A DNA stretch of 57,915 bases, taken from positions 1 to 57,915 of IMG/VR virus record IMGVR_UViG_3300008459_000050. One strand, written 5' to 3'. This DNA is from a virus. The first letter of the stretch is position 1, and every line of letters begins with the position of its first letter. The position numbers and the translations under genes were made by a program. Of the stretch, positions 1 to 57,915 are shown one piece after another. Under the pieces are notes generated by a model. It saw nothing but the letters and a program-made list of their open reading frames with translations, had not been told where the DNA came from and did not search any database.

Positions 1-11
1 AAATTTGACAT
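1..11 (-). CDS. Start of a gene running off the left edge
   Basis: An ATG at 9-11 (minus strand) begins a reading frame Met-Ser-Asn that leaves the window. It is preceded at a 7-nt spacing by AGGAG (19-23), so it is very likely a real start. In T4-like phages the gene after the prohead protease is usually the scaffold or major capsid protein, so one of these is expected here. Three codons are too few to confirm that. Confidence 0.6.
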
Positions 12-18
12 AAAAACT

Positions 19-32
19 CTCCTGTTAACAGG
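19..32 (-). promoter_or_regulatory. Ribosome-binding site overlapped by a 12-bp palindrome
   Basis: The AGGAG that serves the gene starting at position 11 partly overlaps a perfect 12-bp palindrome, CCTGTTAACAGG at 21-32. In RNA the palindrome could only form a very tight hairpin or dimerise, so an effect on translation is speculative. No promoter motif is evident between this site and the end of the bS21 gene. Confidence 0.3.
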
Positions 33-84
33 GAATGTAAATACTTTTTCTTATAAGTAGTGATTTAACGAATGAATTGACAAA

Positions 85-396
85 TTATTGTGTTTTTTCA
101 GTTCGTTGATGTTTATTTACATTCTTTTTCTTCTTTTTTGGTGCATCTTCACGCTCAGAATGGACTTCAACGTTATGTTTTTGAGCGTTACGACGGTATT
201 TCATTCTTTTTTGACGTTCTACAACAGACTTTTTAGTGAATCGTCTGGTATATGAGCATTTTTCATATAGATATTGAACCAATGATTCTTTGCTGCATAG
301 TTTTAGAAACTTACGAATTAGTTCGTTAGTTGTTTCATCTGTAGGACGAACGTAATCTGGTAGTTTTACTTCTAGGTGTGCTGCTTTCTTACTCAT
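85..396 (-). CDS. rpsU: Phage-encoded small ribosomal subunit protein bS21
   Basis: A 103-aa basic protein that matches the bS21 pattern. A helix with IRKFLKLCSKE (about residues 26-36) corresponds to the cellular RRFKRxCEK segment. It is followed by RRFTKKSVVERQKRMKYRRN (about 51-70), corresponding to the FYEKPTxERKRxK region. A Lys/Arg-rich tail of about 30 residues extends the protein beyond the usual ~70 aa. Cellular bS21 sits on the 30S platform near the anti-SD and helps initiation; phage copies are known in marine and huge phages and are thought to enter host ribosomes. The start overlaps the preceding gene's stop by 8 nt (ATGAGTAA). Family assignment is by recognised motif, not by alignment. 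Confidence 0.85.
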   Translation of the reverse strand: MSKKAAHLEVKLPDYVRPTDETTNELIRKFLKLCSKESLVQYLYEKCSYTRRFTKKSVVERQKRMKYRRNAQKHNVEVHSEREDAPKKKKKNVNKHQRTEKTQ

Positions 397-847
397 CTGA
401 CATCTTCTTTCCGCCTTTGCTTAAGGCATTGTTATAAAAATTCCATGATTTCTTGTTAGCATTCATTAAACGTGAAATATCAACACCAGCACCGCTGATT
501 CCTGCCATTAAATTACCTGTTGAATTGGATGAACCATGCACTTCTGGTGGATTAGAGTCCATAATTGGAGATGTTCCAGCAAATGGATCAAATCCTGAAG
601 CACCGATTTCTTTTAACGTCTTCTCTTGGTGTTCACGTAATTTACGCTTTTTTTCTTCTAGTGATTCATCTTGCTGAACTAGTTGTTTTTTGACTGGTGA
701 TGGTTGTTGAAAAACCTGTTTAGCTGATTGTGTTGTTGTGTTTTCTTTGATCAAACTGATTAAACCTTGCTCAACAAGAATTTCTGTTAGACATTCCCTG
801 ATGAGAGGTTTAATAATTTTTTTCATTTCTTGCACGTTATTACTCAT
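389..847 (-). CDS. Hypothetical prohead-region protein
   Basis: A 152-aa protein of unknown function between the prohead protease and bS21. The N-terminus (MKKIIKPLIRECLTEIL, about residues 8-24) is an amphipathic helix; a Gln/Lys-rich middle and a Gly/Asn/Ser-rich end follow. AGAGG lies 6 nt before the ATG. Its position among prohead genes, and an Leu-Thr-Glu near the N-terminus that fits the (L/I)xE cleavage rule of gp21 proteases, make a minor prohead or internal protein possible. That is inference; no family is recognised. Confidence 0.75.
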   Translation of the reverse strand: MSNNVQEMKKIIKPLIRECLTEILVEQGLISLIKENTTTQSAKQVFQQPSPVKKQLVQQDESLEEKKRKLREHQEKTLKEIGASGFDPFAGTSPIMDSNPPEVHGSSNSTGNLMAGISGAGVDISRLMNANKKSWNFYNNALSKGGKKMSDE

Positions 848-855
848 AGAAACCT

Positions 856-1902
856 CTATTTCTTTATTATATCATTAAGTAGTCTATTTAGTCGATCTGC
901 TTTAGAAAAAATTTGTTCTTCTTTACGAATTTTTCCTTCACTCATCATAAATGCACCGGGGGTTGAAGGTTCTTGAACGAAATCAAAACAAATTAATTGA
1001 AAATCATCTTCAACAATTGTTCTACCACCCTCTTTACGAGTTGATCCAAGACCACGTGAAGAAATTCCTAGTTTAACACCTGATTGAACAAGTGAACGAA
1101 TAATATTTCCAGACGGGGTTGGTAGAACTTTGATTTTACCCATTAGAGAGTTACCATCCCACCATATTTTTGTTACCATGTGTGAGACGTTTTTTAAATT
1201 GACAACTGAATCGTCTGGGTGATCGCAATTTTTAGTCCAAGCAATTTTTCCATTTCTACGCATTAACCATGTTCCGTTTTGTACATTTACACAATATACT
1301 TTACCATCGTGCTGGACTTCTTCAATTTTAACAGTAGATAAACAAATATGTTCATAAGAATAATTAATTATTGTAATATTGCTGCGATCTAATTGTATAA
1401 ATTGTTTTGCATACATAGAAAATAATTGATTGTCGCCATCACACAGTAACATGTTGTGATTTGGTGTTAACATCATATCAATTTCTGGGCCGGTTATATT
1501 GTACATAATCCCATTATAATCAAGAACAATTTTTTTATTTATCGCTTGTACTTCAGTAGCTCTTGTTTCTTCATTAAGTGTGATAATTTTTTCATCATCT
1601 GATATATCTTTGATGAATTTCCATCCATCAGCAGTAAATATCTCAGTGTGTTCATCGACACATTCTCCTAGTGCACGATTTTCATTGACAATTTTTTCAT
1701 AATTCTTCATTTCTCTTTCAAGAATCTCTTTTGAGTAGACTCTACCATTACCATTTTCTTTATTGGCCTCTTGTAGCTTTCCAGTTACAATTAGACCGCC
1801 TTCTTTCATATATCGTTTATCTTCTTCTGTCAGAAGATCAACACAAACATTTCCTGGGCATATTTCATAAAATTCACTTAATAGTTGTTTGCTCATTTCC
1901 AT
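856..1902 (-). CDS. 21: Prohead maturation protease (T4 gp21-like) interrupted by a mini-intein
   Basis: The exteins (residues 1-80 and 226-348) form a T4 gp21-type prohead serine protease, which cleaves scaffold and capsid proteins during head maturation. Visible motifs are GGLIVTGKLQEANKENGNGR near the N-terminus, the catalytic His in DHPDD (His228), and the nucleophile region LGISSRGLGS (Ser281 or Ser282). A 145-aa intein splits the usual ALGE-xDHP motif, so the uncut precursor has its active site interrupted. The frame also opens at GTG 1908 and has another ATG at 1896; the start at 1902 is a compromise, as none has a clearly better ribosome site. A terminator-like hairpin lies just upstream. 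Family assignment is firm; start choice is not. Confidence 0.93.
   Translation of the reverse strand: MEMSKQLLSEFYEICPGNVCVDLLTEEDKRYMKEGGLIVTGKLQEANKENGNGRVYSKEILEREMKNYEKIVNENRALGECVDEHTEIFTADGWKFIKDISDDEKIITLNEETRATEVQAINKKIVLDYNGIMYNITGPEIDMMLTPNHNMLLCDGDNQLFSMYAKQFIQLDRSNITIINYSYEHICLSTVKIEEVQHDGKVYCVNVQNGTWLMRRNGKIAWTKNCDHPDDSVVNLKNVSHMVTKIWWDGNSLMGKIKVLPTPSGNIIRSLVQSGVKLGISSRGLGSTRKEGGRTIVEDDFQLICFDFVQEPSTPGAFMMSEGKIRKEEQIFSKADRLNRLLNDIIKK
1228..1662 (-). mobile_element. Mini-intein (145 aa, no endonuclease) in the prohead protease
   Basis: The insertion starts at Cys (block A, CVDEHTEIFTADGWKF) and ends WTKN, followed by Cys as the +1 extein residue. Block B is present (MMLTPNHNMLL), as is a block F/G region (KVYCVNVQNGTWLMRRNGK). 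There is no LAGLIDADG or HNH domain, so it cannot home by itself. The residue before the terminal Asn is Lys, not the usual His, a variation tolerated in some inteins. The flanks join as ...RALGE/CDHPDD, restoring the gp21 active-site motif with Cys where Leu is usual. Borders are defined to the codon by conserved splice residues; splicing activity itself is inferred. Confidence 0.92.
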
Positions 1903-1911
1903 TCCCACTCT

Positions 1912-1958
1912 AAAAAAAGTTATAGCCCGAGGGATTATTTATTCTCCCAAGGGCTATA
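1912..1958 (-). terminator. Intrinsic terminator-like hairpin abutting the protease gene
   Basis: Read on the minus strand, ATAGCCC and GGGCTAT (1951-1957 and 1922-1928) pair. After a 2x2 internal loop there is a further TGGG/CCCA-type inner stem, and then a run of seven T (1918-1912). It follows directly after the 25-aa gene's stop (1960) and ends about 10 nt before the start codon of the protease. Any transcript of the protease from upstream must read through it. Confidence 0.75.
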
Positions 1959-1959
1959 G

Positions 1960-2037
1960 TTAGTTACCTTTACAACAGCGCCTTACAGGTTGATTCATGT
2001 ATCGACGGATGTAAACAATATCTTGTTGTTTACGCAT
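1960..2037 (-). CDS. 25-aa basic micro-protein
   Basis: An ATG frame of 25 codons plus TAA encodes a protein beginning MRKQQDIVYIRRYMNQ and ending RRCCKGN. It holds six Arg/Lys and a Cys-Cys pair. A full-strength Shine-Dalgarno GGAGGTG (2048-2054) precedes it at a rather long spacing (12 nt from GGAGG), and an intrinsic terminator follows its stop directly. This gene-like arrangement supports translation although no homologue is known to me. The alternative is that the strip is a leader RNA: part of the frame also forms the hairpin GTAAACAA/TTGTTTAC. Confidence 0.5.
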   Translation of the reverse strand: MRKQQDIVYIRRYMNQPVRRCCKGN

Positions 2038-2073
2038 GTGATATAATCACCTCCATTCAGTATAAATAGTGAA

Positions 2074-2340
2074 TCAGTCATGTTTGTTCACTTTTATTGT
2101 AATTCCGTCATCATCAACCAGCTTGCTAAGTAAATAGGATGTCCCTGATGAAATACACCCAGAAAGGAACAAATTAAAAGGTAAATCTAACATAAAACTA
2201 TTAAAAACACCTACTAGAAATCCTAAACACATAGTACAGTGGAAATAATGATGTTTTGGTCTTATACTGTCAAATATCTTACCATAAGCCAATATCATCG
2301 TTAAACCATAAGATGCTAGGATAAATATAAATAAATTCAT
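2074..2340 (-). CDS. Small inner-membrane protein (DUF1360-like)
   Basis: An 88-aa protein with a hydrophobic N-terminal helix (MNLFIFILASYGLTMILAYG), a central CTMCLGFLVGVF segment and a second hydrophobic stretch (FNLFLSGCISSGTSYLLS), ending in a charged tail. The Cys-x2-Cys next to a Gly-rich helix resembles DUF1360-type phage membrane proteins, whose role is unknown. It starts 4 nt after the upstream gene's stop and so belongs to the same transcript. Two membrane passes are likely; the family name is tentative. Confidence 0.75.
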   Translation of the reverse strand: MNLFIFILASYGLTMILAYGKIFDSIRPKHHYFHCTMCLGFLVGVFNSFMLDLPFNLFLSGCISSGTSYLLSKLVDDDGITIKVNKHD

Positions 2341-2343
2341 TTT

Positions 2344-2970
2344 TTAACCTTCACCTACTCCTGATACTTTTGAAGCTGGGAATTTAGAAACACCGGATTT
2401 ACGTTGTTTTTGGAATATATTTGGATTTTTTCTATATTGGCTATAATTTGAATAAATTTCTACATCTTCAAGATCGTTCATTAGATCAGTAAAGATGTTA
2501 AACAAACCTTTATAACCAAGAGTTGATGCATATTTTTTCATAATATTTTCATATTGTTTCTTGATTGGTTTTAAATCACTGATGGCCCTTGAGGCTGTTT
2601 TCATTACTGTTGATTCGCCTGGTTCTTCCATTGCTTTAATAGCAGCAGCAACTTCTTCTTCACTTGCTTTTTTATCTGACATTTCTTGACCGTATTTTTC
2701 CTTGGCTGCTTTAAACCCAGATCCAATACCGGCTTTTAATTTTGCTAGTGTTCCAGAGGCTTCACGGCTTGTCATTGCTTCTGGGTCTTCTACGTATTTT
2801 TCTTTAGCAGCCTTTTCAGCTTCCTCGCCAGCTTCCTTACCTCGTTTGAAACCGTATTTTAAACTTTTAGCTAATTCTTTCCAGCCTTCTTGTTGAAGAT
2901 CGGATTCCGTTAGTGTTTTTTCTAGTTCTTCCTTGATTATTTGTTGAACATAACCTTTTGTGACTTTCAT
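2344..2970 (-). CDS. Hypothetical prohead-region protein with amphipathic N-terminus
   Basis: A 208-aa Lys/Glu/Ala-rich, mostly helical protein beginning MKVTKGYVQQIIKEELEKTL. The longer frame from 2991 is rejected: the ATG at 2970 has GAGG 8 nt upstream and overlaps the TGA of the upstream homing-endonuclease gene as TTATGA. The N-terminal helix followed by Leu-Thr-Glu resembles T4 capsid-targeting sequences cut by gp21, and the gene sits in the prohead block, so an internal or core protein is plausible. No domain is recognised; the C-terminus is Gly/Ser/Lys-rich. Confidence 0.8.
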   Translation of the reverse strand: MKVTKGYVQQIIKEELEKTLTESDLQQEGWKELAKSLKYGFKRGKEAGEEAEKAAKEKYVEDPEAMTSREASGTLAKLKAGIGSGFKAAKEKYGQEMSDKKASEEEVAAAIKAMEEPGESTVMKTASRAISDLKPIKKQYENIMKKYASTLGYKGLFNIFTDLMNDLEDVEIYSNYSQYRKNPNIFQKQRKSGVSKFPASKVSGVGEG

Positions 2971-4055
2971 AAATTTTCCTCTACTATCCAAAGTTTATTT
3001 TTAATAATCTTTCTTACGGTTACTGGAGATAGATTATGGTTTTCTCCTATTTGTATATAGGCTTGTTCTTTACCAATTGTGTTAATTTTATTTTTAAAAT
3101 CTTCTCTAATCTGCTGGGCAATATCCATATTGATACGAACTGGTTTTTTATGTGGTTTTCTATTATCTATAATCCATTGTTTATATACTGGGTCTTCCCA
3201 AGTTTCATTACGAATAACTTTACCTACTCCAGAAACAGATAAACCATATTTTTGTGAGAGTTGCTCAAAATCATACTTATCTGTTTTATAGTCTTCACGT
3301 ATTTTTTGAACTGTTTCTAAATTGAGGATTTTGATACCTTGTTCTAGAATTTTTAAAGCAGGAAGTTCGTTGTAAAGTTTATCTTTCCATGTAATATTTT
3401 TTAACATATCACATATAGTTGATTTATTCATACCATATTTTTCTGATACATCTTTAACTGTAATAATTCCTTGACAAAATTCTTTGCGTATTTGTCTTAC
3501 TTGTTCCCAATTTAATTTGGCTAATGGGGCATTTTCACCTGAAAGAGATAAACTATTTTTTAATTTTTCTTCTTCAGTACACGGACGACCATAATGCCAA
3601 TGATTTACACCACTATGAGATTCCGAAATTCTTCTTTTGTGTTCATCAGTGAGATGTCTGCCCCAATTAGGATTGTTTGGACCAGTATTTAGTTCTCTTA
3701 GTTTTTGTTTTGTTTCTTCTGATACTGCAACACCTCTTCTTGTAGACTCTGCACACAATGATGTGTTAAATAATTTACCTGTTGGACCATATGTGTCAAA
3801 ATACCACTGTTCTCTTTCGTTTAATTGTTCTGGGTTGCAAGTTTCCACTAACAAAAACTCAAACTCAGATTCACCATATAAATTCCATGCGTTTTGTAAG
3901 TGAACACAATGATGTTTATTTTTTGAAACGTGTCTTAATTGTTTTTTATGATCAATAACTCTTTTGTTATAATCGCTTGTTTGACCATAATAACTTTTAT
4001 CATTTGCCTTACAATAGATCCTATAAATTCCACTGATTTTTTCTCTATTTTTCAT
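2967..4055 (-). CDS. Freestanding GIY-YIG homing endonuclease with NUMOD3 and helix-turn-helix repeats
   Basis: A 362-aa protein. The N-terminus carries the GIY-YIG nuclease: GIYRIYCKANDKSYYG, an Arg in the following helix (NKRVIDH) and a Glu in LNEREQWYFDTYG. Then come two or three NUMOD3-type DNA-binding motifs (for example NNPNWGRHLTDEHKRRISES). Three helix-turn-helix units follow, each of the form 'QIRxxF...KYGxxxxTVxxIIKNxxW'. Such SegF-like enzymes cut phage DNA to spread themselves or nearby elements. The ATG at 4055 is chosen over the longer TTG frame because AAGGAG lies 7 nt upstream. Its TGA overlaps the next gene's ATG, so it is inserted without breaking the operon. Confidence 0.93.
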   Translation of the reverse strand: MKNREKISGIYRIYCKANDKSYYGQTSDYNKRVIDHKKQLRHVSKNKHHCVHLQNAWNLYGESEFEFLLVETCNPEQLNEREQWYFDTYGPTGKLFNTSLCAESTRRGVAVSEETKQKLRELNTGPNNPNWGRHLTDEHKRRISESHSGVNHWHYGRPCTEEEKLKNSLSLSGENAPLAKLNWEQVRQIRKEFCQGIITVKDVSEKYGMNKSTICDMLKNITWKDKLYNELPALKILEQGIKILNLETVQKIREDYKTDKYDFEQLSQKYGLSVSGVGKVIRNETWEDPVYKQWIIDNRKPHKKPVRINMDIAQQIREDFKNKINTIGKEQAYIQIGENHNLSPVTVRKIIKNKLWIVEENL

Positions 4056-4132
4056 CACTTTACTCCTTTGCAAATATCATACTGTACTTGCCTTTGGTTG
4101 TAAAGTAAATAGTATAGTATATCGTTAAAAGC

Positions 4133-4657
4133 TTAATAATTATATCTATAAATTCCTCTAGTGGGAAACCCATATCGGTTGATACTACCTTTAAACTCCT
4201 CTTGTGGAACTTCACCAAGTTCAGTAGAATCTTCAACGCTTGGTTCTAGCAGAGCTTTTTCCATTTTTTCTTCAAATTCTTTTTCACTAGCAACAATTGG
4301 ACGTTCATCTTCAATAAAGTTTGCTAGATTCATGACAACAACTTGAAGAACATCTTCTCCACCGGGAGATTGTTGTGGATAAGCGCCCTGTAGTGATCCA
4401 TAAACATTTCCAGATGTTACAGAGTCTGGGAGTACAATACCACGCTTTACCATATAATTAAAAAGTTTCTCTTGTATATTATAAACTTGATCACTTTGAT
4501 CCTCTTTAGCCATTGCAAGGATTTTATATTTGCTTGGCATGACAACAATGTCAAGATCTGGGTGTTCTGTTAGCATATAATCTCCAGAGAGAGTTTTTTT
4601 GATCATTAACTCTTTTTGAAGACCGGTGGTTTTATCTTTGATGGTTATTTTTAACAT
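4133..4657 (-). CDS. Hypothetical protein of the prohead block
   Basis: A 174-aa protein beginning MLKITIKDKTTGLQKE. The N-terminal third is beta-rich, a Pro/Gly-rich part (GAYPQQSPGGED) lies in the middle, an acidic helical segment follows (EKEFEEKMEKALLEP), and the end is aromatic (GFPTRGIYRYNY). I recognise no family. It is flanked by the tRNA-Tyr-like element upstream and by the homing endonuclease downstream, so the 77 nt between its stop and the endonuclease start may hold the site where that element entered. A prohead or structural role is suggested only by location. Confidence 0.75.
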   Translation of the reverse strand: MLKITIKDKTTGLQKELMIKKTLSGDYMLTEHPDLDIVVMPSKYKILAMAKEDQSDQVYNIQEKLFNYMVKRGIVLPDSVTSGNVYGSLQGAYPQQSPGGEDVLQVVVMNLANFIEDERPIVASEKEFEEKMEKALLEPSVEDSTELGEVPQEEFKGSINRYGFPTRGIYRYNY

Positions 4658-4718
4658 TGTGTTACCTTAAAAGTTTGAATACTTTGTTGTCTTTGTTAAA
4701 TAGAAACACTTTTGATTC

Positions 4719-4803
4719 GTTTGTTAGTTCTTGTGGTAGCGGAGCGGACTGTAAATCCGTTGTCTTATGGACTCCGTAGGCGCGACTCCTTCATCTCCCA
4801 CCA
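4719..4803 (+). tRNA. Degenerate tRNA-Tyr(GUA)-like element on the plus strand
   Basis: The 3' half is clearly a type II tRNA-Tyr. The anticodon stem-loop GCGGA-CTGTAAA-TCCGT has anticodon GTA at 4751-4753. A long variable arm has GTC/GAC pairing. A T-arm is present (GTAGG-CGCGACT-CCTTC, one mismatch), then acceptor strand ATCTCCC, A, and encoded CCA at 4801-4803. The 5' half is degraded: the expected acceptor strand GGGAGAT is absent and the D-arm is not canonical. The T-loop lacks the usual TTC. It is probably a decayed tRNA or tRNA-like remnant, since as it stands it should not fold into a functional tRNA. It is the only plus-strand feature and ends 1 nt before the stop codon of the neighbouring gene. 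Confidence 0.5.
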
Positions 4804-4804
4804 T

Positions 4805-6847
4805 TTATCTTAGTATCCTATAAATTTTGTGTTCGGCGTCGAATCTAAATAGTTTAGATTCGTACATAGCTTTTCTTTTCTCTATATACTTTTTAAAACT
4901 TAGTGAATTTATTTCACGATCATTTTCCCATTTCTCAATTAACCTACCAGCAAGTCTTCCTGGTAGGTTGCGATGTTGGTTCTCAGACTCAAATAATAGT
5001 TCTAGTATCTGTGATATTTTTTGTTTTGGTAATGAATCCGAAAGGCACACACTGTACATTGCATTTGCTAATGATTGTGCCATTGTAGTAGTTGTAGTTC
5101 TTTTGACAAATTTAATAATCTCATCAGCAACTTTTTCTTGATATTTTGGACTTAGATTGTTAATATTATGATGATAAGCATATGTAACAACATCGCTTCT
5201 ATTTCTGCTATTGTCTAAGGCTTCCTCATATTTATCTACTGATATGTTATTTGTTTTTAAAATCATTGAGTATAGGTCGTCTAGTTTTGCACCATATCTC
5301 TCGCTTGATTTATATTTATCAAGAACAAATTCAAATATTTTGTCGGCGTATTTTTTTGCTCTTGGTATCTTTTTCGCAACACCATATGTTGTATTCATAA
5401 TTTGATGAACTATACCAAGGGAATAAGAATTGTCATGTATAATATTGTAAAGGAATTTTAGAGAGCTTGGATGGTTGTTAAACACAGCAGCTTTTGTAAT
5501 GCTTTCAACCGCACTATTTAATTTTATAATTTGGTCTTGATCTGGTGAATATGGATCTAGATCCCTTCTTTGAGATTGAAATTCATCAAATAATTCATTA
5601 AGATATTCTGGTCTGTCGTTATAAACTGCTTGTTCGGAATATTCAAATAACCTTGAAAAGAAGTTTTCATCCTCTAATTCATATCTATCCTTATCCTTTA
5701 AACTTACAGTTATTTGTCTAAATGTTTTTGGAGCCTCTCGCAACCACTCTGGATTACGCAATAGGTCAATCGTTGGTTCGCGTAATTGTGGTATATCGTC
5801 AACATAGTCATCTTTTATAATTTGACCTATTCTGTATTTTGCTAGAATGTTATCAACCGCTGCCACCTTTTTAACAAAAAGAATCATGTGACGTAATGCA
5901 TTTTTTCTTGCGCTTGATGGCTTAGTTTTATCCGAATATATTTCTTCCCATTCCTCAAAATAATCTTGAACCTCTGTTTGTACGTCGACAAATTTTGAAT
6001 CGTCAGCTTCTGGTATCTCTACATTTACTTGATCGTAAACTGGAAGTTCTTTTATCATCCTCATTAATCTCATGAAGAATGTATTGTATTTTTCTAGTGT
6101 TGTTGATTGCACACCAACACCAGCCTCATCTTTCATTTTTTGATAGAATCGCTCTTCATTAGCTTTGCCAATTAAAGCTTGTACCCCTTCCCTTGTTACT
6201 TTATCATTATTTGCATTATAAATTTCTGTCTTATCTATATCTATTTTATTTATAACATATGCAAACATACTGCTTGGATCTTTTACAGGCTTTGAATAAT
6301 CCATGATTACATAGAAAAATAATCCACTTCTAGAGTACTGTCTATAGTAGTTTTTTGACTTTGTTGCAGCGATACACCAGCGAGAGTTTCTTCCAGTTTG
6401 ACAAGAAGCATAAACATTTAATGGACGTATAACTTCAAAACGGTTTGAGGTTTGCTCTCTTGATACGATTATTTTTTGACCCTCCCGTTCAAGTTCTTTT
6501 ATTGATTTTTCGTAATCATCTACTACATCTTTTAATTCTTCAAAAGAATTTATGCTGTTTATGTCTTTTAGTGGATTGCCTGATTCTATATTTTTTTGAA
6601 ACATATCGTAGTAAGAGATAGCAAGAATCATTGCATCAACGTCGTCTGCTTCTTCTAGATGCTTTAACATCCATAGGATGTATTTGTTGTCTGCTATTGG
6701 ATTGCTTAGGAAAACTTGCAGAGCTTGTTCGTATTTTTGTTTTTTGTCACCGGCTTCTGGGGGTATTTTGTTGACAAATGCAATTGCATCGTCTTTTCGT
6801 CCCTCATCTAATTCTGTTACGCCTGATAAAATCTTAACCTTAAACAT
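4805..6847 (-). CDS. Large hypothetical phage protein with a 'WCIA' motif
   Basis: A 680-aa, mostly helical protein. Around residues 146-182 it has a conserved-looking block, SCQTGRNSRWCIAATKSKN, followed by YYRQY and GLFFYVIMD. I recognise this block (xRWCIA...YY..Y...G.FFYVI) from other large phage hypothetical proteins, but know no function for it. The rest is repetitive helices resembling alpha-solenoid repeats. The ATG at 6847 follows the upstream TAA by 1 nt and has GGGA at about 9 nt, so the longer TTG frame from 6871 is rejected. It lies between the portal region and the prohead genes. Confidence 0.8.
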   Translation of the reverse strand: MFKVKILSGVTELDEGRKDDAIAFVNKIPPEAGDKKQKYEQALQVFLSNPIADNKYILWMLKHLEEADDVDAMILAISYYDMFQKNIESGNPLKDINSINSFEELKDVVDDYEKSIKELEREGQKIIVSREQTSNRFEVIRPLNVYASCQTGRNSRWCIAATKSKNYYRQYSRSGLFFYVIMDYSKPVKDPSSMFAYVINKIDIDKTEIYNANNDKVTREGVQALIGKANEERFYQKMKDEAGVGVQSTTLEKYNTFFMRLMRMIKELPVYDQVNVEIPEADDSKFVDVQTEVQDYFEEWEEIYSDKTKPSSARKNALRHMILFVKKVAAVDNILAKYRIGQIIKDDYVDDIPQLREPTIDLLRNPEWLREAPKTFRQITVSLKDKDRYELEDENFFSRLFEYSEQAVYNDRPEYLNELFDEFQSQRRDLDPYSPDQDQIIKLNSAVESITKAAVFNNHPSSLKFLYNIIHDNSYSLGIVHQIMNTTYGVAKKIPRAKKYADKIFEFVLDKYKSSERYGAKLDDLYSMILKTNNISVDKYEEALDNSRNRSDVVTYAYHHNINNLSPKYQEKVADEIIKFVKRTTTTTMAQSLANAMYSVCLSDSLPKQKISQILELLFESENQHRNLPGRLAGRLIEKWENDREINSLSFKKYIEKRKAMYESKLFRFDAEHKIYRILR

Positions 6848-6848
6848 C

Positions 6849-7661
6849 TTACTTTCCCACCTCGTGAACAAATTGTTGAATCTTTAGGATTTTCTGGAGC
6901 ATATCGTGATTAATGTCTTTTATATTCTTGAATGTCTCAAGGAAATCAAAAGTTTGCTTTGTTTTTTCTTTCATACTGTCATCACTTTTGATTTCTTCGC
7001 TCTCAAGACTCTTTAGGACATTTTCTTTTAATCTACCAATTTCTTCATTTAGATAAACTTTAAATTCAACAAGATTATCTGAGAAGGAGCTAACATATCT
7101 GTTTAATAGTTCTTTTTGTTCTGTTAATAAACTTCCATATCTTTCGTTGAATTTCTTGCTGAATGTTTTAAAAAGAACTGTATCAATAGTTTGTAGATTT
7201 TCTTTTTTGTTTTCATTTACAATCTTGATCTTGTCAAGGATAACTTTTTCTAGTAGGATTTTTTCTTTAACTTTTGTTGATGGGTTAAAGATTTGTGAAA
7301 TTGTTGCAAGGTCTTTATAGTTAGGAATAAATGTATTATAAACTTTTGTTCCTAGCTGTTTGTTAATTTTGTTAATAAGAACAGATTGCTCATTGAACAG
7401 GGCAGTTTTATTTAAATTATTATAACGACGCTCAACTTCTCTTAGATATCGTTCAGCGTGTTCTTCTTCGACTGAGCGGTCGTTTAATGAACGATATAAT
7501 TCTAGTTCCTTGTTCATTTCACATTTTGGATTGAAATGCTGGAATATCAGGTCACGAACAATCTTTGCTTTGTTTAAATCTTTTTGAAGAGCCGCACGTG
7601 TTCCTTCACGTAGGAGAACTTCATAAAGAAACGCGGTATTTCGTTTCTTATTGTGATTCAT
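6849..7661 (-). CDS. Hypothetical helical protein following the portal gene
   Basis: A 270-aa protein rich in Lys, Glu, Asn and Leu that looks entirely helical with coiled-coil stretches (for example ESEEIKSDDSMKEKTKQTFD near the C-terminus). It begins MNHNKKRNTAFLYEVLLREG. It overlaps the portal gene's 3' end by 14 nt, indicating coupled translation. In T4, small core proteins gp67 and gp68 lie between portal and protease, so a head-core role is reasonable by position. There is no sequence resemblance I can point to. Confidence 0.8.
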   Translation of the reverse strand: MNHNKKRNTAFLYEVLLREGTRAALQKDLNKAKIVRDLIFQHFNPKCEMNKELELYRSLNDRSVEEEHAERYLREVERRYNNLNKTALFNEQSVLINKINKQLGTKVYNTFIPNYKDLATISQIFNPSTKVKEKILLEKVILDKIKIVNENKKENLQTIDTVLFKTFSKKFNERYGSLLTEQKELLNRYVSSFSDNLVEFKVYLNEEIGRLKENVLKSLESEEIKSDDSMKEKTKQTFDFLETFKNIKDINHDMLQKILKIQQFVHEVGK

Positions 7662-10600
7662 TTTCTACTTCCTCGTTAACTAATTGCTTCTTTTTGTTGC
7701 TAAAGTATTTATCCATGCTATCTAGCTTACTTTGGACTTCAATAAGTAGTTTCTCGTCATCTTCAAATACATTATTTTCAATATTCTCTGGTAGGATTCC
7801 AGAAGCAATTGTTCCAAATCCACTCTTCTTAAATGAATTACCGAGTTTGCTTGTCATGTTGCTACCAAATTTTGCAGCTATACTGCGTGTTCTAGCACCA
7901 CCTGAATTATTTGATGTATTAACTGGTGTATACCATTTACCACGTGCGCCACTTGTTAAGTGTGGCTTCTTTGTTGAAAAGATATCTTCACGACGTGCTG
8001 GAGCAGCTAATAAGGGATTTCCTGGTTCACCGGCTGGTGGAGGCGCTTCTTTCTCACCACCGCCTGTCTCTGGTGCTTCTGGAGTCTCTGGCGCTCCTGT
8101 AGGTGATTCACTACCACCTAGACCACCTCCCAGACTTGAGCCACCGCTGCCTCCACCTTCTGCACCAGCACCTTCAGGTGAAATAGCTTCAAGATTCTTG
8201 GTGAATCCGGCATCATAGAAAAGATCTCGTTGAATACGCAGGAATTCATGATCAGCCATCTTAAAGATATTTTCATATATCCAACGTTTGCTGAAACCTT
8301 GTTCCTTAGCAGACCCAGCGACATCTAATTGAGCTTTAAAGTGTTCTATTTCTTGTAGTTCCGCTAGACGAGATGGATTGTTTAGTTTTAATGAAAATTT
8401 AACAAGATCTTCATTACGGAATCCAAGAGTATAAAGATGAATCATACCAATTTTTGTTAGTTCATCAACAAGTGAATTTTGCAATCTCTGAATAGTTGTT
8501 GCAAATCTCATATCCTTTTGAGCTAACATTGTTTTATCTTCAGCCGCACCTTCTCCTCTTGCTAGATATGCTTGAGGGATCTTAAGGGCTGATAATAGTT
8601 TATCACGTAGGTATTTAACGTCTTCAATTGCACTTGTAAATTGACCACCGGGGAGTGTTTCAATTTTTGTTCCACTGCCTTGTCCACGTACCGGGAGATA
8701 GTAGTCTTCTTCCACTGACATCGGGTTATAACGTAAGTCAACACGACCAGTTTGTGGATCAACGATTTGATTACGTTTCATCTGAGTGATGATTTTTTGC
8801 ATATATTGTTCAACATCATTTGGAGAAATGTTACCAACATCTACATAAAACACTCTTCGCTCAGGACTTCTAACGATACGATAGGACATCATCGCATCTT
8901 CCATTAAACAATTGTGTGCTACTACTCCATTTACTATAAAATTATGATGCTCACTTTCTACTTGAATATCAAAAGTTTCTTCATTTTCTTTTTCTAGTGA
9001 AAATGAAAGAATGCGCTCATGACATACATTATCTTGCCAAGATTCTTTATTCATATTTATGTACATTCTATATGATGCAAAACGATGTACATTTTCACTA
9101 TCTATTCTCTCTGGGCGATCTAAAATAATATCATTGCAAGGTATACCACATGTATAAGCAAGTTCTTGAATTCCTTTTAGTAAATCAAAACTTATAGATG
9201 TAGCTCTTCCGTCTTTTTTACCACCATCTGCATCAAAATAACCTTGAATAAACGATCTGCGCGCTTCAACTGACATTTCAAATATCCAAGAAGGAACATT
9301 TTTATTTAATGCGCCTGTTGAAAATTCTAAAGTTTCCATTAAATCTTTAAATTCAACAGAACAAATTTCATATTTTCCACCCGAAATGCCTTTTTTGGGT
9401 TCTGAATATATTAGGGCAGAGTTACTATATTTTTCTAATAAATTTTTATAATATTCGTTTAATTTTTCATCAACCCCAGTTGCGAAACCTGCACCCTTAT
9501 TGGTTAACCATCCGTCTCCCAGCATAAAACCAAAAAATTTAGCAAATTCTGAATCTAATGTAAAGCACATAGTCTTATCAAGAATAGATTTTTTTGGACT
9601 TTTTTTAGCTAAAAATTCTACATTTGATTCACTGATGTTAAATTTATCCTTTACGAGCAAATAATCATTGTATGGAATACGTTTTTTTGCATTTAAAAAA
9701 GCATGTATATTTTTTGATGAATATGTACAATTACATTCATCAATTTTTTCCATTATTTTATTTGATTCATAATCTGTTTTTTCTTTTAAAATTACATAAT
9801 AATTTTCTTTATCTAATTCAACAGTATGTGTTGAGTTGCCACCATCAATAAATGGAAGAACTAATACATCTTTTCCTATTTGTAAATCTTTTGCTTCTTT
9901 GTAAATATATTTTCCATCAGAAAAAACTAACATTCTGTGATTATCAGTAACACTGACTGATCTATGACTTGTTTTTAATTTAAAAACATCTTTTTTACCC
10001 ATATATTTTTGAGCAACCACTTTTGTTTTTTCTTGTTTTTTAGTTATAGGATTCCAGCAAAAAATAATGTCATCTTTATTGATATTTTCAATATTTTTTG
10101 GACCATTAATTGTTAATATTTTTTCTCCTTTGGCTATACAAAGTTGACGCCATATACGTCTAGCAGGCTCTAGAACAGAAGTACCATATGGAGCATATTT
10201 ATCTTGACCTAGGATACGAAAATGAGCAATTTGCCAGTTCTCAAATGTTAATCCAGCACTATTCCACTGAAATTGAACATAGTTTGGATTGCTTTCGTCT
10301 TGTCCTTCAAGTCTTTCAACCTCAGAAGTTGGTAGACCAAGAACACTTTTGATACCAAGTTGTTCATCTATGTCAAGATATAGAAAAAAATCTCCAAACT
10401 TGACCATTGTACGACACCAACTATATAAATTTTGTTTAACATTGAGTGTTTTATAGAATAAATTATTTAAAACTGTTTTAATTTCATCATTTTTACAGTC
10501 AATTGTTAGGATTGGTCTAAATTGATTGCTAGTCGTCATGGATTCTGCGTAGATATCCATAGCGGCTGCTACCTCCCCTGTAAACTCCATTTGATCGAAG

Positions 10601-10908
10601 TCTGAATATCTTTCAGCACGGCTTTGATTAGCCATAATATTGCTTTGAATGGCTTCAAAAGGGTTATAACTTTTCTTTTTAAATGATTTTCCACCAGCCG
10701 ATGTGAACTTAAAACGATCCAAATCACGACGACGAAAACGAATCTGTGATTGTTGTTTATATGAAGATAATGGACCAGAGAAAAGTCTGGTCAATGCAGT
10801 GTAAAGAGGAGTTTCTTGATTCTTTGGATTTTTCTGTGAGATATCAGAATTTCTATTTACTGTGTTTCTTCGTAGATCGTTATTGTTTGGACCGCTATTG
10901 CTGCTCAT
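7648..10908 (-). CDS. 20: Portal protein (T4 gp20-like) with an in-frame LAGLIDADG intein
   Basis: Exteins are residues 1-256 and 667-1086 (676 aa after splicing, slightly longer than T4 gp20). Portal hallmarks include the segment from FDQMEFTGEVAAAMDIYAES (104-123), WCRTMVKFGDFFLYLD, the join WRQL/CLMEDAMMSYRIVRSPERRVFYVD, and KIPQAYLARGEGAAEDKTML. The dodecameric portal sits at one capsid vertex and is the gate for DNA packaging. The C-terminal part has a Gly/Ser/Pro-rich linker. It lies directly downstream of the terminase gene (6 nt apart), as expected for a packaging module. The spliced sequence reads smoothly across the junction. Confidence 0.95.
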   Translation of the reverse strand: MSSNSGPNNNDLRRNTVNRNSDISQKNPKNQETPLYTALTRLFSGPLSSYKQQSQIRFRRRDLDRFKFTSAGGKSFKKKSYNPFEAIQSNIMANQSRAERYSDFDQMEFTGEVAAAMDIYAESMTTSNQFRPILTIDCKNDEIKTVLNNLFYKTLNVKQNLYSWCRTMVKFGDFFLYLDIDEQLGIKSVLGLPTSEVERLEGQDESNPNYVQFQWNSAGLTFENWQIAHFRILGQDKYAPYGTSVLEPARRIWRQLCIAKGEKILTINGPKNIENINKDDIIFCWNPITKKQEKTKVVAQKYMGKKDVFKLKTSHRSVSVTDNHRMLVFSDGKYIYKEAKDLQIGKDVLVLPFIDGGNSTHTVELDKENYYVILKEKTDYESNKIMEKIDECNCTYSSKNIHAFLNAKKRIPYNDYLLVKDKFNISESNVEFLAKKSPKKSILDKTMCFTLDSEFAKFFGFMLGDGWLTNKGAGFATGVDEKLNEYYKNLLEKYSNSALIYSEPKKGISGGKYEICSVEFKDLMETLEFSTGALNKNVPSWIFEMSVEARRSFIQGYFDADGGKKDGRATSISFDLLKGIQELAYTCGIPCNDIILDRPERIDSENVHRFASYRMYINMNKESWQDNVCHERILSFSLEKENEETFDIQVESEHHNFIVNGVVAHNCLMEDAMMSYRIVRSPERRVFYVDVGNISPNDVEQYMQKIITQMKRNQIVDPQTGRVDLRYNPMSVEEDYYLPVRGQGSGTKIETLPGGQFTSAIEDVKYLRDKLLSALKIPQAYLARGEGAAEDKTMLAQKDMRFATTIQRLQNSLVDELTKIGMIHLYTLGFRNEDLVKFSLKLNNPSRLAELQEIEHFKAQLDVAGSAKEQGFSKRWIYENIFKMADHEFLRIQRDLFYDAGFTKNLEAISPEGAGAEGGGSGGSSLGGGLGGSESPTGAPETPEAPETGGGEKEAPPPAGEPGNPLLAAPARREDIFSTKKPHLTSGARGKWYTPVNTSNNSGGARTRSIAAKFGSNMTSKLGNSFKKSGFGTIASGILPENIENNVFEDDEKLLIEVQSKLDSMDKYFSNKKKQLVNEEVENESQ
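8911..10140 (-). mobile_element. Full-length intein with LAGLIDADG homing endonuclease in the portal gene
   Basis: A 410-aa intein, residues 257-666 of the portal precursor. Block A starts at Cys257 (CIAKGEKILTINGPKNIE) and block B is VSVTDNHRMLV. The two LAGLIDADG helices are FFGFMLGDGWL (about 459-469) and FIQGYFDADGG (about 553-563). The C-terminal blocks are FDIQVESEHHNFIVNG and VVAHN, followed by Cys667. All canonical splice residues are present (Cys1, block B Thr/His, penultimate His, terminal Asn, +1 Cys), so both splicing and homing are probably active. The site is the conserved portal segment WRQL-CLMEDAMM. Confidence 0.96.
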
Positions 10909-10914
10909 TTTATA

Positions 10915-12492
10915 TTAACCTTTTAACAACCATATAAAATCTTTATATTGTTGCTGCATTTGTGCAACCTTTTGGTTGTATTCATATTGTCTCATGCCAT
11001 CTATAGATGTGTTAAGAGTATTATGTGTTTTTCCTATTGATGTCAAGAATGCTTTTGAATATTCTAAATTTCTTTCATTTGATACAACAGCTGTGTCACG
11101 AACCCAACAAGCTATAGCAAGAGACATAACAAGATCATCATTATAGCCTCTCTGGGCTTCTGGGCGACCATTAACCCACAGGAATGTATCTAATTCATTA
11201 GCTGTTCGCACTGAATTGATTGTTATAATTTTGTTTCTTATGAACTCATCAAGTTTTGCAACAATAAGAGGTCTTGTTTTTTGTGTTGTTGCAAAGCCTG
11301 GTGTGCTATTGCTGCTATATTGAGCGCCTAGATAATCTACATGATCATTTGTTGCTTTTGATGAGTAATAAACGTTTGGATAGCGCATATCAATTAATTT
11401 TGTTGTTACTGAATAACCAATATTGTTGTTCTCAACAACAACCATACAGCCACCATATTCTATGCCAGCATCATATATAAGTTTTGCAAATGTATCTGGG
11501 TCTATTTTTCCTTGATATTCAGCAACTTGTTCCATGTTTTTAACGTCTATAATGTGGAATACTGAATAATCTTTTCCATCACCACGGGCAACGTCTGCAA
11601 CAAGAATGTAACTGCCACCTGCTTCATATGGTTTCCATATATAATAATTTCGATCTATCCAAGCTTTATACATTGGCTCTTTTAGGCCGCTTCTTATTCT
11701 TGCAATATCATCCGAAGCAACTACAGTTTCACCCGATGCGTTAAAATTACATTCTAGTTCCTGAGCTATTTCACGTTTTGACATGTTTCTGGTGATACTA
11801 TCAAACCATTCCTGTGTATATTCAGGATGAACTGTCCAAGGTAATTTTGTTGGTTTAAATGTATTTAAGCCTGATTCAGCATCTGCGTAAGTTTTATGAA
11901 ACCAACTTCCCACACCGAAAGGTGTACTAAGAGCAATACATCTACCACCTGTGCTCAATGTAGGCATGAGGCCAGTCCATAATTCATCCATATTGTCAAC
12001 GAATGCAGCTTCATCGATAATAAGAAGCGACAATGCTTGACCACGGCCAGCATCTTTTGATGTTGGAACACCTTGAATCCTTGAACCGTTACTTAATTCA
12101 AATTTTGTTCTATTATTTGTGGTCACTCTGGCTATTCTAAGAAATTCTGGTACGCTTTCTACCATATCTCTTACTTTATCAACAATTTCAATAGCTGTGT
12201 TTTGTTTTGTTGCCATGACAAGGATGTTTTTTTCCTTATAGAACAACATCATCCATGATACATAACCAGCAACAATTGTTGAAATACCTAACTGACGAGC
12301 TTTTAAGATAATATTATATCTAAAATCATGAAAGTCCTTTAGTAAGTCTTTCTGGAACTTATATGTTTTAAATGGAATTATCCCTCTTTCTTGATGGACA
12401 ATTTTTGCATAATTGTCTAGGAAGTAAGAGGGATCTCTACCACATTTTAATATTTCTTTTCTTAACTCTTCTTTTGTTAGCGGTGAAGCCAT
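10915..12492 (-). CDS. 17: Terminase large subunit (T4 gp17-like)
   Basis: A 525-aa packaging motor. The ATPase domain has Walker A KARQLGIST (64-72), Walker B LSLLIIDEAA (Asp160-Glu161) and coupling motif ALSTP (187-191). The C-terminal RNase H-like nuclease shows VADVARGDGKDYSVF (first acidic residue near 298), a central VVVENNNIG and the final YNDDLVMSLAIACW. It powers DNA translocation through the portal and cuts the concatemer. No intein is present here, unlike in its two neighbours. The gene sits 4 nt after the 172-aa gene and just before the portal gene. Confidence 0.97.
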   Translation of the reverse strand: MASPLTKEELRKEILKCGRDPSYFLDNYAKIVHQERGIIPFKTYKFQKDLLKDFHDFRYNIILKARQLGISTIVAGYVSWMMLFYKEKNILVMATKQNTAIEIVDKVRDMVESVPEFLRIARVTTNNRTKFELSNGSRIQGVPTSKDAGRGQALSLLIIDEAAFVDNMDELWTGLMPTLSTGGRCIALSTPFGVGSWFHKTYADAESGLNTFKPTKLPWTVHPEYTQEWFDSITRNMSKREIAQELECNFNASGETVVASDDIARIRSGLKEPMYKAWIDRNYYIWKPYEAGGSYILVADVARGDGKDYSVFHIIDVKNMEQVAEYQGKIDPDTFAKLIYDAGIEYGGCMVVVENNNIGYSVTTKLIDMRYPNVYYSSKATNDHVDYLGAQYSSNSTPGFATTQKTRPLIVAKLDEFIRNKIITINSVRTANELDTFLWVNGRPEAQRGYNDDLVMSLAIACWVRDTAVVSNERNLEYSKAFLTSIGKTHNTLNTSIDGMRQYEYNQKVAQMQQQYKDFIWLLKG

Positions 12493-12496
12493 ACTT

Positions 12497-13015
12497 TTAC
12501 TTGGCCTTTCTAACGTTCATCAACCAGCCTTTGGCAATATCAGCAAAGTGTTCTTGCTCAGAATCATATACTTTCTTTTCAGCAGCACTTTCGCCCTTGT
12601 CGATTTCCATATTGCCGATTTTATATACTTGAACCGCATTTACATAGCAAGTTCTGCGGTTGGCAGTTTGAACTAGGATTTGAATATCACCAAACTCAGT
12701 GAGAGCTAGTGAACTTTTAACAAGTTTTTTATATTCACTTTTGATATGTGACGCAATATCTTTTACTGTTCTACGAATATCAGTTTCAAAATTTTTATCA
12801 TGAACTGCTGTTAGTGGCATTTCACTGTGATATTTTAATACTAGGTTGTCGCCTTGATATTGAACACCAAAGCCATCCATAACACGTGGATCATATATAG
12901 AACAACCTTGTAGTAGATCTTCGGTTTCACGCTTTAGGCCAAATTGTGTGCCACCATGATATTTATTGCTTACAACTTGTTGAATACCAGTGATAATTTC
13001 TAAAACGCTAGCCAT
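12497..13015 (-). CDS. Hypothetical protein upstream of terminase
   Basis: A 172-aa protein, MASVLEIITGIQQVVSNKYH..., of mixed alpha/beta character with no recognised domain. It overlaps the upstream zinc-motif gene by 8 nt and ends 4 nt before the terminase large subunit. In T4 the small terminase subunit precedes gp17, but this protein does not show the expected coiled-coil oligomer pattern, so that identity is not claimed. Translational coupling with terminase suggests a packaging or structural role. Confidence 0.75.
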   Translation of the reverse strand: MASVLEIITGIQQVVSNKYHGGTQFGLKRETEDLLQGCSIYDPRVMDGFGVQYQGDNLVLKYHSEMPLTAVHDKNFETDIRRTVKDIASHIKSEYKKLVKSSLALTEFGDIQILVQTANRRTCYVNAVQVYKIGNMEIDKGESAAEKKVYDSEQEHFADIAKGWLMNVRKAK

Positions 13016-13358
13016 TTTTTTTATCCTCTATATTACAAACATAACATCTGTAACAAACTTTAAATTTATTTAAGTAAAGATCATCTTTTTTATCAAATGA
13101 GTATTTGTTACAATCTTTACATTCCTTTGTTGTATTTGTATTAAATAGTTTCTTTGGAAGTAATAGACCATCAACTTCTATTTTTTCTTGTGTTACGAGG
13201 TTTTTGTATTCTTCCAATTGACTTTTTTTAACACTTTCTAGATATTCACGTTCCTTACTTTCATCCCAGAATTGTTTTGGGTTGTATGTTGCTTCAACAC
13301 CGTATTTTTCACTTACTGCTTTTTCTAATGCTGCAACGAAATTTATATCTCTAGGCAT
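13008..13358 (-). CDS. Small protein with a C-terminal zinc-binding cysteine cluster
   Basis: A 116-aa protein. The helical N-terminal 70 residues begin MPRDINFVAALEKAVSEKYG. A Cys cluster follows (ECKDCNKYSF, then VCYRCYVCNIEDKK): CxxC about 20 residues before CxxCxxC, a likely zinc ribbon or treble-clef-like site. The start follows the upstream TAA directly (GGAAGATAAATG), so the upstream gene's last codons supply the ribosome site. Candidate roles are DNA or protein binding in packaging; none is established. Confidence 0.75.
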   Translation of the reverse strand: MPRDINFVAALEKAVSEKYGVEATYNPKQFWDESKEREYLESVKKSQLEEYKNLVTQEKIEVDGLLLPKKLFNTNTTKECKDCNKYSFDKKDDLYLNKFKVCYRCYVCNIEDKKNG

Positions 13359-15272
13359 TTATCTTCCTGACTTTATTGTTATTTTTAGTTTCTGTGGTTG
13401 TTTGCGGATTAGGGATTCAGTTATAGATTTAGTTTTCTTCTTTGTTCCATCAGACAACTTATTATTTAAATATTCCATAGCTTTATTAAAATCTGGTTGG
13501 TTACTGTCTTCTGGAGAAGTTACATACAAAATTTTATATAATAGGCCTCTTGCTTGGTCTGACTCTGCTGAGTATTTATTTATATATTGTGCAAATTTTT
13601 CTTTGAATTGATTTTGTTGTTCTATATTATTTCCAGGTAATTTACCTTCATAAGTTTTTGTAAATATTTCATCTTTTTCAAGATTTTGCCACCAAGCATC
13701 ATTTATAACTAATTGTTTTTGTGGACTAATAGTTGCTGCTTGTCCAGCTTGTTGTGCTCCAGATTGTTGTGTAGAAGCCACTGGCGCAGTTGTTGCTACA
13801 GCTTTAGGTGTAGTTTGTTGTTGCGGTTGTGAGGATTGTTGGCCTCTGGCTAATCCATAAATATATCCACGATATTTTTCTTTATTATATCCTGTTGTGG
13901 GATTATCTTGTATGTTATTTGTTTGAAGATAATTAAGAAACAATTTTTCTTTTGTAAGAGGCACGCCATTTTTTTCACGCATATTTTTTGAATAAGTGTT
14001 ATATGCAATTGTTAACTCTCGATCGCTTTGTATTTTTTCTTTATAGAATTTTGATTGTTCTGGTGTTAAAGGTGATGGTTTATCTTCCCTTGGTTTATCA
14101 GACGGTGGTGATTGAGGCTGAGTTGTTGTTGGTTGTTGTATAGATGTTACTGGCGCCTTGGCGTCAGGCATATTACTGTTGTCAATGATTTTATCTGGGT
14201 AGCGTTGTATGATTGTTTGTCTTAATTCTGCATCGACGCTATCCAAAGGAATAGCTACCATGTCATTATTATTAATCATATGGTATAAATCACTAGTATC
14301 GTATTTTTCTAAAGTTTTTTGTAAAATATCACCACCCTCTTCTCCAGATAAAATAATTATTTTATCTTTATCTAATTTTGGATATTTTTTTTCATTTGTA
14401 ATAAAAGCGACTTCAACACCATTTTTAATCATTTGATTAATATAAATTTCTTTATAAGGTATTTCATTTTCATTTCTATTGTCTATTATTTTACCTTTTG
14501 CTTTATTGTTTAGTTTGCTTAATAAAGCAGGGTTTAAGTTTTGGTTTATAAAATCATATGCAAACACACCACCTTCTTTTAAATTAGCATCTTTTAATTG
14601 ATTGTTTTCGTATTCTTCAAGAGAAAATAAGGCTTCAATTATATCTATATCATTTTTATCTAGTTTTATATTATATTTAGGGTTTTCTAGGTCTCGATCT
14701 GAAGTTTCTCTTCGGCTATCTAGAGCGATTTTAATATCTATACCATCTCCTATTATTTTTTCTAATTCTTTTTTACGTTGTTGTTGACCAGAGTCTTTGT
14801 CGGATTTTTCATCACCAGCAGCAGTATTATCATCTTTAGTAGGCTCTTCGCTGGATTTACCTGTATCATCATCAACAGCGATTTGTGGTAAATTCTCTGG
14901 AGTTTCTTCGCCAGAAGATGGAGCTATGTCAGCACCTGTTGTATCTGTCGCTGGTTGTTTTTCGTCAGATGGCGAAATAGTATCTGTAGATGTATCTTTC
15001 TGATCGGATTCTTTGTCACCTGACGATTTTCTATCAGATGTTTGTGTTGCTGTTGGTTCTACATAATTTTTTAATTCATTAACAAATTTAATATTATTGC
15101 TAGAACCCCAATTAATAATTTTATTCATTAATTCTTCGTATTGTTGAGCGTTAATTTTTGATTTAGATAGCAAATTACTCATTGCAATTTGACGTTCATC
15201 AGCAATAGAAGCATCTTCAGCTTCTACTAATATAAATTTGCCATTTCCATAGTATTTAAATATTTTTGACAT
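13359..15272 (-). CDS. Large low-complexity hypothetical protein
   Basis: A 637-aa protein with a short ordered N-terminus (MSKIFKYYGNGKFILVEAED) and then a long Asp/Ser/Thr/Pro-rich, probably disordered region (about 75-170). A more ordered middle (about 170-370) carries DKDKIIILSGEEGGDILQKT. A Gln/Pro/Thr/Ala-rich linker and a C-terminal helical part ending KLKITIKSGR complete it. Disorder and Gln/Pro linkers are common in internal virion and scaffold proteins, but no family is recognised. It lies between the lysis and packaging genes. Confidence 0.75.
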   Translation of the reverse strand: MSKIFKYYGNGKFILVEAEDASIADERQIAMSNLLSKSKINAQQYEELMNKIINWGSSNNIKFVNELKNYVEPTATQTSDRKSSGDKESDQKDTSTDTISPSDEKQPATDTTGADIAPSSGEETPENLPQIAVDDDTGKSSEEPTKDDNTAAGDEKSDKDSGQQQRKKELEKIIGDGIDIKIALDSRRETSDRDLENPKYNIKLDKNDIDIIEALFSLEEYENNQLKDANLKEGGVFAYDFINQNLNPALLSKLNNKAKGKIIDNRNENEIPYKEIYINQMIKNGVEVAFITNEKKYPKLDKDKIIILSGEEGGDILQKTLEKYDTSDLYHMINNNDMVAIPLDSVDAELRQTIIQRYPDKIIDNSNMPDAKAPVTSIQQPTTTQPQSPPSDKPREDKPSPLTPEQSKFYKEKIQSDRELTIAYNTYSKNMREKNGVPLTKEKLFLNYLQTNNIQDNPTTGYNKEKYRGYIYGLARGQQSSQPQQQTTPKAVATTAPVASTQQSGAQQAGQAATISPQKQLVINDAWWQNLEKDEIFTKTYEGKLPGNNIEQQNQFKEKFAQYINKYSAESDQARGLLYKILYVTSPEDSNQPDFNKAMEYLNNKLSDGTKKKTKSITESLIRKQPQKLKITIKSGR

Positions 15273-15284
15273 ATCGATTCCTTA

Positions 15285-15917
15285 TTATACAAATTTTGCT
15301 AATATTTTAACAAACGTATCCCATTCATTATCATCGCTTAATTGTTTTTCTATAGGACTTCCGGCGATAACTTTATTCCACAAACCATCCTCTGATACTT
15401 TTGAGTAAAGTTTTTGTATTAAATCAATGTTTTCAACATCTTCAGATTGATTTTGTAAATCAGCAGTGGCTTGTTGTATTATTTTATTTGTTTCTGGGCT
15501 AATATTTTCAGCAATTTTTTCTGTGATGTTTTGTACGGTATCAGTAAATTCAGTAACCGCTCTAGAAATAGTTACAGAAGGCTCTTCTTTCATCTCTGTG
15601 GCTTTATTAACATCTTTTGCTTCTTCTTTAGTGTTATTTAAATTATCTACAAGATTTTGTTTTGTTTTATTTATTTCCTGTAAAGCTTCCTTAGCCTCGA
15701 TAGATTTTTCATTTTCAAGTGCTTTTTGAATCTTGTTTGTGTCTTTATCTATTTTTTCACCAATTCTAGTAAATCCACGTTCATATGAACCAAAAAACTT
15801 ACTAGCAAAAAACGCAAACAATGCTCCGATCAATAATGCTGCACCAGCAACTATAGTAACTGGTTCAAATTCTTTTAGTACTTCACGCTTTTTAGATTCT
15901 TTGATAATTATTTTCAT
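15285..15917 (-). CDS. Hypothetical single-pass membrane protein with coiled coil
   Basis: A 210-aa protein with a basic N-terminus (MKIIIKESKKREVLKEFEP), one strong membrane helix (TIVAGAALLIGALFAFFASK, about 21-40) and a long helical domain rich in Lys, Glu and Asn. GGAA lies 8 nt upstream of the ATG. The position right after the spanin-like genes allows a role in lysis or in the host membrane. An alternative is an ejected internal protein, since the N-terminus has a Leu-Lys-Glu that fits the gp21 cleavage rule. Neither is demonstrated. Confidence 0.7.
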   Translation of the reverse strand: MKIIIKESKKREVLKEFEPVTIVAGAALLIGALFAFFASKFFGSYERGFTRIGEKIDKDTNKIQKALENEKSIEAKEALQEINKTKQNLVDNLNNTKEEAKDVNKATEMKEEPSVTISRAVTEFTDTVQNITEKIAENISPETNKIIQQATADLQNQSEDVENIDLIQKLYSKVSEDGLWNKVIAGSPIEKQLSDDNEWDTFVKILAKFV

Positions 15918-15927
15918 TTTGTTTTTC

Positions 15928-16353
15928 CTAGTGTAAAACTAAATATGTCACCCCAACCCCTAAAGCCAAACCAAATAGGAATCCACCTGTTAATTTCCAA
16001 GTATTCCAATATGATTCGTTCGTTAGGGCATCTATTTTCTTTTGTTTGATGTTTAATTCATTATTTAGCATAATTTTTGTTATATTATACTCTGAACTAA
16101 TTTGTTTTAAATTTGTTTCTAAATCAAGTGATATTTTTTTATATTCCTGTTCTTTTTCTAGTAACTCTAGCTTATTTTTATTCTGAACTCTTGCAAGAGA
16201 TTTAGCAATACCATCATATGTAAACATTACTCCATCGAATGGCACTATTTCACCTTGTTTTAATTCTTGATAATCATATTCTTCATTTTCATTTGCTTTA
16301 GAGATATAAGAAAACGATAAGATAATTAGAAAGGTATATAAAAACTTTTTCAT
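15928..16353 (-). CDS. Exported coiled-coil protein with C-terminal membrane helix, possible spanin component
   Basis: A 141-aa protein. It has a signal peptide (MKKFLYTFLIILSFSYISKA), a motif GEIVPFDGVMFTYDGIAKSL typical of short phage periplasmic proteins near lysis genes, a coiled coil (about 55-110) and a C-terminal membrane helix (GGFLFGLALGVGVTYLVLH). The start overlaps the upstream gene's TGA (ATGA), as in many spanin pairs. No lipobox Cys is visible, so it is not a classical o-spanin lipoprotein. It could be a unimolecular spanin-like protein or a membrane-bound accessory factor. Confidence 0.65.
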   Translation of the reverse strand: MKKFLYTFLIILSFSYISKANENEEYDYQELKQGEIVPFDGVMFTYDGIAKSLARVQNKNKLELLEKEQEYKKISLDLETNLKQISSEYNITKIMLNNELNIKQKKIDALTNESYWNTWKLTGGFLFGLALGVGVTYLVLH

Positions 16354-16712
16354 TGTTTTTTACCTTTAACACCTAGTGTTTGTTCTAATTCCTTTCTAAA
16401 ACGTTTTGGATCTTCCTTCGACATCTTTTTATATTCTTGTTTTTTTGTGTTTTCTTCAGCAGCTAACTTACATTTTGTATATTCTGTTTCTAAATTAATT
16501 ATTTTTGTTTTTAAAATATTCTCAAGATCATTCTTTTCTTTTGTTAGATTTATTTCTAATTCTGCTTTTTGTTTTTCAAAAGCTTCTTCAATTTTTTGAA
16601 CTTTTATTGATACTTGATTGTCTATATATTTATTTATTGTTACGACACCAAACACACAAACCACATTTACAACCGCCAACGTTATCCATAATTTATATTT
16701 CTCCCAAATCAT
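16350..16712 (-). CDS. Probable inner-membrane spanin (Rz-like)
   Basis: A 120-aa protein starting MIWEKYKLWITLAVVNVV. It has an N-terminal membrane helix (about 8-27) followed by a long charged coiled coil (about 35-90) and a basic C-terminus, the architecture of Rz-type i-spanins that disrupt the outer membrane at the end of lysis. The ATG at 16712 is preferred to the GTG at 16733 because AGGA lies just upstream and the ATG overlaps the holin-like gene's TGA. It sits between a holin-like gene and an exported coiled-coil gene. No sequence signature proves the role. Confidence 0.6.
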   Translation of the reverse strand: MIWEKYKLWITLAVVNVVCVFGVVTINKYIDNQVSIKVQKIEEAFEKQKAELEINLTKEKNDLENILKTKIINLETEYTKCKLAAEENTKKQEYKKMSKEDPKRFRKELEQTLGVKGKKQ

Positions 16713-16981
16713 AATTTTCCTGCACCTTTCCACTTGGCTGCTATATCAGCAATACCTTCCATACCGATATACCCAAGAGATATCCCAGCCCATTCGTCTG
16801 GTGTTATCTTGCCAAAAGCAAGAAATGCGGAAGACACAATCCATACAAGCAATTTTCTAGATATTAACTTTTCAGTTATTATATCTAGAACGCCTCTATC
16901 GTTTGCATCTTCACGCATTTCGTCTTTTATCTCTTTTTCTACATCTTTAAGTACACTTACTTCTTTCTTTTGTCGTGGCAC
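16709..16981 (-). CDS. Holin-like small membrane protein
   Basis: A 90-aa protein with a charged N-terminus (KDVEKEIKDEMREDANDRG). Two hydrophobic segments follow, LLVWIVSSAFLAFG (about 44-57) and WAGISLGYIGMEGIADIAA (about 64-82), and the tail is short and basic. The second segment (YIGMEGIADIAAKWKG) resembles small phage holin-like proteins. Holins permeabilise the inner membrane to time lysis. It initiates at GTG (16981): GAGGAA, at the very end of the SbcDC gene, lies 9 nt upstream, and the nearby ATG is out of frame. No soluble endolysin gene is visible next to it. Confidence 0.6.
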   Translation of the reverse strand: MPRQKKEVSVLKDVEKEIKDEMREDANDRGVLDIITEKLISRKLLVWIVSSAFLAFGKITPDEWAGISLGYIGMEGIADIAAKWKGAGKL

Positions 16982-16985
16982 TCAT

Positions 16986-19900
16986 TTATTCCTCCACGAA
17001 TGCGTAACCGTCCTTTCTGTTGATAACGATTTGTTTGTCTACGCATTCTTTTAGACTGTCAAGATGAGAAATAATAATAACTGTCTTGAAGTATGACTTA
17101 ATTAGTTCCAACATACGAATAAAACCAGACATATTTTCTTCGTCAAGTGCCGTACCGGGTTCGTCCATCAGGAAAATGTCACTGGTTGGCAAAGAAGTTA
17201 CACTAATAAGTGCAAGACGAATTGCTGTTGAAGCTAGTGTTTTCTCTGCTCCGCTGCCCATTTCCAGTGGACGAGGCTCACCATTAGGATGTTTAATCAT
17301 TATATCTAATTTATCATCATCATTTTCAAGATATATTTGAAAATCAACAATACTATTTAATATTTTTGCTATTTCTTCATTGATTGCGGGTAGTTTATTC
17401 TTGATAATTTCATAAGAAACACCACTTGGATGCATACATTTAAGGTAAAGATCGTATGCTGAGTATTGTTGTCTTGTTTGTTCCAGTTCTTCTTTCTGTT
17501 GTTTTAGAATTTCTATCTTTTGTTTTAGCGAACCTTGTTTTTTATAGAAATTAACTAGATTTTCTTCGTGAACTAGATAGGAACCTTTGGCTGATGCTAG
17601 ATTGGATTCCAACGAGCGAAGACTTTTCTTTAATTCATCCATTTTTTGGATAATTTCAAGATTTTTTTCTTGTTGTTGGAATTTTTCTTCATCAATTTCT
17701 AGCTGTCTCTTTATTTTTTCAATTGATAGCAGATTGTCAGATATTTTTAGATTGTTTTTGAGGATTTTGTCTTCTGTTTCACGTTGTTTCTTCTTGACTT
17801 CAACCAATTTATTGAAATTGTTAGTAGTTTTTTCATCGAGATCACTGTAACTATCATTAAGACTACTAAAATTGTCCCTATGAACTGACAGTGTTGCTTG
17901 GTCGTCAGCCATTTTTTCTTTAGCTTGGAAGGCGTCCTTAATGAACTTGCAACTGGTGAACTGATTGCCACAGGGAATATCCTCAAGAAGTTTTAGTTTG
18001 TGTGAATAACCTTTGATATTTGACTCTAGAGATTTGATATCTCTGTCCAAAACAGACATCTCATCTCTTATTTTATTTAATTTTTCATTATTTTCTAATA
18101 GTTCCTCTTCATTAACTAGCTTAGTAAAGCTATCAAGTTTATCTTTTAGAGTATTTAATTTTAAATTCTCTTCTTTGCTTGATTCAATGCTGGATTGTAG
18201 ATTATTTAAGCTATTTTTAGCGGCTGCAATTGAATTATGAAGTTTAAAGTACTCAGCTGCATCTACTGGGGATGCATTTAATTTATCTTTTACTTCTTTG
18301 ACTTCATCTTTTAGTGTCTCAATCTTCTTTTTATAGTCCTCAATAGAATTTTGTTCTTCAACGATAGAGTTATTAGCTCCAATTAGCTCTAGTTCGCTTG
18401 TTGTTATCTCTCTATCAAAGTTATTACCTTCTAGTTTCTTTAGAAGAGCTTTTAACTCTGCGCTTTCTTCTTTAGCTAACTTAAATTTCTTGTCAAAGAT
18501 TTCAAGATCAAGGAATTTTGCTAGGATTTCTTTACGTTTTGTTGAACCTTCAGAAATAAAGGATAAATAACCAAATTGACTAGCCATGGATGTTAAAAAG
18601 AAATCATCTACTGTTCCAAAATACTTACGAATTGTTTTATCCGTATCGTTTCTATCTAATCCATTAAGCAAACCAGAATCAGAAGTAAACTCTACTGTAG
18701 TTTTAGCTTCAGTTGTTGTAGTGCCTTTTAGTTTTTTAGTATATTTTTCAGAAGTTCTGTTAATTTCATATGTATTTCCATCAATTTCTATCTCAACCCT
18801 AGCATTTCCTTTATCTTTGTCTTGATTAATAACGTTTAGGTTTTTTCTATTGTTTTTAGAGGTTGTATTATAGACAGAATAAAGAAGCGAGTCAATAATC
18901 GAAGACTTTCCAGAAAAATTCTTTCCTAGAATACCAACAACTCCATTCAAATTTTCAAAATTGATAGAATTACCCTCTCCGTAATTAAAAAGATTATCCC
19001 ATTCTAGCTTTTTTAACTTCCATTTAACATTTCGTAGTGTTTCATCTGTATCTTCAACCATAGCTGAGAATTTATTGTTTAAATTAACAACTTTCTCCAT
19101 TACATCTTCTTCAGCTTTGTAGTCCTTTAGGAAATCACGGATTAATTTCTCTTGGACCTGACGATCGCGTAGATTTTCATTGTTTGAAACGATATCTGAG
19201 ACATTTTTAGCATTTGAGCTTGATGAAAGCGCCTTATTTACAAAAGATACTGATTCTGGATTGAAACGATTCTTGATAATATCGGTTGCACGCTTGATTT
19301 TCTCAAGTGAAATGTTTTTATTTGTTAAGATACGTACTCTTGAACCATCTTTTACGTCAATATCTGGGGGATTTCCTTCGTTATCTAGTTCAATTGTTAG
19401 ATATGGTTTAGGATTTGGAATAATGTAGTGCTTACATGAAAAATTATCTTTATCCTGAATATCCCAGATAAGAAAACCTTTATCATCATCCTCGCCAAAT
19501 GACCCCTGTACGGTTGATCCGGGATAACGAACCTTTCCTTCAGTGTCCATAATTTGATTACTTTTGTGAATGTCTGCTAGAAATGCGTAATCATGGCCTT
19601 CAAGAGCATTTATATTATGCTCACCATTATCTAAAGTAAATCCACCATCTGTTTTAGCTCCAGAGATAGCTCCATGATATAGTGCAATATTAATTTTTGT
19701 TGGATCTGATGGTTTTTTCCAGTTTTCTTCATCAAGACGGCTAAGAATATTTAGATTTACCTTATCATTTAGCTGATGTTCTTGTGAATATTTAAAAAGT
19801 GTCAGGTTTGATGAATTAATTGCGTTAACAATAGGAGAAATAGCATCAGTTCTTGTGTCATTTTTCAAATTAACGTCGTGGTTGCCTAGAATAATGTATG

Positions 19901-20117
19901 TTGGTGCAATCTCCGATAATGAACGAAGAAAATCAGTCGTCATTTGAACAAATTCTGGACTAATCTGTGTTTTTGTATGAGCAATATCTCCACAGTGAAT
20001 GATATAATCGACTTTTTCTTTACGTGCTATGTTATAAATTTGTTCAAATACTTGCTTAAATTCATCATGTCGCTTTAGGTTTAAAATATGTGTATCACCT
20101 AAATGTAAATATTTCAT
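16986..20117 (-). CDS. Fused SbcD-SbcC (Mre11-Rad50; T4 gp47-gp46) recombination nuclease
   Basis: A 1043-aa single chain. Residues 1 to about 330 form a Mre11-type phosphoesterase: GDTHI (7-11), GDIAH, GNHD (about 78-81), YHG and LADIH. The Rad50 ATPase follows: Walker A GKNFSGKSS (398-406), long coiled coils with a hook carrying CGNQFTSC (Cys716/Cys723), signature MGSGAEKTLAS, and Walker B IFLMDEPGTALDEEN with a switch His in ISHLD. In T4 these are two genes acting together in end resection and recombination-dependent replication. The hook is Cys-x6-Cys, not the usual CxxC. The ATG at 20117 has GGAGG 4 nt upstream; the longer TTG frame runs through a terminator hairpin and is rejected. Confidence 0.93.
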   Translation of the reverse strand: MKYLHLGDTHILNLKRHDEFKQVFEQIYNIARKEKVDYIIHCGDIAHTKTQISPEFVQMTTDFLRSLSEIAPTYIILGNHDVNLKNDTRTDAISPIVNAINSSNLTLFKYSQEHQLNDKVNLNILSRLDEENWKKPSDPTKINIALYHGAISGAKTDGGFTLDNGEHNINALEGHDYAFLADIHKSNQIMDTEGKVRYPGSTVQGSFGEDDDKGFLIWDIQDKDNFSCKHYIIPNPKPYLTIELDNEGNPPDIDVKDGSRVRILTNKNISLEKIKRATDIIKNRFNPESVSFVNKALSSSSNAKNVSDIVSNNENLRDRQVQEKLIRDFLKDYKAEEDVMEKVVNLNNKFSAMVEDTDETLRNVKWKLKKLEWDNLFNYGEGNSINFENLNGVVGILGKNFSGKSSIIDSLLYSVYNTTSKNNRKNLNVINQDKDKGNARVEIEIDGNTYEINRTSEKYTKKLKGTTTTEAKTTVEFTSDSGLLNGLDRNDTDKTIRKYFGTVDDFFLTSMASQFGYLSFISEGSTKRKEILAKFLDLEIFDKKFKLAKEESAELKALLKKLEGNNFDREITTSELELIGANNSIVEEQNSIEDYKKKIETLKDEVKEVKDKLNASPVDAAEYFKLHNSIAAAKNSLNNLQSSIESSKEENLKLNTLKDKLDSFTKLVNEEELLENNEKLNKIRDEMSVLDRDIKSLESNIKGYSHKLKLLEDIPCGNQFTSCKFIKDAFQAKEKMADDQATLSVHRDNFSSLNDSYSDLDEKTTNNFNKLVEVKKKQRETEDKILKNNLKISDNLLSIEKIKRQLEIDEEKFQQQEKNLEIIQKMDELKKSLRSLESNLASAKGSYLVHEENLVNFYKKQGSLKQKIEILKQQKEELEQTRQQYSAYDLYLKCMHPSGVSYEIIKNKLPAINEEIAKILNSIVDFQIYLENDDDKLDIMIKHPNGEPRPLEMGSGAEKTLASTAIRLALISVTSLPTSDIFLMDEPGTALDEENMSGFIRMLELIKSYFKTVIIISHLDSLKECVDKQIVINRKDGYAFVEE

Positions 20118-20126
20118 CAATCCTCC

Positions 20127-20159
20127 AAAATAAAAACCCTGCTGTTTTGAGCAGCAGGG
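20127..20159 (-). terminator. Strong intrinsic terminator directly before the SbcDC ribosome site
   Basis: On the minus strand, CCCTGCTG-CTCAAAA-CAGCAGGG is a perfect 8-bp GC-rich stem, followed by TTTTTATTTT. The T-run ends at 20127 and the GGAGGA ribosome site begins at 20126. It follows the 260-aa gene (stop at 20196) and leaves no room for a promoter between itself and SbcDC. Confidence 0.85.
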
Positions 20160-20195
20160 CAAGTATACAACAACTTAATTTTTAGTTCAACTACT

Positions 20196-20978
20196 TTATT
20201 TTCTTCTTAGCGCTGGACCTAGACCGAAGTTAATAATTCTTTCTTTAACAATATGCAGATCAGGTTTACCAGTTGTTGCTTGATAAAAGTTATCATCTGG
20301 GTAGAATTCTGTAGGATCTGGTGGATCTTCCTCTCTAAATTTCCTATCTCTCTCGTCAGCAAATTTCAAAACGTTATCTTTTATTTCTTGTTTGTTTGAC
20401 AGAGATATATTTTCTAATGCACCTAACAGTCCAGAAATATCCCCACCGCGCTGTAGATATCCTTCCATGTCCATATTAAATTGTTTATCGTTGTTGACAG
20501 AAAAACGTAGAACACTGCTTATAAATTGTTCTGGACTGTCAATGTTTTCACTGATACCTTGCTTTAGGTTCTTTTTATCTATATTATGTGGACCTTTTCT
20601 GGTATCTTCCTGATCTTGCCTTGATACACTATAGTTTGCCGCTTTGACTCTTGAATTATCGTCCATATTTGAAGGATATCTACCAAATGCTCCAATGTCT
20701 CTTTCTTTACCTTGTTTAAATAACCTAACCATATTATTATGGGTTTCAATTGCCTTTACAAGCGATTCAGAAGCCATAATATCTTTTGTTAAGTAATCTA
20801 TAGCTTGATACCATTTAATACCTAAGCTTTCTAGGTCGCTTTTTAGATTTTTTAGACTCTCTGGATCTGTTTGTTCATTGTATCTAACGTATGTTCTAAT
20901 AATATTAGATATTAGATCGTCATCTGGTCCTTTTAGACCTTCTTTCATGTTATTGTTTTTAATTTTTATTTTTATCAT
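20196..20978 (-). CDS. Hypothetical protein between primase and SbcDC
   Basis: A 260-aa, charged, mostly helical protein, MIKIKIKNNNMKEGLKGPDD..., with no recognised domain. The C-terminal third is rich in Asp/Glu and Pro (REEDPPDPTEFYPDDNFY) and ends in basic residues. It starts 4 nt after the primase stop, in the replication/recombination group, and is followed by a strong terminator. Whether it belongs to replication or to the virion cannot be told from sequence alone. Confidence 0.75.
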   Translation of the reverse strand: MIKIKIKNNNMKEGLKGPDDDLISNIIRTYVRYNEQTDPESLKNLKSDLESLGIKWYQAIDYLTKDIMASESLVKAIETHNNMVRLFKQGKERDIGAFGRYPSNMDDNSRVKAANYSVSRQDQEDTRKGPHNIDKKNLKQGISENIDSPEQFISSVLRFSVNNDKQFNMDMEGYLQRGGDISGLLGALENISLSNKQEIKDNVLKFADERDRKFREEDPPDPTEFYPDDNFYQATTGKPDLHIVKERIINFGLGPALRRK

Positions 20979-20982
20979 GGTT

Positions 20983-21924
20983 TTAGATACTCATTATTTT
21001 GTTAATTAAGAAATAATCCGTATCTTTAATTAGTTTTGCTTTACTTTTACGTTCTAAAAATTCTTCATGTGACATATCGCCAATATCTTTATCTGCTGGT
21101 ATGTCTATTTTATATACTTCTGCGTCATAATTTAGCAAATCTTTTATTAACTTCTCTGCCTTTTTCTCAGCATCTGGATCTAATCCGATGTAGATAGCTG
21201 GGTCGTGTCTAATGATTTGCTTAAAGATTCTGGAATTTTCTCTAAGCGAGGAACCAAGAATAGGGATAGCATTTTTAGCTTTAATTGCGTCAAAAACTCC
21301 TTCAACGATTGTAACATCTTCACTCCAATCAATATATAGTTCGTTAAATATAAGATCTTTTTTAGTATCAGGGTTTAAATATCTTTTCCAATTATCTTCA
21401 TATGTTCTACCAACATAGTAATTTACTTTACCGTCTAAATTAAATGATGGAATAATGACTCTTCCTTCATATTCGCCAGATACTGCATAACCAATCTTCC
21501 AATTAATAATATCTTGCTTAGTTAAGCCTCTTTCTTTTAGATATCTTTTTGCTGGATAAGCTGTAATACTTGTTTCTTTATTACACAGTGATTGAAATTC
21601 ATCTGGCAACTTCAGAACTACTTCTTTTTCTTCTACTACTTCCTGCTGTTGAAAAATTCTTTCGTAATCATTTATTTCAATGATTCCACAAAGCTCATTC
21701 CATTGTTGTAGCTGTGAATAATTACCAAGACGTTTGATAATTCTTGCTAAATTTGGTGTTGACCAATCACAACTCCAACATTTAGCTGCATTTTTAGTTA
21801 TATTTACACTAAATTTTTTCTTACTATGATCGTTAAATGGACACTTGAAGAGTAATTCTTTACCTGATTGGTAATAGCTTCCTAGTATTTGTTCCAGTAT
21901 CTCTATTTTTTTTGTTTCTGACAT
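20983..21924 (-). CDS. DNA primase (DnaG-type, zinc finger plus TOPRIM)
   Basis: A 313-aa primase. The N-terminal zinc-binding motif has Cys28, His33, Cys49 and Cys52 (CPFNDH ... CWSC), as in CHC2-type primases. The TOPRIM catalytic core shows VTIVEGVFDAIKA (Glu208) and YIGLDPDAEKKA (Asp249, Asp251). It makes RNA primers for lagging-strand synthesis and would work with a DnaB-like helicase not seen in this window. It overlaps the RuvC-like gene by 22 nt. The length fits T4 gp61-type phage primases, which lack the helicase domain. Confidence 0.92.
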   Translation of the reverse strand: MSETKKIEILEQILGSYYQSGKELLFKCPFNDHSKKKFSVNITKNAAKCWSCDWSTPNLARIIKRLGNYSQLQQWNELCGIIEINDYERIFQQQEVVEEKEVVLKLPDEFQSLCNKETSITAYPAKRYLKERGLTKQDIINWKIGYAVSGEYEGRVIIPSFNLDGKVNYYVGRTYEDNWKRYLNPDTKKDLIFNELYIDWSEDVTIVEGVFDAIKAKNAIPILGSSLRENSRIFKQIIRHDPAIYIGLDPDAEKKAEKLIKDLLNYDAEVYKIDIPADKDIGDMSHEEFLERKSKAKLIKDTDYFLINKIMSI

Positions 21925-22433
21925 TGTATAAAGCCCGCCTTGGCAATAACATAGGAGTCAGCACGATCATAGACTCCTTTCTTTGCGTTACCATGGGCAG
22001 TATACTCCACCTTGAAGGTGGGTTCAAGTGCTAAGATATTTTTTAGCACGATTTCTTTTGCATTCTGGCCTTTTTCTATTTTGATACCAAGAGCTTTTCT
22101 TGCAGTTGAAGCTCCGATGTATTCTGGCTCTATTTCAAAAACTTCATTACAGATCCAAGATACGATTCCGTTAAATTTTCCGAGCAAAAGTATAACTTGG
22201 GCGCTGGACAATCCAGGACGAAAGGCGCTTAATGATTGCTCGATGAACACATGACGTATATTAAACAAATTTTTAATTTCTGTCAACTTATTTTTTACTT
22301 GTGATGCTTTTTTAAAGATTGTATCATTCTTTTTAGAAGTTAAATCGATTGCTTCATTATATAAAACAAAACCATCATCTCTAAGAACAGTAACACCAGT
22401 GATTGAAGTACTTATATCTAAACCAAGTATCAT
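21903..22433 (-). CDS. RuvC-like Holliday junction resolvase
   Basis: A 176-aa RNase H-fold nuclease. Acidic active-site residues are visible: Asp6 in LGLDISTSITG, Glu65 in VFIEQSLSAF, and Asp156/Asp159 in VYDRADSYVIAKAG. Such enzymes cut four-way DNA junctions; T4 uses the unrelated gp49 for debranching before packaging. The start at 22433 is chosen because its ATG overlaps the upstream stop (TAATG). The longer frame from 22466 would overlap the upstream gene and lacks a better ribosome site. It is followed directly by the primase. Confidence 0.85.
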   Translation of the reverse strand: MILGLDISTSITGVTVLRDDGFVLYNEAIDLTSKKNDTIFKKASQVKNKLTEIKNLFNIRHVFIEQSLSAFRPGLSSAQVILLLGKFNGIVSWICNEVFEIEPEYIGASTARKALGIKIEKGQNAKEIVLKNILALEPTFKVEYTAHGNAKKGVYDRADSYVIAKAGFIQCQKQKK

Positions 22434-22651
22434 TATGTTTGCTCGTTTGTAAACTTTTCTGGCCATATTGCTTTTGCTATCGCTTGTACTTTAGCATCTG
22501 CTGAACTTATGTCATCATTTACTGTATATGAAGTCCTGTGAAAACTTGAGGCTATTATTTCTTCATTTTTCTTTATTATAATAATTTCTCTGACTTGAAT
22601 TATATTATTTATTATTTCAATTTTATCTATTTCTTTTGTTTCAGTAAGCAT
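22433..22651 (-). CDS. Small tail-associated hypothetical protein
   Basis: A 72-aa protein with the pattern IIQVREIIIIKKNEEIIASS, then FHRTSYTVNDDISSADAKVQ and AIAKAIWP. I recognise this pattern from small proteins encoded just after tail-fibre genes in many phages. The role is unknown; a fibre-tip or assembly role is often guessed. It lies between the receptor-fibre-like gene and the RuvC-like gene, and its TAA overlaps the next ATG. Confidence 0.75.
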   Translation of the reverse strand: MLTETKEIDKIEIINNIIQVREIIIIKKNEEIIASSFHRTSYTVNDDISSADAKVQAIAKAIWPEKFTNEQT

Positions 22652-22658
22652 TTTATCC

Positions 22659-23273
22659 TTATTTTGTTAAATATGATGAAAATACATAATATGTATCAAC
22701 TAGTATAGTTGAATCTTTTTCAAATTTAATTTCTGTATTAGTTATTGCAGCTGGTATCATATAATCACCTGTAGCATTAGATTTGTCTGGGGCGATAGTT
22801 ACTGTTGCTATAGATTCTGCTGCAAAAGGTAATCCAAGTATTTTGGATTGTGCTGATGAACTTAAATTATTTGTAATAGCGTTACGAACATTGCACCATA
22901 TATTAACTAATTTTCCTATTTTAACGTACTTAGCATTATCAAAAATAGGATCAGGTGTCCAACCAGATCCACCTTCAATTGGTGTCCATCTTCCATACTC
23001 ATAATCGTCTAGAAAACTACCAGAAATAGTTCCAGTTCCTCCTGTAGACATACCAAACTCTATGCCACCATTAGTACTTATGTTTATTTTATTTGTAAAT
23101 GTATTAACAGAACTAATATTAGAGCCAGTAATTGTTTGAAATATTCCTAACGAAGAATTAACCCCAGAAGAAGCTGTAAGGTTAGAACCATTTACAGTTA
23201 GTCCTTCTATTTTTCTTTCTGTTGCAACAACTTTATTTCTAATTCTTGAAAATTCTGATTCATTTATAGACAT
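22659..23273 (-). CDS. Tail-fibre-like protein with a C-terminal receptor-type domain
   Basis: A 204-aa Gly/Ser/Thr/Asn-rich protein. The helical start (MSINESEFSRIRNKVVATER) is followed by beta-rich repeats. The segment DDYEYGRWTPIEGGSGWTPD, then YVKIGKLVNIWCNV, closely resembles the DDYEEGTWTP...YTKIGxLV motif at the ends of many marine phage fibre proteins. It probably forms part of a trimeric fibre or its tip and contacts the host surface. It is one of four consecutive fibre-like genes. Confidence 0.75.
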   Translation of the reverse strand: MSINESEFSRIRNKVVATERKIEGLTVNGSNLTASSGVNSSLGIFQTITGSNISSVNTFTNKINISTNGGIEFGMSTGGTGTISGSFLDDYEYGRWTPIEGGSGWTPDPIFDNAKYVKIGKLVNIWCNVRNAITNNLSSSAQSKILGLPFAAESIATVTIAPDKSNATGDYMIPAAITNTEIKFEKDSTILVDTYYVFSSYLTK

Positions 23274-23282
23274 TTAACCAAC

Positions 23283-23873
23283 CTACAGTACATAACTTTC
23301 TGGATTTTCATTTACTGCTATTAATTTATATAAATCACCTGTACTTAACGCTGGGGCGTATATTTTAACCCACACTTCATCATTCAAAGATCCACTCTGC
23401 ACCAAATTCACCGCTATCAAATCATTCACCCAATTGCCATCTTCCTTCACTGTAACATTGATATTGATAAAGTTAAAGGAATCAATATTAAAAGCTGATT
23501 TTCCGTATTGTACTGCTGGTAATTGGACTTGTGCATACCCCTCAGTGTCAAAATTACCTGTTAGTTGATATCTGAGTCTTTTATAGGCATCAGATGAGTT
23601 ATTAAAACTAGTATCTACAGCATGGAATGCTTGATCTATATTATATTGACCTTGTGAAGAAGTAACTATATTTAAATTAATAAATGATTCTGTTGTTTTT
23701 GTATTTAAATTAGGTGTATATACTGAAGAACCAAAGATTGGAAGAGAGGAGCTAACATGACCAGCAGAAATTGTTCCAGAGACTTGAAAAAGTAGATTAT
23801 CGCTTGTATCTCTTTTTATTATTTGTTTCTTTGTGAGGAGGTCTGTAAGAACTTTAACTGGTTTTGTTGCCAT
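23283..23873 (-). CDS. Hypothetical virion or fibre protein
   Basis: A 196-aa beta-rich protein, MATKPVKVLTDLLTKKQIIK, then Ser/Thr/Asn-rich sequence including LLFQVSGTISAGHVSSSLPI, a style typical of fibre N-terminal parts. It is the first gene after a strong hairpin terminator (23963-23994), so it may begin a new transcript. The upstream strip holds TATAAAAAATA about 25 nt before the start, a loose match to a T4-type late promoter. A tail-fibre or collar component is likely; no specific family is recognised. Confidence 0.7.
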   Translation of the reverse strand: MATKPVKVLTDLLTKKQIIKRDTSDNLLFQVSGTISAGHVSSSLPIFGSSVYTPNLNTKTTESFINLNIVTSSQGQYNIDQAFHAVDTSFNNSSDAYKRLRYQLTGNFDTEGYAQVQLPAVQYGKSAFNIDSFNFININVTVKEDGNWVNDLIAVNLVQSGSLNDEVWVKIYAPALSTGDLYKLIAVNENPESYVL

Positions 23874-23954
23874 TAACTTATTCCAATCTTATTTTTTATA
23901 CGTTAATTAGTTTTATATTAGATATACAACCATATATAGATTGATTTTTATCAT

Positions 23955-23994
23955 AAATAAACGGAAGGAGAACGGATTACTCCACTCTCCTTCC
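23955..23994 (-). terminator. Long GU-containing hairpin terminator after the Hep_Hag fibre gene
   Basis: On the minus strand GGAAGGAGA-GT-GGA-GTAA-TCC-GT-TCTCCTTCC folds into a 14-bp stem closed by a GNRA-type loop (GUAA), followed by a T-rich tract. The two GT/GT steps are G-U wobbles on the minus-strand RNA but A-C mismatches on the plus strand. The minus-strand transcript is therefore the form kept foldable. It follows the stop of the 406-aa gene by 27 nt. Confidence 0.85.
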
Positions 23995-24020
23995 ATTATA
24001 GCATCGATTGTATTGTTATT

Positions 24021-25241
24021 TTAGACGCCCAAATAATATCCAGCCAACACAAGTGTTCCGGTTATTTGAGTTCCAACATTTAAATTCTGTGTTCTCCACC
24101 AAACACCAGTATTTTGTCCAACTGCCTTACATTTACTTGATCCATTTGGAGTCTGTAGAGGGATTTCAATAAACTCAGTTCCAACTGTCATACTGCCAAC
24201 GGAACTATTAACTGCAAGATCATTAAATGGGAATCCAGATCCTGATAAACCTACTGAAATATAAGGACTGGCTGTGTTATCACCAGAAGTTGGAAAAAAC
24301 ATACAATTAGATGGTATAAATGTTCCTTTTCCTGTGTCTGTTGTAAAAAACAAGTTTTGAATAATATTGCCTGCTGATCCGCTTATAGTTGCTTTATATG
24401 TAGCATTTCTATTAACTGTGTCATATGTATATGTATTATCTATTGCTGTTAATTTACCTGTTGAATCAGCATATACAGCTCTTGTTGAATTACTTTGTAA
24501 ATCTGTTACATTTACTGAGCCGGATACAACTACCTTATTTGTATAAACTTCAAATATATTACTTCTTTTAGGAAAAGGAAAAATAAATTGATCTCCATTT
24601 CCAATTAACATTAATGCAGTTGAGCTTGTTTGATTCAATATTCCTTGGACGTGCTGATGTGAAGCAGAAGCAATCGTATCAAAACCCTCAGAATGAGAAT
24701 AATCACCATACGCTATAGTCCCAAGCCCTTCTGCGTGTGAAGAATATCCATAAGCTTTTGTGGTGCTTCCTTCTGCGTGAGAATTATCGCCATGTGCTTC
24801 TGTGCGACCTCCCTCTGCATGTGAAAATGCACCAGAAGCAACAGATCCACTTCCTTCAGCATGTGAATAAATACCAGTTATATTTAACAATACTCCATTA
24901 GCAAATGATCCACTAATAATATTTGTGTTTGTAAATATATTTGAAGCTGTTAAAATAGCAAATTCTGTTGAATTTATACCATCTAATTTATCAGCATTTG
25001 AAGCTGTTCCAGTCAGATCTCCTTTAAAGCCAGCAGATGCTGTAACAGTAATAACAGATAAATTGTCAGGAATATTAGACGATGGTAAATTTGTTAATTG
25101 TGACCCATCACCTTTAAATGACCCAGTAACTTTTTGATCAACTTGATCGTTACGAACAAATTGAGTGGAACTAAGCCCATCTAAAGTATTTGCATTAAGA
25201 GGTGAAGGTAGTTTTGTTTTAGGATTTGTTATACTGGACAT
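24021..25241 (-). CDS. Tail fibre with Hep_Hag/YadA-head-like repeats
   Basis: A 406-aa fibre protein. Residues 19-28 and about 83-94 carry the fibre motif LDGxxSTxF, and FKGDGSQLTNLP (42-53) is a common fibre element. Five 14-residue repeats with SHAEG at 126, 140, 154, 168 and 182 (the last SHSEG) form a left-handed roll like the head of YadA-type trimeric adhesins. A C-terminal beta domain of about 150 residues follows. By analogy the protein is trimeric and binds the host surface. A strong terminator follows the gene. Confidence 0.85.
   Translation of the reverse strand: MSSITNPKTKLPSPLNANTLDGLSSTQFVRNDQVDQKVTGSFKGDGSQLTNLPSSNIPDNLSVITVTASAGFKGDLTGTASNADKLDGINSTEFAILTASNIFTNTNIISGSFANGVLLNITGIYSHAEGSGSVASGAFSHAEGGRTEAHGDNSHAEGSTTKAYGYSSHAEGLGTIAYGDYSHSEGFDTIASASHQHVQGILNQTSSTALMLIGNGDQFIFPFPKRSNIFEVYTNKVVVSGSVNVTDLQSNSTRAVYADSTGKLTAIDNTYTYDTVNRNATYKATISGSAGNIIQNLFFTTDTGKGTFIPSNCMFFPTSGDNTASPYISVGLSGSGFPFNDLAVNSSVGSMTVGTEFIEIPLQTPNGSSKCKAVGQNTGVWWRTQNLNVGTQITGTLVLAGYYLGV
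24684..24866 (-). repeat. Five coding repeats of 14 codons (SHAEG units)
   Basis: Inside the fibre gene, five units of exactly 42 nt encode a core Ser-His-Ala/Ser-Glu-Gly with alternating small residues between them, as in Hep_Hag repeats. The units are diverged at the DNA level, so this is an old repeat and not a recent tandem duplication. Unit number could vary among related phages and so alter fibre length. Confidence 0.85.
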
Positions 25242-25244
25242 AAT

Positions 25245-25703
25245 TTAGTACACCTCTGTTACAGCAACAGTCATTGAAGCTGATGTAGCAATTGCTGATG
25301 AGCTTGGGACAAATATCATGTGTTTTAATGCTGATGTAGAAGGATCTGCAAAATAAGTAGCTCCACTATCTAACATAATTGAATAGCTTGATGGAGGTGC
25401 TGTATTGTCAGTTATTTCTCCAAATGTTCCACCAGCGGCAGACATTAAAATATAACATTTACCAATATCTGAGTTGTTTTGTATTACAATGCTTTTTCTA
25501 GTTTCAGCAAACTGTGCAACTGTTGGAGTCTTATTATCATCCCAGTTCCATCCAGACGGACCATTTGTATAATATAATGTATTGCTTGAAGTAGTAACTG
25601 TTGAAACTATTGAATGATTGGAAATATATCCATAACTAGAAGAATTTACTTGTAAACTTTTTAATGTTCCATTTCCATCTTTTATATATAAACTTTCAGA
25701 CAT
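25245..25703 (-). CDS. Hypothetical virion or fibre-associated protein
   Basis: A 152-aa Ser/Thr-rich, beta-type protein, MSESLYIKDGNGTLKSLQVN..., with no Cys-rich or catalytic motif. Its C-terminal half (ALKHMIFVPSSSAIATSASM) looks like a jelly-roll-type strand pattern. It is between the gp15-like neck gene and the Hep_Hag fibre gene and starts 3 nt after the fibre gene's frame boundary. A small decoration, head-fibre or tail-tip protein is possible; none is established. Confidence 0.65.
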   Translation of the reverse strand: MSESLYIKDGNGTLKSLQVNSSSYGYISNHSIVSTVTTSSNTLYYTNGPSGWNWDDNKTPTVAQFAETRKSIVIQNNSDIGKCYILMSAAGGTFGEITDNTAPPSSYSIMLDSGATYFADPSTSALKHMIFVPSSSAIATSASMTVAVTEVY

Positions 25704-25716
25704 TTTATTTCCTCTT

Positions 25717-26781
25717 TTATCCTAGAATCATCACAGCATATGAATCAACTGGTATAATTTCACCCATATCTATTGTTATTTGGTTTAAATCATTATAACC
25801 AATAGCAACTTCAACTTGTGAAAAGTCGGAGTCTGGGAGATTTTCTCTAACTCTTACAAGAATATCTTTTGAGTTATATCCATGAGTTAATGTATAGTTT
25901 GAATTTATGCCATCACCAATTATAAAAACTTTTTTAACAAGTACAGATGTCGAGAGTTGTTTAACACCAATATTGTTCTGTGGTAGTGTTCTACCTCTGC
26001 CCTGATCATCTTCACCAACAAACATAAGAGTTTCTTTTGGAAACTTTAATTCGACTGCGTTTTCTTGTTCTATTATCTGTGGTTTCTCTTGATTTGCACC
26101 TTCACCAATTAAATACCCAAGAACCTTAACATTTATTGTACTTTTATATTTTCTTTCTTCTTCACCAAGATTTATTGCTTCCTGTTGAAAGTTTTGATCC
26201 ATGAAAGATTCATAACGATAACCATCTTTTTTAATTAGGAAATAATTCTGTGCAACTCTTGACATGAAAGGTTGCATTATTTCATTCATCTGTGATTGAT
26301 AGTTAGTTAAGATATTTATTTTATATTCAACTGTTACATATACTGGGATAGGTACTGAAATAAATTTATAAACTTGTTTTTGATTCTTTTTTGAAGTTAC
26401 GAAATTTATTTGTCCACGAGTTTTTAATGTATCTGTGTTAGCAAAATTAGCTGTTTTATCTTGATTTAGTACTTTAGCATAAACATATCTGTCGTTATTT
26501 GGTGAAAGATTGGATTGAAATGCACCTTTTTTATTTGGATCTTTTGTTACGCTGGATCTTTCAATAGATATAATAGGAGGAATCAGTGAACCATTTTTAT
26601 CTCTTAGTTCACGGTTGTTTTTTATCTGGTATGCTCGTTCTGCTGATGACCAAATTACAGGAACCTTATCCCAGCCGTTTATTGTATTACAAAATAGGTT
26701 TAAACCCTCCACATATTCTAGGAAGGCACCGTCAATTGTTTCAATCGTACTTGGTAAAGTTTGTAAAACTTGTTCACTCAT
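25717..26781 (-). CDS. Probable tail sheath stabiliser / neck protein (T4 gp15-like)
   Basis: A 354-aa protein whose N-terminal two thirds follow the gp15 pattern: WDKVPVIWSSAERAYQIK, then LIPPIISIERSSVTKDPNKK, then VPIPVYVTVEYKINILTNYQ and a QMNEIMQPFMSR helix. In T4 gp15 similar segments (VPITYASKE, LPRINLHL, IKMIYELSIFTRYEDDM) are found. gp15 caps the top of the tail tube and sheath before joining the head. An extra C-terminal beta domain is present here. The assignment rests on remembered motif spacing and is tentative. Confidence 0.55.
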   Translation of the reverse strand: MSEQVLQTLPSTIETIDGAFLEYVEGLNLFCNTINGWDKVPVIWSSAERAYQIKNNRELRDKNGSLIPPIISIERSSVTKDPNKKGAFQSNLSPNNDRYVYAKVLNQDKTANFANTDTLKTRGQINFVTSKKNQKQVYKFISVPIPVYVTVEYKINILTNYQSQMNEIMQPFMSRVAQNYFLIKKDGYRYESFMDQNFQQEAINLGEEERKYKSTINVKVLGYLIGEGANQEKPQIIEQENAVELKFPKETLMFVGEDDQGRGRTLPQNNIGVKQLSTSVLVKKVFIIGDGINSNYTLTHGYNSKDILVRVRENLPDSDFSQVEVAIGYNDLNQITIDMGEIIPVDSYAVMILG

Positions 26782-26782
26782 T

Positions 26783-27688
26783 TTATATATCTAGTTTTAA
26801 TTTAAAAGTAAAGTCTCTACTTTCTGTTTTTCTTACTGGTTTAGCTAATTTTGCAACACCTATTAAATTTTTATGTTCATCATATATACCTATTTTACTA
26901 ATATAGGTTTGTTTCTCTAAACTACCAGTAAAGTTATCGTATGGATACTTTGTTATGTTTTTAATCTCCAAGTATTCAGGCTCTTTATAGAAATTAGAAC
27001 CAGATGAAACAGAATATTTTACTGAATCACTATATTTTACATAAGTTGGATTATTAGAATGGTTTAATTCCCCTTTTTCAGCATGTGTAAGCATTGTTAA
27101 GGTTGGAATATAACTTGTTCCATTAAATTTTAAATCATAATTTACTTTATCGTTTATCTCTTCCTCAGAACTTGTCCCATACTGACACCATTTTAAATTG
27201 CTTTCATGTTCCAAACTACCAGTTAATAATATAAATCCATGATTATATAGAACAACACCAGCTACGGAACCTGAGTGCGAGCCAGTTACTTCTTTTAGGG
27301 AGCCATTAAAATCAATATCTTGAAGTTTTGCAACAACAGAACCAGTATAATTTAATGTTAATTCTACTGATCCTTTCTGTATCGAAGAACCAAAAAAAAT
27401 AGATGGTATAGAAATAAGTGTTAATTCAGCATTACTTACATATTCTTCTTTAAATTTATAATCTGGGTTATTTACTGAATAATAATTTAAAGTATTTCTA
27501 AGTGCCTGTAATTTTTTTCTATCTCCAGTACTAGAATCGTAATATTTTATATCTATTGAACTTGATAAAGGTAATTGAAGTTTTAGTTCATTATTTGGAT
27601 TAAATTTATTTTTAAATATATTCTCTAATGTCGGCGTTCCAAATAATTCTCCGTATGTTGAGTATATGTAATAATCAGGATTTGACAT
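26783..27688 (-). CDS. Virion structural protein, paralogue of the 384-aa protein
   Basis: A 301-aa beta-rich protein. The C-terminal part, LNHSNNPTYVKY ... YISKIGIYDEHKNLIGVAKL and AKPVRKTESRDFTFKLKLDI, closely parallels the end of the 384-aa protein encoded at 27917-29071 (NEFNYSSNPTYLSG ... TTVGLYSPDNELLAVAKLSE). The two genes are therefore diverged duplicates. Tail or baseplate localisation is inferred from neighbours; the biochemical role is unknown. Confidence 0.75.
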   Translation of the reverse strand: MSNPDYYIYSTYGELFGTPTLENIFKNKFNPNNELKLQLPLSSSIDIKYYDSSTGDRKKLQALRNTLNYYSVNNPDYKFKEEYVSNAELTLISIPSIFFGSSIQKGSVELTLNYTGSVVAKLQDIDFNGSLKEVTGSHSGSVAGVVLYNHGFILLTGSLEHESNLKWCQYGTSSEEEINDKVNYDLKFNGTSYIPTLTMLTHAEKGELNHSNNPTYVKYSDSVKYSVSSGSNFYKEPEYLEIKNITKYPYDNFTGSLEKQTYISKIGIYDEHKNLIGVAKLAKPVRKTESRDFTFKLKLDI

Positions 27689-27900
27689 TATAATAGTGGT
27701 AAATATTGTGTTGTTGAAAATGCAAAATTTAAAGATGTTATAAAATTATCTGTTTCTGGTATTTTTAAACCATCTTGATATTTTACACTATCTTCAATAG
27801 AATTATTTATATACACTCTGCCGTTATAAATTTTAAATTCATAATGCGGATGAGTTTCTAGAGTATTTTTAAATATATCATTTTCTTCAAATTCTTTCAT
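27688..27900 (-). CDS. Small hypothetical protein in the structural block
   Basis: A 70-aa protein, MKEFEENDIFKNTLETHPHY..., with an acidic start and a hydrophobic end (TTQYLPLL). It lies between the two paralogous structural genes and shares 1 nt with the next. It matches no known family and has no membrane segment. Perfect operon spacing supports that it is translated. Confidence 0.6.
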   Translation of the reverse strand: MKEFEENDIFKNTLETHPHYEFKIYNGRVYINNSIEDSVKYQDGLKIPETDNFITSLNFAFSTTQYLPLL

Positions 27901-27916
27901 CCAAACAACCTCTGTA

Positions 27917-29071
27917 TTAGAAATCTAATCTTGTTCTAAGAATAAGTTCTGTTTGTGGATCTTTGCGAATAGGCTCAGAAAGCTTGGCAACAGCTAGCAA
28001 TTCATTGTCTGGTGAGTATAGACCAACTGTTGTTATATAAGAAACTGGGGCATCTGCTTGAGTGTTTTTTACATATATCTGACTTCCGCTTAGATATGTC
28101 GGATTAGAGCTATAATTAAATTCATTGTGATTAATACGACAGAAATAAATTGATGAATTTAACTCAGTTGTATTTTGGAATGTTATATTTTTAATATGAT
28201 CTCTGAATGCTTTGTTGATATCGTCAACCGTGCCAGATGCAAATAATTGTGCTTCATTCCAAGGAGAACCGTTATTTGGATCATCAAAATAGACTGCTTG
28301 AGTTGGAAGCGCTAACTGACCTTGAGTAGATAATTGAACTGATCCGGTTGGATTAAATGTAGTATCATACTTTGCAAATATATTTGTAGATAATGCAACA
28401 ACGCCAGCTTGATAGAAAATTAAACCAACTTCTTTGTTTGCTTGTGCAGTCGCTAAGGGATCATTATCGCCATTTTTTGCATATAAAATACCATATTCGC
28501 CAACTGGTGAATTAATAAAATTATTTGTTGAACCACTTGCGTCAACAATTTTAATAGTATCTGTAAATACAGTTGGTCCGCTTTCTACAGCACCAGTTAC
28601 ACCAACTTCAATTTCAAATGTACCTTTTTTAATTTCATCCTTAACAAGTAATCTATTGAAATTTAGGAAATACATATGGTAGAACTTATCTGATGTAGAA
28701 CCACCGGCTTGATCACCATCTCTATCAAATGTATAGATAGACCCAGTAGAATCATATCCAAGAAGCACTTGTGCCATTTGGTTGTATGTATTTACTTTTT
28801 TGTTATACTCTTCTGTGTCTGTTGAATTAAACCAAGGAGCAGCAAACTTAGGTGATATACCAACCGTCATATCAAAAAGTTGATTAGCTGATGAGCTTTG
28901 CCAAGGATAATCATAAACACTTTGAAACATTCCATGTGTATATGATTTAATATTGCTGCCATTATACACAGAACTGGAGACAATGCTTCCGGTGATTGGA
29001 ATATTTTCATGCAATAGTGTTCTTGTTGAAACAACGTCGTTATCTAAAAAGCTTTTATATGTTGTAGCCAT
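27917..29071 (-). CDS. Virion structural protein (contractile-tail block)
   Basis: A 384-aa protein, MATTYKSFLDNDVVSTRTLL..., with a Gly/Ser/Thr-rich beta pattern. Its N-terminal part (LLHENIPITGSIVSSSVYNG) and mid-region (MYFLNFNRLLVKDEIKKGTF) resemble conserved virion proteins of uncultured marine T4-like phages that I cannot name. The C-terminal 80 residues match the 301-aa paralogue. Such proteins probably belong to the baseplate or tail. It ends 16 nt before the small 70-aa gene. Confidence 0.75.
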   Translation of the reverse strand: MATTYKSFLDNDVVSTRTLLHENIPITGSIVSSSVYNGSNIKSYTHGMFQSVYDYPWQSSSANQLFDMTVGISPKFAAPWFNSTDTEEYNKKVNTYNQMAQVLLGYDSTGSIYTFDRDGDQAGGSTSDKFYHMYFLNFNRLLVKDEIKKGTFEIEVGVTGAVESGPTVFTDTIKIVDASGSTNNFINSPVGEYGILYAKNGDNDPLATAQANKEVGLIFYQAGVVALSTNIFAKYDTTFNPTGSVQLSTQGQLALPTQAVYFDDPNNGSPWNEAQLFASGTVDDINKAFRDHIKNITFQNTTELNSSIYFCRINHNEFNYSSNPTYLSGSQIYVKNTQADAPVSYITTVGLYSPDNELLAVAKLSEPIRKDPQTELILRTRLDF

Positions 29072-29095
29072 GTTTATGTTAGCCTCTTTCTAATT

Positions 29096-29995
29096 TTATG
29101 ATACTTTCTTTACTATAGCGATTGGAATATCTAGTGAATAACCGGTCGTTAAACCAGTTACGCGAACAGTTGTAGAGATTTTTTTACAAGAAATTGAATT
29201 TATAGTAGTTGGTTTGCCTAGTTTATCAAATAGATAGTCGTTCGCAGTTAGATTTGATGTTCCGCGGGCAATAGAAAATGTAAATCTTGTTCCTCTACTA
29301 CCAAGTAATATAGAATTTTTGGTATCATTACTATTGCCGCCACCAATATCTGTAATCATGTCATTGCTATCATTTAATGAAAAATAATAAGCTGCCATAT
29401 AGTCATCATCAACATAAGAATATTGCTTTGCTACACCAGTATGATCAGCGATAGAAGCAAACCTTGAATCAAATTCAACTAAATATTGTGTTTCTTTTAA
29501 ATCAGTTTTAATAGGATTATTTGGATTTTCAGCTACGTTATCAATCCCTTGATCTATAACGATAGTTCCTGGAGCATCGGTAGCATCTGCGTTGATTAAC
29601 CCAGTTGTATCATTAAAAATACCTGCTGTGTTTTGACCAACTATCACAACAAATCCATTTTGAACAACATCAGTGGAAGGATTATATTGAGTAATATTTG
29701 TATTAACTTTCATTACTGGCATATATAGTAGATCGTTTCTTGTTATGGAAACAAGTCTGCTATTTAGTGATGATAGGTTGTTTGTAAAAGCTTCAAATAC
29801 TGGTGTTGTCCTGATATTACTATCGGCCTGTGCACTTGGACTGTTTTTATCATATAGACGATAGTTAATTTCATCGTCCCCAAGAGCGAACTTAGTTATA
29901 CGAAAAGAACCGTCGCCTTTTGCAAGACGCATTCTACCTGTATCGGTAAGTACTGCATCAAGAATTATATCACCACTGTTATCTAAAAATGCCAT
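29096..29995 (-). CDS. Conserved virion structural protein
   Basis: A 299-aa protein beginning MAFLDNSGDIILDAVLTDTG, then RMRLAKGDGSFRITKFALGD. This start is a signature I recognise from structural proteins of marine T4-like phages. The 310-aa protein at 34119-35051 starts with a similar plan (LDIQLTHYGRYLLSKGKFKPKY), suggesting a shared N-terminal domain. AGGAG (30005-30009) precedes the ATG, and a late-promoter-like CATAAATAC lies at 30015-30023. Precise virion location is unknown. Confidence 0.75.
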   Translation of the reverse strand: MAFLDNSGDIILDAVLTDTGRMRLAKGDGSFRITKFALGDDEINYRLYDKNSPSAQADSNIRTTPVFEAFTNNLSSLNSRLVSITRNDLLYMPVMKVNTNITQYNPSTDVVQNGFVVIVGQNTAGIFNDTTGLINADATDAPGTIVIDQGIDNVAENPNNPIKTDLKETQYLVEFDSRFASIADHTGVAKQYSYVDDDYMAAYYFSLNDSNDMITDIGGGNSNDTKNSILLGSRGTRFTFSIARGTSNLTANDYLFDKLGKPTTINSISCKKISTTVRVTGLTTGYSLDIPIAIVKKVS

Positions 29996-30014
29996 TTAAA
30001 CAATCTCCTAGCTT

Positions 30015-30023
30015 GTATTTATG
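30015..30023 (-). promoter_or_regulatory. Candidate T4-type late promoter (CATAAATAC)
   Basis: In the 42-nt gap before the 299-aa structural gene, the minus strand reads CATAAATAC, matching 7 of 8 positions of the T4 late consensus TATAAATA. It is followed 5 nt later by the AGGAG ribosome site. A gp55-like sigma factor is encoded in this window, which would recognise such a site. In DNA this AT-rich the motif occurs by chance, so only its position in a gap supports it. Confidence 0.35.
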
Positions 30024-30037
30024 TTTTAATTAGTCTG

Positions 30038-31555
30038 TTATGTAGAATTATCAACATTTAAAACAAAATTAATATCCATCTTTTTGCCAGATGATTTAGA
30101 TGTTAATCTTATTTTTATTTTTTTACCCCAAACCGCATTCTCGTCTGGGCCTGGATTTATGTCGCTGATTGAGTCAGGTGGATTAATTTCATTAACTAAC
30201 GTATTAATTAACGATGGTTTGATTGATAAAAATCTTTTTAATTTTTTAGTTGGAATAAGAGAAGATGACTTTGTTTCCATATCATATATTCTAACCAATG
30301 GATATATCGCTCCACCATCATTTATCATTTCAAACTGAAATATTTCTGTTGGAGGTGAAACATTGTCGTGATTATCCACACATCTAAATGAATAATAATA
30401 TTTTTTGTTTTGTTTGATGTTTGTATCTTCGTAGCTCCATGAGGAACCTACGTCTTCTGTGTTTTTAAGTAAATTATGTTCTTTTATTATATCTTCATAC
30501 TTAGTCGGAGCTAATTCACTTTTAAATATTTGAAATTTTGATGCTGGTTCGTCGCTTTGATAGGTTAATTTATCGTCATCTCTCTCTTGAGCTTGTTTTA
30601 GATCTTCAAAATGTCTTCCTTCCCCATCTAAATAAGGATGAGCTAATAAATCTTTTCTACCAATACCAGTATTTAAAAATATTCTTACTTTGTCTGAAAT
30701 ACCTGCATATGGTACGAATTCTATATTTGGCTCAACAGGAGGATAATCAAGAATTTTATTGCCAAGGAAATATTGAAATGATTCTTCGTCCACATAGCAA
30801 CTAAAAATAGAATCATTTATTGAAATAATTTTTTGTAACTTATAATTATATAATTGACCATATTTTACTTGTGTATCAATTATATTAATATCTTCCGATG
30901 ATGTTTCTTTTATGTTTGGTATGTACCAAGTTTGTATTGCTTCGCCAGTTGTATTTGAAGTATTATATTTAGTTAAAATATAGCCAATTATTTCCTCATA
31001 ATTATTATTGTTATTTTTATTATATATAGGATAACCGTTTAAAGAGTTATATAATTTTGTATAATTTGCATATTGATCGTAACTGTCTAGATTAGTATTT
31101 CTTATCTTATCTAAAGATATAGGACTATTATTTTTTATCTGTTCAAACAATTCATTATATAAATTTAAATTAGTTAAATATTCTGTTATATATTTTTCTG
31201 TGGTATCAACAGTTTTAAAACTTATTTGACAATAAAATGGAAAACTATATTTATAAGAATAATAATTATTACCTACATTAATTATTGGTTGTGTAGTATC
31301 ATAATTTGCAAACAATTCTAATTTAGTTTCATCGTCAAATATCCCAGAAACTTCTTCATTATTAACATTCTCAACAACCAAATTATCGATAACATCATAA
31401 AAATTAGGTAATTGTAATTCTGATATATTATTACGAGAGCAATATTCCTCATAAAACTTAGAATAATAATTATAATTATAGGTTACTCTGAAGCTATATT
31501 CTCCATCATTACCAGTTTCATTCTTTTTTCTAGCTATATACTTTACATTACTCAT
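30038..31555 (-). CDS. Hypothetical virion protein with Fn3-like C-terminal part
   Basis: A 505-aa Asn/Tyr-rich protein, MSNVKYIARKKNETGNDGEY.... Around residues 385-430 the sequence WSYEDTNIKQNKKYYYSFRC, then VDNHDNVSPPTEIFQFEM, resembles a fibronectin-III-type strand pattern, a domain common on phage tails. It overlaps the upstream 854-aa gene by 1 nt. It could be a baseplate or tail surface protein. The rest shows no recognised family. Confidence 0.7.
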   Translation of the reverse strand: MSNVKYIARKKNETGNDGEYSFRVTYNYNYYSKFYEEYCSRNNISELQLPNFYDVIDNLVVENVNNEEVSGIFDDETKLELFANYDTTQPIINVGNNYYSYKYSFPFYCQISFKTVDTTEKYITEYLTNLNLYNELFEQIKNNSPISLDKIRNTNLDSYDQYANYTKLYNSLNGYPIYNKNNNNNYEEIIGYILTKYNTSNTTGEAIQTWYIPNIKETSSEDINIIDTQVKYGQLYNYKLQKIISINDSIFSCYVDEESFQYFLGNKILDYPPVEPNIEFVPYAGISDKVRIFLNTGIGRKDLLAHPYLDGEGRHFEDLKQAQERDDDKLTYQSDEPASKFQIFKSELAPTKYEDIIKEHNLLKNTEDVGSSWSYEDTNIKQNKKYYYSFRCVDNHDNVSPPTEIFQFEMINDGGAIYPLVRIYDMETKSSSLIPTKKLKRFLSIKPSLINTLVNEINPPDSISDINPGPDENAVWGKKIKIRLTSKSSGKKMDINFVLNVDNST

Positions 31556-34119
31556 TAAGTTATTCTCATGCCACTTGGAATATTTGTTGCACCAGCTAGA
31601 TTACTAAAGTTATTTTGCATCTGTGGTACCTGTGGAACGCTTGCTTGCATTACATTTGCTGCCGCAGAAGCAACATCTGGTGCTGGTTGACTTATTCCAA
31701 TATTTTCTTGTACAGTTCCTTGCAAATTTTCGTTTATTAACATAAAATACTTATCATATATTGGCAGTTTTATTTCTTCATACGAATCTATTTGTAGATT
31801 TGTATCATTATAAGCTACCACTCTACACAACACGTTTCTATAAGTTAATTTATTGATATCTAGTGGCACCCATAAGTTTTTTATTGGATCTTGCAAATAT
31901 TCTATTTTATGTATTGTATTAAATAATAACAAAAATTTTGAATTTAGTTTAATATCGGTAAAGAAATTTGTTGAATTAAATATTTTTGTTTCGTTTTTGT
32001 AAAGTGCTGCAACTTGAAAAGGAGTACTGGCTAGTACTAGATTATCAAAAAATTTAAATTGTAGAACAGAAGGAAAGTCTTTATGTTTAACTTTCTTCAT
32101 CATCGATAACAGCAAATAATTTGGAATAATAGCTGTATTTTTTTGTGATTCGCTTGGCGTACCATATTCATATATATTAGTTTTTGTATCTAGTGGATTA
32201 CTTAAATTTTGTATATGTGATGAAAAGAAAGAAAATGTATCATTATTTACAACTTTTGTATTAAAATTTTGTTTTGTTTGTATTGGTGATAGATTTATAT
32301 CAAACGAAGATTCGTCTCTGGAACTTAACTTATTGTATGTTCTTATATCAGTTTCTATATCAACATAATCATCTTCATTGACTCTATCTAAATTACTTAA
32401 ATTAATTTTTGTGTTCAGACAAGAAACTTCGAGTGGTGCAAGATAATTTTCAACATTATTTGTGACTGTTTCGTTTTTTAAAAATCTTTTCTTTTCTTCA
32501 GATATTCTTTGTTTTAAATAATTTGTGTTTGTATAATACATTCCTTGTTGTGATTTTCTATCAAGGAATGAATAACCGATACTGGGGCGTTCTGATGTAT
32601 CTACACCGTTTTTATATCCGAACCACTTTTCTACTTCAATAATATTATTTGCGTTATTTTTTAATATCTGATTTATTGCAGTTATTGCCTGATCATATAA
32701 ATTTATAAAATAAAGCAATGTATCAGATGATGCAGTAAATCTGCTGATTAAATTATCTATACATATATTAAATTGCGGTGTTATCTTTTTTAGTAGTCCA
32801 AATAGTTTTAACGTATCGATAAATGTACTATATGCTCTCTTTAAGTCGCTGCTAATTGTTCTATAGACAGGCAAAAAAGAGTCTTTAAATTTATTCAATG
32901 TATTATCATAATATTCTGGAATTTCTGTATAGCTAAAATATTGTTTAAATATGTTTAAATTAGCTATAAATGCATCTCTTTTGTTGTCTAAAAAAGTGTA
33001 AAGTCCGTCGTTTATTTTTAATTGAATGCCATATTCGTATATCGTATTGTTATTAAAAAATGCAGTTTTATCTACAAACATAAAAGTTCGTTTATCTTCA
33101 AACTTAGGATATTCAGCAATATAAAATGCTTGTGTATTTTTTGTCTGTAAAGAGCCTAAAATATCAACTGTATCACCAATACTTTCAACACTTGAATTTT
33201 TAAGTTTTGGCTTTTTGTTCTTTAAATAGGAATTTTCATATTCTCGTCTTACAAATTTAATAGAAGATATACTTGAATTTGTTATTAAATTAGAAAATTC
33301 TGTATTTTCCGATAGAAGGTTGGCATAGAAAGATTCATTTTTTACTAAATTATTATAATCTAAATAAAACAACAAATTTGCATTACTAAAATTATCTCTT
33401 GAATAGAAAAGTTTTGAAAAAAAAGCTTTTTTTATATTTTGTTGTACTTTAGCAAACTTTTTTTGCTCTACGTTAAAATCAAGATAATTAAAAACTTCAT
33501 TCATAGCTTTTTTATTATCAAAAACAGAACCAGCCACCCTTAAATCTACTAAACTTTGATTACCTATAATATCTTCTATTTGTAAATAAGAACAATATAT
33601 TTCTTGATTTAATACTTCAGGGGAAATTTTTAGCTCTTCTGCAATCTTTAGATGATCTATAAATGTTATAATGCCAACTTTTAAATAATCATTTATATCT
33701 TGTTGATCTATATTAAAAGTCACATCATAAATTAAATTTAAATCTTTCCCAGATACATGTGATTCTTTATTCTTATCACCCTTGTAGTCTACTGCTGGAT
33801 ATATATCGATATAGTTTATAGAATTATCTTGTAGAATCTTGTTGCATTCGGTTATTGTTTGAACAATTTTTAACTGTTCCTCAACTGCACCTGAAAATAT
33901 TGGAAATGTTCTAGTTATTAATTTATCTTTATATTTTGAATCAAATATTTTTGGATTATTTGCATCATCTTTGAACAAGATAGAAAATTTAACAATATTA
34001 TCACCAACATTAGTTCCTGGAATATACTCACCGGATGATTTTAAGGTAAGATTCTGTATTTCTGCCTTTAAAAATGAATTTTTTATTTGTTCTATTTGTT
34101 GTGATGTTAATTCAAACAT
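31555..34119 (-). CDS. Large hypothetical baseplate or tail protein
   Basis: An 854-aa protein starting MFELTSQQIEQIKNSFLKAE, Asn/Lys/Ile/Phe-rich, with a Gln/Ala/Pro-rich C-terminal tail (about 40 residues). The ATG at 34119 is chosen over the TTG at 34125 because it overlaps the upstream TAA as TAATG. No domain is recognised. Position between the gp6/2741-aa baseplate genes and the fibre genes suggests a baseplate or fibre-attachment component. Confidence 0.75.
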   Translation of the reverse strand: MFELTSQQIEQIKNSFLKAEIQNLTLKSSGEYIPGTNVGDNIVKFSILFKDDANNPKIFDSKYKDKLITRTFPIFSGAVEEQLKIVQTITECNKILQDNSINYIDIYPAVDYKGDKNKESHVSGKDLNLIYDVTFNIDQQDINDYLKVGIITFIDHLKIAEELKISPEVLNQEIYCSYLQIEDIIGNQSLVDLRVAGSVFDNKKAMNEVFNYLDFNVEQKKFAKVQQNIKKAFFSKLFYSRDNFSNANLLFYLDYNNLVKNESFYANLLSENTEFSNLITNSSISSIKFVRREYENSYLKNKKPKLKNSSVESIGDTVDILGSLQTKNTQAFYIAEYPKFEDKRTFMFVDKTAFFNNNTIYEYGIQLKINDGLYTFLDNKRDAFIANLNIFKQYFSYTEIPEYYDNTLNKFKDSFLPVYRTISSDLKRAYSTFIDTLKLFGLLKKITPQFNICIDNLISRFTASSDTLLYFINLYDQAITAINQILKNNANNIIEVEKWFGYKNGVDTSERPSIGYSFLDRKSQQGMYYTNTNYLKQRISEEKKRFLKNETVTNNVENYLAPLEVSCLNTKINLSNLDRVNEDDYVDIETDIRTYNKLSSRDESSFDINLSPIQTKQNFNTKVVNNDTFSFFSSHIQNLSNPLDTKTNIYEYGTPSESQKNTAIIPNYLLLSMMKKVKHKDFPSVLQFKFFDNLVLASTPFQVAALYKNETKIFNSTNFFTDIKLNSKFLLLFNTIHKIEYLQDPIKNLWVPLDINKLTYRNVLCRVVAYNDTNLQIDSYEEIKLPIYDKYFMLINENLQGTVQENIGISQPAPDVASAAANVMQASVPQVPQMQNNFSNLAGATNIPSGMRIT

Positions 34120-35051
34120 TAGCAATCTTTCCCGAATGGACCATCATCTAGGTTAATATTTGTTTCGTATATTCCGCTTGTTATGTTCTTTTTCTTTTCA
34201 TCTGGAAGATCAACGATTTCTTCATCAACTGTTATGTTTAAGTAATATTCAACGTTTCTTATAGTTGGTTCTAATTCGTCAGGAAACTCTGGGTTGTCTA
34301 ACAGTATCTTATTTTTAATAACTTTTGGTTTATCAAAGAAAAAAAGTTGTCTTAGTTCTTTTTTTGATGTATTATTTATTTGTATATCTTCTTCAATAAA
34401 CACCTCTATATCAAAGTTTTCTTTTTCATCCGATGTATTATTTTCTGATATTTCAAGTAAAAATTGGCAATCTTTTTGGGATGAAACAACAATATCATCG
34501 CCAAACATTGCATATACTTCTTCGTCTTCTCCTAAATTATCTATATCCTTAATGGTTTTTAGAGTAAATATACCATCGTTTAAGTTAATTTGAGGGTGTT
34601 TAAGTAATTGATGAATAGATCCTGTGCCTTGATTAGTAAATTGACTTGTTGTATTTGTGTTGATATAACCATTTAATACTTGTAGATTCCAAGATGGTGC
34701 GTATTTTGAAGATAAGTCAGATGTACCAAGTTCGTTAATTAAAGCAAAGTTATCATTTCCTATTATTTGACTCTCTGCGATTGATGAACTTAATTGATTA
34801 GCGAAATCTTTTGGTGCGTCTTTTTTACCTCCATAGTTATATTGTGCTTTAGAGTATGGAGTTTCGTCTAAAATTCTAGTTTGTGAAGCATTTTGCGATT
34901 CTGTTATAGCTGTATAATGTGTATCATATAGGATATCACCATCGTAAAAAGCGTAATATTTTGGCTTAAATTTGCCTTTTGATAGCAAATATCTCCCGTA
35001 ATGTGTTAGTTGTATGTCTAATACTTCCTGTTTGCTATCAAAAAACGACAT
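34119..35051 (-). CDS. Virion structural protein
   Basis: A 310-aa protein beginning MSFFDSKQEVLDIQLTHYGR. This N-terminal pattern (FF/LD...VLDxxLTxxGRxxLxKG) also starts the 299-aa structural protein and is common in marine T4-like virion proteins. The C-terminal half is acidic and Asn-rich (ISENNTSDEKENFDIEVFIE). It sits immediately after the 2741-aa gene, 8 nt apart. Tail or baseplate location is inferred. Confidence 0.75.
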   Translation of the reverse strand: MSFFDSKQEVLDIQLTHYGRYLLSKGKFKPKYYAFYDGDILYDTHYTAITESQNASQTRILDETPYSKAQYNYGGKKDAPKDFANQLSSSIAESQIIGNDNFALINELGTSDLSSKYAPSWNLQVLNGYINTNTTSQFTNQGTGSIHQLLKHPQINLNDGIFTLKTIKDIDNLGEDEEVYAMFGDDIVVSSQKDCQFLLEISENNTSDEKENFDIEVFIEEDIQINNTSKKELRQLFFFDKPKVIKNKILLDNPEFPDELEPTIRNVEYYLNITVDEEIVDLPDEKKKNITSGIYETNINLDDGPFGKDC

Positions 35052-35059
35052 TTAATTTC

Positions 35060-38000
35060 CTATTCGTATAGTGATGGAGTATATTTCTCTGTCTCTACCG
35101 TCTTATTTACTTCCAAACCTGCCTCTACATTAATTAGCTCAACAAGTGAAAAATTATCATAAGGCCAGTTATATGAAAATTCTGGAACTACATCTTGACC
35201 TTTGATCTTAAATTTAAATCTTTCATCGTCCTTAGAATCGGCAGTTAGTTTATAGTAGTTAATATTTGCACGTTTCTTGACCTTGAAAATCTTAAATTTT
35301 ATATCTTCTGGTAATTTCTTTCCGTGGAAGAACTCATCTTCTGTAAAGTTATGAGAGATCGTTTCTTCTTCCTCTTCAACTTTTTTAGATAATTCTGGCA
35401 TGACGCCTTGCCAAATATCAGAAAGATCTTTTTGAGTTAGTTCGCTCTTAAATTCAAAGAAATACATAACAAACGGATTAATATCTCTATTCCTTAACCA
35501 GTCAAGATGTGGTGGAAGTACATAATTTGCCATACCTTTCATAGTTTTAACAATGCTATTATTTAGTTTGTCACCTAGGTTAGAGTTTAATATCGATAAA
35601 ATTTGGTCTGTTGTTATTTTATTTGAGAACTGTATATTTAAAAGTTTTTCTATTGTATTTTTTTGAACATCAAAGAAATAACCAGGCTCATTAGAGAACT
35701 TATTTTTTAAGGTTTGAGCTTTAGACCTTAATTCAGATTTTGTCCATCGATTATATCTATTTTTTTGCTGGGTATATGGAATAACTATAATACCTTCCGA
35801 TATTTCCTTCTTGGATGCTATTTTGCCAATAGTTTTCTTTTCATCTTTCTGGAATCCGCACATCTTAATAAGTGAATCGCCTACAGTATTTTCTTGTAGA
35901 TACATTTTAATACGTGGTGAACTATCGCTTACTGGTTTATCACTATATGTTGTCCACAGACCTTTATATGAAACATCAACTAATGCATCTATAGCATCAA
36001 AATCATACGTGCTTTCTGTTCTGATAAAGGCACCTATATTTTTTGGTTTATTTGGTATATCAATATTAGCAAAATTTATACTTGGAGTTTCAAATTTTGT
36101 TTGAATTACCCATGAATATGTAGTAGATGCGTCTCTATCGTTTATTTCTAAAGGTGTATTATTTAAAGCGTTATATGTAACTCTTTTATTTTCTGTCTTT
36201 AACATCAAATTAACACTAGATGATAAAGTCATCATTTGTTGATATGCTGGTGAATTTTTATAGTTTTCTAAATAATTAACGCCATAATATTTTAAATTAA
36301 GTGGATAAACTTCATCTTGTACAGTATAATAACTATCATACAGATCTATTTGCAAAGGAGGTGGTAGATCAAATCTTTGTGAAACTATAAAAGTTGTTGT
36401 AGTTGTAGTTCCTAAGAAACCAGATCTAGCTTTAAATAAAGCCTCTGCGTCTTCATTTATGTACTCTATTTGTAATTTATTAAATATTTCATCAAGTGTA
36501 TATTTTCTTGTATCATCAGCAGTAAATTTTAGTCTAGCTATTGATTTACCATAGTAATACGGTGGAACATATGGAGCATAAGCTGGGGAGTCATATAGTT
36601 TTGATATTCCTGAGTAATAACTCACACTAAATTTACTATTATTTAAATCTAAGTTATCAAAAAACCTAACTGGAGGACCGTAAATAGAATCTGTTCCGGG
36701 TAATGTTAAATAAGACCCAGTATACAATGAATCTATACTTCTAATGTTATCAAAATACTTATTAAAAACAAATTCACGATATTCTTTATCGCGTTCCAAT
36801 ACAATATCCATCGAATAAGTTGTGCCTGATACAGCTACATCAAATGCCCAGTCTTCTCTGGAAACAAAGTTTGATAAATTATTTTCTAAGAAGAAATTAG
36901 GTATCTCAGCAAGAAAATTATGCATACCTAATTTGTAATTTGGTTTATCGAAAGTAAAAGATTTAATGTTATTTTTTGTAGATAAGTTATATGAAGGAAG
37001 TGCTAGTGAGTTTCTATCACTACCAGATATAACATCTGTAGAATAATATGTTGGGTTTAGATAAAATAAATTAGACGATGTTGTTTGTAGAGAACTTGGT
37101 ACAATTGTGTCAAATTCAATAAGTGATTCAAATGGGAATCTATAATTCAAAGAGCTTGAGATATGAACTGCACCAGTATAATTTGTAGGTAAATTATCAG
37201 CTGTGTTATATCCTTTAATGTGTCCATAGAATGCAGGGAGTGAAGATGAACCTAGACCATAACTTGCAGATATAGAACTTGTTATAATAACCGGGAAATC
37301 AACAGCTATAGAAGATTTAATAGTGTTAAGTAATACTCCTGGCGCAAATAATGGCTGAGTAATAGTTAACACCTGTTGATCTATAGGTGTTCCGTTTGAA
37401 GTAGCGCAATCATATTTTTTACCAGCTATAATAGATGATGTTGATTGAGCTACAAAATCTTTATTTAAATTAACAAATGAATTAACAAACTCTGATCCTA
37501 GTTCAGTCACTTTTTCACTTGGATAAAATCCTCTATATGGTAATAATTTTTTCAACGCTGACACTTTTAAATTTAACTTAACATTTTCTTGTTTTGCTTT
37601 TATTTCATCTAAATTAAATTTAAAAATAGTATTTGTGTTAATAAAAGAATTATTAATATCTTTATATTCGTAATTTAATCCGCCGTCTAGATTTAAATAG
37701 GATGAAGATAGCTGACTATTAAAACCATTATTTATATAATGATTCATAAAATTATTAATTGTAAATTCTGGAACTAATGAATATTGTAATGATTGTTCTT
37801 TTAAACCAAAATTAAATTCTTCGTATGAATTAAAAAATGGTGTATTATTAGAAGTTTTATCTAAATCATATTCATATCCATTGTTTATAAAATAAAGAAG
37901 ATTAGAAATATAAGAATTTCCAAAATAATTATTAACTACGCCATTATTGCTAGTTTCGTCAGGGTAACTCAAACCATTTACAGAAAGCGAACCACTGTTA

Positions 38001-41000
38001 TAATAATCATAATTTGGTGTTATAAAATTGTTAAAAACATATTGAAGGCGTGTAGATAATCTATCAGTAGAATACTTAAAAGCTTGAAAAGTATCTTTTA
38101 TTGTATTTGTCTGAATTAAAGAATATTCCCCTGATGCTGTAGTGATAAAATATCTATGCTCTGGAATACTATATGATGCTAGAGCGCCTTTCATTAGACC
38201 GCCGTAACTCATAGTAAGTCTTGTATTGCTTGAAGGTCTACCCTCTCCTACATCACCAGTGATAGAACCAGTATATTGACTACTTGATCCCGTCAAGCTA
38301 TCCATTGAGAAGATAGAAGCAGTTGATCTATTTTTTATCTGATGCAACACTGGGAACGTTCCCACGATGGAACTTGTAAAGTCATTTAGAACACTATAAG
38401 AAGAAGTTACATTACCAAATATATCATAACAACCATCTATTCTTCTACGATCAAGATAATCATCCTTCCAAAATGTTCTCATATCTACAACACTACCTGT
38501 AAATCCTGAGTCATCATATAGAGGTCTTGTGCGACTTTCTTTTAGACCAACATTTTCTTTCTTTGGAAATATAATTTCTGCATGTGAAACGCTTAAAATA
38601 TCTGGTTTTGGATCAAAGCCAATGTTTTGTAGTTCAATTAATTTATCGTGTGCCTGTTGTTCTTTACGTGTTACAGCGTTAGTTGATAGAACCAGATCAG
38701 AATTTGCAAATGTATTTCTATTATTATCGTATGTGTTTGATAGAAGAATATCTTCTGATCCACTCATACGTATAATATGATTCATTGGCTTGTTAAATTC
38801 AACTGGTGGTTCACGATATACATTGTCATCTACTAATATGTTATTATTTTTTCTGCTATCGACAACAATTTTGTTCTCTGCACCACGTAGGAATTTCCAG
38901 CTTGCTCCTTGATATGGCCCATTTAAATTATGTAAATACGCATTTAGATCAAGAGAGCTTGTTAAAACATCAATTGTTTTAGTTGAAGTATCAATTATTT
39001 TAACAACTGATGATGTTAAATTTAAACCTAAGAAATCAGCATTGCTTGCACTAATAAAAGCAGCACTTGAGCTATTATAGGAATTTAAATTTGCAAATTC
39101 GTTAAAATATCCACTAACTTTTGGTCTAGATACAAGTGAAGCTGTTATCCAAGCGTATTGAGCATCGCTTTGAGGTATTTGATGTGAGATAAACCCATTG
39201 TCATATTTAACAACTGTATTCTCATCTTCGTCAAGATAATAACCTGGGTTTTTAGGTACGCTATGATAAGATAAATTTTCTGGGTCTATACTAGATGTTT
39301 CAGAAAGCCATTGGTTATACTGATTACGAACAATTAGATTTCTATTGTTTAGACCGTTGTATACAGAAAATTCCTCTGACTCAGGGTTCATAGCACCACG
39401 GCTATTAACTTCTGGTCCACCGGGTGCAGAGAATCTTTCAACAAATACTGTTTTTACAACTGATCTTTCTGGTAGTTTGCGATCAACAATACCAAATATA
39501 GGAGAGTTTGTAGCTGTTATATCTAGTTCATCAATTATATCTGGTAATTCTAAATTATTATTTGTTCTACCAGATGTTTGAAAATATTCATATCTATTTT
39601 TATAATTGCCAACTCCACGTTGCTTAGTGAATAATTGCCCAGAACCAGTTAAACTTGCACTGGCGAATACAAACTCATTGCTTATTTCTGTGTTTTTAAT
39701 GCTTACTGGGTTTATTACATCAAGTGGATTAATTTCTTTATTTGAAAGTATTCTAACAACATTAGAGAAAGTTCTTGTATTGTCTCTTCTGCCTTCATAT
39801 ATAGCTTCATTGTCTTTATCGTATAGATTTGGTAGAGTGTTTAGGTTTTTAGCAATCTTTACTTTACGTATAATTTCTCTATTTTCATCTATTTCTGGAA
39901 CGTTTGTTGCAACTAGTGGATCTGTTCTATTTACACGATCTCTTAACCATAATTCTCCTGCTGGAGAGGCTGGTGCTTTTTGATCTTCATATTTGAAATC
40001 TAGATGCGAACGGAATGATGGAATTTTATTTTTCTTTAATTCTACAATTGGTAGTTTATTTTGATATTTGTTTCTTTCAAGTATGTGACTTTCAACAACA
40101 TTTCTTACCTTGTCAGATACATTTGCAGAAGCTGGTATCAATTGTTGTACCATCAATGAAATAGACGAATCTATCCACTTATAGAACTCAAGGAACTTTT
40201 CAAAATCTGGTGTATTTCCAACTTTTTCAAAGAAAAGCTGTCTCATAAATTCTAGATTTTTATATGAAACACGATATTTTTCTATTGGTTCGCCAATTAA
40301 ATTATTGAAAGCATCTATTGCAGCAAACCACTTAAGTATTTCATCATTAATAACTGCTGACATACTTTTTTCAATAGAAAAGAAGTATTTAACTGGTCTT
40401 GAATCTTTTGTTGTGATAATATCATCAACATCTCTGGCTTCAATTAGATCATTTGTTGAGATTGTTTCTGGGTGTTGTTGTTTTGCGGAATAGATATATT
40501 CCCTGTTTACTACTTGAGAACTGTTAGATGGGAAATATTTACCAATACCTTGATGATTTTCACCAATGATTGGACCTAGCCAGCCGCCTTTTGTAAATTC
40601 CTTATTTGATGTATCTTCAACAATAAATTCACCAACTGAATCAGATGATGTTACTTGATTAAAATCCCAATTTAGGACGAGCATATCGGATCTTGATAAT
40701 CCTAATGTGCTATCGTCAGAGAAATTAATAAAACTATTCCAATAAGGATATTGTCTACCATAGTTAGAAGCATCCTTGGAATGTTCTTGTATTTCTTTAT
40801 TGTTTAAATAATCAAGCCAAAACCGAACAGAAGATACTTTTATATCTGAAAAGTATTGTATACTTGATCCATTATATCTGGAGCCTGCATATATCTTCTT
40901 TTCTGTTTTTATTGCTTGTTGCATATCATATTCAGGCACAACAATAGATGAGCTAAATATATTTTCTATAGTTTCTAGTGATGAATTGATGCCGTCAAAT

Positions 41001-43285
41001 TCTATAATATAATCACCAGTAGTGCTTTCTTGAGCAATACTGATATTATCAAACTTTGAATGTTTTATTCTAGTTATAAAATTCCATCTTTGATTATCGT
41101 AAACATCTGTAAATACAGTAGATGAGGATAACTCTACTGCAACTCCATTAAAATTACCAGATAATTTAAAATACACATCTTTACTGTCAGATGAATCTCT
41201 TTCAGCTGTTACAGCAAATGTAAATAATGAAGAGTCATCATTAACACCAAATATCGATACAGAGTTAAAATCAGCGTTTGAATAGTTTGGATCGTTTACT
41301 TCTGGTTTCTTTGGGAATATTGCTTCGCATTGAAATGTTAGCGGAATGAATAGGAATCTATCATCATTTTGATCTATACTAGATGATTGAATAACTGTAG
41401 CTTCATATCTATCTTTATGATTAAAGTCAACAAATTTCTTTGCTTCGGAGGTATATCTATAACTATTATCTAGCTTATATGTTGTGTTGTCAGCATATAA
41501 ATTGATTTTGATCAACTCATCATCAACGCCAAAGCAACGTATAAGGTTTCTTATTGATTTTTCTGTACCTTTTGATTTGTAAATGTAAGCTAGGTTGTTG
41601 TAGATATTTTGATATATTGTGTTTTTAATATCAGTTAGGCTTTTTTCAAATTCTCTCTCTTCATTTCTGGATAGTACATCTTCGATAAAAGTAGAGTTAT
41701 TGAATATATCAATATTTTGAAAATCATATGAAGATAGGATACGGTTAATAAATGGCGCTGGCTTGTCATCTTCAGAGTAGTATTTTACCTGTTTAAGAGA
41801 TGGTAGACCTTCAATTTGAAGATGTAATGTATCAAAATAGCTAGATATTATCTGAACTAAATGTGATAGATCTTCTGATCCTACTTTTTCTTGTTCTTCA
41901 ACAATCCAAGCTGGTAAACTCTTATAGATATTTGAATTATTTTCTGTATCCCAAAGAGAACCAGACAAGGTACAGTTCTCTAGAGTTTGTTGAACTAATG
42001 GATGCTGTGAATAAATGATTGGATCTGGTTTTTCTGAGTATTCTTCGCTATATTCATTGATTGCAGATCCTGTATTACGTACAGAAGAGTTATAGTTTAT
42101 TATTGTACCGTTTGAAATACGACCTGAGTAGTCTAATACTCTGGAATCTATACTGCTATCACCAGTTATACCTTCGTTAAATTTGTAATATACACCAAGA
42201 TTTGTGTTTGCATCGTCGGTATTAGTGCCACCGCCGATAGATGTAAACCAGTTTCTAGCTATTTGCTGTGAAGTACGGGCAGTTTTCCAGAATCGAAATT
42301 CATCGATAGAACCAATAAAACTACCTAAACCTTCAAATCCTTGATTATAAGATCCTAGTGTACCTATTAAATTATTTTCTTCTGGTTGAAGTATTGGCTT
42401 CTCATCTACAGTATGTATAAGACCGCTACTTTCACTATAAAATTGTCCATTTATATATATTTTTATATATGTTCTTTCATTATTAGAATTTACTTTTGTT
42501 TCATTTTCAAAAACTATTGAATAATGATTCCATGTAAATTTATTAAAATTCAATGGATATTGAACTACGTGCTGTCCAACTTCATCGTCTCTACGTATCA
42601 ACACTGCTATTGAATCAAAACATAATTCTATTGATAAAAAAACACAATTTTCATCACCTGGTGAAACGCCATTCCAAACGTTAAAAACATTAGTCTTAAA
42701 ATTACTAAAAGAATTTAGATTGCTATCTAGCTTTGCCCAAAATTCTACTGTATTACCTTTATTATTTGGATTTATTGCTAGATTTGATCCTCTGTTACTA
42801 GGGGTATCATAAATATTTGAAGTACTAAAATTTTCTACTACACTAGATCCAACTGAACTAGTGTTTGGACCACCATAGAATTGTATATAAGTATGATTAG
42901 AAGAAGAGAGATAATTTGATGTTCCTAAGCTTACATCACTACCGCTTAAATTCACATAACCAGTGGTTTTTGGATAAACATTATCAAATATGTAATTATC
43001 GAACTGAGATGAATTATTCTTCCATCCCAGTTTTTCTTTCTTAGATCCGTCATATGGATATCTTTGATAGATATTTTTTATAGCATCTGAATAGTATTTT
43101 TCGGCAGAACCATAACGTGCAAAACTAGAAGCTGATGAGAAATCAACAGATGGTAGAAATCTATTGTTATCAATAACAACTTCTTCTAAATATTCTTTTG
43201 ATTCTGCTTCTTTATATAATGTTTCTAGTTGCTGTGAAGTAACGATTTTTTCAGATGTTTTACCAAACAGATCTTTTAAAGACAT
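35060..43285 (-). CDS. Giant LamG-containing baseplate or tail-fibre protein
   Basis: A 2741-aa protein, the longest here. Around residues 110-400 a concanavalin/LamG-like fold is visible (NKGNTVEFWAKLD, then YIKIYINGQFYSESS, then GSIDEFRFWKTARTSQQIAR), and a second similar unit lies around 640-870 (GDYIIEFDGINSS, SDIKVSSVRFWLDYLNNKEI). The long remainder is Ser/Asn/Tyr-rich and beta-type. LamG domains bind glycans, and in phages they occur on adsorption proteins. The position just before gp6/gp25-type baseplate genes in genome order suggests a baseplate-attached protein. Unusually long for T4-like phages, whose largest fibre protein is about 1300 aa. Confidence 0.8.
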   Translation of the reverse strand: MSLKDLFGKTSEKIVTSQQLETLYKEAESKEYLEEVVIDNNRFLPSVDFSSASSFARYGSAEKYYSDAIKNIYQRYPYDGSKKEKLGWKNNSSQFDNYIFDNVYPKTTGYVNLSGSDVSLGTSNYLSSSNHTYIQFYGGPNTSSVGSSVVENFSTSNIYDTPSNRGSNLAINPNNKGNTVEFWAKLDSNLNSFSNFKTNVFNVWNGVSPGDENCVFLSIELCFDSIAVLIRRDDEVGQHVVQYPLNFNKFTWNHYSIVFENETKVNSNNERTYIKIYINGQFYSESSGLIHTVDEKPILQPEENNLIGTLGSYNQGFEGLGSFIGSIDEFRFWKTARTSQQIARNWFTSIGGGTNTDDANTNLGVYYKFNEGITGDSSIDSRVLDYSGRISNGTIINYNSSVRNTGSAINEYSEEYSEKPDPIIYSQHPLVQQTLENCTLSGSLWDTENNSNIYKSLPAWIVEEQEKVGSEDLSHLVQIISSYFDTLHLQIEGLPSLKQVKYYSEDDKPAPFINRILSSYDFQNIDIFNNSTFIEDVLSRNEEREFEKSLTDIKNTIYQNIYNNLAYIYKSKGTEKSIRNLIRCFGVDDELIKINLYADNTTYKLDNSYRYTSEAKKFVDFNHKDRYEATVIQSSSIDQNDDRFLFIPLTFQCEAIFPKKPEVNDPNYSNADFNSVSIFGVNDDSSLFTFAVTAERDSSDSKDVYFKLSGNFNGVAVELSSSTVFTDVYDNQRWNFITRIKHSKFDNISIAQESTTGDYIIEFDGINSSLETIENIFSSSIVVPEYDMQQAIKTEKKIYAGSRYNGSSIQYFSDIKVSSVRFWLDYLNNKEIQEHSKDASNYGRQYPYWNSFINFSDDSTLGLSRSDMLVLNWDFNQVTSSDSVGEFIVEDTSNKEFTKGGWLGPIIGENHQGIGKYFPSNSSQVVNREYIYSAKQQHPETISTNDLIEARDVDDIITTKDSRPVKYFFSIEKSMSAVINDEILKWFAAIDAFNNLIGEPIEKYRVSYKNLEFMRQLFFEKVGNTPDFEKFLEFYKWIDSSISLMVQQLIPASANVSDKVRNVVESHILERNKYQNKLPIVELKKNKIPSFRSHLDFKYEDQKAPASPAGELWLRDRVNRTDPLVATNVPEIDENREIIRKVKIAKNLNTLPNLYDKDNEAIYEGRRDNTRTFSNVVRILSNKEINPLDVINPVSIKNTEISNEFVFASASLTGSGQLFTKQRGVGNYKNRYEYFQTSGRTNNNLELPDIIDELDITATNSPIFGIVDRKLPERSVVKTVFVERFSAPGGPEVNSRGAMNPESEEFSVYNGLNNRNLIVRNQYNQWLSETSSIDPENLSYHSVPKNPGYYLDEDENTVVKYDNGFISHQIPQSDAQYAWITASLVSRPKVSGYFNEFANLNSYNSSSAAFISASNADFLGLNLTSSVVKIIDTSTKTIDVLTSSLDLNAYLHNLNGPYQGASWKFLRGAENKIVVDSRKNNNILVDDNVYREPPVEFNKPMNHIIRMSGSEDILLSNTYDNNRNTFANSDLVLSTNAVTRKEQQAHDKLIELQNIGFDPKPDILSVSHAEIIFPKKENVGLKESRTRPLYDDSGFTGSVVDMRTFWKDDYLDRRRIDGCYDIFGNVTSSYSVLNDFTSSIVGTFPVLHQIKNRSTASIFSMDSLTGSSSQYTGSITGDVGEGRPSSNTRLTMSYGGLMKGALASYSIPEHRYFITTASGEYSLIQTNTIKDTFQAFKYSTDRLSTRLQYVFNNFITPNYDYYNSGSLSVNGLSYPDETSNNGVVNNYFGNSYISNLLYFINNGYEYDLDKTSNNTPFFNSYEEFNFGLKEQSLQYSLVPEFTINNFMNHYINNGFNSQLSSSYLNLDGGLNYEYKDINNSFINTNTIFKFNLDEIKAKQENVKLNLKVSALKKLLPYRGFYPSEKVTELGSEFVNSFVNLNKDFVAQSTSSIIAGKKYDCATSNGTPIDQQVLTITQPLFAPGVLLNTIKSSIAVDFPVIITSSISASYGLGSSSLPAFYGHIKGYNTADNLPTNYTGAVHISSSLNYRFPFESLIEFDTIVPSSLQTTSSNLFYLNPTYYSTDVISGSDRNSLALPSYNLSTKNNIKSFTFDKPNYKLGMHNFLAEIPNFFLENNLSNFVSREDWAFDVAVSGTTYSMDIVLERDKEYREFVFNKYFDNIRSIDSLYTGSYLTLPGTDSIYGPPVRFFDNLDLNNSKFSVSYYSGISKLYDSPAYAPYVPPYYYGKSIARLKFTADDTRKYTLDEIFNKLQIEYINEDAEALFKARSGFLGTTTTTTFIVSQRFDLPPPLQIDLYDSYYTVQDEVYPLNLKYYGVNYLENYKNSPAYQQMMTLSSSVNLMLKTENKRVTYNALNNTPLEINDRDASTTYSWVIQTKFETPSINFANIDIPNKPKNIGAFIRTESTYDFDAIDALVDVSYKGLWTTYSDKPVSDSSPRIKMYLQENTVGDSLIKMCGFQKDEKKTIGKIASKKEISEGIIVIPYTQQKNRYNRWTKSELRSKAQTLKNKFSNEPGYFFDVQKNTIEKLLNIQFSNKITTDQILSILNSNLGDKLNNSIVKTMKGMANYVLPPHLDWLRNRDINPFVMYFFEFKSELTQKDLSDIWQGVMPELSKKVEEEEETISHNFTEDEFFHGKKLPEDIKFKIFKVKKRANINYYKLTADSKDDERFKFKIKGQDVVPEFSYNWPYDNFSLVELINVEAGLEVNKTVETEKYTPSLYE

Positions 43286-43287
43286 AT

Positions 43288-44727
43288 TTACCCAACCTTG
43301 AATTTAAATGTAGTTGGTGCCTCCTGTAGGCTGGCACCATCCCATCTTGCTAACCTTATTCCATAAGTATATCCTGGTTGTAAAATTGACATATCTAAAT
43401 CAAAGTAATTACCGTTTGAATCATACGATGTCTTTGTATAAGCCAAGGAGCCTGTGGAGTAATCTATTACAGTATAATTATCGTTTAGTCTGAAAATTTT
43501 GTAATATAAATCTGTTAAAACTGTATTTTCTACTGTATTATACGCAACTGTATAGATTGTTGGTTGCCAATCCCTTTCTCTGATAAATATTTTAAATCGA
43601 ACTGTCTCAGAAGTTAAATAATCTAGCTTATTATTTGTAATATTTATTACATATTGTCCATTATCGTTGAAGTCATAGTTTTTTCTATCTAGTACATCAA
43701 ATGAACCTTGAAAATAAATACCGTTACTGCTTGTATTATACCATTTATCATATAGTACACTTGAAGTTGTGTCTATGATTACTGTTGATTTATAAACACC
43801 AACTGATGGATTTGAAACTTCTTTAAATGCAGCAGTTACTTCGCTTGTTAAATTAGAATTTGAATAAAATTTAACTTCTGGGACAATATTATTAACGATA
43901 TTTTTTAGCTTTCCGTTGACTTTATTATAGAAATAAATGTTCATTTTGTTATCATTTTCCGATAACGCCTCACTGTATGAATAAAAGTTATTTCTATCGT
44001 CTGTATTTATTGCTTCCCATCGTGTTTCAATAACTGGTCGTTTATAGAAGAATTCACTGCCTCTTGCTGAGAATTTTTTTGTGAAGAAACTCTGTTGCAT
44101 CGTTCCATCTTCATATATATCAGATAGTTTTACAACAAATCCGTTATTTTCTGATGTACCGGCAATCCAATCTTCAACAATATCAGTTACGTCAACCTCT
44201 AAATCTTCTGTTCCTTCTTTAAATTCGTAATTGTAGAGATAAGAAGCTGATGAATAATCGCCACCTTGCTTACTCCATTGTTTATCTTTTAATGGATATA
44301 TCCAAGTAGCTCCATTTCCATAACTATATGAGCTTGTATATGTACTATTCCAGCCATAATCTGTGTATGTCTCCATATCAAGACCAGAGCCTTCGTCCCA
44401 TGCCCCAGAAATGGGCATTATATCGACGCTAAAGCCCCTAGGAACAGAGTATGGATGTTTTACGTTAAAGAGCCTTAAATAATGTCTAACGTCTCCGTCG
44501 GCTGGTATTGCGCCTTTATCTCTGTCATCGGAGATTTGCTCTATTGGAAACTGTATAAGAATTCTACTTTGTTCCGCAGATGACGAAAAAGCTTGACCAT
44601 ATATAGAAAATATCTCTAATGAATCAGAGGCTCCCATATTTGCATTGTAAGCTCTTGTAATAAGGTTATTATTATAGGCATTTGTTATGGTTGTATCTTT
44701 TTCTGCTACATATCTTTTAATTGACAT
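43288..44727 (-). CDS. Virion protein with DNRLRE/CBM96-like domain
   Basis: A 479-aa protein. The N-terminal half follows the pattern of DNRLRE-type beta domains: AEKDTTITNAYNNNL, NMGASDSLEIFSI, SRILIQFPIEQI, DVTDIVEDWIAGTSENNGFV. A beta-sandwich C-terminal half follows. In other phages such proteins are virion surface components, perhaps binding glycans. It overlaps gp6 by 1 nt, so it is probably made with the baseplate wedge. Confidence 0.65.
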   Translation of the reverse strand: MSIKRYVAEKDTTITNAYNNNLITRAYNANMGASDSLEIFSIYGQAFSSSAEQSRILIQFPIEQISDDRDKGAIPADGDVRHYLRLFNVKHPYSVPRGFSVDIMPISGAWDEGSGLDMETYTDYGWNSTYTSSYSYGNGATWIYPLKDKQWSKQGGDYSSASYLYNYEFKEGTEDLEVDVTDIVEDWIAGTSENNGFVVKLSDIYEDGTMQQSFFTKKFSARGSEFFYKRPVIETRWEAINTDDRNNFYSYSEALSENDNKMNIYFYNKVNGKLKNIVNNIVPEVKFYSNSNLTSEVTAAFKEVSNPSVGVYKSTVIIDTTSSVLYDKWYNTSSNGIYFQGSFDVLDRKNYDFNDNGQYVINITNNKLDYLTSETVRFKIFIRERDWQPTIYTVAYNTVENTVLTDLYYKIFRLNDNYTVIDYSTGSLAYTKTSYDSNGNYFDLDMSILQPGYTYGIRLARWDGASLQEAPTTFKFKVG

Positions 44728-46526
44728 TAAATTATACTTCCTTCAATATCGCTATTTGGATATTTTAGCTCCATAACAACATTGTTTGGAACTTCTAGAT
44801 ATCTATTATTTGGCATATTTCTCTTAAAATCGAATGTTACATTAGAATAGCTGCCGCCTGCTTTTTGAGTAAATTCAACGCTTACTACATCTAATAAACC
44901 ATCTACTTTTTTTAAACTTGTTAGCACTTTGCTTACAAATAGTGACTCACCGAAATCTGGTAATTGTGCAAAATCTAACTTTAATTGATTTATTGCATCT
45001 GTCAAAACATCATATTTTGGTCTATCTGGCGATGCAACTGCTTTAAATTTAATACCATAATTGACAATTTTACCATCTAATATGTCAATCGAGTCATTTA
45101 TCATTTTATTTCTGGATAGCCAAGTTTTTAGGTTATTTTTGACTATTTGATTTCCATATGTTAGATAACCACTACTGTTTTCACAGAGGACATACATATT
45201 TAGATTTCTTTTTAGTGAATCATCGTCTCTTATAACATTAACACGCTTTATTGAGCCATATTTTGCAGGCATTCCATACGCTAAAGCTTTATAATCTTCT
45301 GCTGTAACTGCTCTACTTTGAGCAGAAAAAGCACTTTGAATCCTTATCTTTAGTTCATTTGAGTCAAAAGCTGTGACTTCTCCAAGAATTGGAGCATCAT
45401 TATTAACTTCTAAACTTCTTCTTACAGATGATACAGAAGTTGCATCTAGGCTTCTTTCGTCCTTAAACACAAAATTAGAGCTATCTACGTTTGTAAGAGA
45501 ATTAACTGAGAAATTAATAATAGATCCAACTGGTGTATAACGGTAAGTAACGATTAGATTTGTTTGAGAAGGTGCAATTCCAAGTTTATCGCTTGAGGTT
45601 AGTCTTGTTGGATCAAATGAATCGCTGGAAATATACTGTTTTCCAAATAACTCTAAGACCGCTATCCCAGGATCGGCAATCATGTTATTGTTATCTGATA
45701 CAACAACATCGGAACTAGCACCAAATTGTAGATATGTTTTATTTATTTCTGTTTCTACGGTAAATCTACGTGGAACCATTAATGGTTTAAGTATCTCTTT
45801 CGCTGTATCTGATGTGGCAGCATCTCTGTTAGTTATAGATCGATAAATAACATTTTGTGTTAGGTAATCAACTTCATAATATTGATTACCTTCGGAATCA
45901 TAAATAGATAATATTTCGACAATGTTTTGTTCTGATAGTTCAACTTTTAGAAATTTTTGATATTCACCAACTGGTATTGTCTCTGATTTAACGATACCAG
46001 AGATAACTGTTCCATTTGCTTTTACAGCGTATGATGTTGGTGTTCCATTTGCACCTATTACAGCTGGGCGTATTTCATTTACCGTACTGTTAAAAACAAC
46101 ATCCTCAGTTAATATAAATTTAACGTTATTTCTAGTTGAAAATGTACTACCTTTTTGTAATGTTGGTAGGTATCTAGTATCTGGCCCTAGACCTATTGAG
46201 TTTGCTGGTACAACAATATAAAAACTTGCAACACCAGTGGAGGATTTGCCGTTTGAATACTTAAATCCCATCTGTTTTGCTAGTTTTAATACGTTATTAT
46301 ATTCTGATGCTGTTTCAAGAAAACACTCGTTTGCCTGATAATCCAGATAAAAAGATAAAATATCGCCAATATATGATACAGTATCGATCATCAAAGAACC
46401 AAAACTGCCTTCATTGAAATCTTTATGTGAATCTGCGTAGTATCTTTTTGCGTGCTCTACCAGATCTGCTCGTATACTTTGATAATCTCTACTTGTATAT
46501 TTTATTGGTATTATCTTCTTAGGCAT
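44727..46526 (-). CDS. 6: Baseplate wedge protein (T4 gp6 / gpJ-like)
   Basis: A 599-aa protein with the gp6/Baseplate_J pattern. The N-terminus IKYTSRDYQSIRADLVEHAK, then FNEGSFGSLMIDTVSYIGDI and LSFYLDYQANECFLETA, is typical of marine T4-like gp6. The C-terminal half has the AVTAEDYKALAYGMPAKYGS segment. gp6 forms the iris-like ring of the baseplate that opens on infection. It lies directly after the gp25 gene, the classical pairing in contractile tails. Confidence 0.92.
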   Translation of the reverse strand: MPKKIIPIKYTSRDYQSIRADLVEHAKRYYADSHKDFNEGSFGSLMIDTVSYIGDILSFYLDYQANECFLETASEYNNVLKLAKQMGFKYSNGKSSTGVASFYIVVPANSIGLGPDTRYLPTLQKGSTFSTRNNVKFILTEDVVFNSTVNEIRPAVIGANGTPTSYAVKANGTVISGIVKSETIPVGEYQKFLKVELSEQNIVEILSIYDSEGNQYYEVDYLTQNVIYRSITNRDAATSDTAKEILKPLMVPRRFTVETEINKTYLQFGASSDVVVSDNNNMIADPGIAVLELFGKQYISSDSFDPTRLTSSDKLGIAPSQTNLIVTYRYTPVGSIINFSVNSLTNVDSSNFVFKDERSLDATSVSSVRRSLEVNNDAPILGEVTAFDSNELKIRIQSAFSAQSRAVTAEDYKALAYGMPAKYGSIKRVNVIRDDDSLKRNLNMYVLCENSSGYLTYGNQIVKNNLKTWLSRNKMINDSIDILDGKIVNYGIKFKAVASPDRPKYDVLTDAINQLKLDFAQLPDFGESLFVSKVLTSLKKVDGLLDVVSVEFTQKAGGSYSNVTFDFKRNMPNNRYLEVPNNVVMELKYPNSDIEGSII

Positions 46527-46545
46527 CCATGTTTTCCTCTAACTA

Positions 46546-46926
46546 TTAATTAGGCTCAATAGTTAAATTTAACTCTTCAATAGTCTTTAAAGCTGGTATA
46601 TAATACTTCAGAATTATATACAATCCATTTTCTGACACTTCGCTTGTTTGAACTTGTATGTCCTCAATAGATATAAAGCTCATATAATTGGCAACTTGTG
46701 AAGTTATTTTTTCTTTTATTTCAGATTCCAGATCTTCGGTATTTTGTGAGAATAATAAATGTTTTAAACCAACTCCATATGAAGGATTCATCATTCTTTC
46801 GCCGGGATTGGTTAATACTAGCATTTTAAGATCTTGTGCAATAGACTCTTTTGCTGAATGGTTCATTATATATGTTCCTTCAGTTGAATCTTTAAATAAT
46901 GGTAATTTTGGTGAATATCCCTGCAT
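46546..46926 (-). CDS. 25: Baseplate wedge protein gp25 (GPW/gp25 family)
   Basis: A 126-aa protein with the gp25 core: KESIAQDLKMLVLTNPGERM, then MNPSYGVGLKHLLFSQNTED. It matches the family's normal length (about 110-140 aa). gp25 nucleates sheath assembly at the baseplate and links to gp6. It is encoded 20 nt upstream of gp6 and 15 nt after the 1976-aa gene. Confidence 0.93.
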   Translation of the reverse strand: MQGYSPKLPLFKDSTEGTYIMNHSAKESIAQDLKMLVLTNPGERMMNPSYGVGLKHLLFSQNTEDLESEIKEKITSQVANYMSFISIEDIQVQTSEVSENGLYIILKYYIPALKTIEELNLTIEPN

Positions 46927-46940
46927 GTTTTATCCTTTAT

Positions 46941-49900
46941 TCATATAAAGATCGAGTAAAGAGCGGTATAGTATCCTTCTGTGTCTACTTTTAGCTCGTC
47001 TGGGTTTGTTGTATCTGTGCAATTTTCTTGTGTTTGACCAATTGCTGCATCTATTGTATTTTTCTTTGGTTCTTCATACCACATGCCAGTGGCATAATAT
47101 AAACTATTATATAAATTAAAACCAAAAGGCATAAGAAAACTGCCAGGAATTGATCCAGCTATAGCCAAAGGTATTCCAACGAGTGGAATAGTTGCAGAGC
47201 TAACATCTTGACTGAATGTTTTCGCTATCTTATATATCCCAGAAGATAAAGCAACGTTTGGATCTGTTGTTTCTATGTAACCTTTTGCTATCAATTTAGG
47301 TGTTTCTGTTAATTGTTTCATGATAAATGAACCAATTATCGACCAAGGATCATCATTTTTTACTTCTTGTGGATTATTTACATCTGGGGTTAGTGGTTGT
47401 CCATTTGTTTGAACAATTTTTGCCAATTTTCTTAATGATGCTTTAGTATCATTAAAAACTTCTGTTACTTGTTTTCTTGTTTGAGTACATAAAACATTTG
47501 TTATAAACGCTAATGTTACATAGCGTTTTAATGGAAACAGATATTCAAACAATAATTTGTATTCTATTGAATTTGAGAAATTACTTAAATTACCTTTATA
47601 AATTTTATACAACTCATAAGAATAGGTTTCTCCCATGCCTGGGTATGAATCAAATTTATTTATACAGATATGTCCATTATTATTTATTGAAAAAGTAAAT
47701 CCTTGCAAATAAATACCGCCGAAACCAGCACGTCGTTCTTTTTGTTTTTGTTCTAATTTATCTATAAAATTTTGTATTTGAACTTTTACTATATTAATAA
47801 TTTTAAACAATTCTTTTAGTAGTATAATAAGTTTATCGATATTATATGTTTTAAGATATAAACTATCGTTATTAGGATATTTATATTGTCTCATTTTATT
47901 TTCAATAAAAAAATCTCGAGGATTTTTTATATCTATATTTATTTGTGAATTTTTAAAAGTATCCGTTTTACTGTATTTATAATAGTCTGTATATATTTCT
48001 ATGAATTGATCAAACAATGCTGTAAGTGATGATGAGCCATTTTCTTTTAGATCACTTGGTATACTTTTTTTATCTTCACTTTTATCAATAAGTATTTTTT
48101 TAATTTGCTTTAAAGATTCCTGTTGTTCATCATTTGATAGTTTATCAAGGTCATCAATAGATTTATTGTTTAATTCTTTTCTTTTCCAATAAGATATAGT
48201 TATAATTTCTTGAAAACGTGTGTTGTTATGTGATATATCATCAATATATGAATTATTAATAAACTTTATTTTATCAACAGATTCATTTAATGATGCTATT
48301 TCAGATTTTACAGTTTCGTCAGTAAAAATATTTAAATTATCTAATATTGATTCAAGATCATCAAATCTTCTTAATTTTATTTTAGTTCCGTCTATAGTTT
48401 CAAGTACAGCATTTGTGTCATCCAAAATTCTTTTAGCTAACTTTGGTAACACTTGAGATTTCAATTCAAATCTTACAGTATTTTTTAATAGTTCTCTTTT
48501 AAATATTGAACTATTCGTATCTACTGTGGAGTCTGGGTTGTCTATCTTATATAATTTTACTAAAAAACCAGTTAAAATATTGAAATATAGTTCGTCTGTT
48601 GCCTTTAATTCTATTTCAAGCATATCTGTGATAAAATCAACAAACAAAGGATCATCTCTTAAGATCTGAGGGTCATAATAACCAAAAACACCGATTCCTC
48701 TCAGAACTATATCATGAAGATACATTCTAAGAGCTATCTTGTGGATTGCACCTAAAAATACATTTTGAGTATCGCTTGTCTCTAATTTTTCAAGTTCATC
48801 TGTATTTACTGGTTTATTATCTGCAACAGACTGCATTATTATTTGATCAATACATGATGATTTTTGTTTATTATTTACTGCTTGAGTTTTTACATCATCT
48901 ATATCTAAATAATTTGGTTTTATATTACAAACTTTTTGTCTATCAGTTTGCTGATAATTTAAAACAAGAAAATCTGTTTTTGCTTTATAAGAAGTATTTC
49001 CATCTGTTTTGTAGGCCACTTTTTTTAAAAATTCACTATCTTTTACGGAATCAATAGTATATTTCATAAAATCATCAGAAAAATAATTATAATTATAATC
49101 TACTAGATATTCAGATATTTTAGTTGATATTTTTTCACTTACTACTTTGTCAATTATAGTTGGAGAGCTATCAATATAACTTGGACTGTTTGTAGCTATC
49201 GACGCTTCATTGTTTACGTGGTAAATAAATTTTTCAAATACAAGTGATTTACTTGGATTTTCTTCTTTGATACCAAGAACATCAGATATATACGTTTGTA
49301 TGTCTGGATCTATGCTGCTACTTAGAACGCTACGATCATCTATGGTCAGATAAGGTAGACCATTTCTTGTTATGTTTAAATTAAATTTTTCATATACATC
49401 TTTTTTAGGTAATTTAGACTCTTTTGTTTCTGATAAGCTGTCTTCTATTCCAAGAGTATCAAAAGGTGGAGTAACTTGTTCTAGCACATTATCTGTATAT
49501 GTAACTTTATAATTTGGATATTGTATCGAGCAATTAAATACTGTATTATAATATTTTATAACATTTTTATAAGTTCTTAAACATTGTTCTAATTTTGCTT
49601 GAAAAGCCTGTGCTCTAACTTTTCCAACACTAACATCTACTTCTCTCATTAAAGAATTAAATTGAACTTGCTTCTCAGTAAAAAACTGCATTATTGTAAG
49701 ATATACAGAAATTTCGTTTTGATTAAAAAATTCAATATCCGGTGTTTTATCTCCAATTAATTTTTTAATTTGGTCCAACGTTCTTTCTTCAGTTGGTTTA
49801 CCTTTACTATATCTCGCAAAATTATCTAGAATTGGCAAAAATCTGAATATGTCAGGAGAAGAAATTTTTAAAATCGCACCTCCATATAATAAAGGTAAAA

Positions 49901-52871
49901 AATCAGATATAAAATTTGTTAATTCAATATTTGCTTTTTCAATTTCATCTCTTAATGCTTGATCTATTAAATTAATATCTAATACTTGTTGTTTTTGGCC
50001 GTCTATAAAAACATTAAATTTATTGTAGTGTGCATTATAAGAATTATTTTGTAAAATATTATTAAACAAGTATGCTGGGTGTATTTCTTGTGAGGCAGTA
50101 GCAACTCCACTATCATTTTGTGGAGGTTTATTTATCACTATCTTTCCAGAGTCACTGTCAAAACTCAACATACTAAAATTTGAAGATGACACTGAAAATG
50201 CAGTTCTCGGCCATACAGCAGCTTCTTTTTCAAATGATTCATAAGTGCTTTTTAACATAGCGTCAAGTGAAGATTTAAAACTAGCGATAGGTGGAGTAAG
50301 TGGTGGTGGGCTATTGTTATCACTTGAATTTGCACAAAGAACACTTGGAATATTATTTAGATCAAATGGTTCATCGCTATCTAGGAATTTTAATAGCTCT
50401 TCTACGTTTTTTAACTCTTCGTCTTTAATGTCGTTAAGGATGGCATCAAGAGCTTCATTTGGCAAACCTTTTGCTTCTAATATTGTTCTTCTTGCAGCGA
50501 GTAATGTTTTTTCATTACAACCACATAGCAGTGCAGAATCTGCTTGTTCTATTAAATTATCATTACAAAAAGCTAAATTAGGTAGATTATTTCCCAATAA
50601 GGTAAACAATCTAGCCACATCAGAATTTGTTGATATTTTATTTTTTAAATTTGGTTTTTTTGAAGCTATTGATTTTAATATAATTTCATATACTTCGTCT
50701 TCTACTTTATCACCTTTTAAAAGTATACAGATTTCTTTTGTTGTTAACAAACAAGTTAAATCATCTATTAATCCAATCAATTCCTGTCTTTGTGCTAAAA
50801 TTTGTGCATCGTCAGTTATGCCAAATATATTACCGATTGCATCATTTAAAGCATTGTTATCTTGTGTATTATTTAAGTTATTTAATAATGAATCAGCGCC
50901 ACTAGTGTCACCAGCGTTTTGTTCTTTATCACCATCAGAACTACATAACCTTATCATAAACTTTAAAAGCTCTCTCATCGTTAACACAATAGTATCTTGT
51001 ATGAGTTTTATAAACCATCTTTCTAATGCATCTACTAATTTTTTATTTGGATCATAAGTTGGTATAGTTGGTAGTTGTACACTATTTATTTTTTTTAATC
51101 CTTCAGTCACAAAAGGATTACATACTGTTGCAAATGCAAAATTTTCTAGATTTTGTTTTGCTTTGTTATATTCTTGTAAAAGTTTATTTAATTCTTCTGG
51201 TGGTATTTTTCGTATTGCACAATTAGCTAATTCAAGTAATATAGCAGCTATGTTTGTTTGTTGTAGAGCAGAAATATACTCCCCTAAAGCTCTACGTAGC
51301 TCTTCTGGTTTTTCTTTACCAGCGAATACATTTTGTATAAAAAATACTTTTCTAAAATTAGACGGTAGTATATCAAGAGTTTCTACGCTTGAAAAAAATT
51401 TAATTATTTCACTGCTTTCATTATCAATTTGTTTATCGATATCTTGTTTTTTATAGTTTTGAAATTTATTTATATTTGATATTATTTTATTTTTAGTTAT
51501 ATTTTCTGCTAGTTGGTAGTTTGAAACTACACAATTAATCACATCTAGTGGCTCTGGTTCGATTGATGTTATGACTGGAAAATGATTTTCGGTTACAAAT
51601 TTTGAAAAATACTCAGTTGCATAATTATCAGTGGTGTTCGTAGAACCTCCCCATTTAAACTCAAAATCTTTTTTTAAATTATTTTTTTGTACAATATAAT
51701 TTAATAATGTTTTAGATCTAATTGTGTCGTCATTTAGGAATGATAACATTCCTGAGTTCATTGGTATTTTTTCGCCATTACTGGTCTTATATTCAACAGA
51801 AGCTAATTGTATTTCGTCTTTTTTCTCTGAGTTGAAGAAATTAAATGTAATACTACCGATCCAATGACCTCTAAAAATAACGGTGCCATCTTCTCTAGTT
51901 TGAACAAATGCACCTTGTGTACCTATTGGCACATTTTTTACAATCAATTCATCAACTTTAACTCTAAAGTTTTTTACAGTTTCTAGTTCGCCTGCTGGAT
52001 TGAATCCAATGCCTTCTGGTGTAATAATCCATTTTCTATTTTTGTATACTGTAGAAATACCAGCTAAAGTTAACTCAAGATCATCAAAGAATTTTTTATA
52101 TTCTTCATATGAACTAAAGGTTAATTTATATGGTGGAGTAGGTGCATTTTCTGGTAATGGGAACATATTTGAAGGTAAGTCGTTCCACCATGTTTGATCA
52201 GCAGTTTTAAATTCCTGCCTACCTTCTAGAGCTTCAATATATTTTTTTGAAACAGTAACATACGCCATTAATGTTGAACAAGTTCTGAATGAATAATCTA
52301 TTCCTTCAACTTGACCAAACATATAATATTGATCTAATAAACTTTTTATGTATTTTTCGTCATATTTTTTGCCATGCTCTTGTAAAATAAGCGATAAGCC
52401 TTTGATAAGAGATTCTTCTAGAATTTGATCTAGATTATTATCTACTTTTTCTACATTTGTATCATATACTACAGCATATAAACCACGTTTATCGTCAGAG
52501 AATGGAATATTCTTTTTTTGGTGTCTCCAAGCTACATCTTTTGCGTTTGCGTCTGGATTATAGACAACATTCTTTGAACTAACTGCAAACTCTTTTGTCC
52601 CACTTAATCCAGAAACATCTTCTCTTAGAACATATCCTTCTACATTAAAAACTCCATTACTATCTTGAATTAAAACTTTATGCCAAGCATTCAGATAACC
52701 AACCGAGTCTTCAAGTACAATAACATTTGTACCACCATTAATCTTCTTTATGCCTGTTACAACAGTCCCAGACGGAGCAACGGAACCAGCAAAAAACTTT
52801 GTAGATTTACTTGTATAATGAGTGGCTGTAGTTGGAGTTTTTGGATATTTAATCTTTTCAAAATTTTTCAT
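46941..52871 (-). CDS. Giant baseplate protein of unknown fold
   Basis: A 1976-aa protein. The N-terminal ~110 residues look like a small beta domain (VVTGIKKINGGTNVIVLEDS). A mixed middle with many Asn/Lys/Ile-rich helices follows, and two Cys-containing stretches lie near 650-820 (MIRLCSSDGDKEQNAGD, FCNDNLIEQADSALLCGCNE). Near the end a hydrophobic run (ATIPLVGIPLAIAGSIPGSF) could touch a membrane. It lies between the spike gene and gp25, so a hub or wedge role is likely. No known domain is recognised; the length is well above any T4 baseplate protein. Confidence 0.75.
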   Translation of the reverse strand: MKNFEKIKYPKTPTTATHYTSKSTKFFAGSVAPSGTVVTGIKKINGGTNVIVLEDSVGYLNAWHKVLIQDSNGVFNVEGYVLREDVSGLSGTKEFAVSSKNVVYNPDANAKDVAWRHQKKNIPFSDDKRGLYAVVYDTNVEKVDNNLDQILEESLIKGLSLILQEHGKKYDEKYIKSLLDQYYMFGQVEGIDYSFRTCSTLMAYVTVSKKYIEALEGRQEFKTADQTWWNDLPSNMFPLPENAPTPPYKLTFSSYEEYKKFFDDLELTLAGISTVYKNRKWIITPEGIGFNPAGELETVKNFRVKVDELIVKNVPIGTQGAFVQTREDGTVIFRGHWIGSITFNFFNSEKKDEIQLASVEYKTSNGEKIPMNSGMLSFLNDDTIRSKTLLNYIVQKNNLKKDFEFKWGGSTNTTDNYATEYFSKFVTENHFPVITSIEPEPLDVINCVVSNYQLAENITKNKIISNINKFQNYKKQDIDKQIDNESSEIIKFFSSVETLDILPSNFRKVFFIQNVFAGKEKPEELRRALGEYISALQQTNIAAILLELANCAIRKIPPEELNKLLQEYNKAKQNLENFAFATVCNPFVTEGLKKINSVQLPTIPTYDPNKKLVDALERWFIKLIQDTIVLTMRELLKFMIRLCSSDGDKEQNAGDTSGADSLLNNLNNTQDNNALNDAIGNIFGITDDAQILAQRQELIGLIDDLTCLLTTKEICILLKGDKVEDEVYEIILKSIASKKPNLKNKISTNSDVARLFTLLGNNLPNLAFCNDNLIEQADSALLCGCNEKTLLAARRTILEAKGLPNEALDAILNDIKDEELKNVEELLKFLDSDEPFDLNNIPSVLCANSSDNNSPPPLTPPIASFKSSLDAMLKSTYESFEKEAAVWPRTAFSVSSSNFSMLSFDSDSGKIVINKPPQNDSGVATASQEIHPAYLFNNILQNNSYNAHYNKFNVFIDGQKQQVLDINLIDQALRDEIEKANIELTNFISDFLPLLYGGAILKISSPDIFRFLPILDNFARYSKGKPTEERTLDQIKKLIGDKTPDIEFFNQNEISVYLTIMQFFTEKQVQFNSLMREVDVSVGKVRAQAFQAKLEQCLRTYKNVIKYYNTVFNCSIQYPNYKVTYTDNVLEQVTPPFDTLGIEDSLSETKESKLPKKDVYEKFNLNITRNGLPYLTIDDRSVLSSSIDPDIQTYISDVLGIKEENPSKSLVFEKFIYHVNNEASIATNSPSYIDSSPTIIDKVVSEKISTKISEYLVDYNYNYFSDDFMKYTIDSVKDSEFLKKVAYKTDGNTSYKAKTDFLVLNYQQTDRQKVCNIKPNYLDIDDVKTQAVNNKQKSSCIDQIIMQSVADNKPVNTDELEKLETSDTQNVFLGAIHKIALRMYLHDIVLRGIGVFGYYDPQILRDDPLFVDFITDMLEIELKATDELYFNILTGFLVKLYKIDNPDSTVDTNSSIFKRELLKNTVRFELKSQVLPKLAKRILDDTNAVLETIDGTKIKLRRFDDLESILDNLNIFTDETVKSEIASLNESVDKIKFINNSYIDDISHNNTRFQEIITISYWKRKELNNKSIDDLDKLSNDEQQESLKQIKKILIDKSEDKKSIPSDLKENGSSSLTALFDQFIEIYTDYYKYSKTDTFKNSQINIDIKNPRDFFIENKMRQYKYPNNDSLYLKTYNIDKLIILLKELFKIINIVKVQIQNFIDKLEQKQKERRAGFGGIYLQGFTFSINNNGHICINKFDSYPGMGETYSYELYKIYKGNLSNFSNSIEYKLLFEYLFPLKRYVTLAFITNVLCTQTRKQVTEVFNDTKASLRKLAKIVQTNGQPLTPDVNNPQEVKNDDPWSIIGSFIMKQLTETPKLIAKGYIETTDPNVALSSGIYKIAKTFSQDVSSATIPLVGIPLAIAGSIPGSFLMPFGFNLYNSLYYATGMWYEEPKKNTIDAAIGQTQENCTDTTNPDELKVDTEGYYTALYSIFI

Positions 52872-52881
52872 ACTATAATCT

Positions 52882-53775
52882 CTAATTTAACTTATGATAC
52901 TTACTGTTTATATAATATCTACCAGTTGGCTCTAAATATGTTTGTTTTACAACAAAGTTATTGTAACTATTAAATTTTAACCCCTGTTCAACTTTTAACG
53001 CTAAGGCTGTCTCAACTTCAATTCCTTTTATTAAAAGCTCTGGAGATGGCGATGTTGGTGCTCCGTAAAAAGGACTAGCGTGTGTGTGATTTGTTATTTC
53101 TCTATTAAACCGTTGCTGTTCTTCTAGAAACCCTGAAACAATCCCATTTAATTTTTCTATTCGTTCCATTATTGCGTCAAGAGCAATCTTTAAATTATCT
53201 CCAAGAGGTATCGGCTGGGGAGTTTCTTTGTCAAGATTGTTCAACAGTTCAACACCATTTAAACAAATAATTGGATCATCTGTTGATGTTTTTTCACCTG
53301 AATTAACAACAAGTTTCATGGAGTTTCTAGCTATAATCCTAACATCATCAGATTTAACTGCAATACCTGCTCTTGCAACAGATTTTCCAGAATATCCTTC
53401 AACTATACCAAAATTATCATCTATATCTGTTTTTTGGCTTAGATATATTCTTGAGGCATCAGCAGCATAATTAGGATTAACATATTGATTTATTAGTGTT
53501 GTAGCATCAACAGAAGACAATCTACCAACAACAATATCTAATGTGCTATCCTTACCGTGACCTTTTCCTCCGTATCCAGAGTCCCAATCAGAGATTCTAT
53601 CACGACCAAAAACAATATATGAGTTATTTTGGCCTTTATATACTGTTTCGCAAGGAGCGGCATTATAAACAAAATCATTATATGGCTCTTCGCAAACATC
53701 GTTATTGAATCCATATTTACGATTTGGATCTATTTTTTGTTTGCCAATCTGATCGGCACCATTTATTTTTAGCAT
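52882..53775 (-). CDS. Probable baseplate spike-like protein
   Basis: A 297-aa protein with YIVFGRDRISDWDSGYGGKG, then HGKDSTLDIVVGR, a repetitive beta pattern (YSGKSVARAGIAVKSDDVRI, then IARNSMKLVVN) and a later helical part (IPLGDNLKIALDAIMERIEK). Repeated short strands of this type occur in beta-helical spikes and their caps. It directly follows the hub lysozyme gene, as the spike part follows in T4 gp5 systems. The assignment is inference from pattern and position. Confidence 0.55.
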   Translation of the reverse strand: MLKINGADQIGKQKIDPNRKYGFNNDVCEEPYNDFVYNAAPCETVYKGQNNSYIVFGRDRISDWDSGYGGKGHGKDSTLDIVVGRLSSVDATTLINQYVNPNYAADASRIYLSQKTDIDDNFGIVEGYSGKSVARAGIAVKSDDVRIIARNSMKLVVNSGEKTSTDDPIICLNGVELLNNLDKETPQPIPLGDNLKIALDAIMERIEKLNGIVSGFLEEQQRFNREITNHTHASPFYGAPTSPSPELLIKGIEVETALALKVEQGLKFNSYNNFVVKQTYLEPTGRYYINSKYHKLN

Positions 53776-53790
53776 ACTTTAATTATTATC

Positions 53791-54837
53791 CTAGGAATTT
53801 TTTGCTGCATTATAAGCTGTTGGTATTCTAACAATATAATCGCTTGTTTCCTGTGGCAAACGAGATTTCCACGATGAATCAGAAATTTTTAGAACTTGCC
53901 TATTTGGACCCCAGTTATATCCTGCTGCCATTTTTTCTAGATCACCATTAAACTGTTGTTGTAATTGTTTTAAATAAATAGCTCCCATCATTATATTATG
54001 TTCTGGCTTAAATGGATCTGGGCTTATGGAGCCATATTTAGCTCTAAATGCTGGTTTTTTAGAAAAATCACTAACAGCAGATGGCATTAACTGCATCAAA
54101 CCCTGCGCCCCAGCTGGACTTCTAGCACTAGGATTAAAGTTTGACTCAACTGCTATAAATGCTTTTATTAAATTTGGATCTATTTTAACAACTCTAGCAA
54201 CATCATCAATTATAGAATTAAATGTATCTTTTATTACTGGGTTATAATTTGTTTTTGAATTAAATAAATTTCTGTTAGGTGAATTTGTGTTATCTGCTCC
54301 AATAGGTTTTATATCCCCGTCACCTTGTGGAACTTCTGCAAATACATTTATTATCTTACCTTCTTGAAATGTTGTAAGATTACCAAAGGTTGTATTGACA
54401 ATAGAACCAATAGATACTTCTATCACATTACCATCTCTTGGTTCTATGATAAAGTCTGGATATAGGTCAATTATCTTTTCGTCTTCTACTGTTGTTCCAA
54501 ATGTAGAAGGAATAGGTAACATACCATGAATTTCTGGTATTCGTACCTTGCATATGCTTAAATTTTTTGATTTATCGCTTGAAGAGAAGATACTCTTAAG
54601 GAATCGTAAAGCACTTGGAGAATCAGTTGTACTATTAACTGGCGTCTTTGTTACTCTATAGACTTGCCCTTTAAATTCTGTTATGCCCTTGAGAGAGTCT
54701 TTTTTAAATAAGACTTCTTCTACAACCATCTTCAAAACGCCATTGATGGTGGTTGTTTTTAAATCAAGAGTTCTTCTTGGATAATCTAAAGTTGCTGGAT
54801 TTAGACCATTTTCGATATTTAGGACATTATCGTTCAA
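53791..54837 (-). CDS. Baseplate hub lysozyme: OB-like domain plus SLT transglycosylase
   Basis: A 348-aa protein. The N-terminal region (about 95-180, CKVRIPEIHGMLPIPSTFG) resembles the OB-like domain of gp5-type hubs. The C-terminal domain (about 205-345) is a soluble lytic transglycosylase: catalytic Glu231 in AVESNFN, then SPAGAQGLMQLMP and AAGYNWGPN. It would cut peptidoglycan during tail penetration. T4 gp5 instead carries a T4-type lysozyme domain. Initiation is at TTG (54837): GGGAGG lies 8 nt upstream and no in-frame ATG occurs for 36 codons. Confidence 0.88.
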   Translation of the reverse strand: MNDNVLNIENGLNPATLDYPRRTLDLKTTTINGVLKMVVEEVLFKKDSLKGITEFKGQVYRVTKTPVNSTTDSPSALRFLKSIFSSSDKSKNLSICKVRIPEIHGMLPIPSTFGTTVEDEKIIDLYPDFIIEPRDGNVIEVSIGSIVNTTFGNLTTFQEGKIINVFAEVPQGDGDIKPIGADNTNSPNRNLFNSKTNYNPVIKDTFNSIIDDVARVVKIDPNLIKAFIAVESNFNPSARSPAGAQGLMQLMPSAVSDFSKKPAFRAKYGSISPDPFKPEHNIMMGAIYLKQLQQQFNGDLEKMAAGYNWGPNRQVLKISDSSWKSRLPQETSDYIVRIPTAYNAAKNS

Positions 54838-55131
54838 TTATTTGTCCTCCCTGATCATATCAAAGATTTGATCTTTCTCCTCTATGCTCATATCTACAGT
54901 AACACCTTCTTTTTTTTGTATTATTGCAGCTATTTTAACCAGTTGTTCATTACTTCTTTGAAGAGTTTCTAGGTATTTACTGGCAACTTCACCAAAATCA
55001 CGGTGTTTATATTTATCGCTTGTTTTTGACATTTCATTAACAAGATCGAGCAATAGTTTATTAGCTACTGCTCGATCATTATCGATGTTATTGGTTGCGT
55101 TTTCTATATATTCTTCAAGTTTCTTTGACAT
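54838..55131 (-). CDS. Hypothetical helical protein next to the sigma factor
   Basis: A 97-aa helical protein, MSKKLEEYIENATNNIDNDR.... It ends in an acidic helix (MSIEEKDQIFDMIREDK). It starts directly after the sigma-factor stop and its own stop abuts the hub-lysozyme TTG start. I recognise similar small proteins near gp55 in marine T4-like phages but know no function. Co-regulation with late transcription genes is suggested by the overlap only. Confidence 0.7.
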   Translation of the reverse strand: MSKKLEEYIENATNNIDNDRAVANKLLLDLVNEMSKTSDKYKHRDFGEVASKYLETLQRSNEQLVKIAAIIQKKEGVTVDMSIEEKDQIFDMIREDK

Positions 55132-55818
55132 CTATATGTTCCCATTGTACCAATCTTCCTTAAAGCTTTGGTACCTGATCCTGAACTTCTTAAGATTGCA
55201 AACAATCTGTTTTGTGTTCAATCCAGTTATTTCACGTACATATAGATAAATAGCTTTTTTATTAAAAATTTGTATATTTGCACTGTCTTTAAAAAGAATG
55301 ACGATAGCTTTATAAACTTTTTCTTCATTCTCCTTCATCTTACGGAGACTCCAGTTATCTAATTGTTTTTCAAAAGCCTCCCAAAACTCTTCTGATTCTT
55401 TTAAAGTTAGATAACTATCATCTGTTGATATTTCTTGATCGTCACCGCTATAATCTTCAAGATATATTTCACGTTTTGTATTATTTTTCTTAACCTTGTG
55501 AATGAACCAATTTTTAGTAATAACTGAGAAATAAGAAAAGGCTTTTGACCCTTTCGATGGACTAAATTTGTCCAAAATGGTCACAAGCCAAATCTTACAT
55601 TCGTCTTTTAAGTCTTCTATATTTGGAAGAGTATTGAATTTGTATGTAAAGACTATTTTTTCAACCATTTCATTAAAAACTGGTTGAATATAGTCTCTAT
55701 AAATAACATTTTTTCTTGTTAGATCAAGTATTGTACAGTACTCTAAAATTGCATTTTCATGATCTTTTGTGAAGTACTGCTTACTACCTTTCGTCGGAGT
55801 TCTCGTCATTTTCTTCAC
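55132..55818 (-). CDS. 55: Late-transcription sigma factor (T4 gp55-like)
   Basis: A 228-aa protein. The sigma region 2-like helix is ILDKFSPSKGSKAFSYFSVI, then TKNWFIHKVKKN (about residues 81-112), matching gp55. A central acidic linker follows, and the C-terminus is a helix that in T4 binds the sliding clamp. gp55 directs host RNA polymerase to late promoters (TATAAATA-like). It overlaps the upstream gene by 35 nt; the first codon is GTG, with an ATG at codon 4 (55809) as alternative. Confidence 0.85.
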   Translation of the reverse strand: MKKMTRTPTKGSKQYFTKDHENAILEYCTILDLTRKNVIYRDYIQPVFNEMVEKIVFTYKFNTLPNIEDLKDECKIWLVTILDKFSPSKGSKAFSYFSVITKNWFIHKVKKNNTKREIYLEDYSGDDQEISTDDSYLTLKESEEFWEAFEKQLDNWSLRKMKENEEKVYKAIVILFKDSANIQIFNKKAIYLYVREITGLNTKQIVCNLKKFRIRYQSFKEDWYNGNI

Positions 55819-56092
55819 TCTCTACGTCCTCTTTAACAAGAACTGACCTTTCATATGTCTTGCATGCTTCGATGACCATTTTTGTGTTTTTGACAGCAGC
55901 AGTCATTGTATCATCACCGTAGTACATTTCTAGTTCCAGCATTCCCTCAAGGCTAGCAGTATATTCTTCTAATAGACCTTGAAGTTGCTGGACGTAGTTA
56001 ACGCCGAAGCTTAGTTGTTTAATTAACTTACGTATATACCAGACAAAAACACAATTAACTGCTAGAGATAGGATAAATAATACATATATCAT
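55784..56092 (-). CDS. Membrane-anchored helical protein
   Basis: A 102-aa protein with an N-terminal membrane helix (MIYVLFILSLAVNCVFVWYI) and a helical body (FGVNYVQQLQGLLEEYTASL). The C-terminus is strongly acidic and overlaps the sigma-factor gene's start. I recognise the FGVNYVQQLQGLLEEY-type segment from marine T4-like phages; its function is unknown. It overlaps the zinc-ribbon gene by 4 nt (ATGA). Confidence 0.75.
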   Translation of the reverse strand: MIYVLFILSLAVNCVFVWYIRKLIKQLSFGVNYVQQLQGLLEEYTASLEGMLELEMYYGDDTMTAAVKNTKMVIEACKTYERSVLVKEDVESEENDENSDER

Positions 56093-56346
56093 TCTTTGTA
56101 CTCTCGACTGATAGCTTGCTTTTGATCTAGTAGTAATTTACGATTATCTTCGATTGCTCTACGGACTCTTTCACCAGCTAGATCACGTTCATTTTTTTGT
56201 TTTGAATAAGATGTAAGTAGCTGTGGAAGGCGTTTTAGAGTTTCTTTTTCATTGCATCGTTCACAGTCATGAAGTTGTTCTGTGATACTATGAACTGTTT
56301 CAAAGCGATGCTGACATTTTTCACATTCGTAAGTGTATGCTGGCAT
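56089..56346 (-). CDS. FmdB-type zinc-ribbon protein
   Basis: An 85-aa protein whose first 40 residues are an FmdB-type zinc ribbon: MPAYTYECEKCQHRFETVHS, then CERCN (two CxxC pairs). The remainder is a basic/acidic helix (ERDLAGERVRRAIEDNRKLL). FmdB-family proteins are described as putative regulators. In T4-like phages such a protein commonly sits in the late-gene regulator cluster, here beside gp55. DNA or protein binding is inferred. Confidence 0.85.
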   Translation of the reverse strand: MPAYTYECEKCQHRFETVHSITEQLHDCERCNEKETLKRLPQLLTSYSKQKNERDLAGERVRRAIEDNRKLLLDQKQAISREYKE

Positions 56347-56347
56347 G

Positions 56348-56518
56348 TTATTCGTCTTGGAATAGAATTTGTTTTGGTGGATTGGTTACTTCTAGTTGTC
56401 CACCTTCTGCTACAACAAAATTAAAATCTCGTAGCATTGGTACGATATCACTCTCTTCCATTAGAGATTTTTGAAGTGCGATCATTACGCAAGAAAGGGC
56501 TTGGTCACTGAGTGTCAT
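56348..56518 (-). CDS. 56-aa hypothetical protein with a full-strength ribosome site
   Basis: A 56-aa frame, MTLSDQALSCVMIALQKSLM, then EESDIVPMLRDFNFVVAEGG and ending PPKQILFQDE. AAGGAG lies 7 nt before the ATG. It overlaps the end of the epimerase gene by 14 nt and ends 1 nt before the zinc-ribbon gene, so it fills the operon exactly. I recognise the SDQAL...ALQKSLMEESDIVP pattern from small proteins of marine T4-like phages. Function unknown. Confidence 0.8.
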   Translation of the reverse strand: MTLSDQALSCVMIALQKSLMEESDIVPMLRDFNFVVAEGGQLEVTNPPKQILFQDE

Positions 56519-57365
56519 TTAGATTCTCCTTGGCAAAACATTTTTGGATGCCTTGTAAAAAGTCTATTCTAGCAGACCATCCAATATTGTTTAAATTTTT
56601 TGTGTCAGCTAATGTGGAAAGTGCATCTGTTGGACGTGCTGATAAGTGATTAAATTTTATTTCTGGGTAATTGCTTAATATATGGCTTTTAATAAAATTA
56701 AGATCATAATTTTTCCCAGTACCAACGTCATAACATGATCCATTAAAACTATCGTGATACAAAGCAGCAAATAAGTTACAATCAACGATATCATTTACAT
56801 GGACATAATCTCGTTTATGTTGCCCTTCACCGTATACGGTCAAATCCCGACCTTTTCTTATTGATTGCATCCAAGCAGATATAACTGTTGGATAAACATC
56901 TGATGGCTTTTGACATTCAGAGTATACATTATAATACCTTAAACACACTGTATCAACACCAAACATACGCGAATAAAGCTTACATTCAAGTTCATTTTGT
57001 AACTTATGCAGGCCATATGGATTAACTGGGCCATCACCATTGCCATAAATTGCAGATGAACTTGAAAATACTACTCTTTTAACTTTAACTTTTCTAGCAT
57101 ATTCAAGAACACAACTTGTTCCATAAACATTTGTATAACATACACTAGATGGCATTTCTACACTTTGCTGTACTCTTGGATTAGCTGCAAGATGAAATAT
57201 AATATCTGGTTTAAAATGTAGATATTCTTCGCTATTAGGAAGGTTAATAATATCTTTGTTGTCTTCCTTTAAATCACATCCCTTTACATCCCAACCAAGC
57301 GTCAGACACTTATTATATATTTTAGAACCAATATAACCTTTATGACCAGTAATTAAAACTTTCAT
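56505..57365 (-). CDS. NAD-dependent sugar-nucleotide epimerase/dehydratase (GalE-like)
   Basis: A 286-aa extended short-chain dehydrogenase. The NAD site is VLITGHKGYIGSKIY (GxxGxxG). A Ser-rich segment VVFSSSSAIYGNG precedes the catalytic YGLHK (Tyr-x3-Lys), and the substrate region is LRYYNVYSECQKPSDVYPTV. It is slightly shorter than cellular GalE (about 330 aa). It would change a UDP- or GDP-sugar. It initiates by TAATG overlap right after the partial gene upstream, with AGAGGA in front, so the two form a sugar-nucleotide pair. Confidence 0.87.
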   Translation of the reverse strand: MKVLITGHKGYIGSKIYNKCLTLGWDVKGCDLKEDNKDIINLPNSEEYLHFKPDIIFHLAANPRVQQSVEMPSSVCYTNVYGTSCVLEYARKVKVKRVVFSSSSAIYGNGDGPVNPYGLHKLQNELECKLYSRMFGVDTVCLRYYNVYSECQKPSDVYPTVISAWMQSIRKGRDLTVYGEGQHKRDYVHVNDIVDCNLFAALYHDSFNGSCYDVGTGKNYDLNFIKSHILSNYPEIKFNHLSARPTDALSTLADTKNLNNIGWSARIDFLQGIQKCFAKENLNDTQ

Positions 57366-57915
57366 TAAATTCCTCTTACGTTTGGATAAGTTTCTTTAAA
57401 CCATTTACAAGTTTTGTTGATCCCAACTTCTATTGATGTATATTCAAAATTTCCTACTATATTTAAGAAATTACTATTTGAAGTTGGCTTACGTACTTGA
57501 CCTTTTGGTTTTGAAGAATCATATACTATATCACCATTATAATCTAATTCTTTGCAAATTAAAGAAATAATATCTTTTAATTTAAATTCTTTTGTGTTAC
57601 CAATATTCAGTGGATCACCTGAATAATTCATATCTAATAGTTTTTTTATAGCTCTGGCAATATCTTCTGCGTAGGTAAATTCACGATAAATTTCACCATC
57701 ACCCCAAACTTCAAATGAGCTTTTGTTGTTTATTTTAGCTTCCCAAATCTTTCTGATTAGTGCTGGGATGACATGACCATTCTCAAGATCAAAATTATCG
57801 TGCTCACCGTACATGTTGTTTGGGATAACTGAGAAATACTCAGTACCGTATTGTTGATTTGATGCTTTTAATTGAACATCAACCATGCGTTTTGCATAAG
57901 CATATCCAAAATTAG
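57365..57915 (-). CDS. fcl: GDP-L-fucose synthase-like enzyme, 3' part only
   Basis: The gene runs off the right edge. The visible frame begins with NFGYAYAKRMVDVQLKASNQ, where Tyr-Ala-Tyr-Ala-Lys is the catalytic YxxxK. It continues with YFSVIPNNMYGEHDNFDLEN, GHVIPALIRKI, FEVWGDGEIYREFTYAEDIA and DSSKPKGQVRKPTSN, the standard C-terminal half of Fcl/WcaG. This enzyme makes GDP-L-fucose from GDP-4-keto-6-deoxymannose. The first in-frame Met in the window (57886) is internal, not the start. The next enzyme in the operon is a GalE-like epimerase. Confidence 0.85.
   Translation of the reverse strand, partial: NFGYAYAKRMVDVQLKASNQQYGTEYFSVIPNNMYGEHDNFDLENGHVIPALIRKIWEAKINNKSSFEVWGDGEIYREFTYAEDIARAIKKLLDMNYSGDPLNIGNTKEFKLKDIISLICKELDYNGDIVYDSSKPKGQVRKPTSNSNFLNIVGNFEYTSIEVGINKTCKWFKETYPNVRGI

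Follow-up and report, generated by a model that had tools for sequence, protein, structure and literature searches.

A mini-intein predicted beside the catalytic histidine of a gp21-type prohead protease, and its allelic relatives in other phages

The gene for the gp21-type prohead protease in the viral DNA analysed here is interrupted just before the codon for its catalytic histidine by an insert that motifs, predicted fold and empty alleles identify as a mini-intein. Very likely, this is a selfish element of an allelic intein family at this site (site A) whose LAGLIDADG domain has been deleted; it is predicted to splice, most likely constitutively, and to be close to neutral for the phage. 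The prohead protease is essential and acts once, and its premature firing must be avoided. A family that re-inserts within four residues of the catalytic histidine provides paired natural alleles (empty, full-length and mini), from which it could be learned whether active-site inteins are simply difficult to get rid of, guard against the endonucleases of competitors, or act as a gate on activation.

Results

The window, by which we mean the whole stretch of 57,915 nucleotides (IMG/VR virus record IMGVR_UViG_3300008459_000050, positions 1 to 57,915), contains the following features, all on the minus strand:

859..1896, gp21-type prohead (head maturation) protease precursor, 346 aa including the intein; alternative GTG start at 1908
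1663..1896, N-extein, 78 aa, with the C-terminal end RALGE
1228..1662, predicted mini-intein, 145 aa, Cys1 ... Lys144-Asn145, HINT fold, without endonuclease
859..1227, C-extein, starting C-D-H226-P and containing the catalytic Ser279 (GISSRG)
1219..1221, codon for the catalytic His226 (equivalent to T4 gp21 His85)
2967..4073, gene for a free-standing homing endonuclease (GIY-YIG/NUMOD3) within the head-gene cluster, near gp21 (profile search)
8908-10140, full-length LAGLIDADG intein in the gp20 portal protein (about aa 257-667), inside the ORF 7648-10908

The interrupted precursor (P0001), of the T4 gp21 (S77) type, matched the profiles Peptidase_S77 (E 1.2e-23) and PHROG 207, head maturation protease (E 1.1e-46). 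A preliminary description of this DNA had placed a 145-aa insert at 1228-1662, between ALGE and CDHPDD, and these coordinates proved exact: the intein comprises residues 79-223 and reads CVDEHTEIF...LTPNHNM...VYCVNV...WTKN, followed by C-DHP.

When the protease was aligned with the T4 structure (PDB 5JBL), DHP of the window fell opposite “NAP” and GISSRG opposite “GVASRG”. The T4 genome codes for His85 (ALGELNHP) and Ser140 (GVSSRG) at the positions altered in 5JBL, in which His85 is Ala. 5JBL is thus a double mutant, and His226 and Ser279, which align with T4 gp21 His85 and Ser140 and are invariant among the relatives, are the catalytic pair of the window protease. (The triad of T4 gp21 is His-Ser-Asp [PMC5694885].) His226 is residue 3 of the C-extein, and the alignment upholds the earlier assignment of this residue as the catalytic histidine. 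In T4 numbering, site A is located between positions 82 and 83, and a second site, B, between 87 and 88.

Homologous loci that are empty at the insertion site numbered 79, and E82, D84 and H85 were invariant in all of them. The preliminary description had suggested an alignment with intein-less relatives; in these 79 loci, the catalytic motif is uninterrupted. It had also given ALGE-L-DHP as the usual motif. Leu is indeed commoner at this position, but Cys is a natural allele, ECDHP being present in 16 of the 79. Within the Leu clade that contains the window (54 rows), Cys+1 is confined to the two intein carriers, the window and L002, and every empty protease has Leu.

The insert alone scored E 4.5e-6 against Pfam Intein_splicing and E 0.003 against TIGR01445, both below the curated cut-offs, and its identity was therefore tested by other routes, namely family and structure. 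An AF2 model of the insert was confident (pLDDT 87, pTM 0.83), and its best match among solved structures was 6zgq (E 1.4e-10, TM 0.87); at E ≤ 0.001 it matched 45 solved structures in total, most of them inteins or related HINT domains. The confident model and its match to solved inteins settle the insert as an intein. Splicing blocks A, B, F and G are present in the in-frame insert, and the splicing residues Cys1, Thr66, His69, Cys124, Thr143, Asn145 and Cys+1 are intact. Profile search and alignment revealed no LAGLIDADG motif or homing endonuclease domain in the 145 residues. Motifs, HINT fold and empty alleles thus agree with the original assignment as an intein without endonuclease, having class-1-type Cys1...Asn/Cys junctions, and we regard 1228-1662 as a mini-intein (a HINT element) inside the prohead protease, for which splicing is predicted from sequence and model. 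Amino acid change is suppressed relative to the L002 intein (pN 0.27 versus pS 0.77), although synonymous sites are saturated and selection on the intein is therefore poorly measurable.

A junction pattern scan combined with homology scans yielded a related intein family of 15 members within the same host protein. Site A is occupied in the window, L002, L013, L103 (= L109, L111), L104, L105, L106, L107, L108 and L110. At least seven further phage lineages have full-length LAGLIDADG inteins at this site (L002, L103, L105-L108 and L110); L104 is partial. L013 is a second, independent mini-intein and the sole other site-A relative without LAGLIDADG. Site B lies four residues further downstream, following DHP[D/E] or similar; it is under-sampled and is used by at least L009, L010, L088, L094, L095 and L096, including the huge phage LR756508 (L009) and Desulfovibrio phage PV062637 (L010). 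On the intein tree, the two sets fall on opposite sides of one branch. No description of an intein in a gp21-type prohead protease was found in the open-access literature searched, and intein lists are not known to contain one. An allelic intein family in this essential capsid protease is thus apparently undescribed, though of a known kind.

Several other sequences came up in these scans. At about 10110 in L111, a gp21 intein that otherwise resembles that of L103 has a one-base frameshift in its endonuclease part, reflecting either sequencing error or decay. Related inteins are present in what appear, as judged by eye, to be a MuF-like head protein (L097/L098), a DNA methyltransferase (L099) and a terminase large subunit (L100). 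The only match among bacterial genomes, L112, was out of frame and was discarded as a chance match. In L101 (6237-9266) and L105 (2859-6077), the portal genes carry HNH-containing inteins, which lie at another site than the window's portal intein, and the portal ORF of L111 (3188-8152, 1654 aa) has three Intein_splicing stretches. Both carriers of a gp21 mini-intein also have a portal intein, but portal inteins occur as well at some loci whose gp21 is empty or has a full-length intein; we therefore rejected a link between the two. L002 has a GIY-YIG gene at 4054-4713, directly upstream of gp21, which is 32% identical to that of the window.

The distribution of the site-A inteins is patchy. On the extein tree, the nine carriers require at least seven gains or losses, and the nearest kin of the window (L003, L004 and L014) are empty. 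The inteins of L106 and L107 are sisters (100/98) although their exteins lie apart, with dN of 0.10 for the inteins versus 0.16 for the exteins, a conflict of the kind that homing is expected to leave. The window intein is sister to the full-length intein of L002 (100/98), which makes it a deletion derivative, and the mini-intein of L013 is sister to the full-length intein of L105 (97/91). The endonuclease was thus lost twice, independently. In the 30 nt 5' of the site, the window is 0.77 identical to L002 versus 0.57 to its closest kin, a weak hint of co-conversion in the nucleotide sequence. The confinement of Cys+1 to the carriers in the Leu clade would fit acquisition from a Cys-type donor with co-conversion.

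As previously noted, the penultimate residue of the window intein is Lys and not His, and its blocks F and G contain no His. Full-length L002 likewise has Lys. Across the family, the residue before the terminal Asn is Gly in 13/15 members, Lys in 2/15 (window and L002) and His in none. The idea that Lys slows splicing was not upheld: Lys came down from a full-length ancestor, His is found in none of the relatives, and the AceL NrdHF intein, which lacks both assisting histidines, splices with excellent yield in a few minutes (PMC7891396). Lys is thus no evidence of slow splicing, although a residue rarer than Gly may go with some difference in rate. Mycobacteriophage inteins with penultimate Gly, Lys or Ser are known, and introduction of His into one of them, the RDF intein (Gly), made it slower (PMC5050341).

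Position 1 is Cys in the window and in all aligned relatives, as in class 1, which has Cys or Ser there; class 3, with no nucleophile at this position, is thereby ruled out. Of the W-C-T triplet of class 3 (B:12, F:4, G:5), the window has two of three (Met71, Cys124, Thr143). Beside Cys1, the window intein and all its relatives have Cys at F:4, and nearly all have Thr at G:5. The window intein is thus class 1, and the class-3-like Cys-Thr pair is an oddity rather than a sign of membership.

Discussion

The selfish-family explanation that we favour is as follows. Site-A inteins would home into the codons around the catalytic histidine of gp21 prohead proteases in T4-like environmental phages. 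In the window lineage, the LAGLIDADG domain would have been deleted, leaving the HINT splicing domain alone, which most likely excises itself constitutively, soon after translation, to give ...RALGE-CDHP.... This junction is natural in intein-free proteases, and the intein should therefore be near neutral for the phage. Inteins favour conserved sites, from which they are hard to lose (PMC2814812); the mini-intein presumably persists because imprecise loss would wreck an essential active site.

The mini-intein may also keep full-length relatives carried by co-infecting phages from cutting the site. The stronger claim, that mini-alleles are favoured in mixed infections because the insert destroys the target of site-A endonucleases, is a possibility that we hold tentatively, and it is compatible with the selfish-family explanation. 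Full-length site-A alleles are widespread among related phages, mini-alleles arose twice independently, and interference competition caused by a phage homing endonuclease has been documented (PMC11620839). However, the target is putative, and it may not include the Leu-type site found in the window's kin. Moreover, any insertion protects as a by-product, which does not in itself demonstrate selection.

The preliminary description further proposed that the unspliced protein should be an inactive zymogen and that splicing could time capsid maturation. The first part is reasonable. A whole-precursor AF2 model (pLDDT 69, weak) matched both 6zgq and 5JBL; its intein part folds, while residues 225-236, including His226, have pLDDT below 50, and the model suggests that the precursor is probably inactive. 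Inactivity before splicing is, however, expected of most active-site inteins and is thus no sign of regulation. The second part, in which unspliced gp21 would enter the prohead core inactive and await splicing, we consider very unlikely. The insertion does part ALGE from the catalytic histidine, whose segment is disordered in the model, a mini-intein is retained at site A in two separate lineages, and other inteins are known to splice conditionally (PMC6195587). Against this, the closest relatives lack the intein and presumably mature their heads without it, the element derives by deletion from a patchily distributed homing family with full-length selfish copies allelic at the same site, the Lys is inherited, and the structurally nearest intein splices in minutes without both histidines. 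Conserved and catalytic sites are also usual for inteins and do not imply regulation (PMC2814812). We give equally little credence to a tamed intein, retained after endonuclease loss because the pace of splicing holds back protease activation until proheads assemble; if true, it would represent a natural intein-gated zymogen for capsid maturation.

It is similarly improbable that the mini-intein is mobilised in trans by the GIY-YIG endonuclease at 2967-4073 through cleavage of the empty gp21 site. Among the loci searched, homologous GIY-YIG genes near gp21 occur only in the window and L002, and group I introns offer a precedent for collaborative homing (mentioned in PMC2814812). Nevertheless, the two genes are only 32% identical and lie in different intergenic places, L002 carries its own LAGLIDADG, no GIY-YIG homologue was found near the mini-intein of L013, and such genes are frequent in the head clusters of T4 (segD). 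The GIY-YIG/NUMOD3 gene is probably an independent element. Least likely of all is that the phage genome is dead and the insert a degenerate one that does not splice: the Pfam score is under the gathering cut-off and splicing is a prediction, but the frame is open, all nucleophiles are there, the HINT model is confident and the amino acid sequence is constrained.

Comparison with known inteins

The full-length site-A gp21 inteins (L002, L103, L105-L108 and L110) share the insertion point of the window intein and have a homologous splicing domain, and L002 shares TKN/CDHP with it. They differ in retaining LAGLIDADG (353-356 aa), and mostly have penultimate Gly. The site-B inteins (L009, L010, L088 and L094-L096) are related and reside in the same host protein and catalytic motif, but four residues downstream and with Ser at +1. 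The mycobacteriophage class 1 inteins (PMC5050341) resemble that of the window in their phage origin, active-centre insertion and penultimate Gly, Lys or Ser, but are found in host proteins other than gp21. The closest solved fold (TM 0.87), and the best single-protein sequence match, is the AceL NrdHF class 3 split intein (PDB 6zgq; PMC7891396), with which the window intein has in common the Met-Cys-Thr triplet, the Cys at 124 and the lack of a penultimate or block-F His. The gp21 intein is contiguous, with Cys1, whereas AceL NrdHF is a split intein with Ala1 in which Cys124 serves as the first nucleophile. The combination of Cys1 with Met-Cys-Thr in the gp21 intein may bear on the origin of class 3 inteins.
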